Assembly: GCF_015207035.1 (NCBI RefSeq)
Contig: NZ_JADEXQ010000024.1
Span: forward strand, 1 to 61,316
Length of the DNA: 61,316 nucleotides
DNA from: Romeriopsis navalis LEGE 11480
GTDB lineage: Bacteria; Cyanobacteriota; Cyanobacteriia; Leptolyngbyales; Leptolyngbyaceae
Direction: 5' to 3'
The notes below the pieces were generated by a model. The model was given only the letters and a program-made list of their open reading frames with translations. It was not told where the DNA came from and made no database searches. Position numbers and translations under genes: made by a program. Below, piece after piece: positions 1-61,316 of the stretch; the first letter of the stretch is position 1, and each line of letters opens with the position of its first letter.

Positions 1-750
1 CGATCGCCCTATGGCGGCGGTGGGATGGGCTTTGATAACTTTGAATTTGGTCGTTACGGCAACTTTGAAGAGTTTATCAATGAGCTACTGGGTCGTGGCG
101 GTGGCGGTGGCGGCGCGGGTTACGGCGGTAATCCCTATGCGAATGCTGGCCGGAGTAACCCCTTTGGGTTCCAAACCAATGCACCGGGTGGTGGCGGTGC
201 TGCCGGTACTGGCCCCCAACTTGATCTCGAAGCATCCCTTACTTTATCTTTGCCGGAAGCATTTAATGGGGTGGAAAAACGGATCAATATTGGCTCCGAG
301 ACAATTTCAGTACGGATTCCCCCCGGTGCGAAGCAAGGAAGTCGGATTCGGGTCCGGGGCAAAGGTCGTCCGAGTCCCTTTGGGATTTCAGAGCGGGGTG
401 ACTTGTACCTGAACGTTGAGCTGGCATCCCATAAGTTTTTCAAGTTTGACGGGGATAATTTGACTTGTGAACTCCCGATCGCGCCGGATGAAGCGGCCCT
501 CGGGGCGAAAGTCGACGTGCCGACCTTAGATGGGTCCGTGACGATGAATATTCCCGCGGGAATTAAATCGGGCCAGTCGTTGCGGCTACGCGGCAAGGGT
601 TGGAAAAATACTAAGGGCAAGCGTGGCGATCAAATGGTCAAAGTCATGATCACCGTGCCGAAGGAATTGACTGCCATTGAGCGAGAATTGTATGAGAAGC
701 TACAGGCCAATCGCAGCGCTGATTTACGTTCTCATCTCAATAATATCTAA
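1..750 (+). CDS. dnaJ: DnaJ-family co-chaperone, C-terminal part (5' end outside window)
   Basis: The frame is open from base 1, so the J domain lies upstream and is not seen. What remains is a Gly-rich linker (about residues 1-65) followed by the two beta-sandwich substrate-binding domains, recognisable by the repeated RVRGKG and RLRGKG turns and a GDLYLNVEL strand. There are no CxxCxGxG zinc-finger repeats, so it is a type II (CbpA-like) DnaJ. Such proteins deliver clients to DnaK in the cytoplasm and stimulate its ATPase. The linker carries a NFEEFINELLGR helix that resembles one in the dnaJ at the right edge of the window ([13 protein letters not shown]), so the two fragments belong to one subfamily. 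The SRPBCC gene follows after 23 bases. Confidence 0.9.
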   Translation, partial: RSPYGGGGMGFDNFEFGRYGNFEEFINELLGRGGGGGGAGYGGNPYANAGRSNPFGFQTNAPGGGGAAGTGPQLDLEASLTLSLPEAFNGVEKRINIGSETISVRIPPGAKQGSRIRVRGKGRPSPFGISERGDLYLNVELASHKFFKFDGDNLTCELPIAPDEAALGAKVDVPTLDGSVTMNIPAGIKSGQSLRLRGKGWKNTKGKRGDQMVKVMITVPKELTAIERELYEKLQANRSADLRSHLNNI

Positions 751-773
751 GCAAGACTTATAGGCTAGCCCCC

Positions 774-1160
774 ATGTTTGGAACCTTTCAGCAGAGCAAT
801 ATTCGCATTGAGATTGATGCGACCGCGACCCAGTTGCAGCAGTGCTTGACGCAGACGGGTAAGTTGCAGGATTGGTTGAAGTTTCAGCGATTTCCCGCCG
901 GATTACCCGATCGGTTAACACCAGGAGTGCATTTCACGAGTCATAGCGGGTTTATCATCCCGATTCATCAGACCGTTGAACTGGTGGAAGAGCATCGGAT
1001 TCGTTTTCTACTGAGTCAGGGAATTGATGGGTTTCATGCTTGGGCGTGGGGTGATGGCTGGGTGCAGTCAGAAATTGAAGGTGTTTCGCTGTTGCCGATC
1101 GGTATTGGTCAGACCGCGAGTCTGATGTTGCTGCGGCAATACGTTCGATCGCTAGAGTGA
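774..1160 (+). CDS. SRPBCC-fold protein
   Basis: A 128-residue protein without signal peptide or membrane segment. Its pattern fits the SRPBCC (START/polyketide cyclase-like) fold: an N-terminal strand, a helix with conserved Trp-Leu, a central strand-rich section (EHRIRFLLSQGIDGFHAW) and a C-terminal amphipathic helix ending LLRQYVRSLE. Members bind hydrophobic ligands in a deep cavity; no ligand can be named here. It lies 23 bases after the dnaJ stop in the same direction and is probably cotranscribed. The assignment rests on overall pattern, not on a catalytic motif, so confidence in the fold is moderate while confidence that this is a gene is high. Confidence 0.7.
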   Translation: MFGTFQQSNIRIEIDATATQLQQCLTQTGKLQDWLKFQRFPAGLPDRLTPGVHFTSHSGFIIPIHQTVELVEEHRIRFLLSQGIDGFHAWAWGDGWVQSEIEGVSLLPIGIGQTASLMLLRQYVRSLE

Positions 1161-1265
1161 GCCCCTAGCAGGGGAATGGTGTCAGCCCAAACTGGCCGTG
1201 GAGCAAGGAATGCCCACCCGTCCATCGTCGTCCGTAGGGACGCATCTCCCGCGCCCACCTGGGCT

Positions 1266-2660
1266 TTATCCCGTAATGCGTTTTAACTCCGCCAGAATTT
1301 GTTGCCGCATCGCTGTTTGGCCTTGATTAGTTGCGAGTTGAGCCGCCAGCTGGAGCGTATCTTTGGCCTTTGGTCGCTCATTATTGGCGGCCAAAGCCCG
1401 CCCCAGATTGGCGTAGACCAGCGCATTATTCGGCTCAAGCTTCAGAACCTGTTCAAAATCAGCGATCGCGACTTCGGCCCGATTCAATGCTAAATAACAG
1501 TTGCCACGATTCACCCAAGCAGGCACAAAGGTCGGTGCCATCAAAATGGTTTGGGTATAGTTATCGATCGCCGCTTGATGTTGACCGGCCATTTCTTGAT
1601 CGAGGCCACGATTGTAGTAAGCATCGGCATTATTTGGATCAAGCTGAATCACTTGGTCGAAATCGCTCACTGCTGCTTGGTGCATGCCTTGGCGCGATTG
1701 GACTAAACCCCGTTGGAAATAGGCCTCGCTGAGTTCGGGCTCGAGCCGGATCGCTTGGTCAAAGTCGAGCATCGCTTTGGCGTAGTCCGTGCGTTGGGCG
1801 TAGGCTTGCCCCCGTTGGATATACAGCAGCGCCGAATTGGCATCGATGTCGATGCCTGCACTAAAGTCCGCAATGGCGGCTGGCATATCGCCGCCCTGAC
1901 GGTAGAGGCGTCCTCGACCCAGATAAGCTAAAGCTAAACGATCATTGAGTTTTAGGGCTTCGGAATAATCCTGAAAGGCATTCGCGAAATTATTCGCTTG
2001 TTCTTGCAGCTGGCCCCGCGATAAATAGGCTTCGGCCAGATTCGGCTGATATTTAATCGCTGCGTCAAAGTCTTGAAGTGCGGGCTGTGGTTCCCCGATT
2101 AGGCGATAGGTCATGCCGCGGTTGTAATGGGCGATGCCTAGCTGGGGATTGAGTAAAATTGCCTGGTTATAGTCGGTGAGGGCTTTTTGATAATCGGTTA
2201 AACGGTTGTAAGCACGTCCCCGATTGACATAGGAAATCGGGTTATTCGCATCCAGTCGAATGGCTTCGGATAGGTCCTCGATCGCCGCTTGATATTGCCC
2301 AATTTCTAGTTTTGCTAAGCCCCGATCGCCCCAGATATAGGCAATCTCGGGATTCTTGTCGATCGCGATGTTGTATTGCGTAATCGCTGACTCGAATTGC
2401 TGGCTTTTGTAATAGGCGACGCCAATCCCGCGATGGGCCTCGGGAATGTTGGGGTTCAGTTCGAGGGCTTTCATAAAATCGACGATCGAGCCTTCGTACT
2501 CGCCAAAATCCCCTTTGACTGAAGCGCGACAAAAATAAGCTGCCGGGGAAGCGGGGTCGAGAGCGACGGCTCGATCAAGCAAGACGATGGCCCCAGCGAC
2601 ATTGCCTTTGTCGGCCGCATCTAACCCTTCCTGCAATAATTCCTCAAGACTCGCCGCCAT
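1266..2660 (-). CDS. TPR-repeat protein, soluble
   Basis: A 464-residue protein built almost entirely of about thirteen 34-residue tetratricopeptide repeats, seen as the recurrent pattern AYxxRGxxxxxxGxxxxAIxDFxxAxxLxP. There is no signal peptide (start MAASLEELLQEG), no membrane segment and no catalytic domain. TPR superhelices serve as protein-protein scaffolds; in cyanobacteria many have no known partner. It converges on the SRPBCC gene and is divergent from groEL, separated from it by the CIRCE-containing spacer. The repeats are diverged in DNA sequence, so this is an old expansion and not a recent tandem duplication. No specific function is proposed. Confidence 0.9.
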   Translation of the reverse strand: MAASLEELLQEGLDAADKGNVAGAIVLLDRAVALDPASPAAYFCRASVKGDFGEYEGSIVDFMKALELNPNIPEAHRGIGVAYYKSQQFESAITQYNIAIDKNPEIAYIWGDRGLAKLEIGQYQAAIEDLSEAIRLDANNPISYVNRGRAYNRLTDYQKALTDYNQAILLNPQLGIAHYNRGMTYRLIGEPQPALQDFDAAIKYQPNLAEAYLSRGQLQEQANNFANAFQDYSEALKLNDRLALAYLGRGRLYRQGGDMPAAIADFSAGIDIDANSALLYIQRGQAYAQRTDYAKAMLDFDQAIRLEPELSEAYFQRGLVQSRQGMHQAAVSDFDQVIQLDPNNADAYYNRGLDQEMAGQHQAAIDNYTQTILMAPTFVPAWVNRGNCYLALNRAEVAIADFEQVLKLEPNNALVYANLGRALAANNERPKAKDTLQLAAQLATNQGQTAMRQQILAELKRITG

Positions 2661-2834
2661 AACCGATACCCTAGTGCTTTGCTCTCATTATGAAGCGAGA
2701 ACCCGGAATTGAGAATTGAGAAAATCAGAATAATTTCCGAGATGCGGCTCAAGCGTCGGATTTAATGAGGTGAGGCGGTTGGTGTCGTCAAATTGGCGGG
2801 GTGAACGCTTCGGTTTTCCGCACCTCGATCGGCT

Positions 2835-2861
2835 TTAGCACTCACCCCTCTAGAGTGCTAA
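2835..2861. promoter_or_regulatory. CIRCE operator (HrcA site) of groEL
   Basis: Perfect inverted repeat TTAGCACTC-N9-GAGTGCTAA ending 31 bases before the groEL start. This is the canonical HrcA-binding element; HrcA represses chaperonin genes until heat stress. No hrcA gene is in the window. Confidence 0.97.
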
Positions 2862-2886
2862 AGTCAGTGAGGACTATTGGGAATAG

Positions 2887-4578
<1,692 letters not shown>

Positions 4579-4640
4579 TCCCTGGCTGACTCAGATACTT
4601 GAGCCGTTAGTCTTGCCAGGCTAAGCCATATATAAAAGCA

Positions 4641-4668
4641 AGCGGTGGTCTAGTGATAGGCCACCGCT
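4641..4668 (+). terminator. Hairpin terminator of groEL
   Basis: A 10-bp stem (AGCGGTGGTC with GGCCACCGCT, one G-T pair) around an 8-base loop, followed by a T-rich stretch. It lies 62 bases after the groEL stop. Confidence 0.75.
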
Positions 4669-4791
4669 TTGCTGTATTTATTGAGGTTGGCTGTTGATTG
4701 AGGTTGGCGCAGGCGATCGTTTGTATTCGTTGTGTAGGAACCTATTAGGAATATGACAGGGTTAATGCCGCGTTGATTTGAGAATGAAACT

Positions 4792-4993
4792 ATGGCGAAT
4801 CTGAAACCAATTAAGACTGAGGCGGATTATCCGGCGGCACTGGCGGCAGTGGAATTGTTGTTTGAAGCGGTGCGACTTCACCGCCGCACTCAACCTCCTA
4901 CTCGAACACGACGTCATCCAGCCGAATACCCAAGGCCAATACATCTACTGCGTCGAGCTCATGCGCCAATGGGTCGCCACCCAATCCAACTAA
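4792..4993 (+). pseudogene. Composite scar: HigA-like N-terminus followed by ATPase C-terminus
   Basis: The first 26 codons (4792-4869) read MANLKPIKTEADYPAALAAV and onward, which resembles the N-terminus of HigA-type antitoxins. The reading frame then loses sense. In another frame, 4874-4993 encodes 39 residues ending in a stop, including HDVIQPNTQGQYIYCVELMR; this resembles the extreme C-terminus of the AAA-like (AAA_35 type) ATPases abundant in cyanobacteria. Neither piece is long enough to function. A second scar of the same C-terminus lies at 7934-7987. I infer leftover pieces of an accessory segment; family names are from memory of motifs and not from a search. Confidence 0.6.
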
Positions 4994-5058
4994 ACCCTTG
5001 ATCATGTAGGTGCAGCTAGTGATGACAAAATTTTGCCACCACTAGCCAGGGGTGCTGA

Positions 5059-6828
5059 TTATCGGCCACTGCTCGACTTACGCCGGATCGCCGCACCATG
5101 CACATCACTGCGTTCCGCCCCAGCATATTCCCCTGGCTTCGACTTCACATTATCCACCGTATTTGTTGTCCGTAGCACCCCCGCCAACCGGCCCAAGGCA
5201 CCACGTTCAGTCAGTTCGATAATGCCAACTCCAGGACAACTGCCCTGCCCCGAATGTCCCACCGAAACCGGCACTGGACCCCGCAGCGCCACCGCCAGAA
5301 ACTTCCCATCGGGCGTCGTCTCCAGCAAATCCGGAGCCGGGTCATTTTTCGCCAGCTTCGGGTCATCGCTCACCGACTGAGCCGCACAGGGACCCACCCC
5401 TTGCCCCTGACCATTCTCCGATGTCAGGTCATAGGTCGTGCGCGCCAGGGTAAACGTATCAAACACCTCCACCGTATTTTGAATTCGATCGACCGTATGC
5501 ACATACCGCCCGGCCAGCGTTCGCGCCATCCCGTGGGAATCCCGCCGGGTTGTTTCGCCCGGTCGCTGCCCCGTTTCATTACTCGCAGCCCCCGTTAGAT
5601 TGCCAATCGTCTTTGTATTTGTCGCATCCTTAAACACGACCTGCGGTGCCGGAGTATTCGGTGAGTTCGGCTGACTAAATGCCCGATCGTCCAACCGATA
5701 AATCGTAAACGCGGACTGTGTCGCCCCGGCTCCAGAAGCCGAAACCCCTGCATCCAGCCACATCTGGTCCCGCACCTGCACACCACCGCAGCCCGCACCA
5801 TTCACAACTTGATTGTCATATTCCCCAGTGATCTGCATCGGCGTCTTGCGACTATCCGCCACTAATAATCCGCCACCACCAAAGGTGATGTAGACATTGT
5901 CATTTTCTGAAACGATCGGGCAAATAATCACATTATTCGGGCGACCACCCTGCGACCCATCTTTCCCCGGTTCGCAGTTGTTTTCTTTACAGATGCCATT
6001 GGGCGTTAGATTACCGGCGATCGCATCGCCGTATTTGCCTTTAATCGTCCCCACCATTCGATTCCCATGGCCGTTCTTACCCAAATACACCTTGGGTTGG
6101 TCCGTGATTTGCAAATTCTTACCCACCCCGAGAGCGGCTGATTCATTAAATGTCGCCCGGATAATCTTGCCGCGCCAATTGCGCACCACATCGATCCGCT
6201 CCAGAATCTTCCCGTGCAAATTCGCTACTAATAGCGCCGACCCATCGGAGTTCCAGAACGACATATGCACCGATCGCTTCACCCCTGAGCCATTCGTCTC
6301 AGCCACCCGAAATAGGGCCACCGCTTCCTTGGTTTCACCATCGATAATCCCAACATAACCGCCACCCGGCGCGAAGATATTGGCATTCATATAGCGGTTT
6401 TGTGGGTCCGGTAGCATGCCATGCAACCGCCCAAATTTTGGTAAATCCTTCAACGTCTTACCCGTTGAACCATTGGCATCATATTCCGCCAGCGTATTCG
6501 GAAAGACATCATGTAGGTCACAAGGCCCTTCGCCTGCGACATTCTGGCCATCACAGCCGATCGGTTGTGCCGCTTGCCCCGTTTGCAACTGGCGCTGCAT
6601 ATCGCCGCTATCCCAGACCCAGAGGAAACTACCACTGACACCCCGGGATGGTGCACCACTTACCGAGTTGGATTGGTCCGACCCCCAGATTTCATATTCC
6701 GGCGATCCTGGCGGCACCGATTGAGCATCCGCACCGATCGGCGGCTGTAGCACCTGCCAACTAAATAGCAATGCTGCCATCGCGCTGATAAGGAATAGCT
6801 GCGGTAGTTTCGACCCTATTTTCATCAC
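5059..6828 (-). CDS. Secreted beta-propeller-like protein, function unknown
   Basis: A 589-residue protein beginning with a charged tip and hydrophobic stretch (LPQLFLISAMAALLFSWQVL), then an Ala-Asp-Ala region, so it is probably exported to the periplasm. The body has repeated strand-turn patterns typical of YVTN or WD-like propellers, for example DGSALLVANLHGKILERIDV, GRYVHTVDRIQNTVEVFDT and DGKFLAVALRGPVPVSV. Conserved-looking His residues occur in these blades (GRLHGM, RRDSHGM, SDVHGAA), which could bind metal. It is divergent from the YeeE/YedE transporter pair, with a 154-base shared promoter region. A role in sulfur compound handling is only a guess from position; selenium-binding/methanethiol-oxidase-like propellers are one family to compare. 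Confidence 0.7.
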   Translation of the reverse strand: MMKIGSKLPQLFLISAMAALLFSWQVLQPPIGADAQSVPPGSPEYEIWGSDQSNSVSGAPSRGVSGSFLWVWDSGDMQRQLQTGQAAQPIGCDGQNVAGEGPCDLHDVFPNTLAEYDANGSTGKTLKDLPKFGRLHGMLPDPQNRYMNANIFAPGGGYVGIIDGETKEAVALFRVAETNGSGVKRSVHMSFWNSDGSALLVANLHGKILERIDVVRNWRGKIIRATFNESAALGVGKNLQITDQPKVYLGKNGHGNRMVGTIKGKYGDAIAGNLTPNGICKENNCEPGKDGSQGGRPNNVIICPIVSENDNVYITFGGGGLLVADSRKTPMQITGEYDNQVVNGAGCGGVQVRDQMWLDAGVSASGAGATQSAFTIYRLDDRAFSQPNSPNTPAPQVVFKDATNTKTIGNLTGAASNETGQRPGETTRRDSHGMARTLAGRYVHTVDRIQNTVEVFDTFTLARTTYDLTSENGQGQGVGPCAAQSVSDDPKLAKNDPAPDLLETTPDGKFLAVALRGPVPVSVGHSGQGSCPGVGIIELTERGALGRLAGVLRTTNTVDNVKSKPGEYAGAERSDVHGAAIRRKSSSGR

Positions 6829-6982
6829 AAGAGTTACGACAGTTGTTGGGCTTCTGCATTCTAAGAGTTGGTCTCCGCTGAATTATCAATATTTATCGAG
6901 ATTTAATAGATTGATGATCCTAATTAGCCATATTTAGTCAAGTGATATGGTCAAAGTCGTAGGAGCACAAGGAAATATTTCA

Positions 6983-7408
6983 ATGGCGGAATTTAATTGG
7001 GTTAGCGCCACCCTCGGTGGTGTCCTCATTGGTTTAAGCGCAACGACACTCTTAGCCGTCAACGGTCAGATTGCCGGTATCAGCGGCATTCTCAATGGGG
7101 CCGTCCAGTTCACCAAGAACGCGGCCTGGCTCTGGTACTTTCTGATTGGCATGCTCCTAGGCGGCTTGCTCTACGAACATGGTTTTGCTGCCTCACCGAC
7201 CCCCCGATTGACCTTCGCACCCTGGGCCATGTTGATTGTCGGCTTTCTTGTCGGCTTTGGTACCCGCATGGGCAACGGCTGTACCAGTGGTCATGGCGTC
7301 TGTGGCCACGGGCGTTTATCGGTGCGATCGTTTGTGGCGGTCTGTACATTTCTCATCACCGCCATTCTCACTGTCTTTGTCATCCGTCATGGCTTAAACA
7401 TTGCTTAG
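6983..7408 (+). CDS. YeeE/YedE-family inner-membrane transporter, first half
   Basis: A 141-residue membrane protein with four or so hydrophobic helices and the family signature GNGCTSGHGVCG near residue 97, whose Cys residues are thought to handle thiosulfate or other reduced sulfur in YeeE proteins. I chose the ATG at 6983 (MAEFNWVSAT), preceded by AAGGAA, rather than the upstream ATG at 6947. The next gene encodes the complementary half and starts 18 bases later, so the two probably form one transport unit. The split into two small genes is common in this family (PmpA/PmpB-like). The substrate is inferred from family, not shown. Confidence 0.88.
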   Translation: MAEFNWVSATLGGVLIGLSATTLLAVNGQIAGISGILNGAVQFTKNAAWLWYFLIGMLLGGLLYEHGFAASPTPRLTFAPWAMLIVGFLVGFGTRMGNGCTSGHGVCGHGRLSVRSFVAVCTFLITAILTVFVIRHGLNIA

Positions 7409-7426
7409 CATCGTGAGGTAATACCC

Positions 7427-7897
7427 ATGAAACAGAACTTAGTCGCCCTGATCGCCGGGCTGATCTTCAGTCTTGGCCTCGGTCTTTCACAAATGGTTGA
7501 TCGCGATCGTGTCCTTGGCTTCTTGGATATGGCAGGCACCTGGGACCCCACACTGCTATTTGTCCTCGGTGGTGCCGTCAGCGTCACAGTCATCACCTTT
7601 CGCTTCGTTTTGCGTATGCCCCATCCTTGGTTTGATGGCAAATTTCGCCTACCCACCCGCAATGACATCGATCGACCCTTAATTCTCGGTGCTGTGATGT
7701 TTGGTATTGGCTGGGGCATCTCCGGCTACTGTCCTGGACCGGGAATTACTGCCCTCGTGCTTGGCATATGGAATCCGGTCATTTTTATCGTGGCACTCTT
7801 GGCTGGGTCATTCACCTATCGCTGGTCCCAAAAGCGCGCTGAGCGGACCGCTTCCCAGCGCACCAATACAGAGCGACAAGCCTCCTCTCCCAATTAA
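7427..7897 (+). CDS. YeeE/YedE-family (DUF6691-type) transporter, second half
   Basis: A 156-residue membrane protein with the partner signature GYCPGPG near residue 104 and a basic, Ser/Thr-rich C-terminal tail. It completes the two-gene YeeE/YedE unit for uptake of a sulfur-containing anion across the inner membrane. A GAGGT ribosome-binding site stands 8 bases before the ATG. Cotranscribed with 6983-7408. The 140 bases after the stop contain an ATPase scar, not a gene. Confidence 0.87.
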   Translation: MKQNLVALIAGLIFSLGLGLSQMVDRDRVLGFLDMAGTWDPTLLFVLGGAVSVTVITFRFVLRMPHPWFDGKFRLPTRNDIDRPLILGAVMFGIGWGISGYCPGPGITALVLGIWNPVIFIVALLAGSFTYRWSQKRAERTASQRTNTERQASSPN

Positions 7898-7933
7898 TTT
7901 CCTGCCACCCCGCTTGAGTGGTAAATATTGCCA

Positions 7934-7987
7934 CACGTTATCCAGCCGGATACGGAAGGCCAATACACTTACCGCATCGAACTCATG
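7934..7987 (+). pseudogene. Short scar of an AAA-like ATPase C-terminus
   Basis: Eighteen codons read HVIQPDTEGQYTYRIELM, matching the scar at 4895-4960 (DVIQPNTQGQYIYCVELM) at 13 of 18 residues and with close DNA identity. No start, stop or flanking coding sense is left. The two scars bracket the propeller-YeeE cassette. Confidence 0.55.
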
Positions 7988-8036
7988 CACTATCCCAGCT
8001 CTAGGCAAAATAAATTGCCAAACAAATGGCGAGTTG

Positions 8037-10001
8037 CTATTTCAGCAAATATTCCTGGATAAACTGCACGGTCGCATAGAACTGATAGTCGGCGTTGCGC
8101 TTCTTACTAAAGCCGTGGCCCTCATCCTTGGCCATCAAGTACCAAACCGGCACCCCATTTTTCCGCACCGTTTTGACCATTTGCTCTGCTTCATTCAGCG
8201 GCACGCGGGGGTCATTTTTGCCATGCACCACAAACAGCGGCACCGTGATGTCCTTGGCATTAGTCGTAGGCGAAATCTTCGTCAGAAATTCCCGCATCTT
8301 CGGGTCGCGCTCATCGCCATACTCCACCCGGCGTAAATCCCGGCGATAGTCTTCAGTACGCTCCAGAAACGTCACAAAGTTGGAAATTCCGACAATATCG
8401 ATCGCCGCCTTAATTCGATCGCTATACTTCGTTGCCACCGCCAAAGACATATAGCCGCCATAGCTGCCCCCCGTGACCAAAATCCGGTCCTGATCGAGAT
8501 CCGGCTGAGTGGCAATCCAGTCCAGCAGTGCGCCGATATCTTTGACCGAATCCTCCCGTTTGTAACCGTTATCGAGGGTCATAAAGGTTTTGCCGTAGCC
8601 CACGGAACCCCGCACATTGGGAAAGATCATCGCCGCGCCCAGCTCATTCAGATAATAATTTAGCCGACCGAGGAAGTAGGGCCGGGCCTGACCTTCAGGA
8701 CCACCGTGGATATTGATGATCACCGGGCGTTTGCCAGTGAACTTTTGGGCCGGGCGATAGAGGAAGCCCGAGATCGTCTTTTGATCAAAGCTTTTCCAGC
8801 GCACCACTTCCGCATCGGAGAAAGCATCGGTATTTAGACCGCCAGTTTCGCTTTTTGTCCAACGATCGATCTGCTGCGTTTTGATGTTGATCGAGTAGAC
8901 ATCCGCTGTCGATTTAGCCGAAATCAGGGTAAAGCCTAAGTCCTGACTATTGCGATGCCAGTTGATCCGAAAGACTAAACCCACCGGCAGTTGCGGTAGC
9001 GGGATTTCTTTCTGAGTCGCAGTGTCCAGCACCCGCAACACACTGGCACCATCTTCATTCGTGGTAAACGCCAGATATTTGCCGTCATGGGATAGGTCAA
9101 AATTTTCGACGCCCCAGGGAATTTCGCTGGTGAGGTAGGTGTATTTCTGAGTGCTCAGGTCGTAGTAAGCCAAGCGCTGGAACTCCGAATCCTGATCCGT
9201 CATCACGTATAGCCCTTGGCCATCACGACTGAAAATGCCGCCGCCGTAGTAAACCGTGGGGGATTGATCCTTGGGCGTAATTAAGGTTTTTTCACCCGAA
9301 GCCACATCGATCGTCCACAGATAGCTCTCATTAATCGAGACATACTCCAGCGCCAAAATCTGCTGGTCATCCGGCGACCAATCCATCGCCCACCAACCGC
9401 CGCCTTGATTTTGGGCAAGCAGGCGATTGCTAGTGGGATCTTGAGGATCAATGATGTAGAAGTCATTGTCTTTGCCAGTGCGCCGCGTCGAGGAATAAAC
9501 CATGCGATCGCCTTGACTTGACCACACCCCACGACTGTTTTTCGAGACACCATCGGTCAATAGGGTTACATCGCCCGTGGCCCGATCGTAGCGATAATTC
9601 TGGGCAAACTCGTTGCCACCGGCATCTTTACTAAAGACGAAATACTTCCCTTCAGTCGGCTGAAATGATGCACCCCGGATACGCTCCGGATAAAAGGTGA
9701 GCTGCTGCCTTGCGCCCAGCGGCGACTGAACTTGGTGGACCTGAGCGACATCCGCAAACCGGGTCGAAATCAGCATTTCTCGCTTGATCGGGTGCCAGGT
9801 GGAGAGACTGGCTGATCGAAACTGTGTGTAGCGAGCAACCTGTTGGGCAACGGTTTGTGGGATTGCAGGAATTCCTTCAATCACCAAATTTTCATTGGGT
9901 TGAATCGTTTCTGCGGGAGTTTGAGCCATAAGTGTTGAGGCTGGCAGTGCAACAGTCGTAAAGATAGTTGCCAAAAGTGCAAGAGGCAAGCGCATGGGCA
10001 A
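8037..10001 (-). CDS. S9-family prolyl oligopeptidase-like serine peptidase, exported
   Basis: A 654-residue protein with an N-terminal signal peptide (MPMRLPLALLATIFTTVALPAS, cleavage likely after the Ala-rich stretch), a seven-bladed propeller (about residues 60-390) and a C-terminal alpha/beta hydrolase domain. The catalytic triad is visible: Ser in GGSYGGYMS near residue 515, Asp in VHGKNDPRV and His in KDEGHGFSKKRN. This matches the acylaminoacyl/dipeptidyl peptidase branch of family S9, which trims short peptides that can enter through the propeller. The location should be periplasmic. It is monocistronic, with the Nif11 gene upstream in the same direction behind its own terminator. Confidence 0.93.
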   Translation of the reverse strand: MPMRLPLALLATIFTTVALPASTLMAQTPAETIQPNENLVIEGIPAIPQTVAQQVARYTQFRSASLSTWHPIKREMLISTRFADVAQVHQVQSPLGARQQLTFYPERIRGASFQPTEGKYFVFSKDAGGNEFAQNYRYDRATGDVTLLTDGVSKNSRGVWSSQGDRMVYSSTRRTGKDNDFYIIDPQDPTSNRLLAQNQGGGWWAMDWSPDDQQILALEYVSINESYLWTIDVASGEKTLITPKDQSPTVYYGGGIFSRDGQGLYVMTDQDSEFQRLAYYDLSTQKYTYLTSEIPWGVENFDLSHDGKYLAFTTNEDGASVLRVLDTATQKEIPLPQLPVGLVFRINWHRNSQDLGFTLISAKSTADVYSINIKTQQIDRWTKSETGGLNTDAFSDAEVVRWKSFDQKTISGFLYRPAQKFTGKRPVIINIHGGPEGQARPYFLGRLNYYLNELGAAMIFPNVRGSVGYGKTFMTLDNGYKREDSVKDIGALLDWIATQPDLDQDRILVTGGSYGGYMSLAVATKYSDRIKAAIDIVGISNFVTFLERTEDYRRDLRRVEYGDERDPKMREFLTKISPTTNAKDITVPLFVVHGKNDPRVPLNEAEQMVKTVRKNGVPVWYLMAKDEGHGFSKKRNADYQFYATVQFIQEYLLK

Positions 10002-10108
10002 ATCGTCGCGTGAAGTGGTGACTGGTTATGACAAAAGCGATGGATCAAACCAGTTTCTAGCTTTAGTGTAGCGAATTGCTGATCGAGCCTAAAATTTGCC
10101 AATAAAAA

Positions 10109-10134
10109 AGGCACCCTTCCAACAGTGGGTGCCT
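10109..10134 (-). terminator. Terminator after the Nif11-like gene
   Basis: Stem AGGCACCC / GGGTGCCT with a 10-base loop; on the minus strand it is followed directly by six T. It lies 167 bases after the Nif11-like stop. Confidence 0.85.
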
Positions 10135-10300
10135 AATATAAGGAGTTTTAGTTGGAGTTTCGCCCCGATCGGAAGTGGAGCAATGAAGTTCAAGAAATCT
10201 GCACTTTAATGTCGATTTCGGTGTTAGCCGTCGATCACACCGAAAAAATGTGATGTTGCGAATTACACCTGTATTTCTGATGCCTGTCCAGTGGCGGAAT

Positions 10301-10534
10301 TTACATCCATTGCACATCCCGGAGCCATTTCCAGACGCCTGTATGACGCCGTAATATGACGCCTTGACTTTGCTCGCTGATAATTGTTTTCAGCTCAGCC
10401 GCAGTAAAGCAATAGCCTAACTGGTGGGACAATCGCACAAACTCATCCGGTGATTCGATTTCGTTAAAGCGATCGCGCAACCACTGATCTTGGGATACTG
10501 CACATAAAAACCGCTCGGCACTTTTCGCAGACAT
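10301..10534 (-). CDS. Nif11-domain small protein
   Basis: I place the start at the ATG at 10534 (MSAKSAERFLCAVSQDQWL), because a strong GAGGAGG site precedes it by 8 bases; this gives 77 residues. The N-terminal half fits the Nif11 domain, with the usual helix of about 30 residues followed by FVRLSHQLGYCFTAAELKTII. Nif11 domains occur as stand-alone proteins of unknown role in cyanobacteria and as leaders of RiPP precursors. No Gly-Gly cleavage site followed by a Cys/Ser/Thr-rich core is visible, and no modification enzyme is nearby, so a RiPP role is not supported. The long upstream region is structured (see 10577-10811). Confidence 0.85.
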   Translation of the reverse strand: MSAKSAERFLCAVSQDQWLRDRFNEIESPDEFVRLSHQLGYCFTAAELKTIISEQSQGVILRRHTGVWKWLRDVQWM

Positions 10535-10576
10535 GAATGAAACCTCCTCGGATGGCCTCGATAACAAGTAAATCAG

Positions 10577-11419
10577 CAACTAGCTTCGGCTGGTTGACAG
10601 CCACTGCCCGATGAGACACGTGCATGTACGGATGATTACCGTTGGGGCAGCGCCGGCTGACTGTTTAAGCTGGCGGTATCCCGTTTGGCATGTGTCTATT
10701 ATGCGCCTAACATCTACGTGTTTTCATGCAGTAATGATGAAGTCTCAGGGAAACTCCTTAAATAAACGCTGAAAATCTTTTTCGGCGACGAAAAACACCC
10801 GCAGAGGGTGTGGTAGATCGCACAATTTTGATTAAGTTGGTGTTTGACAATACCTCCTGGGATAGATTCCTTCCTGGGTGTCGATCAGTATCCTTAGATC
10901 ACAAATTGTGTTTCCTTTTAATTGTGTGATTGCATTACTTGGCCTAGCAGCTGATTACTGCTGTCCAGGATGCCTAGTATTAATTCTGTTAGTCGTGTTT
11001 CCCTGAAAAAATGTTTGCCATGCAGCTGACGTGACTTCAGTTGCAGCTCTTGGTCATGGTATGTCCTGTTGGCCAATTTTACGTTTGTGTTCGTTGCTAC
11101 GGCTGGCTACTGAAATTGCCGTGGCAGCCTTAATTTGTTGGTCGGTCGGGTGTTTTCTCGTGGTTATTTCGGTATTGCCGATCGGTTTGGGTGAAAAACA
11201 CTGGATTTCTCGGAGGTCATTCCGATCATCCGGTGAATATGGTGATTACAGAACTAGATCTATCCCACCGATTCGGTGTGCTTACAGTTATTGAGCTGAC
11301 CTCAGTTGCAAGCGGTGTTCTGCTCCGTGATAGTGCTGCTTTTGCAGAATATATAGTTCTCCATCTACTGCTGATCTTTTTTGTTTTTGTTCGCAACTGG
11401 AGCCAGCGAGGATTTGCTC
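10577..11419. other. Long non-coding stretch with structured elements
   Basis: No convincing gene in about 840 bases. A perfect 8-bp stem with a C(TTCG)G loop lies at 10577-10596 (plus strand). Two hexamers, AGACAC at 10614-10619 and GTGTCT at 10692-10697, could close a longer structure that contains smaller hairpins (ACGG/CCGT near 10628-10641). A minus-strand terminator follows at 10790-10811. The right part (10812-11419) is AT-richer, with loosely inverted ATCACAAATT / AATTGTGTGAT at 10897-10931, and should hold the promoter of the GGDEF-EAL gene. Confidence 0.5.
10790..10811 (-). terminator. Orphan minus-strand terminator upstream of the Nif11-like gene
   Basis: Stem ACACCC / GGGTGT with a 5-base loop, followed on the minus strand by five T. 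No minus-strand protein gene ends before it. It either ends a short untranslated RNA or sits in the Nif11 leader as an attenuator. Confidence 0.6.
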
Positions 11420-13600
11420 ATGGCGATTGAAGGTTTGTACAGGAATCCCGTAGCCCCAATGGCGATTACACCCGATTCCAATTGGTTTTTGCAGACAGTG
11501 ATTGAGAGTCTGAATGATGGCATCATCATTACGGATCTTGATGATCAAATTTTGCATGTCAATTCCCGCCTCGCAAAGTTAATTGGCTGCCCGATCGCTG
11601 ATATGGTGGGGCATCCGGCGAAGCCTTTCCTGGAACTGATTGATGGATGGCTATTTTTTCATGCGACTGAGGCGGAAGATGCGGCTGCCCCAGCCGAATG
11701 GCGTGAGCGTCAGCTCAAACGCCGGGATGGCAGACAATTCTGGGCAGAAGTTGATGTCACCCCGCTGTATGACCAACATGATCAGCCAGTGGGTAATCTA
11801 CTGCGAGTGAGTGACATTACCGAGCGTAAATGGCTCGAAGAATATTTGCGGTTGTTAGAATCCGTGGTGGTTAATGCCAATGAAATGGTGATGATTTCGC
11901 AGGCCGAGCCGGCGGAAGATCCCTTAAACCTGCGGATTATCTATATTAATAATGCCTTTTTGAAGGTGACGGGTTATCGTGCCGGTGAGGTGATTGGCAA
12001 AAACTCGCAGCTGCTTGTGGGCGAGGCGACGGCGCAGTCGCAGTTAGATGGTCTGCGCGAACAGCTTTCGAAGGGGGAGTCGGCCCAAGCGGAGCTTTTG
12101 CTCTATTGCAAAGATGGCAATACCTTCTGGGCTGATATTAATACGGTGCCGATTCACAATGAACACGGTCAGTTAACCCACTACGTTTCAGTGATGCGGG
12201 AGGCCACTGAGCGTAAGCAAGCCGAAGCCCAGCTTCGCCGGAATGCGTTCCATGATTCGTTGACCGGATTGCCGAATCGCCTGATGTTTATGGAGCGACT
12301 GGGGCAGACCGTTGACTACGCGAAGCAAGATCCCGGCTCGCACTTTGCCTTGTTGTTTTTGGATCTCGATCGATTCAAGGTGATTAACGACAGTTTGGGC
12401 CATTTGATTGGGGATCAGCTCCTCATTGCGATCGCGCGGCGGTTAGAGAGTTGCCTGCATAAGTCTGACTTGGTGGCGCGTTTAGGGGGGGATGAGTTTA
12501 CGATTTTGCTCGAAGATATGAGTGATCTCGAAGAAGCGAATGGCGTTGCCGATCGAATTCATCGCGCGTTAGCTGAGCCGTTTGACCTGAGTGGTAATGA
12601 AGTCTTTACCAGTGTCAGTATCGGCATTGCCATGAGCTGCAATATGGAGCTGACCAGTGCCGAAGACGTATTGCGTGGCGCTGATATTGCCATGTATCGG
12701 GCGAAGGCGCATGGTAAGTCTTGTCATGAAGTGTTTGATACGGAGATGCATCGCAATGTTGTGACCTTGATGCAGATGGAAACCGATCTGCGCCGGGCGG
12801 TAGAGCGTCAGGAATTTGAGCTGTTTTATCAGCCGATCGTTTCACTTTCCACCGGGCGGATTTCCGGGTTTGAGGCCTTGGTGCGTTGGCCGCATCCAGA
12901 AAAAGGATATATCTCGCCGGGAGAATTTATTTCCTTGGCAGAAGAGACGGGCTTAATTATGCCCTTGGGGAAGTGGGTGTTGGAAGAGGCTTGTCGGCAA
13001 TTACGCCAATGGCAGATTCAGTTCTCGCAACATTTGCCCTTGACGGTGAGTGTTAATCTATCGAGCCGCCAATTCTCGCAATCCAACTTGCCTGAGCAAA
13101 TTCGGATGATTTTGGAAGAGACTAATCTCAGCCCCAATTCCCTGAAGCTCGAAATCACCGAAAGCGCGATTATGGAAAATACCGAAAGCGCGATGGCGAT
13201 GATGATGAATATTAAGCAGTTGGGTGTGCAGCTATCGGTTGATGACTTTGGTACGGGGTATTCTTCCCTGGGTTACCTCTATCGTTTCCCGATGGATGTG
13301 CTGAAAATTGATCAGTCCTTTATTAGTCGGATTGATGTTGACGGGGAGAAGTTGGAACTGGTACGGACAATCACAACGCTTTCCTGGAATCTCGGGATGG
13401 ATGTGATTGCTGAAGGGGTGGAAACAGCGAAGCAATTGGCGCAGCTCAAGGCGTTGAAATGTGAGTACGGCCAAGGTCATCTGTTTGCCCCAGCGATGAG
13501 TAAGGAGAAGATGGAAGTCTTTTTAAGTAATCCAGTGCATCCGTTGGAGCATTTAGCCCAGGTTTTGCCGATCGATGTGCCAACGCCGGTTGAGTCATAG
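11420..13600 (+). CDS. PAS-PAS-GGDEF-EAL cyclic-di-GMP enzyme
   Basis: A 726-residue cytoplasmic signalling protein. Order: PAS about residues 20-145 (DLDDQILHVNSRLAKLIGCP), PAS-PAC about 150-270 (IIYINNAFLKVTGYRAGEVIGKNSQLL), GGDEF about 275-440 (ARLGGDEFTILLED) and EAL about 450-700 (FEALVRW, VNLSSRQF, LEITESA, DDFGTGYSSLGYL, VIAEGVET). Both active-site signatures are intact, so it may make and break c-di-GMP. The product-inhibition RxxD site is altered: the sequence five residues before GGDEF is HKSD, with His instead of Arg. I chose the ATG at 11420 behind GAGGA; longer starts run into non-coding sense. Monocistronic; tRNA-Leu follows. Confidence 0.93.
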   Translation: MAIEGLYRNPVAPMAITPDSNWFLQTVIESLNDGIIITDLDDQILHVNSRLAKLIGCPIADMVGHPAKPFLELIDGWLFFHATEAEDAAAPAEWRERQLKRRDGRQFWAEVDVTPLYDQHDQPVGNLLRVSDITERKWLEEYLRLLESVVVNANEMVMISQAEPAEDPLNLRIIYINNAFLKVTGYRAGEVIGKNSQLLVGEATAQSQLDGLREQLSKGESAQAELLLYCKDGNTFWADINTVPIHNEHGQLTHYVSVMREATERKQAEAQLRRNAFHDSLTGLPNRLMFMERLGQTVDYAKQDPGSHFALLFLDLDRFKVINDSLGHLIGDQLLIAIARRLESCLHKSDLVARLGGDEFTILLEDMSDLEEANGVADRIHRALAEPFDLSGNEVFTSVSIGIAMSCNMELTSAEDVLRGADIAMYRAKAHGKSCHEVFDTEMHRNVVTLMQMETDLRRAVERQEFELFYQPIVSLSTGRISGFEALVRWPHPEKGYISPGEFISLAEETGLIMPLGKWVLEEACRQLRQWQIQFSQHLPLTVSVNLSSRQFSQSNLPEQIRMILEETNLSPNSLKLEITESAIMENTESAMAMMMNIKQLGVQLSVDDFGTGYSSLGYLYRFPMDVLKIDQSFISRIDVDGEKLELVRTITTLSWNLGMDVIAEGVETAKQLAQLKALKCEYGQGHLFAPAMSKEKMEVFLSNPVHPLEHLAQVLPIDVPTPVES

Positions 13601-13723
13601 GCATGGCTGACTCATCACAGATCGCGACTGCTGCCTATGGGGCTAATATTTCTCAGAAAATCTCGCCCGCTTGAGCCGCTTTTTGCTATGCTGTTAAAGC
13701 TCGCGTTAAGTGAGTAAAAGCGC

Positions 13724-13804
13724 GCGGATGTGGCGGAATTGGTATACGCGCACGCTTGAGGTGCGTGTGGCTTTGCCTTACGAGTTCGAGTCTCGTCATC
13801 CGCA
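13724..13804 (+). tRNA. tRNA-Leu (anticodon GAG)
   Basis: The acceptor stem GCGGATG pairs with CATCCGC, followed by discriminator A. The anticodon stem CACGC/GCGTG holds the loop TTGAGGT, giving anticodon GAG for CTC/CTT leucine codons. The long variable arm and the GAGTTCGAGTC T-arm match a class II tRNA. The CCA end is not encoded. Confidence 0.97.
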
Positions 13805-13810
13805 TTAAAA

Positions 13811-13846
13811 AATGCTCTGATTTAGCAAAAGCTGAGTCAGAGCATT
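13811..13846. terminator. Bidirectional terminator after tRNA-Leu
   Basis: AATGCTCTGA pairs with TCAGAGCATT, and inner TTTAGC/GCTGAG extends the stem to 16 bp around AAAA. T-runs follow on both strands, so it can serve tRNA-Leu and the converging gene at 13903-14508. Confidence 0.9.
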
Positions 13847-13902
13847 TTTTGTTGATGAGTTTTGTGATTCCGCTGAGACCCGGCTCACAAGGCGATACGG
13901 TG

Positions 13903-14508
13903 TTATTTCATGTTGCGCTTAAGCTGTTCTAGTTCTTCATCGGCTTCCCATTTGGCAAATTCGGATTCTAAGGGATCCATCGAGCGTGGTGTTGCCGCCG
14001 TGCTCCAAGTGCCGGACCAAGCGGATTGGGGTTGGCTGCTAGCTGAGTTAGCAGTTTGGGCGGCAGTTTGAGCCGCGGCCGCGGCCCGGGCCGCTTTTGC
14101 TTGCTCAATTTTGACCTGGAGTTCTTGGCGCTGTTGGTGGATCTTTTTCTGAACAGTTTGGGTCTGGGTAATCCGATCGCGCAACAGTTCCATTTGGCCC
14201 CAATGCTGGTTGCCTTGCCGCAATAGCATCGCCTCATGCGCTTGGGCGGGTTCGACTAAATCTTGACGTCCGGCAGCTTTAGCTTTGCTGATGCGGCCAT
14301 TCCAGCGTTTGATTTCTTGGGCCGTTTTCATAATGTCTTGTTCCACGATTGTTTGGCGTGCTTTCAGATCGCCAACCAGCCGCATCGTTTCAACTTCCTG
14401 CTCACGCAGCTTTTCATCGAGGGCTTGTAGCTCTAAGTGGGGATTGTTTTTGAGAAACTCATCAATTCGGTTTTCGAGAAACTGACTGACATCATCAAAC
14501 AAGCCCAT
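13903..14508 (-). CDS. Cyanobacterial coiled-coil protein (TIGR04376-like)
   Basis: The start is placed at the ATG at 14508 (MGLFDDVSQFLENRIDEFL); an upstream extension crosses a palindrome and makes no protein sense. The 201 residues begin with an amphipathic helix, followed by long charged helices rich in Q, E, K and R (about residues 25-140), an Ala-rich stretch and an acidic helical C-terminus (FAKWEADEELEQLKRNMK). It matches my memory of the cyanobacteria-wide family TIGR04376, of unknown function. The MGLFDD opening and helix layout recall PspA/IM30-type proteins, but length and sequence differ, so membrane binding is only a possibility. Confidence 0.8.
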   Translation of the reverse strand: MGLFDDVSQFLENRIDEFLKNNPHLELQALDEKLREQEVETMRLVGDLKARQTIVEQDIMKTAQEIKRWNGRISKAKAAGRQDLVEPAQAHEAMLLRQGNQHWGQMELLRDRITQTQTVQKKIHQQRQELQVKIEQAKAARAAAAAQTAAQTANSASSQPQSAWSGTWSTAATPRSMDPLESEFAKWEADEELEQLKRNMK

Positions 14509-14643
14509 TGGTTGTGCCTCAAATCCTTTTCCTGTAGCAATGTGATCGGTCAAATTCTGGGGGATGATGTTTGCTTGACTCAAGCGGATGCATTCAATGC
14601 AATGTGCTTGCGACTTATCCCACGCAGCAATGCTCCGATCAGC

Positions 14644-14679
14644 ATAGTGGCAGGCGTAATAGATTACGCCTGCCACTAT
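14644..14679. repeat. 17-bp inverted repeat (hairpin)
   Basis: ATAGTGGCAGGCGTAAT and its exact reverse complement are separated by 2 bases. A T-run follows on the plus strand after 7 further bases. It lies between two minus-strand genes, so its T-run faces away from their transcription; it may be a processed hairpin or a dispersed repeat. Confidence 0.8.
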
Positions 14680-14705
14680 TATCGCCTGATTTTTTTGCTT
14701 CGATC

Positions 14706-15890
14706 TTAGAAAGATTCTCCATCCGCCAAGGTGCGGAATTCCCCGTTTTTCCGAAAAGTGGCTTTACTATCTTTGACCTCCACTAAAGTCCAGCCGGTCG
14801 ATCCGACGCTATCGCCCAGATAAACCCGCTGGGTCGCGCCATTGAATTCAATCGTCACCACAGATTTCTCACCCCATTCCACCACACCGCTGATGCGTCG
14901 CTTGGGACCATTGCTGGGTGCCTTGGGTGCAGCTTTAGCTTTCACGGCGGCCGCTCGGCTAGGGACTTGAGTTGCGGGCTTAGCCGCGATCGGTAAGCGA
15001 TTTGAAACGCCAGGAGCGACCCGCTCTAGCATGCTGACAATGCGGTTCATCACCTGGTTCATTTCTGTGCGGGTGACTAAATCCGTGCGCTGCGGCGCTG
15101 CCACGGGTTTCGGCGTAGCCGCTTTCGCTACGGGTTTAACCGTTGTTGTCTTTGGCTTAGTGCTGCTTGGCGCGAGTTTGAGGCTCGTCGGCGTGGGTGA
15201 TGGCAACTTGATGCTTGATTCTGCTGCCTTGGCCGGCTTCGCTACCGCTGACGATTTGATCGTATCAGTAGCTTTTGCAATCAGTTCGGGGTTGGCTGCA
15301 GCATCGCGATCAATTGCCGCCAGGGAGCGCAGGACATATTCGGAAAATTGCACATCTGCTCGATTGACGCTAGCGGCTAATGGGGCCGTCGCAGCAATGC
15401 GATTGGGGTTGGCAAATTTACGACTCAAAAAATTCGCCGTGCGGGTCGCAAACCCTTGGCTTACCATCCAAACGGCAAGTGCCGCGACCGCTGAAGCACA
15501 ACCGGTAAAAATCATAAACCGTTCGAACAAACTCAGTCCGCCAGCGGGGGCAGGAACTTGAGCGATGGGCTTCTCGACTTTCGTTAATTCGGCTTCAGGA
15601 CCCGGCAAATCCGGGAGATTTGATTCTTCCAGCTTCTGAGCGAGCTGCGGGTAGCGATCGGCGAGCGCTGCTGCGATATCAAAATTCGCGCTCGGATCTT
15701 TAAATTCGATTTTCACGGGTTCATCCGGTGGAATCAAACTGCCATCTAGGACCTGTTCGACCTCACCAAAAATCTCATCCATGAGGTAATCAGCGGAGTG
15801 CTCTGGCTGTGGAGCCGCAGGGCTCGCCTCAATCAATGGATCGATTGTGCGCTCCAGGACAGTGGATTCAGAACTGGCGTTTTGAGTCAT
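14706..15890 (-). CDS. Single-pass membrane protein with GspC/PilP-like C-terminal domain
   Basis: A 394-residue protein: acidic cytoplasmic part (residues 1-110), one membrane helix (about 120-145, FERFMIFTGCASAVAALAVWMV), a long periplasmic Pro/Ala/Lys-rich linker, and a compact beta-rich C-terminus (about 330-394: GVVEWGEKSVVTIEFNG and RVYLGDSVGSTGWTLVEV). The order and the final domain resemble GspC and PilP, which connect inner-membrane assembly platforms to secretins in type II secretion and type IV pili. No other pilus or secretion gene is nearby, so the role is inferred from layout only. It is followed by the hairpin at 14644 and the TIGR04376-like gene. Confidence 0.75.
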   Translation of the reverse strand: MTQNASSESTVLERTIDPLIEASPAAPQPEHSADYLMDEIFGEVEQVLDGSLIPPDEPVKIEFKDPSANFDIAAALADRYPQLAQKLEESNLPDLPGPEAELTKVEKPIAQVPAPAGGLSLFERFMIFTGCASAVAALAVWMVSQGFATRTANFLSRKFANPNRIAATAPLAASVNRADVQFSEYVLRSLAAIDRDAAANPELIAKATDTIKSSAVAKPAKAAESSIKLPSPTPTSLKLAPSSTKPKTTTVKPVAKAATPKPVAAPQRTDLVTRTEMNQVMNRIVSMLERVAPGVSNRLPIAAKPATQVPSRAAAVKAKAAPKAPSNGPKRRISGVVEWGEKSVVTIEFNGATQRVYLGDSVGSTGWTLVEVKDSKATFRKNGEFRTLADGESF

Positions 15891-16092
15891 AGCACGTTAA
15901 CTGATGCCTGAGCGGATCAGCATCTAGGTAGAAAAAGGTTTATTTATCAGTTTACTCCAAAAAAGTAAAAGCGCTACAGGTTGCGTTGAAAGATTCAGTT
16001 TTTTCATAAAAACACTAATCGAGGGTCTCACCCCTCATCCGGACTTTTGGGTTTTTGCATGGGTTGTGAGGGTGATATCAGCGGTGATGCGA

Positions 16093-16407
16093 TTAGGCGT
16101 GGATGGCCTCCAGCTCCGTCTGAAACTGGGCCAGTCGATCGAGGGCCTGGTCGGCACTCATCAAGCGTTTGAGTACAACTTGTCCGATCGGGCTTGGCAT
16201 CTGATCGGGTTCGGTTCGAGGTTTGACTTCCACCATGAGCACCGCTGGTTCGACGCGGTACAGCAGTAAACGCTCACCATTTTCCTGGATCGTAATTGAG
16301 AGCGGATCGATTTGCGGTTTACGGCGCCATTGGGCATCATTCCATAGTCCGTCTGTGGCCCAGACCCGACCGGTTACCCATTGCTCTGATAGAAAAAAGT
16401 ACTTCAT
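16093..16407 (-). CDS. Small conserved-looking hypothetical protein
   Basis: A 104-residue soluble protein with many Trp and charged residues (MKYFFLSEQWVTGRVWATDGLW) and a helical C-terminus. Two halves are apparent: a beta-rich section up to about residue 65 and a helix from 75 to the end. No catalytic motif or family is recognised. Codon use and composition are like those of the neighbours. It is flanked by about 200 bases of non-coding DNA on each side and is divergent from sipA. Confidence 0.65.
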   Translation of the reverse strand: MKYFFLSEQWVTGRVWATDGLWNDAQWRRKPQIDPLSITIQENGERLLLYRVEPAVLMVEVKPRTEPDQMPSPIGQVVLKRLMSADQALDRLAQFQTELEAIHA

Positions 16408-16637
16408 TGCTCACCACCTCATGGCCCAATCTTGATAATCTGTCTATGCCGCCATTGGTTGAATGGCTGACGATGTTGGTTGCACCACACAATGTGATTT
16501 CAGTGCGGGGTTAAATATCTGGTCTTATTTCACCTTGTCTAAGGTAATCGACTCCATGCTCAACTCTGGCCAATCGCCGGACTTCCTTCAACTTTTTACT
16601 CCGACTCAATATTATTCGCTGGCGTAACGCTTGTCCT

Positions 16638-16898
16638 ATGACCGAATCTCTCCCTCCGACCACTTTTGAAATCGGTAGTAAAGTGCGAATTACAGTATTG
16701 CCGGCTTATGTTAAGACGGCGGAAACCAAACCAATGTTGCGGCCGCCTAACGTGATCCATTTAGGTGAAGAGGGCGTGGTGATGGATCGGCGACCAGGTG
16801 ATTATTGGGGCGTCAAGTTTTCCCAGGGTGTGTTTTTGATGGAAGCACAATATATTGAAGCGGTACCGCCTGACCTAAGTGATGCCTCGGCCTCGTAA
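16638..16898 (+). CDS. sipA: SipA, small regulator of the NblS histidine kinase
   Basis: An 86-residue SH3-like barrel of the DUF3148/SipA family. The family's hallmark strings are clear: GSKVRITVLPAYVKTAE, PMLRPPNVIHLGEEGVV and DRRPGDYWGVKFSQGVFL, ending QYIEAV. In Synechococcus SipA binds the ATP-binding domain of NblS and activates this conserved kinase, which controls light and nutrient stress genes through RpaB and SrrA. The protein is cytoplasmic and close to the normal length of 70-90 residues, with a variable acidic tail. NblS is not in this window. A probable pseudo-kinase gene lies just downstream, converging. Confidence 0.93.
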   Translation: MTESLPPTTFEIGSKVRITVLPAYVKTAETKPMLRPPNVIHLGEEGVVMDRRPGDYWGVKFSQGVFLMEAQYIEAVPPDLSDASAS

Positions 16899-17045
16899 GG
16901 TAGTTGCGCGTCTATCCGGTTCAGCGACGTTTTGCCGGTGATTGAGTGATGGTTTGATGCCGGTGTTTGCTCGAGGGTTGATTGAACTGATTGATGCGAC
17001 ATTAACTGGCCAGAACTTCTAACTGATCAACTGGCCACAACTTTG

Positions 17046-18440
17046 CTACTTCAGTGGCAGTAGAATCTCAAACTCGGTGGTTAATTCTCCATCCAATGGC
17101 TGGTTGAGGGATTCGGCACAAACGACGGAAAAGCGTCCCCGGTGTCGATCGGTAATGATGCGGTAACTATTAGTGAGTTCTGTTTCCTGTGTCAGGGGTT
17201 TCGTTTCGGCAAACCCAGAATCAATCTGGCGGCGCAGCTCGACGGGAATGGTGGGGGCATTATGGCCGATACGGATGGCGATCCAGCGGTTACCACTGCC
17301 ATCGATCGAGCAAGTTTCCGTCTGGATGCGAATTCGGGGGTGGAAGTTTTGGGTGCTTTCGCGCTGTCCAGGAATTGCGAACTCTGCCGCGCATTCCGCA
17401 TTAGCAACAAAGTACAGCAGTGAATTCATCGCTTGGGTCAGAATATTCATAAAGACCTGACTAATCTGACCGATAAAGCAAGGTATGGGCGGTAAGTGAC
17501 CGTAGTCTTTGACTACTTCAATTTCGTCGTTCAGGCGACTTTTGAGCAGTAATAGGACGCCATCCAGCGATTCATGCATGTTGGCGGCTTTCGGGTAAAC
17601 CTCATCGATATGGCAGAAGTTTTGCAGGCTTGTGGCGAGTTTTGACAGTCGACTAGAACCAGTTTTCAGACTGGCTAAGGTCCGTGGAATGTCTTCGCGC
17701 AGGTAATTTACCTCAATGTTTGTACGGTATTCGTCGATTTCGAGGGGGACATCGGCAAATGTTTCTTCATACAGTGTTATGAGCCCCAGTAAATCGCTGA
17801 CGTAGTTGGTCAAATGTTTGAGGTTGCCCCAGATAAAACTGACTGGATCCAAAATTTCGTGGGAAACGCCATCAACTAAACGGCCGAGGCTGGCCATCCG
17901 CGTATGACGCAGCATTTCGAGGTGGGTTTTTTCGTACCAGACCTGGGTTTCAATGCCGCGCAACTGCCAAGCCGCAATATTTAGTTCGTGGAAATCTAGC
18001 AGGCGATAGTCGCCGTCGGATAATTTGACGATAATCGGTTCGCTGATGAGTTCTGGGATCCGCCTCAGGGCCTGTTGGGCGGCGCTGAGGATGGATATTT
18101 CAGGGCTGAGGATCAAGTACTGTGTGCGGGCATAGCTATTGAGCACACGGACCGGCTGTGAGAGAAATAGGTTGGCCCCCTCGGGACGCATTAGGTATTC
18201 GCCAAATCGCTGCCGCGAAATCATGCCAATTAACTGCCCGTTATCCATCAGCAAGGCGCCGGGTAGGGTTGGCATGCGATCGAAGACGTGGGCTAAATCG
18301 GTGGCAGCGGCATCAATTTCCCAGTGAAATTCGTAGAGCGGCAAATCGCCCAGGGAAGACTCCGGCTGCAGCGGTTTCAAGCTGCCATCATGTAAGTGTG
18401 GTTGAGGAAGATTGGCAAAGGAGTTCACAGCAATACCCAC
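17046..18440 (-). CDS. Histidine-kinase-like protein, probably catalytically inactive
   Basis: A 464-residue soluble protein. The N-terminal 190 residues include a CBS-like stretch (PGALLMDNGQLIGMISRQRFGEY). The dimerisation/H-box region reads ASLGRLVDGVSHEILDPVSF near residue 205, with the phospho-His kept. The ATP-binding half is eroded: the N box reads NILTQAMNSL instead of NILxNAxxAL, and the G1 box, normally ADNGPGIP, reads GHNAPTIP, so the Asp that contacts adenine is lost. No GxGLGL box is visible. I infer a pseudo-kinase that can perhaps dimerise or accept phosphate but not bind ATP well. It resembles the decayed kinase at 36605-38448 in the same domain. It is divergent from the glycosyltransferase gene. 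Confidence 0.8.
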   Translation of the reverse strand: MGIAVNSFANLPQPHLHDGSLKPLQPESSLGDLPLYEFHWEIDAAATDLAHVFDRMPTLPGALLMDNGQLIGMISRQRFGEYLMRPEGANLFLSQPVRVLNSYARTQYLILSPEISILSAAQQALRRIPELISEPIIVKLSDGDYRLLDFHELNIAAWQLRGIETQVWYEKTHLEMLRHTRMASLGRLVDGVSHEILDPVSFIWGNLKHLTNYVSDLLGLITLYEETFADVPLEIDEYRTNIEVNYLREDIPRTLASLKTGSSRLSKLATSLQNFCHIDEVYPKAANMHESLDGVLLLLKSRLNDEIEVVKDYGHLPPIPCFIGQISQVFMNILTQAMNSLLYFVANAECAAEFAIPGQRESTQNFHPRIRIQTETCSIDGSGNRWIAIRIGHNAPTIPVELRRQIDSGFAETKPLTQETELTNSYRIITDRHRGRFSVVCAESLNQPLDGELTTEFEILLPLK

Positions 18441-18555
18441 AGATCGACAGAGCCAATTTCACTGTGCCCATTTTTGCCGGGTTTGGCTCAGGTCAGTTCA
18501 AGAGATCGATCCGGGGACATGATTTAATACAACTCATCTGCCGCCGCTGCCTGCG

Positions 18556-19605
18556 ATGCCAATGCCTGTGTTAACAACAACTCCGCTGCCTGTCCGTGCA
18601 CCAGTCTTAGTTTTGCTGCCGGTGCATAACGAGGAAACGAATCTCGATCGCATGGTGCATGATATTGATGCCGCGTTTGCTGCCGTGAGTCACCAATCCG
18701 TCAGTGCCCCACCCTTTATTCTGTTTGTGGACGATGGGAGTCGTGATTGTTCACGCGCAGTGATTGAACAAATTATTCAGCAGCGTGGGCAGGCAGCATG
18801 CCTCTGTTTCTCGCGTAATTTTGGGCATCAGGCGGCCGTGATGGCGGGATTAGCCTATGCTCCGGCGGATTATGTTGTGCTGATTATGGATGCCGATGGT
18901 CAGGATCCGCCATATGTTGGATTTGAGCTGGTTGAACGGATCTGGCATGGGGTGGATGTGGCCTATGGTGTGCGGCGCAATCGTCAAGGTAATCCACTGA
19001 AGCGCTTGGCTTACTGGGCCTTCTATCGCACCTTGTCACAGCTTTCGAATCTGACGATTCCCCTGGATGCCGGCGACTTTTGTGCCTATTCGCCGCGGGC
19101 GGTGCAGATGATGACCAGCCTGAAGGAGCAGCGGCCTTATGTGCGCGGATTGAGGGCGTGGATTGGACTACGCCAAGTGGGGGTGCCCTACGATCGCCCT
19201 GATCGCTATGCGGGAGCCACGAGCTATAGCTGGAAGCGATTGATGCAGTTGGCGGCAGATGGGATTATCAGCTTTTCGCTGAAGCCGTTGCGTCTGGCGA
19301 TGATTCTCGGGCTATTGACCTTCCTCGTTTCTTGTTTGCTGGGGGGAATGTATTTAATGCTGTATCTGTTTGACTGGAATATTGCGGGACAGCGGATGCG
19401 GGAAGTGCCGGGTTTTACGACGTTAATCTTGGTGATGCTGGGGTTTAGTGGTCTACAAATGATGATGTTGGGGATTATTGGGGAGTATTTGGGGCGAGTA
19501 TTTGAAGAAGCGAAGGGACGACCATTGTTTATTGTGGCTGATACGCTCGGCCGACTCGAGCCGACATCGGTGATTGATCGACATCCCGATCGCCATCGCT
19601 CCTAG
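18556..19605 (+). CDS. Family 2 glycosyltransferase, polyprenyl-phosphate sugar type
   Basis: A 349-residue protein with a GT-A domain (VLLPVHNEETNL, the DDGSRD nucleotide-binding turn near residue 60, MDADGQDPP as DxD motif) and two C-terminal membrane helices (about residues 245-270 and 285-310). This matches the DPM1/GtrB/ArnC branch, which loads a sugar from a nucleotide donor onto undecaprenyl phosphate at the inner membrane for use in envelope glycans. The methyltransferase gene starts 45 bases downstream in the same direction and probably belongs to the same operon. The exact sugar cannot be read from the sequence. Confidence 0.92.
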   Translation: MPMPVLTTTPLPVRAPVLVLLPVHNEETNLDRMVHDIDAAFAAVSHQSVSAPPFILFVDDGSRDCSRAVIEQIIQQRGQAACLCFSRNFGHQAAVMAGLAYAPADYVVLIMDADGQDPPYVGFELVERIWHGVDVAYGVRRNRQGNPLKRLAYWAFYRTLSQLSNLTIPLDAGDFCAYSPRAVQMMTSLKEQRPYVRGLRAWIGLRQVGVPYDRPDRYAGATSYSWKRLMQLAADGIISFSLKPLRLAMILGLLTFLVSCLLGGMYLMLYLFDWNIAGQRMREVPGFTTLILVMLGFSGLQMMMLGIIGEYLGRVFEEAKGRPLFIVADTLGRLEPTSVIDRHPDRHRS

Positions 19606-19650
19606 GCGATTGCCTGGTAATCTGATGATCTGATTTTTTACTGCCTTGCC

Positions 19651-20433
19651 ATGAATCGCCAAACTGTCTCGAATGACATTACCTATCTCAACGAACCGGC
19701 TCCCGTTAGCATGGCGGATGCTTGGTTTGATTACGGTACGAACGATCATTTTTGGGTCAAGCATCGTAATGCGGTCTTCGATCGTCACTTTCAATCGATC
19801 GTCAAACGGGCGGAAAAGATTGGCGAAATTGGTTGTGGCTGTGGATTTGTCCTATCACATTTACAGCAGCAGTATCGTCGACCGGTCGATGGCTTTGAGT
19901 TGAATTTGCATGCATTAGAGCTGTGCCCCAAGCTGGAGGGCAATCTCTATGTCTATGACATTTTTCAGCGGCATCCGGACTTAGTGGCGCAATATGATTT
20001 GCTACTGATGATGGATGTGCTGGAGCATATTGAAGATGAAGCGGCTTTTCTGGCGGCGACCTATGATCACCTGAAGCCGGGCGGTTATTTGATTATTGCG
20101 GTTCCCACTCGGCAGCATCTTTACTCCGCTTATGATGTGGCTGCGGGACACCATCGGCGTTATAGCGATCGGCGATTACGAGCGGTCACGGCAGCAGCGG
20201 GTTTGACGGTGCATAAAACCGTGCATTGGGGGCATTGTTATTTGCCGATTCTGATGTTGCGACAGTTATTGATTAAAGATGTCAGTGAAGATGAAGCGAT
20301 TAAACAGGGCTTTGCCGTATCCTCGATCATGAACTGGTGCATGTCACAGTTGCGTTGGCTCGATTTGTTGCCGACTTTTGGCATAACCGGGACAGCGGGT
20401 CTGATTGTGGCTCAGAAACCATCTTCCACCTAA
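19651..20433 (+). CDS. Class I SAM-dependent methyltransferase
   Basis: A 260-residue Rossmann-fold methyltransferase. Motif I is GEIGCGCGFVLSHL near residue 56, followed by the acidic end of strand 2 (DGFELN) and LLLMMDVLEHIEDEAAF as motif II. The later part has the post-motif strand YLIIAVPTRQHLYSAYD and a His-rich segment (AAGHHRRYSDRRL), a pattern often seen in methyltransferases linked to glycan or polyprenyl-sugar genes. Following the GtrB-like transferase by 45 bases, it may modify the same glycan precursor, but its substrate is unknown. No membrane segment is obvious. Confidence 0.9.
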   Translation: MNRQTVSNDITYLNEPAPVSMADAWFDYGTNDHFWVKHRNAVFDRHFQSIVKRAEKIGEIGCGCGFVLSHLQQQYRRPVDGFELNLHALELCPKLEGNLYVYDIFQRHPDLVAQYDLLLMMDVLEHIEDEAAFLAATYDHLKPGGYLIIAVPTRQHLYSAYDVAAGHHRRYSDRRLRAVTAAAGLTVHKTVHWGHCYLPILMLRQLLIKDVSEDEAIKQGFAVSSIMNWCMSQLRWLDLLPTFGITGTAGLIVAQKPSST

Positions 20434-20629
20434 ACTGGCGATGTCATTAGTAAAACTTGTAGTTTGGCGATCGTTGTAGTCAGAAACATCATCGATTGTC
20501 GCTTTTTCGGGAAATTCACTGTGTCATCTCTCCGGATTCTAGGTAACTTGGTACGGAACTGGATAATGACGTTTTGCGTCCGATCACCTGTCTTGTTATT
20601 CCTCACACACATTTAGACGGTCAACTCTC

Positions 20630-21001
20630 ATGAGTCGTTTTATTCTTAAACTGGCTACCGCTACAGGTTTAGTGGGTTCAGCTTTGTGTTGGTTAATGGC
20701 GATGCCAGCGGCGGCAAATGTTGAGCAGCGCGTCTCTGATCCGATGCTCGATATTAACGAGGCCCAGGTTTGCGTCATGTCGGAGCATAGCCGCTTTAAT
20801 TTGGTTTGTGAACGGGTTAACCAAATTAAGGATCGTGAAGAGATTACGGCCCCGATTGACTTAGCGGAAAATCCCGACGTTTCCCCGGATGAATTCGTGT
20901 TTTCGGATCAAGAAAGTAATGCTGCAGTGGCGTTGTTTGGCTGTGACTGCCCAACTTGTATTAATGCTCTACGCAACCTGCGGATGATGGCAGTGGGCTA
21001 G
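20630..21001 (+). CDS. Small exported protein of unknown function
   Basis: A 123-residue protein with a signal peptide (MSRFILKLATATGLVGSALC then LMAMPAAANV, cleavage likely at AAA-N). The mature part has Cys in QVCVM, LVCER and a CDCPTC cluster, so disulfides or metal binding are possible in the periplasm. The middle is acidic (ENPDVSPDEFVFSDQES). No family is recognised. It ends before a strong bidirectional terminator at 21057-21100 and converges on a 40-residue membrane peptide gene. Confidence 0.75.
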   Translation: MSRFILKLATATGLVGSALCWLMAMPAAANVEQRVSDPMLDINEAQVCVMSEHSRFNLVCERVNQIKDREEITAPIDLAENPDVSPDEFVFSDQESNAAVALFGCDCPTCINALRNLRMMAVG

Positions 21002-21056
21002 GTCGATGGTCGGTTGAGTCTTTGAGGCTTGAGCAACATAATCGTGGCTACAAAAG

Positions 21057-21100
21057 GAAAAAGGGTGCGACTCAATTGCCTGTGAGTCGCACCCTTTTTC
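21057..21100. terminator. Strong bidirectional terminator
   Basis: An 18-bp perfect stem: GAAAAAGGGTGCGACTCA with its complement, 8-base loop, T-runs on both strands. It lies between the converging genes at 20630-21001 and 21239-21361. Confidence 0.95.
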
Positions 21101-21238
21101 AGTGCGAACGATATTTGTCGTGATCGCTTACAGTCGCTAGAGGGGGTGGCGGATAGCCTTCCTGCCGGAGATGTTGTCCGGTCGAGAAGCGCTCAGACTA
21201 ATAAATTAGCTGCGGATTAAGTCAGCGATTATGTGGTG

Positions 21239-21361
21239 CTACACAATCGGTAAATGTTGATTAATCAATATCCACATCACGATGAATAGCAGTGATAGCA
21301 CAACCAGTTTGACTGAGACGTAGAAGACGATATGGTCAAAGTCTGAAAACCAACGCAACAT
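21239..21361 (-). CDS. 40-residue single-pass membrane peptide
   Basis: ATG at 21361 is preceded by GGAGGTGTAT, an excellent ribosome-binding site. The peptide starts MLRWFSDFDHIVFY and then forms one hydrophobic helix (about residues 11-33, with VVLSLLFIVMWILI) and ends NQHLPIV. The frame stops with TAG and is followed 138 bases later by the strong terminator at 21057-21100, which has a T-run in this direction. Start signal, composition and terminator together argue for a real gene. Size and topology are like those of small thylakoid complex subunits, but I recognise no known one. Confidence 0.7.
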   Translation of the reverse strand: MLRWFSDFDHIVFYVSVKLVVLSLLFIVMWILINQHLPIV

Positions 21362-21754
21362 ATACACCTCCGAATCATGCCTGAGATACACGTACGACTG
21401 TTGAACTGCGAAGTTGCCTGCGTGAATATACTGTGGATGAATACCATCAGTTTAAAGAGATTTCCTAATTGAGTCGAGGTTTTACGCTCGATCCCAAAGG
21501 TTTATTCATGCTTTGTTACACATCCTGGGCTGGAGGGTGCAACATCTGATGCGAATATGCCTGATATTCTCGGATTTGCAAAAAGCGATCGCCAATTGCA
21601 GATGGCATTTCCAAGATTGAGAATGCGACTACAACGAACGATCACCGCTTTTGTATGGTTATTTTCTTAAGCCTGCCAAACTAAGCCCAGATTGATCCGG
21701 ACAATTGCGCCAATCGACTCATTGCATGAATCAACCCGAGCAATCTATCTGGTT
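21362..21754. other. Spacer upstream of the 40-residue peptide and after the HU gene
   Basis: About 390 bases without a supported gene. The part next to 21361 should contain the promoter of the small peptide. No terminator hairpin for the HU gene and no repeat was found. Confidence 0.5.
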
Positions 21755-22054
21755 TTACTTTTTCTTGCCGCCCTTATTAGCTGCTGCAACCATTTCTTTG
21801 AAACCCTTACCAGCAGAAAATGCGGGTACAGTTGTTGCCGGAATTTTAATCGGCTGTCCAGTACTGGGGTTACGACCTTCGCGGGCCTGACGCTGACGGG
21901 CTTCGAATGTACCAAAACCGACCAGTGTCACTTTGTCGTTGCTAGCGACGGATTCCATGACTACATCGATCATGGCGGATAAAACAGCGTCAGCTTCTTT
22001 TTTAGTGACTTCTGCTTTGGCTGCAATTGCGTCTACGAGTTCTGCCTTATTCAT
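21755..22054 (-). CDS. hup: HU-family nucleoid protein
   Basis: A 99-residue histone-like protein with the complete HU/IHF fold: MNKAELVDAIAAKAEVTKKEA for the helical dimer base, VTLVGFGTFEARQRQAREGRNPSTG for the strand and arm, and PATTVPAFSAGKGFKEMV for the C-terminal helix. HU dimers bend and compact DNA; cyanobacteria usually have one essential copy. RNPSTGQ marks the DNA-intercalating Pro in the arm. The C-terminus ends in a basic GGKKK tail. The gene stands alone, separated from the cytochrome oxidase operon by the terminator at 22157-22201. Confidence 0.97.
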   Translation of the reverse strand: MNKAELVDAIAAKAEVTKKEADAVLSAMIDVVMESVASNDKVTLVGFGTFEARQRQAREGRNPSTGQPIKIPATTVPAFSAGKGFKEMVAAANKGGKKK

Positions 22055-22156
22055 GGGGGCTTTCCCTGATGGATTACAAGGTGTGCGATGCGATTATAAG
22101 GCAGATTTTCGTTGCAGAGCCACGGTTTCAGCCGTTTTTTAACGTTTCAATCTGAG

Positions 22157-22201
22157 AAAAATCCCGCAAATGCTTATGGGATAGGCATTTGCGGGATTTT
22201 T
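22157..22201 (-). terminator. Terminator of the ctaCDE operon
   Basis: A 17-bp perfect stem (AAAAATCCCGCAAATGC with its complement), 11-base loop, T-run on the minus strand. It lies 167 bases after ctaE and before the HU start. Confidence 0.9.
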
Positions 22202-22367
22202 GAAAAAACAAACTTTTTAATGTTTGAGGCCTTAGTTGGGGCCAAATGGGAACTTATGAAAGGACTGAGTGGCAGCGATGACAACCATCCAAACAATCAG
22301 CTTGACAATCAGCTTGACAACATCTAACAAAACCAACGTGTGTGCTAAACCAACTCAGTGGCGTTAA

Positions 22368-22970
22368 TCAGAAAAGTGTCAAGATATAGATTAGGGCAAA
22401 CAATATGATCCAGATAATGTCAACGAAGTGCCAATAAATCTCGGCCATTTCGACGCCAGTGTGTTTGTGGGACGAATAATGCCCGTCACGCTGCGATCGC
22501 CAGACGACACCCAAGATGAGGCAGACGCCGAGCAAGACATGTAGACCGTGGAATCCGGTCATCATGTAAAAACAGTTGGAAAAGACGTTGGTGGAAAGGC
22601 CATAGCCCAGGTTCATGTATTCATAGACTTGACCGCCGAGGAAAATGGTCCCCATCAGAGCTGTGATGCCAAACCATTTCCGGAGACCGGGAATATCGTT
22701 GTTTTTGACGGCTTTGTTGCCGAGGTTAATCACAAAGCTGCTAGAGACGAGTAGAACGGTGTTGAGTGCTGGTAGCAGTAGCTCGACTTCGGTTTCTGCT
22801 GGCGGCCATTCTGCAGCTCCACCGCGATAGCTGAGGTAGACGGCGAACAGTGCGCCGAACATCAAGGATTCCGACAGGAGGAAGGTGAAGAGGCCGAAGG
22901 TCCGAAAGTCAGGATGTTCCTCGGCAGTGGCTTCGACCGGAAGCGTGTCAGTGGCGATCGGGGTTTCCAT
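22368..22970 (-). CDS. ctaE: Cytochrome c oxidase subunit III
   Basis: A 200-residue membrane protein with five helices, the short form usual in cyanobacteria. Landmarks: RTFGLFTFLLSESLMFGALFA in helix 1, the acidic residue of the proton region, MMTGFHGLHVLLGVCLI in the middle and VEMAEIYWHFVDIIWIILF near the end. Subunit III stabilises subunit I of aa3-type oxidase. It is third in the operon ctaC-ctaD-ctaE, 109 bases after ctaD. Location: thylakoid or plasma membrane. Confidence 0.97.
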   Translation of the reverse strand: METPIATDTLPVEATAEEHPDFRTFGLFTFLLSESLMFGALFAVYLSYRGGAAEWPPAETEVELLLPALNTVLLVSSSFVINLGNKAVKNNDIPGLRKWFGITALMGTIFLGGQVYEYMNLGYGLSTNVFSNCFYMMTGFHGLHVLLGVCLILGVVWRSQRDGHYSSHKHTGVEMAEIYWHFVDIIWIILFALIYILTLF

Positions 22971-23079
22971 AAGCTGATTGGTTGGGTGATGGATTGATCG
23001 TGGGGGCGAACTGGCGCTCGCCCGGATGTTGTTCGTATTCAGTTACAGGTGAATGTTTGAGCAGAGGCGTGGTTGGACG

Positions 23080-24747
23080 TTATTCCGCCATCTTGGCCTC
23101 AGCTTCCTGGGCCGCTGCCTCGGCTTCGATCTGGTCGAGGATGTTGTGGCCGTACTCGTAGGGACCATAGGTCACAACGGGCAAGCTCTCCCAGTTTTCG
23201 ATGATCGGTGGTGAGGCAGTGGTCCACTCCAGGCTCAAGGCGCGCCAGGGATTGTCGCCGGCCTTCTCGCCGCGAATCCAACTGTTGATCACGTTGTAAT
23301 AGAACGGGATGATCGAGATCGCCAGCAGGTAAGCTCCCATGGTGCAGAGCTGGTTCAAGTTGGTGAACTGCGGATCATACATGGCGATCCGGCGGGGCAT
23401 GCCCGACAGACCTAAGTTATGCATTGGCAAGAAAGTCAGGTGGGTGCCGAAGAAGGTCATGACAAAGTGAATTTTGCCCAGCCGCTCGTCCAGCATCTTG
23501 CCGGTCATTTTCGGGAACCAGTGATAGATCCCGGAATAGATGCCGAAGACCGAGCCGCCGAATAGCACGTAGTGGAAGTGGCCGACGATGTAGTAGCTAT
23601 CGTGGACATGCAGATCAAAGGGCACTGCTGCCAAGGTGACGCCGGTAATGCCGCCGAAGACGAACATGGAGACGAGCCCGATCGCGAATAGCATGGCGCT
23701 GGTGTAGCGGATCTTGCCATTCCACAATGTGGCGACCCAGCTAAAGATCTTCACGCCAGTGGGGACCGCGACGATCAGCGTCGAAATCGTAAAAAACATC
23801 CGCATCCAGGCCGGGGTGCCACTGGTAAACATGTGGTGTACCCAGACGAACAGGCCGACGAGACAAATGGCCAGACTGGAGTAGGCGATCGCCTTATAAC
23901 CAAAGATCGGCTTCCGTGCATGGATCGGGATCACTTCCGAAATGATGCCAAACACCGGCAATACCATCAGGTAAACCGCCGGGTGGGAGTAAAACCAAAA
24001 CAGGTGTTGGTAGAGGATGACGTTACCGCCCGCCTCGGGCTTGAAAAAGGAAGTACCAAAGTTGATGTCAAAGAACAGCATCAAGAGGCCGATCGTCAAT
24101 GGTGGTGTGGCAACCAGCGCAATGATCGAAGCAGAGATAATTGCCCAACAGAACAGTGGCACTTGACTCCACTTCATGCTCGGCACCTTCAGCTTATAGA
24201 GGGTGACCATGAAGTTGAGTGCGCCCATGATTGAGGAGCTACCCACAGCGATCAGGGCCAGAATCCAGAAGGACTGGGCCATGGGGGCCGTGATCTCACT
24301 CAACGGTGGATAGGAAGTCCAACCGGCTTGCGCGCCACCCCAGACAAAGCTGATCAGCAGGAGAACGATCGCCATGGGATTGAGCCAGAAGGCCAAGGCA
24401 TTCAGCTTTGGGAAAGCCATATCCCTGGCGCCGACCATTAGCGGCAGGAAGTAGTTGCCGAAGCCCCCGATCGCCGCTGGGATCACCCAGAGGAAGATCA
24501 TGATCGTGCCGTGATTCGTCAGCAGCGCGTTATAGACAGCCGGATCGACAAAGTCGGGATCAGCTGTACGCAGTTCCGTGCGGATTGCCACGGCCATCGC
24601 CCCGCCGACCAGATAAAACACAAAAGCCATGACGAGATATTGAATCCCGATGACTTTATGGTCAACGTTGAAAGTGAAGTAGTCGTACCATTTCCAAGCT
24701 TCGGGATGCTCGGAATGGCCCGGTTGATTGACTGGTAAAACTGTCAT
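23080..24747 (-). CDS. ctaD: Cytochrome c oxidase subunit I
   Basis: A 555-residue protein with about twelve membrane helices. The ligands of the aa3-type centre are visible: LLTNHGTIMIF (low-spin heme a His), HPAVYLMVLP (CuB His and cross-linked Tyr), FVWVHHMFTSG (CuB His pair) and HDSYYIVGHFHYVLFGG (heme a3 and heme a). The catalytic site reduces O2 to water and pumps protons. The C-terminal tail after the last helix is long and acidic (QIEAEAAAQEAEAKMAE). It starts 55 bases after ctaC in the operon ctaC-ctaD-ctaE. Confidence 0.98.
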   Translation of the reverse strand: MTVLPVNQPGHSEHPEAWKWYDYFTFNVDHKVIGIQYLVMAFVFYLVGGAMAVAIRTELRTADPDFVDPAVYNALLTNHGTIMIFLWVIPAAIGGFGNYFLPLMVGARDMAFPKLNALAFWLNPMAIVLLLISFVWGGAQAGWTSYPPLSEITAPMAQSFWILALIAVGSSSIMGALNFMVTLYKLKVPSMKWSQVPLFCWAIISASIIALVATPPLTIGLLMLFFDINFGTSFFKPEAGGNVILYQHLFWFYSHPAVYLMVLPVFGIISEVIPIHARKPIFGYKAIAYSSLAICLVGLFVWVHHMFTSGTPAWMRMFFTISTLIVAVPTGVKIFSWVATLWNGKIRYTSAMLFAIGLVSMFVFGGITGVTLAAVPFDLHVHDSYYIVGHFHYVLFGGSVFGIYSGIYHWFPKMTGKMLDERLGKIHFVMTFFGTHLTFLPMHNLGLSGMPRRIAMYDPQFTNLNQLCTMGAYLLAISIIPFYYNVINSWIRGEKAGDNPWRALSLEWTTASPPIIENWESLPVVTYGPYEYGHNILDQIEAEAAAQEAEAKMAE

Positions 24748-24802
24748 GGTTATCTTGGCTTAAACGTCTAAATTCAAAAGTTGCGACTCGATGTCAGTCG
24801 GT

Positions 24803-25816
24803 TTAGGACGCTTGTTGGAGCGCTTCGAGGCTGGCGGGATCAACGCCGATGTCCTGGGCATAAGGCTGAAGAAAATCGCTATCCGATCGTTCAGCACTTG
24901 GCGCTTGGGCAATCTGCTGACGCTTTTGATCGGCCTGGGCGATTTGGTTATTCTTGAGCCATTCGTTGAACACTTCCGGTGATTCGACGATCGCCGTTGT
25001 CCGCATCGAGCCGTGGTAAGCCCCACATAGCTCTGCACAGAAAACGGGGAAGGTGCCGGTCTTGGTGGCGGTGAATTGCAGTTCGGAATCTAAGCCCGGC
25101 ATGACATCTTGCTTCAGCCGGAACTGCGGAATCCAGAAGGCATGTAGTACATCGACAGCCTTCATCTGGAGTTTTACTTTTTTCCCAGCGGGAACGTGTA
25201 GTTCGCCGACCGTGACACCTTGATCGGGATATTCAAACAGCCAGGCAAATTGCATGCCCGTGACGTTGACCACAAGGTCGGCACCGTCTTTACCGGTCCC
25301 GAGGCCATAGGTGGTGGCGACTAAATCCTTGGGTGCGGGCGCGGCGATCGCCGCGCCTGGGGACATCATCTCGTCGCCCATCGCGGCCATTTGGACCTCC
25401 CCATCGCCCATTTGGTGATGGTGGGCGTGGGCCGCTTCCATCCCGGCACTGCCAGCGGTGAAACCGCCCATTTGCTGATAGACATCCACGCTGTAGACAC
25501 CTAAGCCAATCACGATGACTGCGGGGATCGCGGTCCATAAAATTTCCAGCGGAATGTTGCCTTCGTTGTCGCTACCATCGGTTTCATCTCCCGGTGGCTG
25601 ACGAAACTTGACCATGCCATAGATGATCAGGCCTTGGACAATGATGAAGAGGGCTGTACCGATCCCCACCATGACGTTAAATAATTGATCAACGAGCGGG
25701 GCTTGAAGTGAAGCCTGCTCGGGTAGCCAATGGTTATTCTGACCCACCCAGAAGCTAATCAGGGTAATGATAATCCCTGCAAGCAGGGTCAATAATGATG
25801 AAGGAATTTGTTGCAT
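24803..25816 (-). CDS. ctaC: Cytochrome c oxidase subunit II with a His/Met-rich insert
   Basis: The start is set at the ATG at 25816 (MQQIPSSLLTLL), preceded by AGAGGT; a longer frame to 25888 lacks a site. The 337 residues have two membrane helices (about 8-26 and 48-68, plus NIPLEILWTAIPAVIVIGLG) and a cupredoxin domain with the CuA site CAELCGAYHGSM. This subunit takes electrons from cytochrome c or plastocyanin. Between helix 2 and the cupredoxin domain lies a Gly/Ala-rich stretch with four His and six Met (about residues 117-163). The C-terminal tail is Gln/Ala-rich and longer than usual. First gene of the operon. Confidence 0.97.
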   Translation of the reverse strand: MQQIPSSLLTLLAGIIITLISFWVGQNNHWLPEQASLQAPLVDQLFNVMVGIGTALFIIVQGLIIYGMVKFRQPPGDETDGSDNEGNIPLEILWTAIPAVIVIGLGVYSVDVYQQMGGFTAGSAGMEAAHAHHHQMGDGEVQMAAMGDEMMSPGAAIAAPAPKDLVATTYGLGTGKDGADLVVNVTGMQFAWLFEYPDQGVTVGELHVPAGKKVKLQMKAVDVLHAFWIPQFRLKQDVMPGLDSELQFTATKTGTFPVFCAELCGAYHGSMRTTAIVESPEVFNEWLKNNQIAQADQKRQQIAQAPSAERSDSDFLQPYAQDIGVDPASLEALQQAS

Positions 25817-26200
25817 GGCGGAAACCTCTGCCATTTCGGAACGAGTAGGTTGTGAAAGGCGCAGCCGTAAAGCGGGCAATTCACACAAAAGTAATGTTGC
25901 GGTTAGGTACGAACCATGAGAGAAACGACCGACGAGGGAATCGCCTGCAAGACAGGTGATACATCAGGCGGTGCACTGAATCGATGGTGGTATCAATATT
26001 TGGGTTAACTGCGAATGTCTGACAATTCTTAACTTGAGTTAACACTTCATCAGGGAACTTAGGACAAATGTAAGTACGCACAGCACGAACACTACTCCCA
26101 TGCTAATCCAGCTATTTAGGGGCCTAGATTAAGAAAACCTATGATTTCACCGGTTGGATACATGCTTTTAAGACGCTCCAAATATCCTTGATACCGGCGG
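25817..26200. other. Promoter region of ctaCDE
   Basis: A 384-base spacer between the ctaC start and the end of devA (both on the minus strand). It must hold the ctaC promoter. I see no repeat, RNA or terminator hairpin; an AT-rich segment around 26000-26060 is the likeliest promoter position. Confidence 0.45.
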
Positions 26201-26923
26201 CTAGCCAGCGATCCCCGCTTCCTGCGCGAGGGGCGATTGGTCGATCTGATAGCTGGTCAAGCGGCCATCTTCCATATTGATCAATCGATCGGCGACATCT
26301 AAGATCCGATTATCGTGGGTTACCAGCAATACCGCCGAGCCCTTTTCTTTGGCTAATCGGCGCATGATTTCCACCACGTCACGGCCCGACTTTTTATCTA
26401 AGGCGGCGGTCGGCTCGTCCGCTAGCACTAATTTGGGATTGGAAACTAAGGCGCGCGCGATCGCCACCCGTTGTTTTTGACCACCAGACATTTCGTCGGG
26501 GTAGTAATTGATATGGTCCGATAGTCCGACGGCGGTGAGCATCGCTTCGGCCATATCCTGTTGTTCGTGCTTGTTGAATGGATGGACTTCGAGGGCCATC
26601 ATCACATTTTGTTTTGCCGTTAGTGATCCCAGCAGATTGTGGGCCTGAAAGATATACCCAATATTGCGGCGGAGTTCGACTAAATCACGACTGGGGGCCT
26701 TGAGCAGTTCTTCTCCCAGCACCCGCATGCTGCCTTCTTGGGTTGATCGCAGTGCCCCAATTAAAGTTAATAGTGTGGTTTTACCGGAGCCGGAAGGGCC
26801 AGTCATGATCACGACTTCTCCCGGTGCGACTTCAGCCGTGACTTCAAACAGGATCTGTTTGCGCAGTTTCCCCTTGCCGAAGTAGTGATTAACGTGATCG
26901 ATCGTGATGATGGGGTCAGTCAT
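26201..26923 (-). CDS. devA: DevA-type ABC transporter ATPase
   Basis: A 240-residue ABC ATPase: Walker A GPSGSGKTTLL near residue 42, Q-loop IFQAHNLLG, signature MSGGQKQRVAIARAL, Walker B LVLADEPTAALD and switch His in LVTHDNRILDVADR. Sequence style (NHYFGKGKLRKQILFEV) matches DevA, which with DevB and DevC exports glycolipid or other envelope material through TolC; the best known case is heterocyst glycolipids of Anabaena. In classical clusters devA follows devC directly. Here it lies 3.8 kb before devB, on the other strand, with ppk and sodB between. Alone it has a single-gene look. Confidence 0.9.
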   Translation of the reverse strand: MTDPIITIDHVNHYFGKGKLRKQILFEVTAEVAPGEVVIMTGPSGSGKTTLLTLIGALRSTQEGSMRVLGEELLKAPSRDLVELRRNIGYIFQAHNLLGSLTAKQNVMMALEVHPFNKHEQQDMAEAMLTAVGLSDHINYYPDEMSGGQKQRVAIARALVSNPKLVLADEPTAALDKKSGRDVVEIMRRLAKEKGSAVLLVTHDNRILDVADRLINMEDGRLTSYQIDQSPLAQEAGIAG

Positions 26924-27098
26924 GTAAATCTGGGGGCAAGCGCGGGCTGCAAGAGCGGCGGGTGGAAAATGTGTATCTTATGGCGGTTTCTATTCTGCCA
27001 AATTTACGGGAATGTCGGGGTATTGCCAAGCCTCAAACGGGGGGCTTAGCGAGAATTTGGCACCAGACTTGATGGCGCAAATGTCTTATCTGCCGGGC

Positions 27099-29321
27099 TT
27101 AATCGGGGGTTTCAGGCCGAGCCATTTGCATCAGAATATTCTGGGATGATTGCTCGATCGCGCCATTCTCCGGTGTGCGCTGGATATATCGACCATCGGG
27201 TTGTAAATCCCAGGCATGGCGGTTATCAGCCAATAAAATCCCGAGAATTTCCTGTAAATCCTTGGCTAATTCCGGATCCTCGATCGGCGTCACGGCTTCA
27301 ACGCGGCGATTGAGGTTGCGTGTCATCCAGTCCGCGCTGCCGATATAGACTTCTTCTTCGCCATTATTGTGAAAGTAGAACACTCGTGAATGTTCTAAAA
27401 ATCGGCCCACAATGCTGACCACATTGATCGTTTCACTGATCCCCGGTAGGCCGGGTTTGAGACAGCAGATGCCGCGCACGATCAAATCGATTTTTACGCC
27501 GGCACTGCCTGCTTGATAGAGTGCTTCAATCACTTTGGCATCAACTAGGGCATTCATTTTGGCCACAATCCGGCCATTGCCATGGGCTTGGTGTTGCTGG
27601 GTTTCGCGATCGATCAGTTCCAACATCCGCCGCCGCAGACTGACCGGCGCGACGAGCAGTTTGCGGTATTCCGACTGGCGGGAATAGCCGGTGAGCGAAT
27701 TAAACAGATCGGTGACGTCCGCGCCAATTTCTTCGTTGCAGGTTAAGACCCCTAAATCGGTGTAGAGTCCGGCGGTTTTGGGATTGTAGTTGCCCGTGCC
27801 GACATGCACGTAACGACGAATTCTGCCGGTTTCCCGGCGCACGACGAGGGCCAGCTTGGTATGTGTCTTTAATCCGACTAAACCGTAAACTACATGTACC
27901 CCAGCACTTTCGAGCCGCTTGGCCCAGAGGATATTGTTTGCTTCGTCAAATCGGGCTTTGAGTTCGATCAAGACAGCAACTTGGATGCCATTCTCTGCGG
28001 CTTTGATCAGGGCTTTGACGATCGGCGAATCACCGGAAGTCCTATATAGCGTCATTTTGATGGCGACGGCACCGGTATCATGGGCGGCGGCTTCAATAAA
28101 CCGCTGCACACTGGTGGAAAAGGACTGATAGGGATGGTGCAGCAGAATGTCTTGCTGCCGAATACTGCTGAAGATATCGGACTCCGCGCCTTCTGGATTG
28201 TCGATGTCAAATTCCAGAAGTTTTTTCAGGCGGGGATGTGTGGCCGGTTTCCAGCTCGGGTCTTTGAGTTCGGGGAGCGGTAATCCCAGAAAGTTCATTA
28301 AGTCGCGCAGACAGAGCAAGCCATCGAGTTCGTAAATATCCTGCTCGGTAATATCCAGTTCTTGAATTAGTAGCGATCGCAAGGCAGGTGGCATATTTGA
28401 TGGCAGCTCGACCCGTACGACGGAGCCCCCGACGCGGCGCTTCCGTAATTCCTGCTCGATCGCTTCCATGAGGTCATCGGCTTCATCTTCTTCGACTTCT
28501 AGATCGGCATTCCGGGTGACGCGGAAGGGGTAGTATTCTTGGACATCCATGCCTGGAAATAAGGTGCCGAGGTTGTGGGCGATCACTTGCTCCAGCGAGA
28601 CGCCAACCCAAGCCGGGGGTTTGGCCGCTGCAATGGGGGTCACATCTGGTGCTGTAACGGCGGCGGTGAGATTGACTGGGACTGCCTGCAGATCGCTCGG
28701 GAGTGGAATAAATCGGGGTAACACTTTGGGCACTTTGACCCGTGCAAACCGTTCTTGACCAGAATCACGATCGCGAATCACCACCGCCAAACTCAGACTA
28801 AGGTTAGAAATGTAGGGAAATGGATGACCGGGGTCGATCGCCAGTGGCGTGAGCACGGGAAATACCTGTTGCTCAAAATATTGCTTCAGATGCTCACGCT
28901 GCTGCTGATCTAAGTCAATGTAGTCGAGTAAGTAAACCTGATGCTGTGCGAGTTCTGGCCGAACGACTTGCTCGAAATGTTGGTGCTGCTGAGCGACGAT
29001 CGGATGCAGTCGATCATAAATCAGTGTGAGCTGCTGCTGTGGCGTTTTGCCATCGATGCTGCGTTTGCCGACACCGGCCTCGACCTGCTGCTTCAGGGCG
29101 GCGATCCGCACCATAAAGTATTCATCTAAGTTCGAGCTGAAAATCGCCAGGAACTTTAGCCGTTCTAATAATGGCGTGCGTGCATCGATCGCCTCATGCA
29201 AAACGCGATTATTAAATTCAATCCAGCTCAACTCGCGATTGAAGTAATAGGTTGGGTCTGACAGACTAATTGACTGTGATTCCTGTGCCTGCTTTTTGGG
29301 GGGTTGCCGCCGCCTCACCAT
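27099..29321 (-). CDS. ppk: Polyphosphate kinase 1
   Basis: A 740-residue PPK1, normal length. Domains in order: N-terminal helical domain (YYFNRELSWIEFNNRVLHEA), head domain, and two PLD-like catalytic domains holding the phosphorylated His (KTHTKLALVVRRETGRIRRYVHVGTGNYNP region, near residues 480-510) and the ATP site (IKMTLYRTS). It makes long-chain polyphosphate from ATP at the membrane face, a phosphate and energy store in cyanobacteria. The start with MVRRRQPPKKQAQ is basic. Monocistronic, minus strand, between devA and a 72-residue protein gene. Confidence 0.96.
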   Translation of the reverse strand: MVRRRQPPKKQAQESQSISLSDPTYYFNRELSWIEFNNRVLHEAIDARTPLLERLKFLAIFSSNLDEYFMVRIAALKQQVEAGVGKRSIDGKTPQQQLTLIYDRLHPIVAQQHQHFEQVVRPELAQHQVYLLDYIDLDQQQREHLKQYFEQQVFPVLTPLAIDPGHPFPYISNLSLSLAVVIRDRDSGQERFARVKVPKVLPRFIPLPSDLQAVPVNLTAAVTAPDVTPIAAAKPPAWVGVSLEQVIAHNLGTLFPGMDVQEYYPFRVTRNADLEVEEDEADDLMEAIEQELRKRRVGGSVVRVELPSNMPPALRSLLIQELDITEQDIYELDGLLCLRDLMNFLGLPLPELKDPSWKPATHPRLKKLLEFDIDNPEGAESDIFSSIRQQDILLHHPYQSFSTSVQRFIEAAAHDTGAVAIKMTLYRTSGDSPIVKALIKAAENGIQVAVLIELKARFDEANNILWAKRLESAGVHVVYGLVGLKTHTKLALVVRRETGRIRRYVHVGTGNYNPKTAGLYTDLGVLTCNEEIGADVTDLFNSLTGYSRQSEYRKLLVAPVSLRRRMLELIDRETQQHQAHGNGRIVAKMNALVDAKVIEALYQAGSAGVKIDLIVRGICCLKPGLPGISETINVVSIVGRFLEHSRVFYFHNNGEEEVYIGSADWMTRNLNRRVEAVTPIEDPELAKDLQEILGILLADNRHAWDLQPDGRYIQRTPENGAIEQSSQNILMQMARPETPD

Positions 29322-29453
29322 AGACTTGTTACCCTATCCATTTACTGAGAGTCTGGTTGATGTTGACTCTGGTTGATATTGTGAATGCGATCCAATGTTT
29401 ACCGTACCGGTTAGGGCTGACCGCAATGTGTTAGCTGCCATACGCTGTTCCAA

Positions 29454-29672
29454 CTAGAGACCCTGGCGAAAGACCTCATCCTCTTGGCCTTTCCACCATT
29501 CCCCCATATTCATTAGAGAACGGTGTAGATCTTCGAGTTCACAGGCATATTCTGTATCGCTCATTTCATGGCGACGTTCTTTTAGCTTCGCTAAACGCAA
29601 CTGGAGCAGGAGCCAGGGTTTAGAGAGGCCGTCGTTTGCTTCAATGTATCGGGCTAAATCGTCGCTATGCAT
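29454..29672 (-). CDS. Small helical hypothetical protein
   Basis: A 72-residue soluble protein, mostly charged helix: YIEANDGLSKPWLLLQLRLAKLKERRHEM, then YACELEDLHRSLMNMGEWWKG. No signal peptide or known motif. It is enclosed by ppk downstream and the sodB terminator upstream, on the same strand. Composition is normal for the region. The good helical pattern and the placement between a terminator and the next gene support a real gene, function unknown. Confidence 0.65.
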   Translation of the reverse strand: MHSDDLARYIEANDGLSKPWLLLQLRLAKLKERRHEMSDTEYACELEDLHRSLMNMGEWWKGQEDEVFRQGL

Positions 29673-29708
29673 AGTTCTGTGTCAGCTGCGGAGAACTCCA
29701 GATAAAAC

Positions 29709-29734
29709 AAGAGGGGCGTAGCTACGCCCCTCTT
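29709..29734 (-). terminator. Terminator of sodB
   Basis: Perfect palindrome AAGAGGGGCGTAG/CTACGCCCCTCTT, followed on the minus strand by a T-rich tract. It lies 53 bases after the sodB stop. Confidence 0.85.
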
Positions 29735-29786
29735 CATTATTGGGTAAGCCCCGGCCGACTGGCTGGAACTAACCGTTTGATGGAAT

Positions 29787-30389
29787 CTACGCGCCCAAAT
29801 TAGCAGCAACGAAGTCCCAATTCACGAGCTTGTCGAGGTAGTTACCGATGTAACCCGGGCGGGCGTTCTGGAAGTCGAGGTAGTAAGCATGCTCCCAAAC
29901 GTCCAAGGTCAACAAGGGCTTTTGGCCTTTGGTCAAGGGGTTATCAGCATTGGCGGTCTTGGTGATTTTCAAGGTACCACCGTCATCAACTAACCAAGCC
30001 CAGCCGCTACCGAATTGGGTGGCGGCGGCAGCGGCGAAAGCTGCCTTGAACTCATCGTAGCTCCCAAAAGCGGCGTTAATTTTCTCGGCCAATGCACCAG
30101 TCGGGGCACCGCCACCGCCAGGCTTGAGGCTATTCCAGAAGAAGGTGTGGTTCCACACTTGGGCAGCATTGTTGAAGATGCCAGCCGCATCGGCCTTGCC
30201 CGCTGTCATGGTGATGATTTCTTCCAAAGACTTGCCCGCATACTCAGGCTTGTCAGCCACTAGCTTGTTGAGGTTAGCGACATAAGCTGCATGGTGCTTA
30301 CCGTAGTGGTACTCGAAAGTCTCCGCTTTCATTCCGTGGGCTTCCAAAGCATCCTTTGCAAAAGGCAGGGGGGCTTGTTCAAATGCCAT
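29787..30389 (-). CDS. sodB: Iron superoxide dismutase
   Basis: A 200-residue Fe-type SOD. Metal ligands: His in [13 protein letters not shown] near residue 27, His in QVWNHTFFW near 79, and Asp/His in [20 protein letters not shown] near 162-166. The Fe-form marker residues around GSGWAWLV and the AAQ segment favour iron over manganese. It removes superoxide in the cytoplasm, next to photosynthetic membranes. Single gene with its own terminator at 29709-29734. Confidence 0.96.
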
Positions 30390-30744
30390 AGTGTGCTTCT
30401 CTACTTAAAAAGATCTAATTGAATTACAACCCATCAAGACGGCGCGATCGCAAACTGAGCAATGCAGCCCATCGATCGCCCCACTTCGAACTCATACCTA
30501 GTTCAGCTTGGGAAATCACTTCTCAGTGTAGCGCGTCCGATCGCTGATGCAAAACAGGAATTTATCGGCCGGAGATGCGGGCGCGGTGGGGCTGATCCGG
30601 CGGGTCAAATTACAAGAAACTTAGGATTGCCACCGCCAAGCTTGTTACATTGGTTCATCAAAAATGTAAATCCTTCGATATGATAGGTACTTGCTTTTAT
30701 CCTTTTGTGTGTTTTGTCCCACTATTTCCCCGAGAGTGCTGCCT
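30390..30744. other. Divergent promoter region sodB / devB
   Basis: About 355 bases between the divergent sodB and devB starts. No gene is supported. The TTG-starting extension of devB at 30691 has no protein support. No repeat or operator was recognised. Confidence 0.5.
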
Positions 30745-32070
30745 GTGACTACCAATCCGATAATGAAGCAATCTGGTGCGCGGGTCGTGTTGATTGTGTC
30801 AGCGATCGCCCTGGCGGTTACGGGATTAGGTTTCTTCATTTTGGCGAATCCCCCGGGTGGTAAACCAAAAGCGGCGGAAACCAGTAGTCAAAGTGGCGCT
30901 CGGCGCTCGGCCGGCGGCATTGGTGCCCTGGGACGTTTAGAGCCGGAGAATGAAGTTTTCCGAGTGGCCCCCCCGGCGGTGGGTTTTAGTTCACGGATTT
31001 TGCAGATGAAAATTCGTGAAGGGGATAAAGTGAAGGCGAACCAAGTTGTTGCGTTGTTAGACTCAGCGCCCAGCTTACAGGCTTCTGTGTTGGTCGCTCA
31101 AACTCAGGTAGCGGAAGCCCAGGCGCAACTTGATCAGGCAAAAGCCGGAGCCAAAGTTTCCGATGTGCGCGCCCAGATTGCGGCGGTGAATCAGGAGAAG
31201 CTCAAAGGTCAGCAAGCGGTGAATCAGGCCCAGGTCGCGAGTGTCGATCTGCAAAATGCCGGTATCAATGCGGCCAAAATTGGCAGTGAATTGAATAAGG
31301 CCGAATGGGAATTCCTCAAATTTGGCCGACTTTGTTTGGAGCAGCAATTGCCGGTGGGGGCATTAGCCGCCAAAATTCAGGCCTATGCGGCGAGCGACCA
31401 AAGTGTCCCCTTGTGTGAAAATGGGGCGATTTCTGAGCAAGCCTTGCGTGAGAAATTTGAGGATTATCAAGTTCAGTCAACTCTGTATAAGCAGGCTCAG
31501 GGAGCCGTTGCTGCGGCGCGAATTCGCCTGAACCAACAAAAAAGTGCGATTCGGGTGGCGGAAGCGAGCGTTAGTCAAAATACCTCCCAAGTGCAGAGTT
31601 TACAAAAGCCGCGTCCGGTTGATATTAAGCGGGCGCAAACGCAGTTGCAGGTGGCGCAGGCGAATCTCCAAAAAGCGACGATTGAATATCAGCAAAATGC
31701 TCTGGTGAAAGTGCCGATTGATGGCACGGTGTTAAAAATCCACGCTAAGCCAAGTGAGGCGATCGGGACCAAAGGCATTATGGATATTGGGCGGACGAGT
31801 CAAATGTATGCGGTGGCCGAAGTTGATGAAAGTTTGATTGGCCGGGTGCGCGAAGGTCAGACTGCGACTGTTAAGAGTGATGCGTTTGAAGGCGAAATCA
31901 CGGGTCGCGTGGTCAAAATTGGGCGGCAAATTGGTAAAAACTCGATTACCAGTACCGATCCCGCGGATAGTCAGGATAGCCGTGTGGTTGAGGTGAAAAT
32001 TAAGCTCGATGATAGTGAACCAGTGGCAGGTTTGACGAACTTACAAGTGCGTGTCGCAATTTTGCCCTAA
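30745..32070 (+). CDS. devB: DevB-type membrane fusion protein (HlyD family)
   Basis: A GTG at 30745 (MTTNPIMKQSGARV) or the ATG at 30763 is the likely start; a TTG at 30691 is less credible. About 441 residues: one N-terminal membrane helix (VVLIVSAIALAVTGLGFFI), a lipoyl-like half (GRLEPENEVFRVAPP), a long coiled-coil hairpin rich in Gln and Ala (about residues 120-330), and the second barrel half (LVKVPIDGTVLKIHAKPSEAIGTKGIMDIG). It links the inner-membrane DevC/DevA pump to TolC across the periplasm. devC follows after 119 bases in the same direction. Confidence 0.93.
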   Translation: MTTNPIMKQSGARVVLIVSAIALAVTGLGFFILANPPGGKPKAAETSSQSGARRSAGGIGALGRLEPENEVFRVAPPAVGFSSRILQMKIREGDKVKANQVVALLDSAPSLQASVLVAQTQVAEAQAQLDQAKAGAKVSDVRAQIAAVNQEKLKGQQAVNQAQVASVDLQNAGINAAKIGSELNKAEWEFLKFGRLCLEQQLPVGALAAKIQAYAASDQSVPLCENGAISEQALREKFEDYQVQSTLYKQAQGAVAAARIRLNQQKSAIRVAEASVSQNTSQVQSLQKPRPVDIKRAQTQLQVAQANLQKATIEYQQNALVKVPIDGTVLKIHAKPSEAIGTKGIMDIGRTSQMYAVAEVDESLIGRVREGQTATVKSDAFEGEITGRVVKIGRQIGKNSITSTDPADSQDSRVVEVKIKLDDSEPVAGLTNLQVRVAILP

Positions 32071-32189
32071 GTTTTGCTGCTGCCGTGTCCCCTAGAACGC
32101 GAGTGGGTGTACCCAAGTTGAATGCGGTGAAGGCGTTCAGTCCGATTGAATATGTTTGATGCCCGCGTCACGTTTAGGTCCTTTAATCA

Positions 32190-33428
32190 ATGTTTGCAAT
32201 TCCCCTGGCTTGGCTTCAACTGAAACGTGAAAAAGTGCGACTGCTGGTGGCCTTGGCCGGCATTGGCTTTGCGGTAATTCTGATGTTTTTGCAGCTGGGA
32301 TTCCAAGATGCATTGTTTGAAAGTGCCGTAACCTTCCATAAAAACCTGAAGGGCGATGTGTTTTTGGTGAGTTCCCAATCCACTTCCCTGATTTCGCTCA
32401 AGAGTTTTGACGATCGTCGTCTTTATGCCGCTTTGGGTACTCCGGGCGTGGAGAAAGTGAGTCCCGTGAAATTGGGATTTGGGATCTGGAAAAATCCCTT
32501 TTGGGAAGGGCCGCCGAAGTCGCAAACTCGCAGCATCATGGTGGTGGGAATTGACCCTGATGATGATGTGATGAGTTTGGAGGGGTTAGAGGCAGAGAAT
32601 CGGAATTTATTGCGTCTCGAAGATCGGGTGCTATTTGATCGAAAATCCCGCGATGAGTTTGGCCCGATCGCCGCGAAGTTTGATGAGTTCGCCGCGAAGG
32701 ACGAGGCGATTGAAGCCGAAGTTGAAGGCCGCCGACTGACGATCGCGAATGTGTTTGAGTTGGGCGCTTCCTTCGGGGCCGATGGCAACATGGTGGTGAG
32801 TAATACAACCTTCCATCGCTTGTTTAATCGCAAGGTGAACAAGATTGATATGGGTGTCATTCAGCTCAAGCCCGATGCCGATGTGGTGGCAACGCTGGAT
32901 ATTCTGAAGCAGACGTTGCCCGGAGAATTTCGAGTGGATCCGGAACTAAAACCGGCCCAAGCTAAAGAAGACTTTTTCTTAGGTGATATTCGGGTGATGT
33001 CGCGGGATGCGTTCATTGCGGCGGAACGCAAATATTGGGCCGAAGGGACGGCGATCGGGTTTATCTTCACTTTAGGGACGGCGATCGGGTTTATTGTCGG
33101 GATTGTGATTGTTTATCAAATTCTGTATACCGATGTGGCGGATCATTTGGCCGAGTATGCCACGCTCAAAGCCATGGGTTACTACAATCGCTATCTGTTG
33201 AAAGTCGTGTTTCAAGAGGCGTTTATTTTGGCTGTGATGGGGTTTATTCCCGGCTATTTTCTCAGCACGGGGATGTACAAACTGACCCGTGGGGCGACGG
33301 CTCTGCCGATCGGGATGACCCAATCGCGCAGCACCTTAGTATTTTGTCTGACGGTGATTATGTGCCTGGTTTCGGGGGCGATTGCGGTGCGTAAAGTGGC
33401 TGATGCTGATCCAGCGGATATCTTTTAG
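32190..33428 (+). CDS. devC: DevC-type ABC transporter permease
   Basis: A 412-residue MacB/FtsX-type permease: one N-terminal helix (LLVALAGIGFAVILMFLQLGF), a large periplasmic domain (about residues 45-275), then three C-terminal helices (GFIFTLGTAIGFIVGIVIVYQI, AFILAVMGFIPGYF, LVFCLTVIMCLVSG). Closing ADADPADIF is typical of DevC. With DevB and a DevA ATPase it exports envelope lipid or similar cargo. The intervening repeat GTAIGFIF-type wording is normal for this family. Its ATPase gene is not adjacent; the nearest devA is at 26201-26923 on the other strand. Confidence 0.94.
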   Translation: MFAIPLAWLQLKREKVRLLVALAGIGFAVILMFLQLGFQDALFESAVTFHKNLKGDVFLVSSQSTSLISLKSFDDRRLYAALGTPGVEKVSPVKLGFGIWKNPFWEGPPKSQTRSIMVVGIDPDDDVMSLEGLEAENRNLLRLEDRVLFDRKSRDEFGPIAAKFDEFAAKDEAIEAEVEGRRLTIANVFELGASFGADGNMVVSNTTFHRLFNRKVNKIDMGVIQLKPDADVVATLDILKQTLPGEFRVDPELKPAQAKEDFFLGDIRVMSRDAFIAAERKYWAEGTAIGFIFTLGTAIGFIVGIVIVYQILYTDVADHLAEYATLKAMGYYNRYLLKVVFQEAFILAVMGFIPGYFLSTGMYKLTRGATALPIGMTQSRSTLVFCLTVIMCLVSGAIAVRKVADADPADIF

Positions 33429-33481
33429 GCGGCATAATAGGAACTTCCTCACGTTTATTGCCAGAATCAGGCAACACCTGC

Positions 33482-34531
33482 ATGGTTAGCGATCGCGCCT
33501 TTCCCGAACAACCAAAAGTTTTGATTGTGTTTAATCCGCATGCGGGCCAGGCCACCGCTGTGCGCCAGAGCCTGGAGCAGGCGGCTGACCTTTGGCGTGC
33601 CCAAGGTTGGCAGGTTGATTTGCAAGCGACGATGGCAGCGGGTGATGCGACCCAAATTGCCAAAACTGCCAGTCAAAATGGGGTGAATATTGTGGTTGCG
33701 GCGGGCGGTGACGGCACCGTTAACGAAGTGATGAATGGCCTGGTGAACACGGAAACGGCGCTGGCGGTGCTACCGGCGGGGACGGTGAACATTTGGGCCC
33801 GGGAAATGGGTTTAGCGATGGATGTCCAACGGGCGGCGGCGACGACGCTACTGGCCCAATGGCGTTGCGTTGATGTTGGTCGTGTGCGATCGATGTTTCC
33901 CCGCACTCGCCGCTTGTCACGCAAGCGGGTGGCCCGGCCGAAGGAACCGCTGGTCGATCGGCATTTTTTGCTGATGGCTGGCGTGGGGTTTGATGCGGCG
34001 GTGACGGCGGGGGTTAAGCCCTTGGAGAAAAAGCGACTGGGGGCGATCGCCTACGTTAAACAAGCAATTCAAATTGGCTGGAATTATCGCGGCAATAAAG
34101 TTGCCCTGCGAATTGATGGTAAAAAAATTCGGGGTCGATTTCTGATGGCGGTTGTCGGAAATAGCCAGTTATATGGCGGCGTAATGAAATTTACGCTGGA
34201 TGCGCTGATTGATGATGGGTTGCTCGATATTTGTGTGATTCAGGGTCGCAGTATGCTCAAAGCGCCACTGCGATTGGTTTCAATTTTTTCGCGATCGCAC
34301 CATCGCGATCGGCGGATCAAGTACTACCAAGCGAAGCAGATCCAATTCCTCAGTCGTAAACCGATTCCGGTGCAAGTGGATGGGGACTATCTGGGCCAGA
34401 CCCCGATGTTGTTTGAAGTGGTGCCGCAAAGTTTGTGGGTGCTGGTGCCGCCCAATGCCGATCGTAGTTTGTGGAGTAATCACACCACCGATCAGTCACA
34501 GTGTGCGCCGCCTATTCAAACGGCGGATTGA
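33482..34531 (+). CDS. Diacylglycerol-kinase-family lipid kinase (YegS-like)
   Basis: The ATG at 33482 (MVSDRAFPEQPK) gives 349 residues. The DAGK catalytic signature is intact: VFNPHAGQ at the start, AAGGDGTVNEVMNGL near residue 75 and LPAGTVNIWAREMGL near 100. The C-terminal beta-sandwich ends with PVQVDGDYLGQTPMLFEVV. Enzymes of this family phosphorylate diacylglycerol, sphingoid bases or related lipids in the cytoplasm at the membrane; the substrate here is open. A basic segment (RTRRLSRKRVARPKE) near residue 140 may contact the membrane. Follows devC by 53 bases on the same strand and may be cotranscribed. Confidence 0.9.
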   Translation: MVSDRAFPEQPKVLIVFNPHAGQATAVRQSLEQAADLWRAQGWQVDLQATMAAGDATQIAKTASQNGVNIVVAAGGDGTVNEVMNGLVNTETALAVLPAGTVNIWAREMGLAMDVQRAAATTLLAQWRCVDVGRVRSMFPRTRRLSRKRVARPKEPLVDRHFLLMAGVGFDAAVTAGVKPLEKKRLGAIAYVKQAIQIGWNYRGNKVALRIDGKKIRGRFLMAVVGNSQLYGGVMKFTLDALIDDGLLDICVIQGRSMLKAPLRLVSIFSRSHHRDRRIKYYQAKQIQFLSRKPIPVQVDGDYLGQTPMLFEVVPQSLWVLVPPNADRSLWSNHTTDQSQCAPPIQTAD

Positions 34532-34597
34532 ATGGATGAAATCGAGTTTGGCCGATCAAATTTACTTTTTCGATCAATTTGGCTTTATTTGGCTGAT

Positions 34598-35488
34598 TTA
34601 GCCTTGTTTGGCCAAAATCCACTCCCGCAAAATTGGATTGACGATTTCCGGTGCTTCATCCTGAGGACAATGCCCCAGGCCTTCGAGGGGAATAAATTGC
34701 TCAACTTGGGGGTAATTGGTGTATTCACGCCCCAGCGCGATCGGTTCCCAGGGGTCTTGATCGCCCCACAGAATAATGGCGGGACATTGCAGTTGCGGCA
34801 AGAGATCTTCCGCTAGGGGGCCATGGGAGTAAGCCGTAAAGGCAAGAAACACATCAGCGGCACCCGGATCGCGGGCTGGTGTAATGAGATAATCAACCAG
34901 CTCATCCGTTACGGCTTCGCTCCGGCCATAGGCTTGATAGAGAATTTTCTTGACAGTTTTCGGTTGCGCGATTTGGCGGAAAAACCAATGGCCGATCGCT
35001 TTGTTGTCCAAAACCGCTTGCAGCAGGGGTGCTCCCAGTCGTTTGAACCACGGTTGGGTGGCAGTTTTACGGACGTGTAATAGTCGCAGTGAGCAGTTAA
35101 TGATCGCCGTGCCCCGCACTTGTTGCGGGAAATCAACAGCGGCTTGGAGAATCGCGACGCAGCCGATCGAGTTCCCGACGAGGTAAGTGGGTTCCCTAAC
35201 CACGTCCCGGCAGAAATCGCCAATCTGCTGGGACCAGGTCTCAAAGGTGTAGTCGATCGACTCCCCGGGTGTGGGTTTGTCCGAGGCCCCAAACCCAATT
35301 AAATCCAGTGCATAAACTCGGCAATCGGTGGCTAGATCGGGCAGATTCTGGCGCCAATGGTAGGCGGATGCGCCAAACCCGTGGATACATAGAACGGCGG
35401 GACCCTGATTACCTTGCTGTTGGTAGGCGATACGGTGGCCGCGCCAAGTCCAAGTTTGGTAGGTCAGTTGTGCTGTCGATGCGACCAT
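34598..35488 (-). CDS. Alpha/beta-fold hydrolase
   Basis: A 296-residue hydrolase: oxyanion segment HGFGASAYHW, nucleophile elbow GNSIGCVA near residue 108, acid WGDQDPWEP and His in LEGLGHCPQDEAP near residue 273, all in the expected order. A lid of helices lies between about 140 and 215. Cyanobacteria have several such hydrolases beside photosynthesis or carotenoid genes; substrate unknown. No signal peptide. It converges on the lipid kinase gene with 66 bases between the stops. Confidence 0.92.
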   Translation of the reverse strand: MVASTAQLTYQTWTWRGHRIAYQQQGNQGPAVLCIHGFGASAYHWRQNLPDLATDCRVYALDLIGFGASDKPTPGESIDYTFETWSQQIGDFCRDVVREPTYLVGNSIGCVAILQAAVDFPQQVRGTAIINCSLRLLHVRKTATQPWFKRLGAPLLQAVLDNKAIGHWFFRQIAQPKTVKKILYQAYGRSEAVTDELVDYLITPARDPGAADVFLAFTAYSHGPLAEDLLPQLQCPAIILWGDQDPWEPIALGREYTNYPQVEQFIPLEGLGHCPQDEAPEIVNPILREWILAKQG

Positions 35489-35949
35489 AATCCCGCTTAA
35501 CCGATTGCCGTTACATTTGTTTACATTGAGTTTAGTCTAGCACTGTGGGGTGTGAAGATTGGTGCTGGGTTGCGCTGGTAATTTTGCTGGGTTGGAATTT
35601 GAATCAGCCAGATTGCGCTTTTCGGTCGCTGCATAAAGCGTTAGGATGCTACTAACTTGAAGCAAGTCGCTAAATTTATGGTTAGTTAGTTATTTCACTA
35701 ATCTTTCTGTAGAAGTTGATTTTTGTGCTGATTTTTCGGTGGCATCGTCAATGGCTTTACAGAATGCGGATTATCCCGGAATCCATGGCGTCTGTTTGTT
35801 CGCTATAACTAGATCAATTCTTGATTTGCTGCGCTCCGTCGCACTCAATCCAACTTCATGCAATACGGTCACCCTGCAATTGCAGGCGGCAGCTTTTGCA
35901 GAGTCTTTATGTCAGGGAATGAGAAACTAGTCCATCACCACTTGAGTCT
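35489..35949. other. Spacer with a 14-bp palindrome
   Basis: About 460 bases without a supported gene, between the divergent hydrolase and thioredoxin-like genes. A perfect palindrome CCTGCAATTGCAGG lies at 35873-35886, 63 bases before the thioredoxin-like start, and could be an operator. The rest is AT-rich with no repeat. Confidence 0.45.
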
Positions 35950-36495
35950 ATGGAAGCACTTGGTACAGCGATCGGTGGGTATGCCCCAGATTTTGAACTG
36001 CCCGGTACGGACGGTTCGGTGCATCACCTGGCCCGCTATCTTGAGAATCATTCGGCGATCGGCGTCGTGTTTATTTGTAATCACTGCCCCTATGTGCAGT
36101 TTTACCTCGAACGGCTAAAGCAGTTACAGGCTGAGTTTAGTCCGCGTGGATTTACGTTGATTGGGATTAATCCTAACGATGCCGAGCAGTATCCGGCGGA
36201 TGGATTCGAGCAAATGAAAGCCTTTGTGGCGGAAAAAGGGGTGAATTTTCCTTACTTGCGTGATGTGACGCAGGATGTGGCCCAAACGTTTGGCGCGGAA
36301 AAGACGCCCCACGTATTCTTAGTCAATCAGCAAGGTGTGTTGTGCTATAGCGGCGCGATTGACGACAATGCCCAAGATGCAACCGCAGTGAGTCAACCAT
36401 TTTTGCGCGCGGCGATCGACCAAATTCTTGCTGGACAGTCAATTCAGCCGAATTCGACGGAGCCAGTTGGTTGCTCAGTTAAGTGGCGTAAGTAA
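35950..36495 (+). CDS. Thioredoxin-fold peroxiredoxin-like protein
   Basis: A 181-residue thioredoxin-fold protein of the cyanobacterial/proteobacterial thioredoxin family (AhpC/TSA-like). Opening APDFELPGTDGSVHHL, active CxxC in VFICNHCPYVQFYLERL near residue 41, cis-Pro in EKTPHVFLV near residue 118. It has no signal peptide. It probably reduces peroxides or disulfides in the cytoplasm; the true reaction is not fixed for this branch. The C-terminal tail carries another Cys (PVGCSVKW), which is usual in this family. A hairpin terminator follows. Confidence 0.92.
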   Translation: MEALGTAIGGYAPDFELPGTDGSVHHLARYLENHSAIGVVFICNHCPYVQFYLERLKQLQAEFSPRGFTLIGINPNDAEQYPADGFEQMKAFVAEKGVNFPYLRDVTQDVAQTFGAEKTPHVFLVNQQGVLCYSGAIDDNAQDATAVSQPFLRAAIDQILAGQSIQPNSTEPVGCSVKWRK

Positions 36496-36552
36496 GCTGA
36501 AGTCAGTCATACGATAATTTGGCGTTAGTGCCAGCGACAAAGTTTGGCAAAA

Positions 36553-36598
36553 CATGGACATTCTGAGGTTAGGTTCTCAGTAATGTCCATGACTTTTT
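36553..36598 (+). terminator. Terminator after the thioredoxin-like gene
   Basis: CATGGACATT pairs with AATGTCCATG across an inner stem (CTGAG/CTCAG), then CTTTTT. It ends just before the decayed kinase. Confidence 0.85.
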
Positions 36599-36604
36599 AG
36601 TCAT

Positions 36605-38448
36605 ATGGTTCGCTTTTTCCCGCAATCTTTACGTCAGCGCCTGTGTGGTCGAACCATTAGTCGACGACTGGCGATTGGCCACTTGGCGACACTGGGCATG
36701 GTGGGAGTCGGAGTTGGCTGTGGAATTTGGGTTGGCGGCACAATTGGCGATCGGGCGACGAAAGAAATGGCCTATGCCGTGCGTAAGCACCAAACCTTGG
36801 ATGAACTCCACGCCGAGCTGCGGCATGCCGGTATTAAAACGAATCATCATCTGCTTTTGGTCGCGCAAGCCCCCCCTCGGCGGAGCCAGCCCGGTTATAG
36901 CAAGCGGCGAATATGCTGTATAACCGCGCTGCCAATGTGCGACAGCTACTGCAAAAAGTACAGGTTTTGATGCAGGAAATTGAGGCTGATCCAGCGCTGC
37001 ATGAGCACCGCAAGCTGCTCGAATTTTATCGGCAGCATATTCAAATCTTGACGAATTACTTAGATCAGCTTGAGCGCCATGGGACGAATTGGTTGGAAAC
37101 CGAGAGTGCGCCGCACCGTTAGCGGTGCAATGCCTATACTGTAGTGTTCTCTGACAAAATCAAGCAGGAAACCCAGGTGGTGCCACCATTGTTTCAGCGG
37201 CTGAGTCGCCTGCGATTAAGGGCCGACCAGATTAGTCAGCAATCCCAGGCAAATGCGTTTCAAGCGCGGCATTTGACCAACCAAATTATTATGGGCAGTC
37301 TGCTTGGCTCAACTTTGGTGGCTGCGGCTTTAGTGATTGTGAGCAGGCGCTCAAATTTAGTGAACCGTTGCGGCTTGTTTCGGGGACAGCGGAGCAGATT
37401 ATTGCGCAGGAGGACTTCGACTTGCGGGTCGCCGTGACGACTGATGATGAGGTCGGGACCGTGGCGCGGGCCTTGAATCAACTGCTGGAGTCGATGATGC
37501 AACATACCCAGGCCCTGGCGGAGGCTCGGGATAATTTAGAACTGCGGGTGCAAGCGCGGACGTCGGAGCTTGAGGCGGCGCTGGTGGAGCTGCGGCAAAC
37601 CCAGATTCAGGCGATTCAGGCGGAGAAACTCTCGAGTTTAGGTCAAACGGTTTCGGGTGTTGTCCATGAGATTAATAATCCCACCGACTTCCTCGCTGGG
37701 AATCTCAAACCGGCGTTGGGCTACATTCAGGATTTATGCGAGATTATTGATCTCTATCAGTCGACTGATCCGGTTCCCGAGGCGGTGATTACTGAGACGA
37801 TTGAGGATCTTGATTTAGACTTTATCCGGGAGGATTTTCCGCAGATGATTACCTCCATGCGCAGTGGGGGCGATCGGATTCGACATATTAGCGATAGTTT
37901 ACGTGTGTTTTCGCGGGCCGACTCCGAGCATCCGACACCATTTGATGTGCCGCAGGGACTTGCATAGTACGCTGCTGATTCTGAAACATCGGCTTAAGGA
38001 TAATCAACAGCGACCCCAAATTACGATCGTCAAACAGTATGGTGAGCCGACCCTGATTGATTGCTATGCCGGACAGCGGAATCAGGTGTTTATGAATATC
38101 TTGTCCAATGCGATCAATGCGTTTGATGAGCTGTATGAGTTGCCTTGCATGGGTGAGCGGCAAGCCCCAACGATCACGGTTGAGGCCTTCCTGGAAGATC
38201 AGCAGCAGATTATCACGATCGCGGACAACGGACCGGGGATTTTGGCTGCAATTCGTCAGCGGATTTTTGAAGACTTCTTGACGACGAAAGCCGTAGGTAA
38301 GGGGACGCGCATTGGCATGGCTTTAAGTCAGCAGATTATCGTTGAGCGTCATCACGGCCAACTGATTTGTCATTCGGAATGTGGTCATGGCACGGCATTT
38401 CGGATTCAGTTGCCACAGCAGCAAGGGGCAATGCTGCCAGTAGATTAA
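36605..38448 (+). pseudogene. Decayed membrane histidine kinase
   Basis: One kinase reading can be followed through 1.8 kb but only by changing frame. Pieces: N-terminal membrane helix and periplasmic part (36605-about 36880); a frame change near 36870-36912 beside a C-run; sensor part until an in-frame TAG at 37120-37122; second membrane helix (about 37290-37340); frame change near 37340; HAMP-like and H-box part SSLGQTVSGVVHEINNP (37340-37964); one extra base near 37955; ATPase part to 38448 with ADNGPGI kept but the G2 box changed to GTRIGMAL. At least four lesions make a sequencing slip unlikely. The intact ancestor would have had about 610 residues. It is 77 bases before pyrH. Confidence 0.85.
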
Positions 38449-38525
38449 GCCTGTGTTTGTTTTGTGCCCAAGACTGCGTATTGCTGCTATGGTATTCAGG
38501 ACAACCCGAGATCGAATAAATAGCA

Positions 38526-39257
38526 ATGGGATTAGCGTATCGTCGAGTTCTTCTGAAGCTCAGTGGTGAAGCCTTAATGGGCGACCTCGCCTACGGAATT
38601 GACCCCACCGTTGTCGACGGTATTGCCGATGAGATTGCCGAAATTGTTGCATCTGGGGTGCAAATTGCAATTGTTGTGGGTGGTGGCAATATTTTTCGCG
38701 GGGTGAAGGGTGCCGCTTCCGGTATGGAACGGGCGACTGCTGACTATGTCGGCATGATTGCCACGGTGATGAATGCGATCACCTTACAAGATGCCTTAGA
38801 ACGCAAAAATGTTTTGAGTCGCGTGCAAACGGCGATCGAAATGAAAGAGGTTGCGGAACCTTACATCCGGCGGCGGGCCATGCGCCATTTAGAAAAGGGG
38901 CGAGTGGTGATTTTCGGGGCGGGTTCTGGTAATCCGTTTTTTACGACCGATACAACTGCGGCCTTGAGAGCGGCGGAAATCAGCGCTGACTTGTTATTTA
39001 AGGCGACGAAGGTGGATGGCATTTATGACGCGGATCCAAAGACGAATCCTGATGCTAAGCGTTACGAGAGTTTGACTTACAGCCACGTTCTACAGCACGA
39101 TCTTAAAGTCATGGATAGCACGGCGATTTCGCTGTGTAAAGATAATGATATTCCGATCATGGTGTTTGATTTGTCAGTGAAAGGCAATGTCAAACGGGCT
39201 GTGATGGGTGAGTCAATTGGCACGATTGTTGGAGGATCATCCTATGAAGTTCGCTGA
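38526..39257 (+). CDS. pyrH: Uridylate kinase
   Basis: A 243-residue bacterial UMP kinase of the amino-acid-kinase fold. Motifs: [11 protein letters not shown] at the start, [14 protein letters not shown] near residue 55, [17 protein letters not shown]-type loop (here [13 protein letters not shown]) near residue 138, and [16 protein letters not shown]. It makes UDP from UMP for nucleotide synthesis in the cytoplasm, as a hexamer controlled by GTP and UTP. Its end overlaps the frr start by 14 bases; the frr ribosome-binding site lies inside pyrH, so the two are translated from one message. Confidence 0.98.
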
Positions 39258-39792
39258 TGTTGAAGGCAATATGCAGAAGTCGGTCGAGGCAACGCAACGA
39301 TCGTTCAACACCATTCGGACCGGCCGTGCCAGTACCAGTCTTTTAGATAAGATTGTGGTTGAGTACTACGGAGCGCCGACACCCTTGAATCAAATGGCGA
39401 ACATTAGTACGCCAGATGCGACGACGATTCAGATTCAGCCCTACGATGCGACTAGTATGGGGGCGATCGAAAAGGCAATTTCCCTTTCGGATTTGGGTTT
39501 GTCTCCGAATAATGATGGTTCGGTGATTCGCTTGAATATTCCACCGTTGACTAGCGATCGGCGTAAAGAGTTGGTCAAACTTGCTTCTAAATATGCTGAA
39601 GATGGCAAGGTTGCGGTGCGGAATGTTCGCCGGGACGGAATTGATCTGGTGAAGAAGCAGGAAAAAGATAAGGAGATTTCGGAAGATGAGTCCCGCGATT
39701 TGCAGGACCAAATTCAGAAGTCAACGGATAAATATATTGCCAAAGTCGAAGAGATTTTGGGAGCTAAAGAGAAGGACATTATGACGGTTTAG
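39244..39792 (+). CDS. frr: Ribosome recycling factor
   Basis: Start at the ATG at 39244 ([17 protein letters not shown]), behind GGAGGATCATCCT; this gives 182 residues, standard for RRF. Long three-helix bundle plus beta domain: [33 protein letters not shown] and [18 protein letters not shown] are family signatures. With EF-G it splits the ribosome after termination. The gene overlaps pyrH and is followed by a clear terminator, so pyrH-frr ends here. Confidence 0.98.
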
Positions 39793-39818
39793 ACCGCGCT
39801 AAACTGACTTAGATGATT

Positions 39819-39851
39819 AAACCCGCGCCGTTCGAACAACGGCGCGGGTTT
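39819..39851. terminator. Terminator of pyrH-frr
   Basis: AAACCCGCGCCG pairs with CGGCGCGGGTTT around a 9-base loop, followed by TTGTTTTG. The converging subtilase gene ends 33 bases further, so it may serve both strands. Confidence 0.93.
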
Positions 39852-39883
39852 TTGTTTTGCGAAGGGCTTGTCGGGTGGCCTGA

Positions 39884-42439
39884 TTAGCCCATTGTTTCGA
39901 CTTTCCAGTGGTTGAGCTTACCGGCATTGCTCGTGCTACGGTCGGCGACGTGCAATTGCCAGTCACCCCCGGAGTCAGCGCCACGTAAGGCACGGAGGGC
40001 GGGGAAATCCTGGGAACGCCAGGTGTAAATTAGGTTGTCTTGGCTGCCGCCAGTTTGATCGTGCAGGGTAATGGGTGTGCCATTGGGCGGGAGCAGCGAT
40101 ACGCGGAGATCGCCAATCATCGGATGGGTAATGTCAACGGAGACATTAATGTCGCGAATCGTGGTACCAGCGGGGAGTGGTAGCGTCTGGGTAATGCCCG
40201 TTGAATCACCATCGGGAATTACCTTGGATTCGGCGGATTCACTGCTGTGGCTGCTGTTGACATGCAGGACTTCGAGTTCCAGCCCCCAACTGTTGAACTT
40301 GCCGGTATCGAGCCGCGCCCGATCGCTGACCTGAATCTTCCAGGTGCCTTGGGCCGTATCTTCGAGCAGCGTTGCTAACTCGGGAGTTGAGTCGACGGTG
40401 TAGGTGGTTTGGATTTTGCTGCCCCCAGCACCACTGCGATCGTGCAGCAGTAACCGGTTGCCACTCGGGGCTGTGAGCATCACGCTTAAATCCCCAATGT
40501 ACTGATGGGTAATATCAATGGTGAGTTTGATCCGGCGAATTTTGCCGGTGGCCTCCACTTCAATCCGATCGGCAATGCCGCTGAGCCGGTTATCGGGAAT
40601 GCGCTTGTTCGGCGCTGATTCATATTTCACCGTTTTGCTGATGGGCGGCTGTACCGGTGGTTCTGGGTCGGGGCCGGTACCGGGATCAGTTTCACCGTCA
40701 CTGCGTAGGCGTAATGCCTCCGCGACCGCGGCTTGGGCATCGACGTTGCCATGCCCAAACCAAGGACTCCAACTGCCATCGGCACTGCCGATATTACTAA
40801 AGTCGCCTTTGTTGAAAGGGGCGATCGGTGAAACATCCCAAGTCGGATTCGGATCAAAATTGGCGGCGGGCGTCTTGGGATAGGGCTCCATATTTAAGTC
40901 CTTCGACGCGGTGCGTTTGAGCAGGGAAATGACTTCCAAGGCCGATAAGTCCGGATTGGCTGAAATCACGAGCCCCGCAATTCCTGCAACCAGTGGAGTG
41001 GCGCTGGAAGTGCCACCAAACTGTGGATCAACTGGTTCTTTCCCACCGCTGGTGGTGATAATGCCCAGCCCCTTGATATTGCGGAGACGATAGTAGGAAT
41101 GGAGGTTATTGCTCGGCGCGGTGATTCCGATGCCGGGGCCGTAGTTGGAGTAGTGACTACGCTGTGCGGTACTGCCTAACGCGGCAACATGCATGACGCC
41201 AGGGATCCCGACCAAGTTGTTTTGGAAGCGGCGGGCCGTGCGGGGACCGACCCACATGGGTTTATTGCCGGGGCCAAATTCCCACCCCGGCGTGTAGGGG
41301 ACATCGATGTTAGCTTCGTGATTAATCAAGCAATTTTCATTGCCAGCCGCCCACAGAAAGACGATGCCTTTACCACGGCGGCCACCGGTAATGGCTAAAT
41401 CGCTAATCCGATTGCGCACCGGACTCGACCAGATGTTGCGGGGTACCCCGCCCCAGGAATTGGATAGGACGTCAACTTTATCGCCGACATAGGCCAGCAT
41501 GGCCAGCATGCGTGAGTCACTGATGGCCAGACCGCCGCCGCCGAGGGATTGCCATTTAATGGGCAAAAGCCGACAACCCGGGGCTGCCCCAACCGTTAAC
41601 GCGGCGTCCACTTCAGCGGCGACGACGCCGGAGCAGGCGGTGCCGTGATCATTGCCAGCTTCATACATATCTTGCGGCTGTGCCCCAATGTCCCGATTGG
41701 TGGCAAGGCGACTGCCAATGAAGTAACCCCACCCGGCAAATTTGCCATTGGAGTCAAAATCCGGATGGTCAATTTTGCAACCATCGTCAGTCACGCCAAT
41801 TACCACGTCAGCGGAGCCAAAACCCTTCAGGACATTCCATGCGGCTTCACAGCGACTCGATGCGCGTGGATCATAATCCGGATGGCTAAAGCGTTTGTGG
41901 AGGTGCCATTGTCGTTGGTATTCGGGGTCTGTCGGGAGGGGAACTTGCATCAAACTGATGTTGTAGTTCAGGTCGTTCTCGGCCAGTTCGACTTGGGCAT
42001 CGGTTTCGGTTAGGGCGACAACCAATTTCACTGGGTTCATGCCCGTATGGTCAGTCAGTTGAAATAGATAATCTCGATCGCCATATTGCTCTTTCAGGAG
42101 AAGGCCATATTTCCCGGCGAATTCGGAAACAGCTTGATCGGAAATGGTTTGCTTAAACGTAACGAATACGCGATCGGTAATCAGATAGTCTTCGCCGGTT
42201 TCGGCGATTTGGTAGGCATGGTGCGTCGGCGCGACTTGGCGCAGTTCACTCATGGCTTCTTCTAATTCCGTTGGGGGGACGACTATGCGTGACGAGGCAG
42301 AAGATACCTGCTGCGCACCGCCAAAGCCAATGTCGGCGAGCTTGTCGGGTTTCACTCGGGCGACAAACTGATCACGGACTTTTGATAGAACCACCTTTTC
42401 GCCACCGCGATAGGTGTAGACCCCTTTTGATGCAGCCAT
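39884..42439 (-). CDS. Subtilisin-family protease with two C-terminal P domains (PrcA-like)
   Basis: An 851-residue S8 peptidase. After an N-terminal section of about 180 residues (probable inhibitor/propeptide), the catalytic triad appears as Asp in VTDDGCKIDHP near 218, His in NDHGTACSG near 266 and Ser in GGTSSATPLVAGI near 478. Two proprotein-convertase P domains follow (about 610-715 and 740-850), each with IDITHxxIGDL and WKxxVxDR-type strings. The layout resembles the calcium-dependent protease PrcA of Anabaena. No signal peptide is visible, as in that group, so the site of action is uncertain. Linker Pro-rich (DPGTGPDPEPPVQPP). Single gene. Confidence 0.92.
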   Translation of the reverse strand: MAASKGVYTYRGGEKVVLSKVRDQFVARVKPDKLADIGFGGAQQVSSASSRIVVPPTELEEAMSELRQVAPTHHAYQIAETGEDYLITDRVFVTFKQTISDQAVSEFAGKYGLLLKEQYGDRDYLFQLTDHTGMNPVKLVVALTETDAQVELAENDLNYNISLMQVPLPTDPEYQRQWHLHKRFSHPDYDPRASSRCEAAWNVLKGFGSADVVIGVTDDGCKIDHPDFDSNGKFAGWGYFIGSRLATNRDIGAQPQDMYEAGNDHGTACSGVVAAEVDAALTVGAAPGCRLLPIKWQSLGGGGLAISDSRMLAMLAYVGDKVDVLSNSWGGVPRNIWSSPVRNRISDLAITGGRRGKGIVFLWAAGNENCLINHEANIDVPYTPGWEFGPGNKPMWVGPRTARRFQNNLVGIPGVMHVAALGSTAQRSHYSNYGPGIGITAPSNNLHSYYRLRNIKGLGIITTSGGKEPVDPQFGGTSSATPLVAGIAGLVISANPDLSALEVISLLKRTASKDLNMEPYPKTPAANFDPNPTWDVSPIAPFNKGDFSNIGSADGSWSPWFGHGNVDAQAAVAEALRLRSDGETDPGTGPDPEPPVQPPISKTVKYESAPNKRIPDNRLSGIADRIEVEATGKIRRIKLTIDITHQYIGDLSVMLTAPSGNRLLLHDRSGAGGSKIQTTYTVDSTPELATLLEDTAQGTWKIQVSDRARLDTGKFNSWGLELEVLHVNSSHSSESAESKVIPDGDSTGITQTLPLPAGTTIRDINVSVDITHPMIGDLRVSLLPPNGTPITLHDQTGGSQDNLIYTWRSQDFPALRALRGADSGGDWQLHVADRSTSNAGKLNHWKVETMG

Positions 42440-43060
42440 ATTCTCGTTTCTCTCCTTGAGGCTTTGGTGTGATTTAACTGAAGGACTGGGCGCCGTATTC
42501 CAGCGCGTAAATTCGCCCCGTTGCCCACTCGGTTGGCATTAAGGTCATGCCATCATGCCGATCACCCGATCGACATGCAGTCGCCGGCTCAGCAAAAAAA
42601 CACTGAGTGCTGTTTTACACTAATTCTGCTTAAGTGGGTGAATTTCTCGGCAATATTGTGCCGCGGCGTCAGCGTTAAGGTTGGCTGAACGATCGCTCGG
42701 CTGAGCGCCTTAGTGATTTGACTCACGGTTGATTGGCCGGATTGAGGCATTTTGCCAGTTGATACGCAGAATTAGACTGTATGCCACCGGTACTCACTCT
42801 AATTCTGACAAATTTTGATCAAGTTGGCTGTTGCATTTCGCAATATTAAATGCGCCGTTAATCTGCTGAATTATGGATAGGAGATCTGCCGAAAATACAT
42901 CTACTCGATGGACGGGGTCGACGCTTGATCGAAGATAACGAAGCCGATTAAATTAAACTTATGTATCGGCTGATTAACGAATCATGTCGCGAAGCACTGA
43001 TCCCGCAATGAACCTGATACTTTGTTAAGTATAAACCCTCACTGGGGATCAGCCAATATC
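42440..43060. other. Spacer before a 32-residue peptide gene
   Basis: About 620 AT-rich bases, no supported protein gene on either strand. The left part should hold the subtilase promoter (minus strand), the right part the promoter of 43061-43159. No clear hairpin or dispersed repeat was found. Confidence 0.5.
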
Positions 43061-43159
43061 ATGAGAACTACAACGACAAACCTCGGTCAATCCTTTAGTT
43101 TAATGGTTGTCTTTGCTGTCGCAAGTATCAGTTTTATTCTACTTGCCGCTCAATTTTAG
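43061..43159 (+). CDS. 32-residue single-pass membrane peptide
   Basis: ATG at 43061, with GGGGAT about 12 bases upstream as a weak ribosome-binding site. The peptide starts MRTTTTNLGQSFSLM and continues as one hydrophobic helix (VVFAVASISFILLAAQF) to the stop. It is followed 240 bases later by the bidirectional terminator at 43399-43430. Both polarity (short hydrophilic head, hydrophobic tail to the end) and size fit very small membrane subunits. I recognise no family; the start signal is not strong. Confidence 0.45.
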   Translation: MRTTTTNLGQSFSLMVVFAVASISFILLAAQF

Positions 43160-43398
43160 ATGATTGGTTAATGCTGAAATGATTGTTTTGGTGCAATCAA
43201 ATGATATCAATCAAATTTTTTATATGGCCGAAATTGGCTATAGGATTCCAGTTAACTAACAAAGTATAAACTTGGTTAAATTTGATTTGTGTTCCTGAAA
43301 AATAAAATGCAACTTTTGTTGCATTCGACGATCACGGTTCCAATCGTTGTCTCGGTTTAAGTCGATGTTTTGGATTTAGCTAGTGACACTCTTAAAGC

Positions 43399-43430
43399 AA
43401 AGGGGAGGATTCCGCGGAATCCTCCCCTTT
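43399..43430. terminator. Bidirectional terminator
   Basis: Perfect 32-base palindrome (AAAGGGGAGGATTCCG and its complement) with T-rich ends on both strands, between the 32-residue peptide gene and the converging PHP gene. Confidence 0.92.
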
Positions 43431-43456
43431 TTCCTGTTTAAAGTCAGACAATGCTG

Positions 43457-44164
43457 TTATACACGTTGTTCAAGGCTAATGCCGTGGGTATCCGTGCCAC
43501 AGGTGTTCAATAATTGATAGCGCTGACTGATGGCTTGGACGGCGGCAGTTTTGTCCGGGCTAGGTTCCCAGGGTTTGGGATTGCCATAGGCGTAGTAGGT
43601 TTCGACCCCGTTAATTCCGATCGCCACTGCGGCGGGAATCAGTTCTTCATAGCTTTTGCGATAGCGGGCGGGGTGAGCCAGAATCACGAGTCCTCCAGCT
43701 TGGTGGATCGCGGAGACGACACGATCGGCTTCCGCCATGGCTCCAGTGGGTGCTTCACCCAGTAAATAATCGGCCATTGCCGGGTGATGGGGATTGAATC
43801 CATAGCCCAGGATGTGGACGACGACGTCGAGTAAAGTTGCGTTGATTTCGACGCCGGTCCAAAGTTGTGGCACGGATTGATCGGGATGTTGTTGCTGCGA
43901 TTCAATCAGATATGCCTGGGCGGCGTAGAAGCCAGAAATTTGGTGATGGTCAGTAATCGCAAATCCCTTCAATCCTAGGTCAAGGGCTTGCTGTGCCAGG
44001 GCCTGGGGATCGAGTTGCCCATCGGAATGTTGAGTGTGCATGTGGAAGTTGAAAGCGTGGGGACAACTTGCCGCATCGATCGTTGCAAATACTTGTCGGA
44101 GTGAAACTAAGTCCTGTGCAGCGGGTTTCTGATATGCCATGGAAGGCGCAGGTAGCACCGTCAT
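43457..44164 (-). CDS. PHP-domain phosphoesterase-like protein
   Basis: A 235-residue PHP-domain protein. Metal-ligand motifs: FNFHMHTQHSDGQL near residue 40, FAITDHHQISG near 72, GVEIN near 104, LAHPARY near 159 and CGTDTHG near 226. PHP domains hydrolyse phosphoesters (histidinol phosphate, nucleotides, DNA ends) with three metals. Here the domain stands alone and in a cyanobacterium its substrate is unknown. No signal peptide. The residues before FNFHMHT form an extra N-terminal helix. The response regulator gene lies upstream on the same strand behind its own terminator. Confidence 0.9.
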   Translation of the reverse strand: MTVLPAPSMAYQKPAAQDLVSLRQVFATIDAASCPHAFNFHMHTQHSDGQLDPQALAQQALDLGLKGFAITDHHQISGFYAAQAYLIESQQQHPDQSVPQLWTGVEINATLLDVVVHILGYGFNPHHPAMADYLLGEAPTGAMAEADRVVSAIHQAGGLVILAHPARYRKSYEELIPAAVAIGINGVETYYAYGNPKPWEPSPDKTAAVQAISQRYQLLNTCGTDTHGISLEQRV

Positions 44165-44312
44165 AATATCCTCGTTAGCTTAAGCTCACTGGTGGCAGTA
44201 ATGTTACAGATTGTTTGTAAAGCGTTGACATTTCCACTTTAGTCTAGATGGTTTGAAATTGGGGAGGGGCTTTCACTTATGTCTTTAATAAGTAAGTATC
44301 TGTAATAACCGT

Positions 44313-44359
44313 AAAAATGCCGCAGTCCGACGCTGGTGCGAAGGGGCTGCGGCATTTTT
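44313..44359. terminator. Terminator after the response regulator gene
   Basis: AAAAATGCCGCAG pairs with CTGCGGCATTTTT; T-runs on both sides. On the minus strand it lies 71 bases after the response regulator stop. Confidence 0.93.
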
Positions 44360-44430
44360 GGCAGATTTTGCTGGGCGGTTTTTCGGGCTTTAAATCATGT
44401 CCCTTGGCCAAGCGGGAAGCCGCGATCGCC

Positions 44431-45138
44431 TTAAATCGTCGAGTTGGGGCGGATCAGGCCGTGCTCAAGGGAGTAGCGGACGAGCTCGGTACGGCTGCTG
44501 GTGCCGGTTTTGCTAAAAAGCCGACTCACGTACTTCTCGACATTGCGGACGCTGGTTTCTAGCCGTTTGGCAATTTCTTTATTCATCAGGCCATCGACGA
44601 CTAACTCTAAAACGCTTTCTTCCCGAGGGGTGAAGTCGTGCTGCACCGGCGGGGGCGTAATTGCCAAGGGGCCTTTTTGCTGGAGCAGTGCCCGAATTTC
44701 CGCCATCTGGCGGGCGAGTTCGGCAATACTAATGGTTTCGTCATCAACGGCGGCGGCTTGGAGCTTGGCCTGGCGACCGAGCAGATTCTTGACGACGGCT
44801 ATTAGTTCGTCTGGGTCAAAGGGTTTAGGCAAATAGGCATCGACCCCGGCTTCATAGCCCTGAATCCGATCGCTGGTCATCCCGCGGGCCGTGAGGAAAA
44901 TCACTGGGGTGGCTTGGAAGCGGTCGTCTGATCGCAGTGTTTCAAGGAATTGATAGCCATCGACTTGTGGCATCATCACATCGCTAATCACCAAATCTGG
45001 CAGGACGCGTTGTACCAATTCCCAGCCTTCAGCACCATTGGTGGCTGTGTGGACAGTAAAGTCACTGTCCTCCAGATAGGCTTGAATTGCATCCCGTAAA
45101 CCGGGTTCATCATCGACGAGAACGAGTTGCCCTGGCAT
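44431..45138 (-). CDS. NarL/LuxR-type response regulator
   Basis: A 235-residue regulator. Receiver domain residues 1-120: acidic pair VDDEPG, phospho-acceptor Asp in LVISDVMMPQVDG near 53, Thr in FLTARG and Lys in LPKPFDPDEL. A Gln-rich linker helix follows (AELARQMAEIRALLQQKG), then a LuxR-type HTH (FTPREESVLELVVDGLMNKEIAKRL and SVRNVEKYVSRLFSKTG). Sequence style matches the Ycf29-like cyanobacterial regulators. It binds DNA as a dimer after phosphorylation; its kinase and targets cannot be told, and no intact kinase gene is adjacent. Confidence 0.93.
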   Translation of the reverse strand: MPGQLVLVDDEPGLRDAIQAYLEDSDFTVHTATNGAEGWELVQRVLPDLVISDVMMPQVDGYQFLETLRSDDRFQATPVIFLTARGMTSDRIQGYEAGVDAYLPKPFDPDELIAVVKNLLGRQAKLQAAAVDDETISIAELARQMAEIRALLQQKGPLAITPPPVQHDFTPREESVLELVVDGLMNKEIAKRLETSVRNVEKYVSRLFSKTGTSSRTELVRYSLEHGLIRPNSTI

Positions 45139-45457
45139 AGTCGCGTGTGGTTTAAATTAACGATCTTTATTACTGTAGCGAATTTAGGTCCCCTTCGGAT
45201 GGAAACCCAGGAATACAGCGCAATCCGTGTTTTGCTGCGGGCTGCGGTTGGGGTGCTATCCCATTGAGCGAAGCGGTTAGTGAACTCCGTTTGCGGTTTT
45301 GCTCAAGCCGAGATTATTGCCAGTTTATGGACAGACTTTGTAAATCTTATGGGGGCAATTTTTTTTCTGTCCTCAGAACTTTCCGAAAATGAGGAATTAG
45401 CGAGTGTAAATAGAAGCAGATAGCTATAGTTTTTTCAATTCAACAGGACAGATTGTT
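45139..45457. other. Divergent promoter region
   Basis: About 320 bases between the response regulator gene (minus) and the first secreted paralogue (plus). A loose hairpin (TCCTCA/TGAGGA) lies at 45370-45395 after a T-run. No gene. Confidence 0.45.
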
Positions 45458-46006
45458 ATGCGTCGCTTTCCGATTCAGCTATTTAGCACCTTATCAATGT
45501 TGACGATTTTGATGGCGATCGCGCCATCGTCACTCGCAGCGAACCGTTCGCCCCGACGAATTGCGGCGGTTGATCAGCCCATTTGCTATGTGCAGCTAGC
45601 GGGGCAATCGATGCTGAATCTGAATGGTTTGTGCGGCGTTGGGACGCCGAAAAGCAGCGGTGGTGTGATTGACTTGAGCCTTGATGCGGATGGGGATGGC
45701 GTACCGGATCAATTGTTGGCGGAGATGAAGAAGTTTCGGGCGGAGATGTCCCAAGCGAAGAGTTCGGCGGACTATCGTGCCGCGCTCCAAAAACTGGAAT
45801 CGCGGTTGCCCTATTCCGACAATGTTAAGCAGCTCCAGGCGGAGCAGCGGGCCTTGCAAAAGCAGCTCCAAAATCGTACGGGCGGCGGTCAAAACCGGGA
45901 GATTTACCGGAAGCTCAGCTCGATTCAGTCAAAAATTTACAAAGATCCCAGCTATACCAAAGTCCAAAAGCAAATGAGCAAAGTCTATCGCAAGCTCAAT
46001 ACCTAG
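45458..46006 (+). CDS. Secreted calcium-loop protein, tandem paralogue 1 of 4
   Basis: A 182-residue protein with a signal peptide (MRRFPIQLFSTLSMLTILMA, then PSSLAA). The mature part has three zones shared with the next three genes: a Cys pair in PICYVQLAGQSMLNLNGLCG, an EF-hand-like loop DADGDGVPDQL near residue 75, and a long Gln/Lys/Arg-rich helical hairpin with LQAEQRALQKQLQ and DPSYTKVQKQMSKVYRKL. The loop has Asp at positions 1, 3, 5 and 9, as in calcium loops of the dockerin/thrombospondin type-3 kind. The leader CAGGACAGATTGTT resembles that of paralogue 4. Periplasmic; function unknown. Confidence 0.8.
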   Translation: MRRFPIQLFSTLSMLTILMAIAPSSLAANRSPRRIAAVDQPICYVQLAGQSMLNLNGLCGVGTPKSSGGVIDLSLDADGDGVPDQLLAEMKKFRAEMSQAKSSADYRAALQKLESRLPYSDNVKQLQAEQRALQKQLQNRTGGGQNREIYRKLSSIQSKIYKDPSYTKVQKQMSKVYRKLNT

Positions 46007-46101
46007 GGGCTGGCATGAGGCGTTGCCTGGATTGATTCGGTGTCTGGTGTGTGTCGCGGGTGTTCCTGTGCTTAATCGTGATGATCGGCGGATCGAATTT
46101 T

Positions 46102-46719
46102 ATGCCCAAAATTAGTCAATTCTTGCAGTTTGGTTGGTGTTTGCCGGTCTACTGGTGTGGCCTGAGTGCGACGGCGATCGCCGCTATCCCACCGCCGGTT
46201 GTGCGGGCACCGGCGAATGTGCCGCAACTGCCGCTGTGCTATATCGAAATGCCGAACCAGCAACGCCTGAGCTTGAATGATGCCTGTTTTATGGGCAAGC
46301 AAATGGCGCGATCGCGGCTGTTTGATCTGGTGACGGATTTGGATAAAGATGGTGTGCCGGATGAGTTAGCCGGTTTTTTTGAGCGGATGGATCGGGCGAT
46401 GAATATGTCCCTCAATGCCACGCCGGAAGCGCGTTTAGCCCAGGCGGCGCAACAGCGCGAGATTTTCAAAGAATTTGCCCGGCGCGCCCCAGTCGCTGCG
46501 GATATTAAGGCTGCCTTAAATCAGATGGCGGAGATGATGTACCAATCGGCAAAGCTGACCCGTGAGCCTTCTGCGGCTCAAAGGCAAGAGTTTGCGCAAA
46601 TGGATCAGGTGATGAAAAAAGTTCAAAATGATCCGTTTATGAAGACTGTAGATGCGTATTCTGACAAATATCGGACAAACCGACTTAAATTGAATAATCC
46701 CTCTATTACTCTGCCGTAA
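46102..46719 (+). CDS. Secreted calcium-loop protein, tandem paralogue 2 of 4 (most diverged)
   Basis: I place the start at the ATG at 46102 (MPKISQFLQFGWCLPVYWCG), since the upstream bases GGATCGAATTTT look like the leaders of the sister genes and the longer GTG start at 46051 adds no sense. The 205 residues have a signal peptide ending near AIAA, the Cys pair (LCYIEMPNQQRLSLNDACF), the loop DLDKDGVPDEL and a helical part richer in Met and Ala (MNMSLNATPEARLAQAAQQ) that ends DPFMKTVDAYSDKYR. It is the most divergent copy, with a longer helix. Sits 95 bases after paralogue 1. Function unknown. Confidence 0.78.
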   Translation: MPKISQFLQFGWCLPVYWCGLSATAIAAIPPPVVRAPANVPQLPLCYIEMPNQQRLSLNDACFMGKQMARSRLFDLVTDLDKDGVPDELAGFFERMDRAMNMSLNATPEARLAQAAQQREIFKEFARRAPVAADIKAALNQMAEMMYQSAKLTREPSAAQRQEFAQMDQVMKKVQNDPFMKTVDAYSDKYRTNRLKLNNPSITLP

Positions 46720-46900
46720 CCCGGCTGCTAGCTAGTCCATTGGTGGACTTTTGAGATGAATTATGTCGCTCCGGTTTTGCATGAATCGGGGCGGCGTTTT
46801 TGTGAAAAAGCATTTTATTTCAGTGGGATTACGGAAAACCGCATATGTGCCAGTGAAGGAACTGTATGTACCCACAAGCAAGTATTAGGATTTAAGTTCT

Positions 46901-47428
46901 ATGCGTTCCCTTCCGCTCTGTCGCACATTATCAATTTTGGCAATTTTTGCGGCGATGGCGCAGCCGACGATCGCAACGGCCCGCTCATCGAATCAAATTG
47001 CCTCACGGAATACACCCGTCTGCTATGTGCAGTTTTCGGGGCAGTCCATGCGTAGCCTCGATCGACTCTGTGGTGTGGGCAAGCAAAGCAACCTGATTGA
47101 TTTGACGATTGATCGCAATGGGGATGGTGTCCCGGATCAATTAGTCGCTGCAATTCGTTCCTATCGAGCGGCGATCCGCAGTGCCCGCAGTTCCGAAGAT
47201 TATCAGATGGCTCGACAAAAGCTTGATGCGCAGCTGCCCTACTCGAATAATGTGAAACAGCTCCAAGCCCAACAGCGACAGCTCCAGAAACAGCTGAAAG
47301 GGGCAACTCGAACGCAGCGGCGACAGATTTATCGTCAGATGAGGCCACTACGAACCAAGATGTACCGTGATGCAAGCTATACCAAAATTCAACGGGAAAT
47401 TGCCAAGGCTTATCGTGTTTTGAATTAG
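46901..47428 (+). CDS. Secreted calcium-loop protein, tandem paralogue 3 of 4
   Basis: A 175-residue protein with signal peptide (MRSLPLCRTLSILAIFAAMA, cleavage near ATA-RS), Cys pair (PVCYVQFSGQSMRSLDRLCG), loop DRNGDGVPDQL and Gln/Arg-rich helices (LQAQQRQLQKQLKGATRTQR). It is nearly identical to paralogue 4 over most of its length, with third-position differences, so these two are the youngest duplicates. The leader and a hairpin terminator at 47522-47563 separate them. Probably periplasmic and monocistronic. Confidence 0.8.
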   Translation: MRSLPLCRTLSILAIFAAMAQPTIATARSSNQIASRNTPVCYVQFSGQSMRSLDRLCGVGKQSNLIDLTIDRNGDGVPDQLVAAIRSYRAAIRSARSSEDYQMARQKLDAQLPYSNNVKQLQAQQRQLQKQLKGATRTQRRQIYRQMRPLRTKMYRDASYTKIQREIAKAYRVLN

Positions 47429-47521
47429 CCGTTTGCGTTGAATGCTGTGGGCTGATTGATGTTGCAGCGTCTTGCTTGCAGGCCGGTTGCTTAAGGCCAC
47501 GACTAAGGTTAACTGCGGCTG

Positions 47522-47563
47522 ACCGCGCCTTACCGAACTTCTATCGGTAAGGCGTGGTTTTTT
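47522..47563 (+). terminator. Terminator after paralogue 3
   Basis: A 15-bp stem (ACCGCGCCTTACCGA / TCGGTAAGGCGTGGT, one G-T pair), 7-base loop, then six T. Confidence 0.9.
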
Positions 47564-47685
47564 GGGTGATTTTTGGATTTGCGCAGTTTGGATTTGCTCA
47601 AATTGCTTACCGGGAAAATTGCATAACCATGAAGGCTGAGAACGTAATTAACCAATGTTCCGCTCACGTCATAAGGACAAATTTT

Positions 47686-48216
47686 ATGCGTTCTCTTCAG
47701 CTCTGCCGCACTTTATCCGTTTTAACAATCTTTGCGGCGATGGCGCAGCCAATGATGGCTAGCGCTCGATCATCGAATCAAATTGCCTCACGGAATACAC
47801 CGATTTGCTATGTGCAGTTTTCGGGGCAATCGATGCGTAGCCTCGATCGACTCTGTGGTGTGGGGAAGAAAAGCAACATGATTGATCTGACGATCGATCG
47901 CAATGGCGACGGTGTCCCCGATCAGCTACTGGCCGCAATTCGGACCCATCGAGCGGCGATGCGTAGCGCTCGCAGTTCGGAAGATTATCAGATGGCGCAA
48001 CAAAAGCTCGATGCGAAACTGCCTTACTCAAATCAAGTGAAGCAGCTCCAAGCCCAACAGCGTCAGCTCCAAAAACAGTTGAAAGGCGCAACCCGATCGC
48101 AACGCCGCCAGATCTATCGCCAAATGGACCCAATTCAACGCAAGATCTACCAGGATCCGAGCTATAAAAAGATCCAACGGGAGATTTCCAAGGCTTATCG
48201 TGCCATGAATTCTTAA
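47686..48216 (+). CDS. Secreted calcium-loop protein, tandem paralogue 4 of 4
   Basis: The ATG at 47686 (MRSLQLCRTLSVLTIFAAMA) follows AAGGACAAATTTT; an earlier start at 47554 would read through a leader that resembles those of the sister genes. It has 176 residues: signal peptide, Cys pair (PICYVQFSGQSMRSLDRLCG), loop DRNGDGVPDQL, helical C-terminus (DPIQRKIYQDPSYKKIQREI). It is close to paralogue 3 in both DNA and protein. Behind the terminator of paralogue 3 it must have its own promoter. Confidence 0.8.
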   Translation: MRSLQLCRTLSVLTIFAAMAQPMMASARSSNQIASRNTPICYVQFSGQSMRSLDRLCGVGKKSNMIDLTIDRNGDGVPDQLLAAIRTHRAAMRSARSSEDYQMAQQKLDAKLPYSNQVKQLQAQQRQLQKQLKGATRSQRRQIYRQMDPIQRKIYQDPSYKKIQREISKAYRAMNS

Positions 48217-48274
48217 ATGCCGATGATCATCTCCACGGCTCCCGAACCTGATTGTGTCGCAGCAGGCGCTGTAG

Positions 48275-49258
48275 TTACTCGCTGAGATCCGTTACGGGGT
48301 GGGAACTGTCGCGTTTCGTTGTCTTCCCTGTGGGATAAGGCGTGATGTTTTTGGCTTGGGCTGGTAGTGTGGCTTGTTTTTGGCCTTGCCAACGGGCGTT
48401 GAGACAGAGTAAACCGATCGGCGTACTGACGAGGTCCACGCTATCGGCTCGGCGCAGCAATAGTTTGACGATGGCGATCGGGAGTTCTTTAAGGAGCCAC
48501 CGGAGCAAGCGTTGCCCGTAGAGCGATAGTGATGGTTGCTCCATCAAGGCAATGCCGTGGATGTCATGCAGATATTGGTTGGAACGGCCATAGCGTCGCC
48601 ATTGGCTCAATAACTCGTCGAAGCTGCGGCGATGGCGGTGCCGGACGATCGCGCTGTCCGCAAACACATATTCCCAAGCCGTTTCTTGTAAAATGCGCCA
48701 GCAAATATCGGCGTCGCCGCCGGTGGTGAGATGGGGCCGGAATAGGTCAATTTCCTGGAAGATACTAGCCCGGATGCCCACGTTGGCGGTTTGGCCGTAG
48801 GGCCGGAAAGCGTTGGCGAGCGTGTGTTTTTGGGAGAGAGTTTCCTGGCGATCGGCGTAGCGCTCCAGGAGACTATTGCCCGGCAAGGCTTGGATTTCGC
48901 CGACGACAATACCAACGGATGGGTCATTAAAGCCGGCGACTAAATCCAATAACCACTGCGGTTCGGGCCGACAATCGGCATCCGTAAAGGCCAGCAGTGA
49001 GCCTTGGGCTGCGACAATGCCACAATTGCGCGCGGCGTAGGAACCCCGAATTTCGGCTTCTCGTAGTGCGGTGATGTCATCGGTTGCCTGGAGGATTTCC
49101 CACGTGCGATCGTGACTGCCATTATCGACCAGCAGAAATTCGATGCGATCGAGGGGATAAGTCTGAGCGCGCAAACAATCGAGCAAATCAGGTAGATCAT
49201 CTTCGCCGTTATAAATCGGGATGATCACAGAGACAAAAGGCAGCAATTGAGAAACCAT
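48275..49258 (-). CDS. Family 2 glycosyltransferase
   Basis: Start at the ATG at 49258 (MVSQLLPFVSVIIPIYNGED), where family-like sequence begins; upstream residues make no sense. The 327 residues hold a GT-A fold: VIIPIYNGEDDL, nucleotide-binding DNGSHDRT near residue 46, AFTDADCRPEPQWL with DxD near residue 95, and acceptor-site GGDADICWRI with the ED/DD-type acid near 187. No clear C-terminal membrane helix pair, so it acts at the cytoplasmic face on an envelope or exopolysaccharide acceptor. The tail is basic (GQKQATLPAQAKNITPY). Single gene converging on paralogue 4. Confidence 0.9.
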   Translation of the reverse strand: MVSQLLPFVSVIIPIYNGEDDLPDLLDCLRAQTYPLDRIEFLLVDNGSHDRTWEILQATDDITALREAEIRGSYAARNCGIVAAQGSLLAFTDADCRPEPQWLLDLVAGFNDPSVGIVVGEIQALPGNSLLERYADRQETLSQKHTLANAFRPYGQTANVGIRASIFQEIDLFRPHLTTGGDADICWRILQETAWEYVFADSAIVRHRHRRSFDELLSQWRRYGRSNQYLHDIHGIALMEQPSLSLYGQRLLRWLLKELPIAIVKLLLRRADSVDLVSTPIGLLCLNARWQGQKQATLPAQAKNITPYPTGKTTKRDSSHPVTDLSE

Positions 49259-49516
49259 GAGAGAAGACAAGAAATTCGCGGGTTTAGGGTGACGGAGCGC
49301 GGTTTTGCGATGCGGGATTAATCTAGAGGCATTCATCCAGGATGCGAACCGACTGCGACAAAACACCTGTGGCAGTGCATGACAGATTTAGGTTTAGTGT
49401 GCGCCGATCGAGGGATTTCCTAACAGTCTTTACTGAGCTTTAACCAGAAAAGTCCCCCGTTCGTTAATTTGATTCTCTACAATAGGGGCTTGTAATTTGT
49501 TTACTTGGGTGCCGTA

Positions 49517-49783
49517 GTGTCAGACCCCGCTGATTTCAATAAGGAGCAGTTTATGTATCCCCGGGCGAAGTATCGCGGGGAATTTACGCCGGAGAATTTG
49601 GCCTTTAACGCCAATTTGCAGGAATTTGCGCAGCGCGTTTCGACCTTGTGTAGTTTGGAAACCTCGGGCAAGATTCCCCCCGAGGAGACTTACAAGGAAA
49701 TTAAAAAAATGTGGAAGGCGTTGAAGGCCTCGAAACGCAATTTGCTAGAAGATCGCTCGGATGGGACGACATCTAACGATTAG
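49517..49783 (+). CDS. Small conserved cyanobacterial protein (DUF7219-like)
   Basis: I take the GTG at 49517 (MSDPADFNKEQFMYPRAKYR), since family members have residues before the conserved YPRxxYRGEFTPENLAFNANLQEF block; the ATG at 49553 is the alternative. About 88 residues, soluble, all-helical after residue 25 (EFAQRVSTLCSLETSGKIPPEETYKEIKKMWKAL). The family is confined to cyanobacteria and of unknown role as far as I recall. Single gene, converging on livG. Confidence 0.8.
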   Translation: MSDPADFNKEQFMYPRAKYRGEFTPENLAFNANLQEFAQRVSTLCSLETSGKIPPEETYKEIKKMWKALKASKRNLLEDRSDGTTSND

Positions 49784-49838
49784 CAGGGAGCGGCGTAAAC
49801 CACTGGCATAAATTGCTATGGCAACCTATAGCCACGAT

Positions 49839-50594
49839 TTACTGGCCGAGATAAGCCTCAAGCACTTGGGCATTGGTCTGGACTTCTTCGGGGGTGCCGA
49901 CGGCGAGGTTTGCGCCTTCGGCTAAGACCCAGACGCGATCGCACAGGGACATAATCACATCCATGTTGTGCTCGATCACGAGGAAGGTCACGCCTTCTTT
50001 GTTCCAAGTCTGAATGTAGTCACAGATTTGATTGATTAAAGTGGGATTCACACCGGCAGCGGGTTCGTCGAGCAAAATCAGCTTGGGCTGCATCATCAGG
50101 GCACGGCCAATTTCGAGCAGCTTGCGTTGTCCGCCTGAGAGTCCCCCGGCGTAGTCATGGGCTTTTTCCACCAGCCCGATCGAGTCAAGAATTTCCATAG
50201 CGTGGGCCTTGGCCAACCGTTCTTCTTTACGAATTCTGCCGGGTTGGAGCCAGACGTTGAAGAAATTTTCGCCAGTTTGATGCTGGGTGGCGAGGAGGAG
50301 GTTTTCTAAGACCGAGAGGCGGGATAGGGCTTTGGCCACTTGAAAGGTGCGGACCATGCCTTGACGGGCAATGCGATGGGACGGCATCGTCTGGACGGCT
50401 TGACCGTTGAAGATGACTTCGCCAGTGTCGGGGGTGATGAAGTTGGAGAGCAGATTGAAGAGGGTGGTTTTACCCGCACCGTTGGGGCCGATCAGCCCGG
50501 TGATGCTGCCTTCGACGACATCGATCGTGGCATTGTTGACAGCCGGGACGCCGCCGAAACTTTTGTGCAGGTTTTTGGCTTGAAGCAGTGTCAT
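49839..50594 (-). CDS. livG: Branched-chain amino-acid-type ABC transporter ATPase LivG
   Basis: A 251-residue LivG-type ABC ATPase: Walker A GPNGAGKTTLF near residue 37, signature LSGGQRKLLEIGRAL near 150, Walker B LILLDEPAAGVNP and the LivG-type NQICDYIQTWNKEGVTFLVIEHNMDVI. Energises uptake of neutral or branched-chain amino acids, or urea in the Urt branch; the sequence does not separate these cleanly. It starts 43 bases after livM in the same operon. LivF, LivH and the binding protein are not in the window. Confidence 0.92.
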   Translation of the reverse strand: MTLLQAKNLHKSFGGVPAVNNATIDVVEGSITGLIGPNGAGKTTLFNLLSNFITPDTGEVIFNGQAVQTMPSHRIARQGMVRTFQVAKALSRLSVLENLLLATQHQTGENFFNVWLQPGRIRKEERLAKAHAMEILDSIGLVEKAHDYAGGLSGGQRKLLEIGRALMMQPKLILLDEPAAGVNPTLINQICDYIQTWNKEGVTFLVIEHNMDVIMSLCDRVWVLAEGANLAVGTPEEVQTNAQVLEAYLGQ

Positions 50595-50637
50595 GAGTCA
50601 ACGGGTGGTGATGGTTATGGGCTGGTGCGGTTGGGGA

Positions 50638-51780
50638 TTAGCGACCCAGGGTGAGTTCGTCTTTATTGCCGAGGATGCCTTGGGGCCGCGATACCATGAG
50701 CACCATTAGAATCACCCCAATCAACATGATGCGGAGTGCGCCGATCTGATCGGCTTCGAGTCCAGAGAGCAGGGGAACTTGGCCCAGATCACGGGTAATG
50801 GCGCTGTAGGCCCAAAAAATTGCGGCACCGAGCAGGATGCCGGGATTACTGCCCGCGCCGCCCAGCACGACGATCGTCCAAGTGGTGAAGGTGATGTTGG
50901 TCTGGTATTGCGTCGGATAAATATTGCTGAGCTGCCAGGCTTGGAACACGGCCCCGATACCCGCAATAAATCCGCCAATCATCAGGGATTGCAACTTGTA
51001 GAAGAAGATATTTTTGCCTAGTGCGCGGGGGATTTCCTCGTCTTCGCGAATGGCTTTTAGGACTCGACCCCAAGGGGAGTGGACCAGTTTTTCGAGGGCG
51101 ACGTAAACGATCGCTAAGGTAATCACCGAAACGAACAGGAGGCCATTTTGGGCGGAATTGGCGCGGAAGTTGAGGAGGGAACCGGCACAGGCGCCGTAGA
51201 GGATAAACCCCACAATTGCCAGGACCGCCGCCCAAAATCCGGTGAAGGCCATGGCCAGACCTTTGGCTGACTGAAGTTTTTTCCAAAAATAACGCCCCAC
51301 TTTCCACGCACCGAAGCCGACGATCGCCGTAAACACGGCCACCATGCCGTAGCGAGTGAAGAGGGTGGGGCGGAACGTTTCGAGCGGCAATTTAAAGCCT
51401 TGAATCCCGAACGTTCCTTTAGTCAGCCATTCTTCATTCACGGCCACGAGGCGAATAATCTCCGAGAAGCCGATCGTCACGATGGCCAGGTAGTCTTCCC
51501 GCAGGCGCAGGGTGGAAATGCCCATAATCAGACCGAGTAAAGCGGCGAGTAGGCCCCCAGCGAGGACGGCCAAAAAGATCGGGACACCGGCCAGATTCAG
51601 CAAAATTGCGGTGTAGGCACCGATCGCCATAAATCCGGCATGGCCGAAGTTCAAGAGACCGGTGAAGCCCCAGTGGAGATTGAGACCGAGGGAGAAAATC
51701 GCGTAGATCGAGGCGATCGTCACTAAGAAAACCAGATAATCCGGAGAAAACATTCCCAAAGTTGCACGTGAGAAGGGCAA
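50638..51780 (-). CDS. livM: Branched-chain amino-acid-type ABC permease LivM
   Basis: A 380-residue permease with about ten hydrophobic helices and the LivM signatures LGLNLHWGFTGLLNFGHAGFMAIGAY near residue 30 and RALGKNIFFYKLQSLMIGGFIAGIGA near 255, the latter the ATPase-coupling loop. Longer than the E. coli protein because of an extra loop around residue 165-190 (FWKKLQSAKGLAMAFTG), which is common in cyanobacteria. It forms the membrane channel with LivH. First gene of the livM-livG operon; the partner permease is elsewhere. Confidence 0.92.
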   Translation of the reverse strand: MPFSRATLGMFSPDYLVFLVTIASIYAIFSLGLNLHWGFTGLLNFGHAGFMAIGAYTAILLNLAGVPIFLAVLAGGLLAALLGLIMGISTLRLREDYLAIVTIGFSEIIRLVAVNEEWLTKGTFGIQGFKLPLETFRPTLFTRYGMVAVFTAIVGFGAWKVGRYFWKKLQSAKGLAMAFTGFWAAVLAIVGFILYGACAGSLLNFRANSAQNGLLFVSVITLAIVYVALEKLVHSPWGRVLKAIREDEEIPRALGKNIFFYKLQSLMIGGFIAGIGAVFQAWQLSNIYPTQYQTNITFTTWTIVVLGGAGSNPGILLGAAIFWAYSAITRDLGQVPLLSGLEADQIGALRIMLIGVILMVLMVSRPQGILGNKDELTLGR

Positions 51781-51967
51781 CAGGATTTTACCGCAGTCTG
51801 TGGAATTTCCTGGTAGTGGTTCTGGCGAGGGGGAAAATGCCGGGGCCGTTTTTCAGGTCAGATTTACGCAACCAAGGGGGAGCGGATTTGGCTATGCTGA
51901 GTTTGGATAGTGCGCTGGGTTTGTTGGATCGATGTGACCGGTTCGGACTTTAGTATTTGATAAAGCG

Positions 51968-52180
51968 ATGAAATCCTTACGTAATCGAGCACATCATTTG
52001 ATTGATCTGCTGCCTCAGAGTGATTTGGCGCAGATTTGGGTGGCGATGGAAACGCAGTACTATGACCTTTACGCGCAGCGGGCGATCGATACGGCCAAGC
52101 GGAATTTTCGTCCCGGAGATGTCTTGAACCGGGAGGAAGCCTTGGAGTCTTTGATGTCGGATGATTCGACGATGTTTTAG
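51968..52180 (+). CDS. Putative antitoxin of a type II toxin-antitoxin pair
   Basis: A 70-residue soluble protein: N-terminal helix RNRAHHLIDLLPQSDLAQIWVAM, middle YYDLYAQRAIDTAKRNFRPGD and an acidic end (LNREEALESLMSDDSTMF). It is compact and charged, as small antitoxins are. A ParE/RelE-like toxin gene follows 68 bases later in the same direction. No DNA-binding fold can be named from sequence alone; the call depends on the neighbour. Confidence 0.65.
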   Translation: MKSLRNRAHHLIDLLPQSDLAQIWVAMETQYYDLYAQRAIDTAKRNFRPGDVLNREEALESLMSDDSTMF

Positions 52181-52248
52181 GGGATCGGTGCATTTGCTTC
52201 TGATGTACACCATGACGATCGCCCTGGAGGCGATAATTAGGAGCATTT

Positions 52249-52551
52249 ATGACGATGGCGAAGCATGTGCCGGGGGTTCGATTGAGCACACCCGCAAAGG
52301 TTGAGGTTTTGTATGAGCGATCGTTTATCCGGGATCTCAAGGGTATGAAGCTTGATCCGGCGGATAAGATCGAGCAGTTTGTCTTTAGCGACTTTTTTGA
52401 GACGAATGATTTTCGGGGGTTGCCGGAGTTTCGGGCGTTGCCGAATAGCGATATTTTCTATCGCTTTACTTGGGCGAATCATTTGATCTGTATTGAGGTG
52501 ACGGGGCAGATTATTAAGTTTGTGCGGGCGCTGCCAAAGCCGCCGGTTTAG
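52249..52551 (+). CDS. RelE/ParE-family toxin
   Basis: A 100-residue protein with the RelE/ParE pattern: ERSFIRDLKGMKLDPADKIEQFVFSDF as helical hairpin, then strands GLPEFRALPNSDIFYRFTWANHLICIEVTGQIIKFVRAL, with Arg and Phe at the usual core positions. TAGGAG stands 9 bases before the ATG. Members cleave mRNA on the ribosome or poison gyrase; which applies here is not visible. The classical partner order antitoxin-toxin is kept with the upstream 70-residue gene. Confidence 0.75.
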   Translation: MTMAKHVPGVRLSTPAKVEVLYERSFIRDLKGMKLDPADKIEQFVFSDFFETNDFRGLPEFRALPNSDIFYRFTWANHLICIEVTGQIIKFVRALPKPPV

Positions 52552-52608
52552 GCCGATCGTGCCAGTTCCCTTTCCAGTCGAGTTAAGACACAGGTTGTCT
52601 GCGTCAGC

Positions 52609-53613
52609 TTAAGATGTTGCCGGTAGTTGCACGAGATTGGGGCAGATTCGATCGTTGTCTAAGTCGTTGATATTGGCGAGGGTGGTTTCGGCGATATTTT
52701 GCATCGCGTCTTCGGTGAAGAAGGCTTGGTGGGCGGTGATGAGGACGTTGGGGAAGGTGGTGAGTCGCTGGAATATATCGTCTTGGATGATGCGATCGGA
52801 CAGGTCTTCAAAGAATAAGTCCGATTCCTGTTCGTAGACATCGAGGGCGAGGGCGCCAATTTTTTCGGATTTCAAGCCTTTAATCACTGCTTGGGTGTCG
52901 ATCAGGCCACCGCGACTGGTGTTGACGAGCATGACGCCTTGTTTCATGTTTGTGATCGCGGCGTCATCAATCAGGTGATGGCTGTCGGGGGTGAGGGGAC
53001 AGTGCAGAGTGATGATGTGCGATTGGGTCAGGAGTTGATCGAGGGGGACGTATTTGACGCCGATCGCGGTTAAGTCAGCGTTTTCGTGGAGGTCGTAGGC
53101 GAGGATTTCGAGGCCGAAGCCGTTGGCGATCTGGGCGACGATTTGACCAATGCGACCGGTGCCGATGATGCCGATCGTTCGGTTGTGGAGGTCGTAGCCA
53201 AGTAAGCCTTCGAGGGCAAAGTTGCCTTCCCGGACGCGATTGTGGGCGCGGTGGATTTTGCGGTTGAGGGTGAGGATGAGGCCGAAGGTATGTTCGGCGA
53301 CGGCGTAGGGGGAGTAGGCGGGGACGCGGACGACTTGGAGGTCGAGGGCGGCGGCTTTGGCGAGATCGACGTTGTTGAATCCGGCGCAGCGCAGGGCGAG
53401 GATGCGGGTGCCGTTGCGGGCGAGGATTTCGAGGGTGATGTCGTCGGGTTCGTCGTTGACGAAGATGCAGACGGTGGTGAAGCCTTGGGCGAGGCTGGCG
53501 GTTTGTTGGGTGAGTTTGGTTTCGAAGAAGGTGAGGTCGTAGTTATAGGTTTGATTCGCGGCGTCGAAGAATTGCCGATCGTAGGGTTTGGTGCTAAAGA
53601 CGGCGATTTTCAT
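52609..53613 (-). CDS. D-2-hydroxyacid dehydrogenase (D-lactate type)
   Basis: A 334-residue NAD-dependent dehydrogenase. NAD-binding motif GTGRIGQIVAQIANGFGLEILAYD near residue 150, substrate Arg in NTSRGGLIDTQAV near 234, Glu in the ALDVYEQESD segment and His in LITAHQAFFTEDAM near 295. FFEDL and the closing helix fit the D-lactate dehydrogenase (LdhA) subgroup, which reduces pyruvate to D-lactate in fermentation or darkness. The start MKIAVFSTKPYDRQFFDAAN is typical. Single gene, minus strand. Confidence 0.93.
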   Translation of the reverse strand: MKIAVFSTKPYDRQFFDAANQTYNYDLTFFETKLTQQTASLAQGFTTVCIFVNDEPDDITLEILARNGTRILALRCAGFNNVDLAKAAALDLQVVRVPAYSPYAVAEHTFGLILTLNRKIHRAHNRVREGNFALEGLLGYDLHNRTIGIIGTGRIGQIVAQIANGFGLEILAYDLHENADLTAIGVKYVPLDQLLTQSHIITLHCPLTPDSHHLIDDAAITNMKQGVMLVNTSRGGLIDTQAVIKGLKSEKIGALALDVYEQESDLFFEDLSDRIIQDDIFQRLTTFPNVLITAHQAFFTEDAMQNIAETTLANINDLDNDRICPNLVQLPATS

Positions 53614-53733
53614 GGGGATGCCCGCTTCCTAATTTGCCTTCATTCTAGGAACGATGCAGAGCGGATTTACTGAAGGAAACCTATTGTTTGAAGTAAGCAA
53701 TCCTGTAGTTTTGTGTATGAATTTTCTGTTAAT

Positions 53734-53795
53734 AGTTTTCAGTGCTCAGGTGTCAGTGTGGTTTTGAAAACTGATGGCTGACTACTGAGAACTCT
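53734..53795. repeat. TCAG-rich dispersed repeat copy (with NACHT stop)
   Basis: An imperfect hairpin made of GTTTTCAGTGCTCAGG-like and CTGAAAACTGATGGCTGACT-like words. It shares GAGTTYTCAGTWGTCA-type sequence with the copy at 60574-60616. Its right edge includes the last four codons and stop of the NACHT gene. Confidence 0.65.
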
Positions 53796-56211
53796 GTCCT
53801 TTCTCCCGCTTATATTTCTCGATTTCTGACATGGGCAGCAGCAATGTGTCTTCGATTTCTTGGCGGACGCTGCGGCTGACGTAGCATCCATCATTGTTGA
53901 GGCATTCTACGAGGAGGAGGTTGGCATCGTAGTATTGCTGGAGCAGTTGATTTTGGTCGTCGTTGAATTGCCAGTCGTGGCCGATATTGCGGTGGGTGAT
54001 CATGATTTGGCGCAGATTTTCGGTCCATTGTTGACCGTTGGTTTGCCACCAGGCTTGGAAGTTTTCTCGGTTTTTTGAGGAGGTATCAGGAAGTCGATCG
54101 AAGACCTCCTGAAGCTGGCGCTTTAGTTCGCGGGCGAGGTCGAGGGTGCGGGCGCGCTTTAGTTCGCGGGCGAGGTCGAGGGCGCGGGCGCTGGCGCGGT
54201 AGAGGTCGCGGTCGCGGTAGAGGTCGCTGGCGCGGTAGAGGTCGCGGTCGAGGTCGAGGGCGCTGGCGAGGGCGCTGGCGAGGTCGAGGTCGAGGTCGAG
54301 GTCGAGGTCGCGGTCGCGGTCGAGGTCGCGGTCGCGGTCGAGGGCGCGGGCGAGGGCGCGGGCGAGGGCGCGGTCGCGGTCGCAGTCGAGGGCGCGGGCG
54401 AGGGCGAAATAATATGCACGAACTGAATTATCTTTGTATGATGCTTGAACAGATTCGGATTTATTCTTTGCCCACTTCATAAAGTCCTGCAATTTGGGAT
54501 CTTTAGCCAAAGATTGATTGATCGCGGCTTGCATGGCGAGCAGCAATTCATCCGCATTACGGAGCATCCCAACTGTGAGCAAGAAGACCTCGCGCCAGCG
54601 TTTTTCGTTGATGTTGCGCAGTAGAGGCTGAATTTGATTTGTGCCTGCGATTTCCCTAGCGGTGAAATACTCTTGAAACGTGAGATGGGAAAAGGAATAA
54701 ATCCCCCGTGCCCTTTCGACCAGCAGTCCATGCTGTGCCTGAATTGATCTGACCACGGCTTCGCTATCGATCCGTAGTGATTCTGGGTCGGGATCGACAT
54801 CACGCAGATTACCGATAAAGTCAGCGATGTAGCCTTCGAGTCGGCGTTTTTTGATGAAGTATTCCTTCTGCTGGAACGACTGTAGTGCCACAAAGCTCAG
54901 GAGATCTTCCTTCCGCTGAACATCGAGTTTTTTGTAAATTTGGTCGCGATTAATATTCCGTGTCGCATCCCACTTTTTCAGCAATGTGCGGACGCCTTCC
55001 TCGTATAGGTCAGCCCGATTGCTCGGAAAGTCCCCGCCTTCCCCGAAAACCAGACAGAGCAATGTCAGCAAAATCGGGCTACTAGCCAATTCCTGAATCG
55101 GCTCGTTTTCCTCTAAGCGTTCAATGAAACGCTTAGCTTTTGGGGAATCATTTCTTGCGCGAAACCAGTTTTCCGCAAAGGTTGCAATCTGCTGTTCGTC
55201 AAAGTCAGCGACTTCGACTTCGGTGAATCGTTCAAAAGTGTATTCTTTGGCTGCGATGCGGCAAGTAATGACAAATTGGCTGTGAGGAAAATGGTCTGCG
55301 GTGACACGCATTTCGCGAAGGACTCGCGTGGTGTCTTCCTGCCGGACTTCATCCAGCCCATCGAGTAATACCATCGCCTTGCCTGATCTTAGGATGTGCT
55401 GGATGATTTCTAGAGGGTTACTTCTGCTCAAGGTTCCAATAGAAGTCCTTTGATTCTCTTCTAGCAATTGAGCTAGATAATTTACTAAGCCATGCTGTTG
55501 CTGATCTTCTGCGAAATCTTTCAACGTCACAAAAAGCGGCACAGCATCTGCAGAGAATCCCTCAGTGATGCACTGCATCGCCAGATATTTCAGAAAAGTC
55601 GTCTTCCCGGCTCCTGGTTTCCCCAATACCATGAGTCGCCTGTGATTCTCCACAGCTTCTAGCCCTGGTATGCATTTGGCTTTCACCTGCCCCAGTAGAA
55701 ATCGGTCTAACCCAGCGGTAAGGTTACAGTTTTCCAGCAGTTCCTGCTCACTCTTCAATCGAGTAAGCTTTTCCAGGATATTGACATTGGTATAGATGCC
55801 GTTTGCGCCCGTTAGCTTAATCGGGTGTTCCATATCCAGTACCCGCATCGTGCCGCACTGCTGCTGAATCAGTGGACGGATTGCCTCACGGGTTTGCTGG
55901 ACTAGCGTATGGATTTCTGGAAGCCCCCCAGCCCCCAATTCTGGGGGAGCCGAACCCTCGCCTGCTTCAAAGTCCCCCAGAATTGGGGGATTTAGGGGGC
56001 CTGCAATTCCCGCAATAGTTTTCCAGTCAAGTTTAAGGGCTTTGCAGATGTTGACAAATAAATCATCACCAATTGTCTGTCCTCGAAAGAATCTTCCAAG
56101 GCGCTCTCTTGTCGTACTTAGACGCGCTTCCAATGTTTTGCGTGTTATTCCCAAATCTGTCAGAGCAACTTTGGCTTGTTTAATTCCTTCTGGTGTTGCT
56201 TGTAAACCCAT
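53782..56211 (-). CDS. NACHT-domain STAND NTPase with HTH and a repeat-rich C-terminal region
   Basis: An 809-residue protein. Residues 1-68: HTH-like DNA-binding segment (ITRKTLEARLSTTRERLGRFF). Residues 71-97: insert made by a palindromic repeat (GPLNPPILGDF). Residues about 190-350: NACHT domain with Walker A LGKPGAGKTTFLKYL, extended Walker B VLLDGLDEVRQED and arginine-type sensor ITCRIA. Then winged helix and arm (SFSHLTFQEYFTAREI near 506-520). Residues about 601-699 are a low-complexity run of Asp, Arg, Leu and Ala, and 700-809 is a helical end. Such bacterial NACHTs are switch ATPases; several act in anti-phage defence. No effector domain is evident, unless the N-terminal HTH or the C-terminal end serves as one. 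Confidence 0.88.
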   Translation of the reverse strand: MGLQATPEGIKQAKVALTDLGITRKTLEARLSTTRERLGRFFRGQTIGDDLFVNICKALKLDWKTIAGIAGPLNPPILGDFEAGEGSAPPELGAGGLPEIHTLVQQTREAIRPLIQQQCGTMRVLDMEHPIKLTGANGIYTNVNILEKLTRLKSEQELLENCNLTAGLDRFLLGQVKAKCIPGLEAVENHRRLMVLGKPGAGKTTFLKYLAMQCITEGFSADAVPLFVTLKDFAEDQQQHGLVNYLAQLLEENQRTSIGTLSRSNPLEIIQHILRSGKAMVLLDGLDEVRQEDTTRVLREMRVTADHFPHSQFVITCRIAAKEYTFERFTEVEVADFDEQQIATFAENWFRARNDSPKAKRFIERLEENEPIQELASSPILLTLLCLVFGEGGDFPSNRADLYEEGVRTLLKKWDATRNINRDQIYKKLDVQRKEDLLSFVALQSFQQKEYFIKKRRLEGYIADFIGNLRDVDPDPESLRIDSEAVVRSIQAQHGLLVERARGIYSFSHLTFQEYFTAREIAGTNQIQPLLRNINEKRWREVFLLTVGMLRNADELLLAMQAAINQSLAKDPKLQDFMKWAKNKSESVQASYKDNSVRAYYFALARALDCDRDRALARALARALDRDRDLDRDRDLDLDLDLDLASALASALDLDRDLYRASDLYRDRDLYRASARALDLARELKRARTLDLARELKRQLQEVFDRLPDTSSKNRENFQAWWQTNGQQWTENLRQIMITHRNIGHDWQFNDDQNQLLQQYYDANLLLVECLNNDGCYVSRSVRQEIEDTLLLPMSEIEKYKREKGQSSQ
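54114..54411. repeat. Short-period minisatellite inside the NACHT gene
   Basis: About 300 bases of degenerate 6-base units of the kinds GAGGTC, GCGGTC, GAGGGC and GCGGGC. On the minus strand they encode DRD, DLD and ALA strings in frame. On the plus strand they encode RGRG strings, an artefact of the same periodicity. Confidence 0.85.
55932..55989. repeat. Inverted repeat inserted in frame in the NACHT gene
   Basis: CCCCCAATTCTGGGGG at 55932-55947 and its exact reverse complement at 55974-55989, 26 bases apart; adjoining CCCCCAG and TTTAGGGGGC words extend the structure. The whole adds about 27 residues (NPPILGDF type) between the HTH and the NTPase part. Cyanobacterial genomes carry many copies of CCCCAATTNTGGGG-type repeats. 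Confidence 0.8.
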
Positions 56212-56356
56212 GCAGATAGCCCTAAATCTGCGCTTATTCTAGCTCAGGCTGCAAAAAGCAAACATTTTGCATACATTAAACTTACTAATTGCAAGCCTAT
56301 ACCTAGCAGTCCTTTTGCGACATTACAGGAGCACATGAACTACAGGAAATTGCTCC

Positions 56357-56509
56357 ATGAAACCGACTAAAGAAGATAAGTTGATGCAGCTCATCGAATT
56401 CATCGTGATTGGGACTGCGATCTGGTTCAATCCTAGTGCTGGATTTCTGATCTTTCTACTCCAGTGCTGCTTTCTATTACTCAAGTCCCTGCGCGACGAT
56501 CGCAAATGA
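56357..56509 (+). CDS. 50-residue membrane peptide divergent from NACHT
   Basis: ATG at 56357 with AGGAAA about 10 bases before it. The product starts hydrophilic (MKPTKEDKLMQ) and has one long or two short hydrophobic segments: LIEFIVIGTAIWFNP and AGFLIFLLQCCFLLLKSL, then ends RDDRK. The 145 bases between it and the NACHT start form a shared promoter region. No terminator follows before the next gene. I know no family; the good frame, start and membrane pattern give moderate support. Confidence 0.5.
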   Translation: MKPTKEDKLMQLIEFIVIGTAIWFNPSAGFLIFLLQCCFLLLKSLRDDRK

Positions 56510-56588
56510 AAGCCAAGGGAAAAAAGAGTCGATCGGCAGATGTTGACTCATCCCACTTTACGTACAATAGAACCAAGTCACCGAAACG

Positions 56589-56834
56589 ATGACATTAGCG
56601 ATGAACAGCAGTACCATTCTCAGCATCGAGCAAATGCGAGCCACCTACGTTGATCAGTGGCTCCTAATCGCTTTCACCACCCTCGACCAAAATCTCAACG
56701 TCCTTGCCGGGGAAGTCTTAGCCCACTCGAAAAATCGCGACGAAATCTATGCTGCACTTGATCAGCGCGACGGCAAATCCTTCGCGATCGAATACACAGG
56801 CACCCCTGATGAAGATGTTGCCTATCTTCTATGA
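56589..56834 (+). CDS. Small protein coupled to a retropepsin gene
   Basis: An 81-residue soluble protein with start at 56589 or at the second ATG at 56601 (MNSSTILSIEQMRATYVDQW). It has an acidic end (TGTPDEDVAYLL). Its stop overlaps the start of the next gene in ATGA fashion, so translation is coupled. The middle NLNVLAGEVLAHSKNRDEIYAALDQRDGKSF recalls short partner proteins found before retropepsin-like genes in cyanobacteria. Function unknown; an antitoxin-like or substrate role can be imagined but nothing shows it. Confidence 0.72.
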   Translation: MTLAMNSSTILSIEQMRATYVDQWLLIAFTTLDQNLNVLAGEVLAHSKNRDEIYAALDQRDGKSFAIEYTGTPDEDVAYLL

Positions 56835-57241
56835 TTCGTTACCCCGTCCAGATTTACCCGGTAAAACGAGTCGGTAAACTGCTCTATCTCAATGCGGCAA
56901 TCACTGGTTGGAACGACGATATTGCATTGTTGCGGTTGTTGATCGATACAGGTGCCAGTTATACAGTGCTGCCAAGTCCACCACTGCGAACTTTGGGGTA
57001 TGACATCGAGAATGCCGACAAACATCGCCAGATCATTACAGCCAGTGGCATAGTCAATGCGCCGCTAGTTCATGTCAAATGCTTCAACTGTCTGGGTATT
57101 CAGCTCCAGAATCATCCCATTCTCATTTACGATTTGCCTTCCACCAAGCAATTTGATGGCATTTTGGGCATGGACTTCCTCGCCGCGAATCGTGTGTCCA
57201 TTTCCACGAGTGATGCCGAAGTCTATCGGCCAGTTACCTGA
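56831..57241 (+). CDS. Retropepsin-like aspartic protease
   Basis: A 136-residue single-domain aspartyl protease: active-site LLIDTGASYTVLP near residue 38, flap region, and the second hydrophobic loop FDGILGMDFLAANRVSI near residue 112. One DTG per chain means a homodimer is needed, as in retroviral proteases. Starts within the stop of the 81-residue gene (ATGA). No membrane segment, so cytoplasmic. The substrate is unknown; the coupled small protein is the first candidate. Confidence 0.85.
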   Translation: MIRYPVQIYPVKRVGKLLYLNAAITGWNDDIALLRLLIDTGASYTVLPSPPLRTLGYDIENADKHRQIITASGIVNAPLVHVKCFNCLGIQLQNHPILIYDLPSTKQFDGILGMDFLAANRVSISTSDAEVYRPVT

Positions 57242-57279
57242 CCTGCACCAAAGTGAATAATGTCTGCTAAATAGCCTGA

Positions 57280-57692
57280 CTACATCTGCCGCCCCAACCA
57301 ATCCGTCAACTCCTCAACCCGCCGCCAATCCAGCAGCAACTCCCCCAAAGCCTCCAACTGCTCCACCGACAACGCCGACACCCGATCCAGCACAGTCTCC
57401 GGCAATGCCCCAAACCGATGATGCAGCTGCTTCAAACCCAAATTAGCGTTACCCTCGGCAAACCCTTGCTGCGCCCCCTCAGCAAACACATCTTGGTAAA
57501 ACCGTGTTTGCTTCAATTCGCTAACCAGCATTTTTGCCACCTCGTCTCGTGTTAAATCCGAAAACTCGTCTCTTTTACCTCCACCGAATCAAATTGGTAT
57601 CCCTCAGGCTGACGCAGTGGTTCGGGAATCAAGTCAAACAGCAATTGCGGTGACTGTTGAAACAGCTTGTAAAAAAATGAATCCCGCCGCAT
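57280..57692 (-). pseudogene. Remnant of an Rpn/DUF2887-type nuclease gene with DUF4351 end
   Basis: The N-terminus of the family is at 57692-57552 (MRRDSFFYKLFQQSPQLLFD then LIPEPLRQPEGYQFDSVEVK), ending in a stop. The C-terminus is at 57540-57280 (EVAKMLVSELKQTRFYQDVF and a DUF4351 end with LDRVSALSVEQLEALGELLL) in another frame. Intact members have about 270-300 residues, so the middle with the PD-(D/E)XK active site is deleted. The frame is open upstream to about 57860 without clear family likeness. Confidence 0.75.
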
Positions 57693-58067
57693 ACCCAACC
57701 CCAAGCGCCATAACGATTGCCGATCGAAAAATCGCCCCGATCGACAACCATTATAGGCACTTGAGTAGTACGTACGAACCTTTCGAGCGATAGAAATCCG
57801 CCGCCGATTCGCTGCGTCATCAGGTGTATTTGGTTCGGTAAACCCAGCCTTCGATCCGCCCTAAACCATCACCTTGACGAATTCCATCGCCAAATCTTTG
57901 TCATCCATACGACAACTGACTGAGGCAAGATACAATGATGTCCAGTTTGGACAGGCAAACCTCATATATATTGTCTAGGTATATTTGGGCCACTGCCACC
58001 AAACACATGACCCAAATCAACCTTGTACAAAGTTTATCTGTCAGCCGATCGAGGAGCAGCGGGACGC
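57693..58067. other. Spacer before dnaK
   Basis: About 375 bases. On the minus strand an open frame leads into the Rpn remnant. A GAGGAG box 12 bases before the dnaK ATG is its likely ribosome-binding site. No CIRCE element is present, so dnaK is not under HrcA here. Confidence 0.5.
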
Positions 58068-60560
58068 ATGGGTAGAGTCGTCGGAATCGACTTGGGAACA
58101 ACCAACTCAGTGGTATCGGTAATGGAAGGCGGCAAACCCGTCGTCATTGCGAATGCTGAGGGAATGCGGACAACGCCATCGGTTGTTGGTTTTAGTAAAG
58201 ATAAGGAACGCCTGGTGGGTCAACTGGCGCGGCGTCAGTCTGTCTTGGATCCGCAAAATACGTTCTATGCGATTAAACGCTTCATTGGTAATCGCTATGA
58301 CGAGCTGACGGATGAATCGAAGCAGGTGCCCTACACAATCCGGCGGGGCGATCGCGGCAACGTCAAAGTTAAGTGCCCCACAATGGAGCGCGACTTTGCC
58401 CCGGAAGAATTAGCGGCGATGATTCTGCGCAAGCTGGCGGATGAAGCCGGTCGTTATCTCGGTGAACCTGTGACAGGTGCCGTGATTACCGTCCCCGCTT
58501 ACTTTAATGATGCCCAACGGCAGGCCACGCGGGATTCCGGGCGGATTTCGGGCCTGGAAGTCAAACGCATTCTAAATGAGCCAACGGCAGCGGCTTTGGC
58601 CTATGGTCTCGATCGGCGAGAAAACCAGACCGTCTTAGTCTTTGATCTAGGTGGCGGTACCTTCGACGTCTCGATCCTCGATGTCAGCAATGGCGTGTTT
58701 GAAGTGCTAGCCACCAGCGGTGATACGCAGTTGGGTGGTGGTGACTTCGATAAGAAGATTGTCGATTGGTTAGCGGAAGAGTTCCAAAAGACTGATGAGA
58801 TTGATCTGCGGCGCGATCGCCAGTCCTTGCAGCGATTAATCGAAGCCGCAGAGAAAGCCAAGATTGAGCTTTCGACCCTGGGTGTGACGGACATTAACCT
58901 GCCGTTTATCACTGCCACCGAGGAAGGGCCAAAGCATATTGAAACGCGGCTGACTCAAGCGAAGTTTGAAGAGCTGTGTGTGGATTTGATCAGCCGGTTG
59001 CGCGAACCCGTCAAACAGGCTGTGCGGGATGCGGGCCTGGGGCCGATGGACATTGATGAGGTCGTGCTAGTCGGTGGCGGCACCCGGATGCCGATGGTGC
59101 AGGACTTGGTGCGATCGATGCTGCGAGTCGAGCCAAATCAGAACGTCAACCCGGATGAAGTGGTGGCGATCGGTGCAGCGGTTCAAGCTGGGATTCTCGG
59201 CGGTGAGCTGAAGGATATTTTGCTGCTGGATGTGACGCCGGTTTCCATTGGTCTGGAGACGATCGGCGGTCTGATGAAGAAGTTGATTCCACGAAATACA
59301 ACGATTCCAGTACGGCGGACCGATGTATTTTCGACCTCCGAGGACAATCAGACTTCGGTGGAAATCAACGTCGTCCAGGGTGAGCGCGAACTGGCAAATG
59401 GCAACCGTTCCCTCGGCAGGTTCAAGCTGATGGGTATTCCGCCTTCTCCCCGAGGCATTCCCCAGGTTCAGGTGTCCTTTGATATTGATGCGAATGGGAT
59501 TTTGCAGGTGACGGCGATGGATCGCACCACAGGGCGCGAACAGAGCATCACGATTCAAGGTGCTTCGACCCTGAGTGAGGACGAAGTTCAAAGCATGGTG
59601 CGATCGGCCCAGGAATTTGCCGAGACCGATCGCCTGCGCAAAGAGAAGATCGACAAACGCAATCGTTCGGAGACCTTGATTGTCCAATCCGAACGGCAAC
59701 TGCGGGAAGCGACTCTCGACTTTGGCATGCAGTTTGTTAGTCCGTATCGATCGCGGATTGAACCGTTGATCAAACGCTTGCGCGGTTCCCTTGAATCGAA
59801 TAATGAACGAGAAATCGACATTGCCGAAGCTGATTTGCGGGATGCGCTATACGACTTGCAGCGGGAAATCTACGATCGTAATGCCGAAGAAAAAGAAGAC
59901 GGCAGCTTCTTCAAGGCGGTGAAGGACTTCTTCTTGGATGAGGATGACGACTTCTACTACGACAACTATGGCCAAGGCGGTTACGGCTACAACCGAGGCT
60001 CCTTGGACTATGGCCGTGGCAGTATCGGCAGTTTGCCCTACGCAGGTGGTTCGCCCTATAACCGGCCCGATCCCTATGCCTCCGGCAATCGCGATCCCTA
60101 TAGCCAAGGCGGTCGGGATAATTATGGCCAGGGTGGCGGTTATAACCAAGGCGGTGGCCGCGATAGCTATGGTCAAGGTGGGCGTGATCCTTACAGCCAA
60201 GGTGGTGGGCGCGATGCCTACGATCAAGGTGGGCGTGACCCTTACAACCAGGGCAATCGCGATCCCTACAGTCAGGGCGTTGGGCGTGATAACTATGGTC
60301 AAGATGCGGGTCGGGGTGGCTACAACGATCGTCCCGCAAATCCGCCAGCCCGCGGTGGCTACGACGATCGTAGCGGCTATGACCAAGGTGGTAATTACAA
60401 TCAAGGCGGTGGTTACAACCAAGGTGGCGGCTATGATGCACCACGCTCCGGTGGTGGTCGGCCCAACGACTACTATGACGAATCTCCTCGCAATACCCGT
60501 CGTCAACCCGATCGTCCGGACTATAGCCGCGACAACTGGGATGAAGAAGATGATTGGTAG
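58068..60560 (+). CDS. dnaK: DnaK (Hsp70), cyanobacterial long-tail type
   Basis: Start at 58068 (MGRVVGIDLGTTNSVVSVME). ATPase domain to about residue 385 (DLGGGTFDVSILD, VVLVGGGTRMPMV), substrate-binding domain to about 540 (LDVTPVSIGLETIGG, GRFKLMGIPPSPRGIPQ), helical lid to about 620. A further 200-residue tail rich in Gly, Tyr, Gln, Asp and Arg follows, with repeats such as RDPYSQGG and GGYNQGG, and the acidic end EEDDW. The total of 830 residues is far beyond the 630-640 of standard DnaK. The MGRVVGIDLGTTNSV opening and adjacent dnaJ fit the DnaK1/DnaK3 cyanobacterial forms; DnaK3 is thylakoid-associated. dnaJ follows after 109 bases. Confidence 0.95.
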   Translation: MGRVVGIDLGTTNSVVSVMEGGKPVVIANAEGMRTTPSVVGFSKDKERLVGQLARRQSVLDPQNTFYAIKRFIGNRYDELTDESKQVPYTIRRGDRGNVKVKCPTMERDFAPEELAAMILRKLADEAGRYLGEPVTGAVITVPAYFNDAQRQATRDSGRISGLEVKRILNEPTAAALAYGLDRRENQTVLVFDLGGGTFDVSILDVSNGVFEVLATSGDTQLGGGDFDKKIVDWLAEEFQKTDEIDLRRDRQSLQRLIEAAEKAKIELSTLGVTDINLPFITATEEGPKHIETRLTQAKFEELCVDLISRLREPVKQAVRDAGLGPMDIDEVVLVGGGTRMPMVQDLVRSMLRVEPNQNVNPDEVVAIGAAVQAGILGGELKDILLLDVTPVSIGLETIGGLMKKLIPRNTTIPVRRTDVFSTSEDNQTSVEINVVQGERELANGNRSLGRFKLMGIPPSPRGIPQVQVSFDIDANGILQVTAMDRTTGREQSITIQGASTLSEDEVQSMVRSAQEFAETDRLRKEKIDKRNRSETLIVQSERQLREATLDFGMQFVSPYRSRIEPLIKRLRGSLESNNEREIDIAEADLRDALYDLQREIYDRNAEEKEDGSFFKAVKDFFLDEDDDFYYDNYGQGGYGYNRGSLDYGRGSIGSLPYAGGSPYNRPDPYASGNRDPYSQGGRDNYGQGGGYNQGGGRDSYGQGGRDPYSQGGGRDAYDQGGRDPYNQGNRDPYSQGVGRDNYGQDAGRGGYNDRPANPPARGGYDDRSGYDQGGNYNQGGGYNQGGGYDAPRSGGGRPNDYYDESPRNTRRQPDRPDYSRDNWDEEDDW

Positions 60561-60573
60561 AGTTAGTTGTGCG

Positions 60574-60616
60574 TTCTGAGTTTTCAGTTGTCACTGCTGA
60601 TGACTGAAAACTGACG
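60574..60616. repeat. TCAG-rich dispersed repeat copy between dnaK and dnaJ
   Basis: GAGTTTTCAGTTGTCA-like arm and TGACTGAAAACTGA-like arm form an imperfect hairpin. Related to the copy at 53734-53795. Confidence 0.65.
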
Positions 60617-60669
60617 CCTACAACCTGATAACTTCTCTTTGCTTTCCTTACTTTCCCCTAACGATTTCA

Positions 60670-61316
60670 ATGCAAAACTTTCGTAACTACTACGAAATCC
60701 TGGGCGTGAACCGCGATACGCCTGGTGCTGAGATTAAGCGTGCCTACCGACAGTTGGCGCGACAGTTTCACCCGGATGTAAACCAGGGGAATATGGAGGC
60801 CGAGAATCGATTTAAGGAAATCAACGAAGCCTACGAGGTGCTCTCCGATAGCGAACGCCGAGCGCAGTACGACAAGTTCGGTAGTTTCTGGAAGCAGCAA
60901 GGGTTCCAGAATGGTCAGAAGCGGCCTTGGGGTGGTTGGCCCGGTGGCAATAAAACTGAAGCACCACCGCAACAATCGCAAGCTGATGAAGACATCAACT
61001 TTGGTGAGTTCCGCGACTTCAATACGTTTGTCGATGAGCTGCTACAAGGGCGCAAGAAAGCCGCCCCAAGTTCAACCGATTGGCTGGATAATCCGGTGCC
61101 CCCGCGGCGTCGGCCGCCGGAACCGACGCAGATGTCGTCCGCGCCGCCGAGTGATTATGGGGGAGATGACGATCGTGCATCGGAGACTTCCGGTGATGAC
61201 TGGGAAAGCACCACACCAAAACCCCGCCGGGATGATTGGGGTGGTTCTGAACCGATCGCGACACCACCGCCACCGCAGGATAGTCGGCGACAGCAATTTA
61301 CGGCCCAACCGCGTCC
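60670..61316 (+). CDS. dnaJ: DnaJ, N-terminal part (3' end outside window)
   Basis: 215 residues and two further bases to the window edge. J domain residues 5-68 with the HPD tripeptide in [10 protein letters not shown] and the QYDKFGSF end. A linker of about 140 residues follows, rich in Pro, Asp, Ser and Gly, with [21 protein letters not shown]. No zinc-finger Cys so far, so a CbpA-like type II protein. It lies 109 bases after dnaK and should be its direct co-chaperone. The C-terminal substrate-binding part is missing only because the window ends. Confidence 0.93.

Follow-up and report, generated by a model that had tools for sequence, protein, structure and literature searches.

Four tandem paralogues with a C-x15-C header and a possibly YlbF/YmcA-like helical half in the cyanobacterium Romeriopsis navalis LEGE 11480

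Four paralogous genes lie in tandem on the same strand at 45458-48216 of a 61,316-nucleotide stretch of Romeriopsis navalis LEGE 11480 (contig NZ_JADEXQ010000024.1; hereafter the window, to which the coordinates below refer unless a locus is named). The reading that we prefer, at a probability of roughly 0.4, is that they arose by tandem expansion, within one lineage, of a gene for a small exported protein, and that their products are disulfide-headed, YlbF-like, dimerising envelope adaptors multiplied as alternative subunits, a function that we infer. New here are a widespread C-x15-C header, and a likeness of the helical half to YlbF/YmcA (RicA/RicF) proteins that is consistent across methods but below formal significance.

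Array structure and divergence of the copies

All four open reading frames lie where the first-pass annotation had placed them, and a search of the same genome with copy 1 returned only copies 4 (E 1.5e-54), 3 (4.8e-52), and 2 (1.7e-10). For copy 2, the ATG at 46102 is a better start than that of the longest frame, as is the ATG at 47686 for copy 4.

45458..46006, + strand: copy 1, 182 aa; signal-type N-terminus; C43-x15-C59; loop DADGDGVPD at aa 76-84; helices at aa 84-180
45584..45634, + strand: C-x15-C header module of copy 1 (sequence motif)
45683..45709, + strand: D-x-D-x-D-G-x-x-D loop of copy 1 (sequence motif)
45707..45997, + strand: five-helix part of copy 1 (predicted model); aa ~118-182 superpose on RicA/YmcA
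46102..46719, + strand: copy 2, 205 aa; strongly diverged; C46-x15-C62; loop DLDKDGVPD at aa 79-87
46901..47428, + strand: copy 3, 175 aa; C41-x15-C57; loop DRNGDGVPD at aa 71-79
47686..48216, + strand: copy 4, 176 aa; C41-x15-C57; loop DRNGDGVPD at aa 71-79
46237-46287, 47021-47071, and 47806-47856, + strand: C-x15-C headers of copies 2, 3, and 4 (sequence motif)
47521..47559, + strand: between copies 3 and 4, a terminator-like hairpin of 16 pairs with a T run behind it (consensus match only)

As the first-pass annotation had described, each copy carries a signal-type N-terminus (by eye, a hydrophobic segment with an AxA-type end), a cysteine pair, a calcium-type loop motif (D-x-[DN]-x-D-G-x-x-D), and a Gln-rich helical part. 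Its helical hairpin is replaced by a five-helix bundle in the predicted model. The leader words that it saw upstream of the starts are indeed shared, but they amount to ribosome-binding-site-like GGA ~9-13 bases before the starts and nothing beyond. The terminator-like hairpin suggests that copy 4 may be transcribed apart from copy 3, with its own promoter; terminator-like sites in the region show no excess over shuffles.

Protein identity is 53% between copies 1 and 3, 56% between copies 1 and 4, and 84% between copies 3 and 4, while the strong divergence claimed earlier for copy 2 is borne out by its 28-32% identity to the others. Copies 3 and 4, previously regarded as very recent duplicates, are 83% identical at the DNA level; their likeness ends ~7 bases upstream of the start and at the stop codon, and the flanks are dissimilar. 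Since they differ at 17% of bases, with a dS of ~0.5 (0.46-0.67) and a dN of ~0.09, they are neither very recent nor diversifying. Their dN/dS is ~0.13-0.18: copies 3 and 4, the one measurable pair, are under purifying selection, which lends no support to the suggestion that variation itself was selected.

Relatives were sought with a full-length profile in 388 sampled genomes of the class. The family was found in five of these, and the remaining matches covered the N-terminal header only. Four carriers are among the 42 genomes of the family-level group and one (G259) is among the 63 of its order; all convincing relatives are in genomes of the same taxonomic class. The window genome has four copies, G009, G031, and G259 two each, and G023 one. 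The G259 genes (L015/L035, L162) are nearly identical and ~2.2 kb apart, each adjoining a similar secreted partner gene, and this independent tandem pair implies that tandem expansion happened more than once. The G259 partners encode secreted, cysteine-containing proteins with an EWCSPGYWRQ motif, so that the unit duplicated there is a two-gene one.

The surroundings of the array in the window include three genes on the opposite strand.

44431..45138, − strand: two-component response regulator, divergent from copy 1; conserved neighbour in G009 (83% identity)
43457..44164, − strand: PHP-type metallohydrolase; conserved neighbour in G009 (64% identity)
48275-49366, − strand: glycosyltransferase, flanking the array on the copy 4 side

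In G009, one family gene occupies the same divergent position beside the same response regulator and PHP gene, and this synteny suggests that the site probably held one ancestral gene, oriented divergently to the response regulator. The earlier proposal of secreted proteins expanded in one spot and kept by selection is supported by the G009 arrangement, by purifying selection on copies 3 and 4, and by the other two-copy genomes. The regulator, which we take to combine a receiver with a LuxR/NarL-type C-terminal part and to be Rre1/Ycf29-like, is a candidate regulator of copy 1.

The array could also be the outcome of neutral duplication, in which copies of a non-essential small exported protein come and go and their number has no special meaning. 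The very patchy spread across the class sample is what such turnover would give, and the very long branch of copy 2 in the family tree suggests drift; few nodes of that tree are supported, and the monophyly of the four window copies is not resolved. Against this, all four reading frames are intact with their motifs retained, the dN/dS of copies 3 and 4 is low, and four of the five carriers are multi-copy. We regard neutral duplication as very unlikely.

A mobile-element or phage origin was considered and dropped: no relatives were found in phage or plasmid records, and none were confirmed in viral contigs. The sole match among genome contigs lies on a Nocardioides contig (L011), spans 47 residues around the loop at E 3e-6, and was taken as a match of the loop only. 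Searches with the helical half without the header gave no convincing relatives; matches below the true family had E ~1e-3 or worse and fell mostly in large unrelated frames. Elsewhere in the window, 39884-42439 (− strand) encodes an 851-aa subtilisin-type protease with, by eye, two C-terminal proprotein-convertase-like P domains. The HIP1 octamer GCGATCGC, which is enriched in many cyanobacteria, occurs 23 times against 2.2 expected; like the class to which all convincing relatives belong, this points to a cyanobacterial host. Beside one G031 family member lie two genes (L007 36-752 and 806-1423), the first of which has nearly the whole signal peptide in common with that member and an unrelated mature part, suggesting signal-peptide shuffling.

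The C-x15-C header and the calcium-type loop

We searched 96 genomes with a header-only profile of 28 columns, which covers the cysteine pair alone and leaves out the signal peptide. At E <= 0.05, it matched in 31 of the genomes, up to eight times per genome, in frames of widely differing length. When translated, nearly all matches followed a hydrophobic N-terminal segment and had exactly 15 residues between the cysteines, although position and spacing were partly selected, because the profile was seeded from matches of a model that included the signal peptide; the bias is reduced, not removed. All four copies match this profile (E 1.2e-13 to 9.4e-11; copies 1-3 supplied profile rows). The consensus, directly after the hydrophobic segment, is C-[YF]-x10-L-x2-[LF]-C(-G), from which copy 2 departs at the last positions (A-C-F).

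BLAST sorts the parts downstream of the header into 18 groups, among them retropepsin-like aspartyl proteases (PF13975) and, by a weak match, FxLYD-like proteins; by eye, lysozyme-like and proline-rich proteins carry it as well. Such cyanobacterial C-x15-C proteins have the header alone in common with the array family and are otherwise unrelated downstream. Judged by these profile matches, the cysteine pair is not special to the array family and is a widespread header of putatively exported cyanobacterial proteins. In the proteins scanned, the header was left uncovered by Pfam and NCBIfam models, and a limited literature search turned up no account of the header, nor of a YlbF domain that is exported. 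The genome that carries the array has two more header proteins, namely a retropepsin-like aspartyl protease (PF13975) at L055 (G000:C45) and a 143-aa protein with further cysteines at L163 (G000:C33). Beyond L055, the header was seen at L087-L116 in otherwise unrelated, putatively exported cyanobacterial proteins.

The first-pass annotation would have counted a lack of loop conservation among homologues against its calcium proposal, and this applies in part: D-x-[DN]-x-D-G-x-x-D stands at the same place in 8 of 10 distinct members, but is absent from the G259 proteins and broken in one G031 protein, G031b. The header and the helices persist in these members, and the loss of the loop in them indicates that it is not a defining part of the family; on this comparison, it is a conserved but dispensable part. 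The loop has the ligand pattern of EF-like, thrombospondin type 3, and dockerin loops and, like them, leads into a helix. It differs from these in being single, in having no acidic residue at EF position 12, and in not occurring in all members. No EF-hand, TSP3, or dockerin profile matched at E up to 5. From its ligand pattern, we infer that the loop may bind calcium.

If so, the proteins might instead be calcium-dependent surface or matrix proteins, in which calcium binding by the loop drives attachment or polymer binding. The export signal and the constant place of the loop in most members fit this idea. A lone loop that matches none of the three profiles, and that is missing or broken in members that keep everything else, speaks against it, and we consider it quite unlikely.

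The helical half and a proposed adaptor role

The YlbF-family proteins known so far work with the RNase Y machinery inside the cell (RicA is a helper of RNase Y), which counts against the envelope role proposed below. In AlphaFold models of copy 1 and a G259 protein, five helices were predicted with pLDDT ~82-97, while the header was modelled at low pLDDT (~40-67). When the family profile was compared with the PDB, RicA (E 0.013) and YmcA (0.035) ranked first, in two nearly identical searches that are not independent. Com_YlbF (PF06133) matched more members than any other Pfam family did (4/10, best E 0.043), but below its curated cut-off of 23.9 bits (copy 1, 12.8 bits; copy 4, 13.4 bits). 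WXG100, CENP-H, and other weak Pfam matches were dismissed as coiled-coil noise. Against six YlbF-family proteins from Bacillus, Cytobacillus, and Listeria records, hhalign gave a score of 27.7, compared with maxima of 21.4 for 400 column plus heptad-block shuffles and 19.4 for the reversed alignment, at a probability of 18%.

Foldseek placed YmcA first for both models, but at E 0.47-1.4. VIA-align placed RicA/YmcA first for both (rmsd 1.5 and 1.4 A over ~65 residues, 20-22% identity), with Z of 8.2 and 8.5; chance alone can give helical bundles a Z of up to 13, and the alignments behind the two models are largely the same. Across comparisons, the array core superposes on the YlbF/YmcA family at 1.0-1.6 A over ~65 residues with a colinear sequence alignment through three core helices, whereas most other helical bundles need 2-8 A. 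These lines are individually weak and none is formally significant; jointly, they favour a YlbF-like fold, by remote homology or convergence.

The same data bear on a generic periplasmic coiled-coil protein, such as a holdase of the Skp/OmpH or Spy type that acts on unfolded proteins of the envelope, whose likeness to RicA would be due to chance among helical bundles. Charged, Gln-rich helices, a putative envelope location, weak OmpH matches in two of the ten members, and Skp itself among the structural matches (Z 7.1) would all suit a holdase. Skp, however, superposes at 5.4 A, far looser than RicA/YmcA (1.0-1.5 A), and gave no significant profile match, and a holdase leaves the conserved positions RLPYS..V and DPS unexplained. 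We therefore judge it unlikely.

In both the YlbF/YmcA family and the array family, a single genome can have several paralogues. The array proteins differ in their signal-type N-terminus, which argues against a cytoplasmic role, and in their C-x15-C header and D-x-D-x-D-G loop. Cytoplasmic YlbF genes passing the PF06133 cut-off were found in none of 58 cyanobacterial genomes searched. In RicA and RicF, C-terminal cysteines ligate an Fe-S cluster (PMC6751060); none of the four copies has a cysteine after the header, so that RicA/RicF-type Fe-S tails are absent. A Gln-rich centre is a further trait in common with YheA/Qrp, a YlbF-family member described as glutamine-rich, with a central QQKQMQ motif (PMC12445100). 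In the matching helical region, copies 3 and 4 read QAQQRQLQKQL, perhaps by coincidence.

The adaptor model that we prefer would run as follows. The Sec route would carry the proteins to the periplasm or the cell surface, and a disulfide between the two header cysteines would close a small beta-hairpin. In loop-bearing members, the link would be stiffened by a divalent ion, most likely calcium. The helical part, as a distant or look-alike YlbF/YmcA (RicA/RicF) domain, would dimerise and act in the envelope as an adaptor or scaffold without catalysis of its own. As the paralogues RicA and RicF form pairs with one another, additional array copies may likewise provide alternative partners for hetero-oligomers. 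We prefer the adaptor model because no catalytic-looking residue set is conserved among family members and because the closest fold works by pairing paralogues.

Header, fold, and envelope

A broader formulation sees in the array an exported branch of the YlbF/YmcA fold that is linked to an unnamed header, one that acts as a shared envelope-sorting, anchoring, or redox device, with the YlbF-like part as one cargo among others; this is a doubtful but real possibility. If the YlbF likeness is real, a fold of RNA-processing helpers inside Firmicute cells would, in cyanobacteria, also work outside the cytoplasm. The header module is a wider lead than the array itself and may offer a way into many exported proteins of cyanobacteria that lack annotation.
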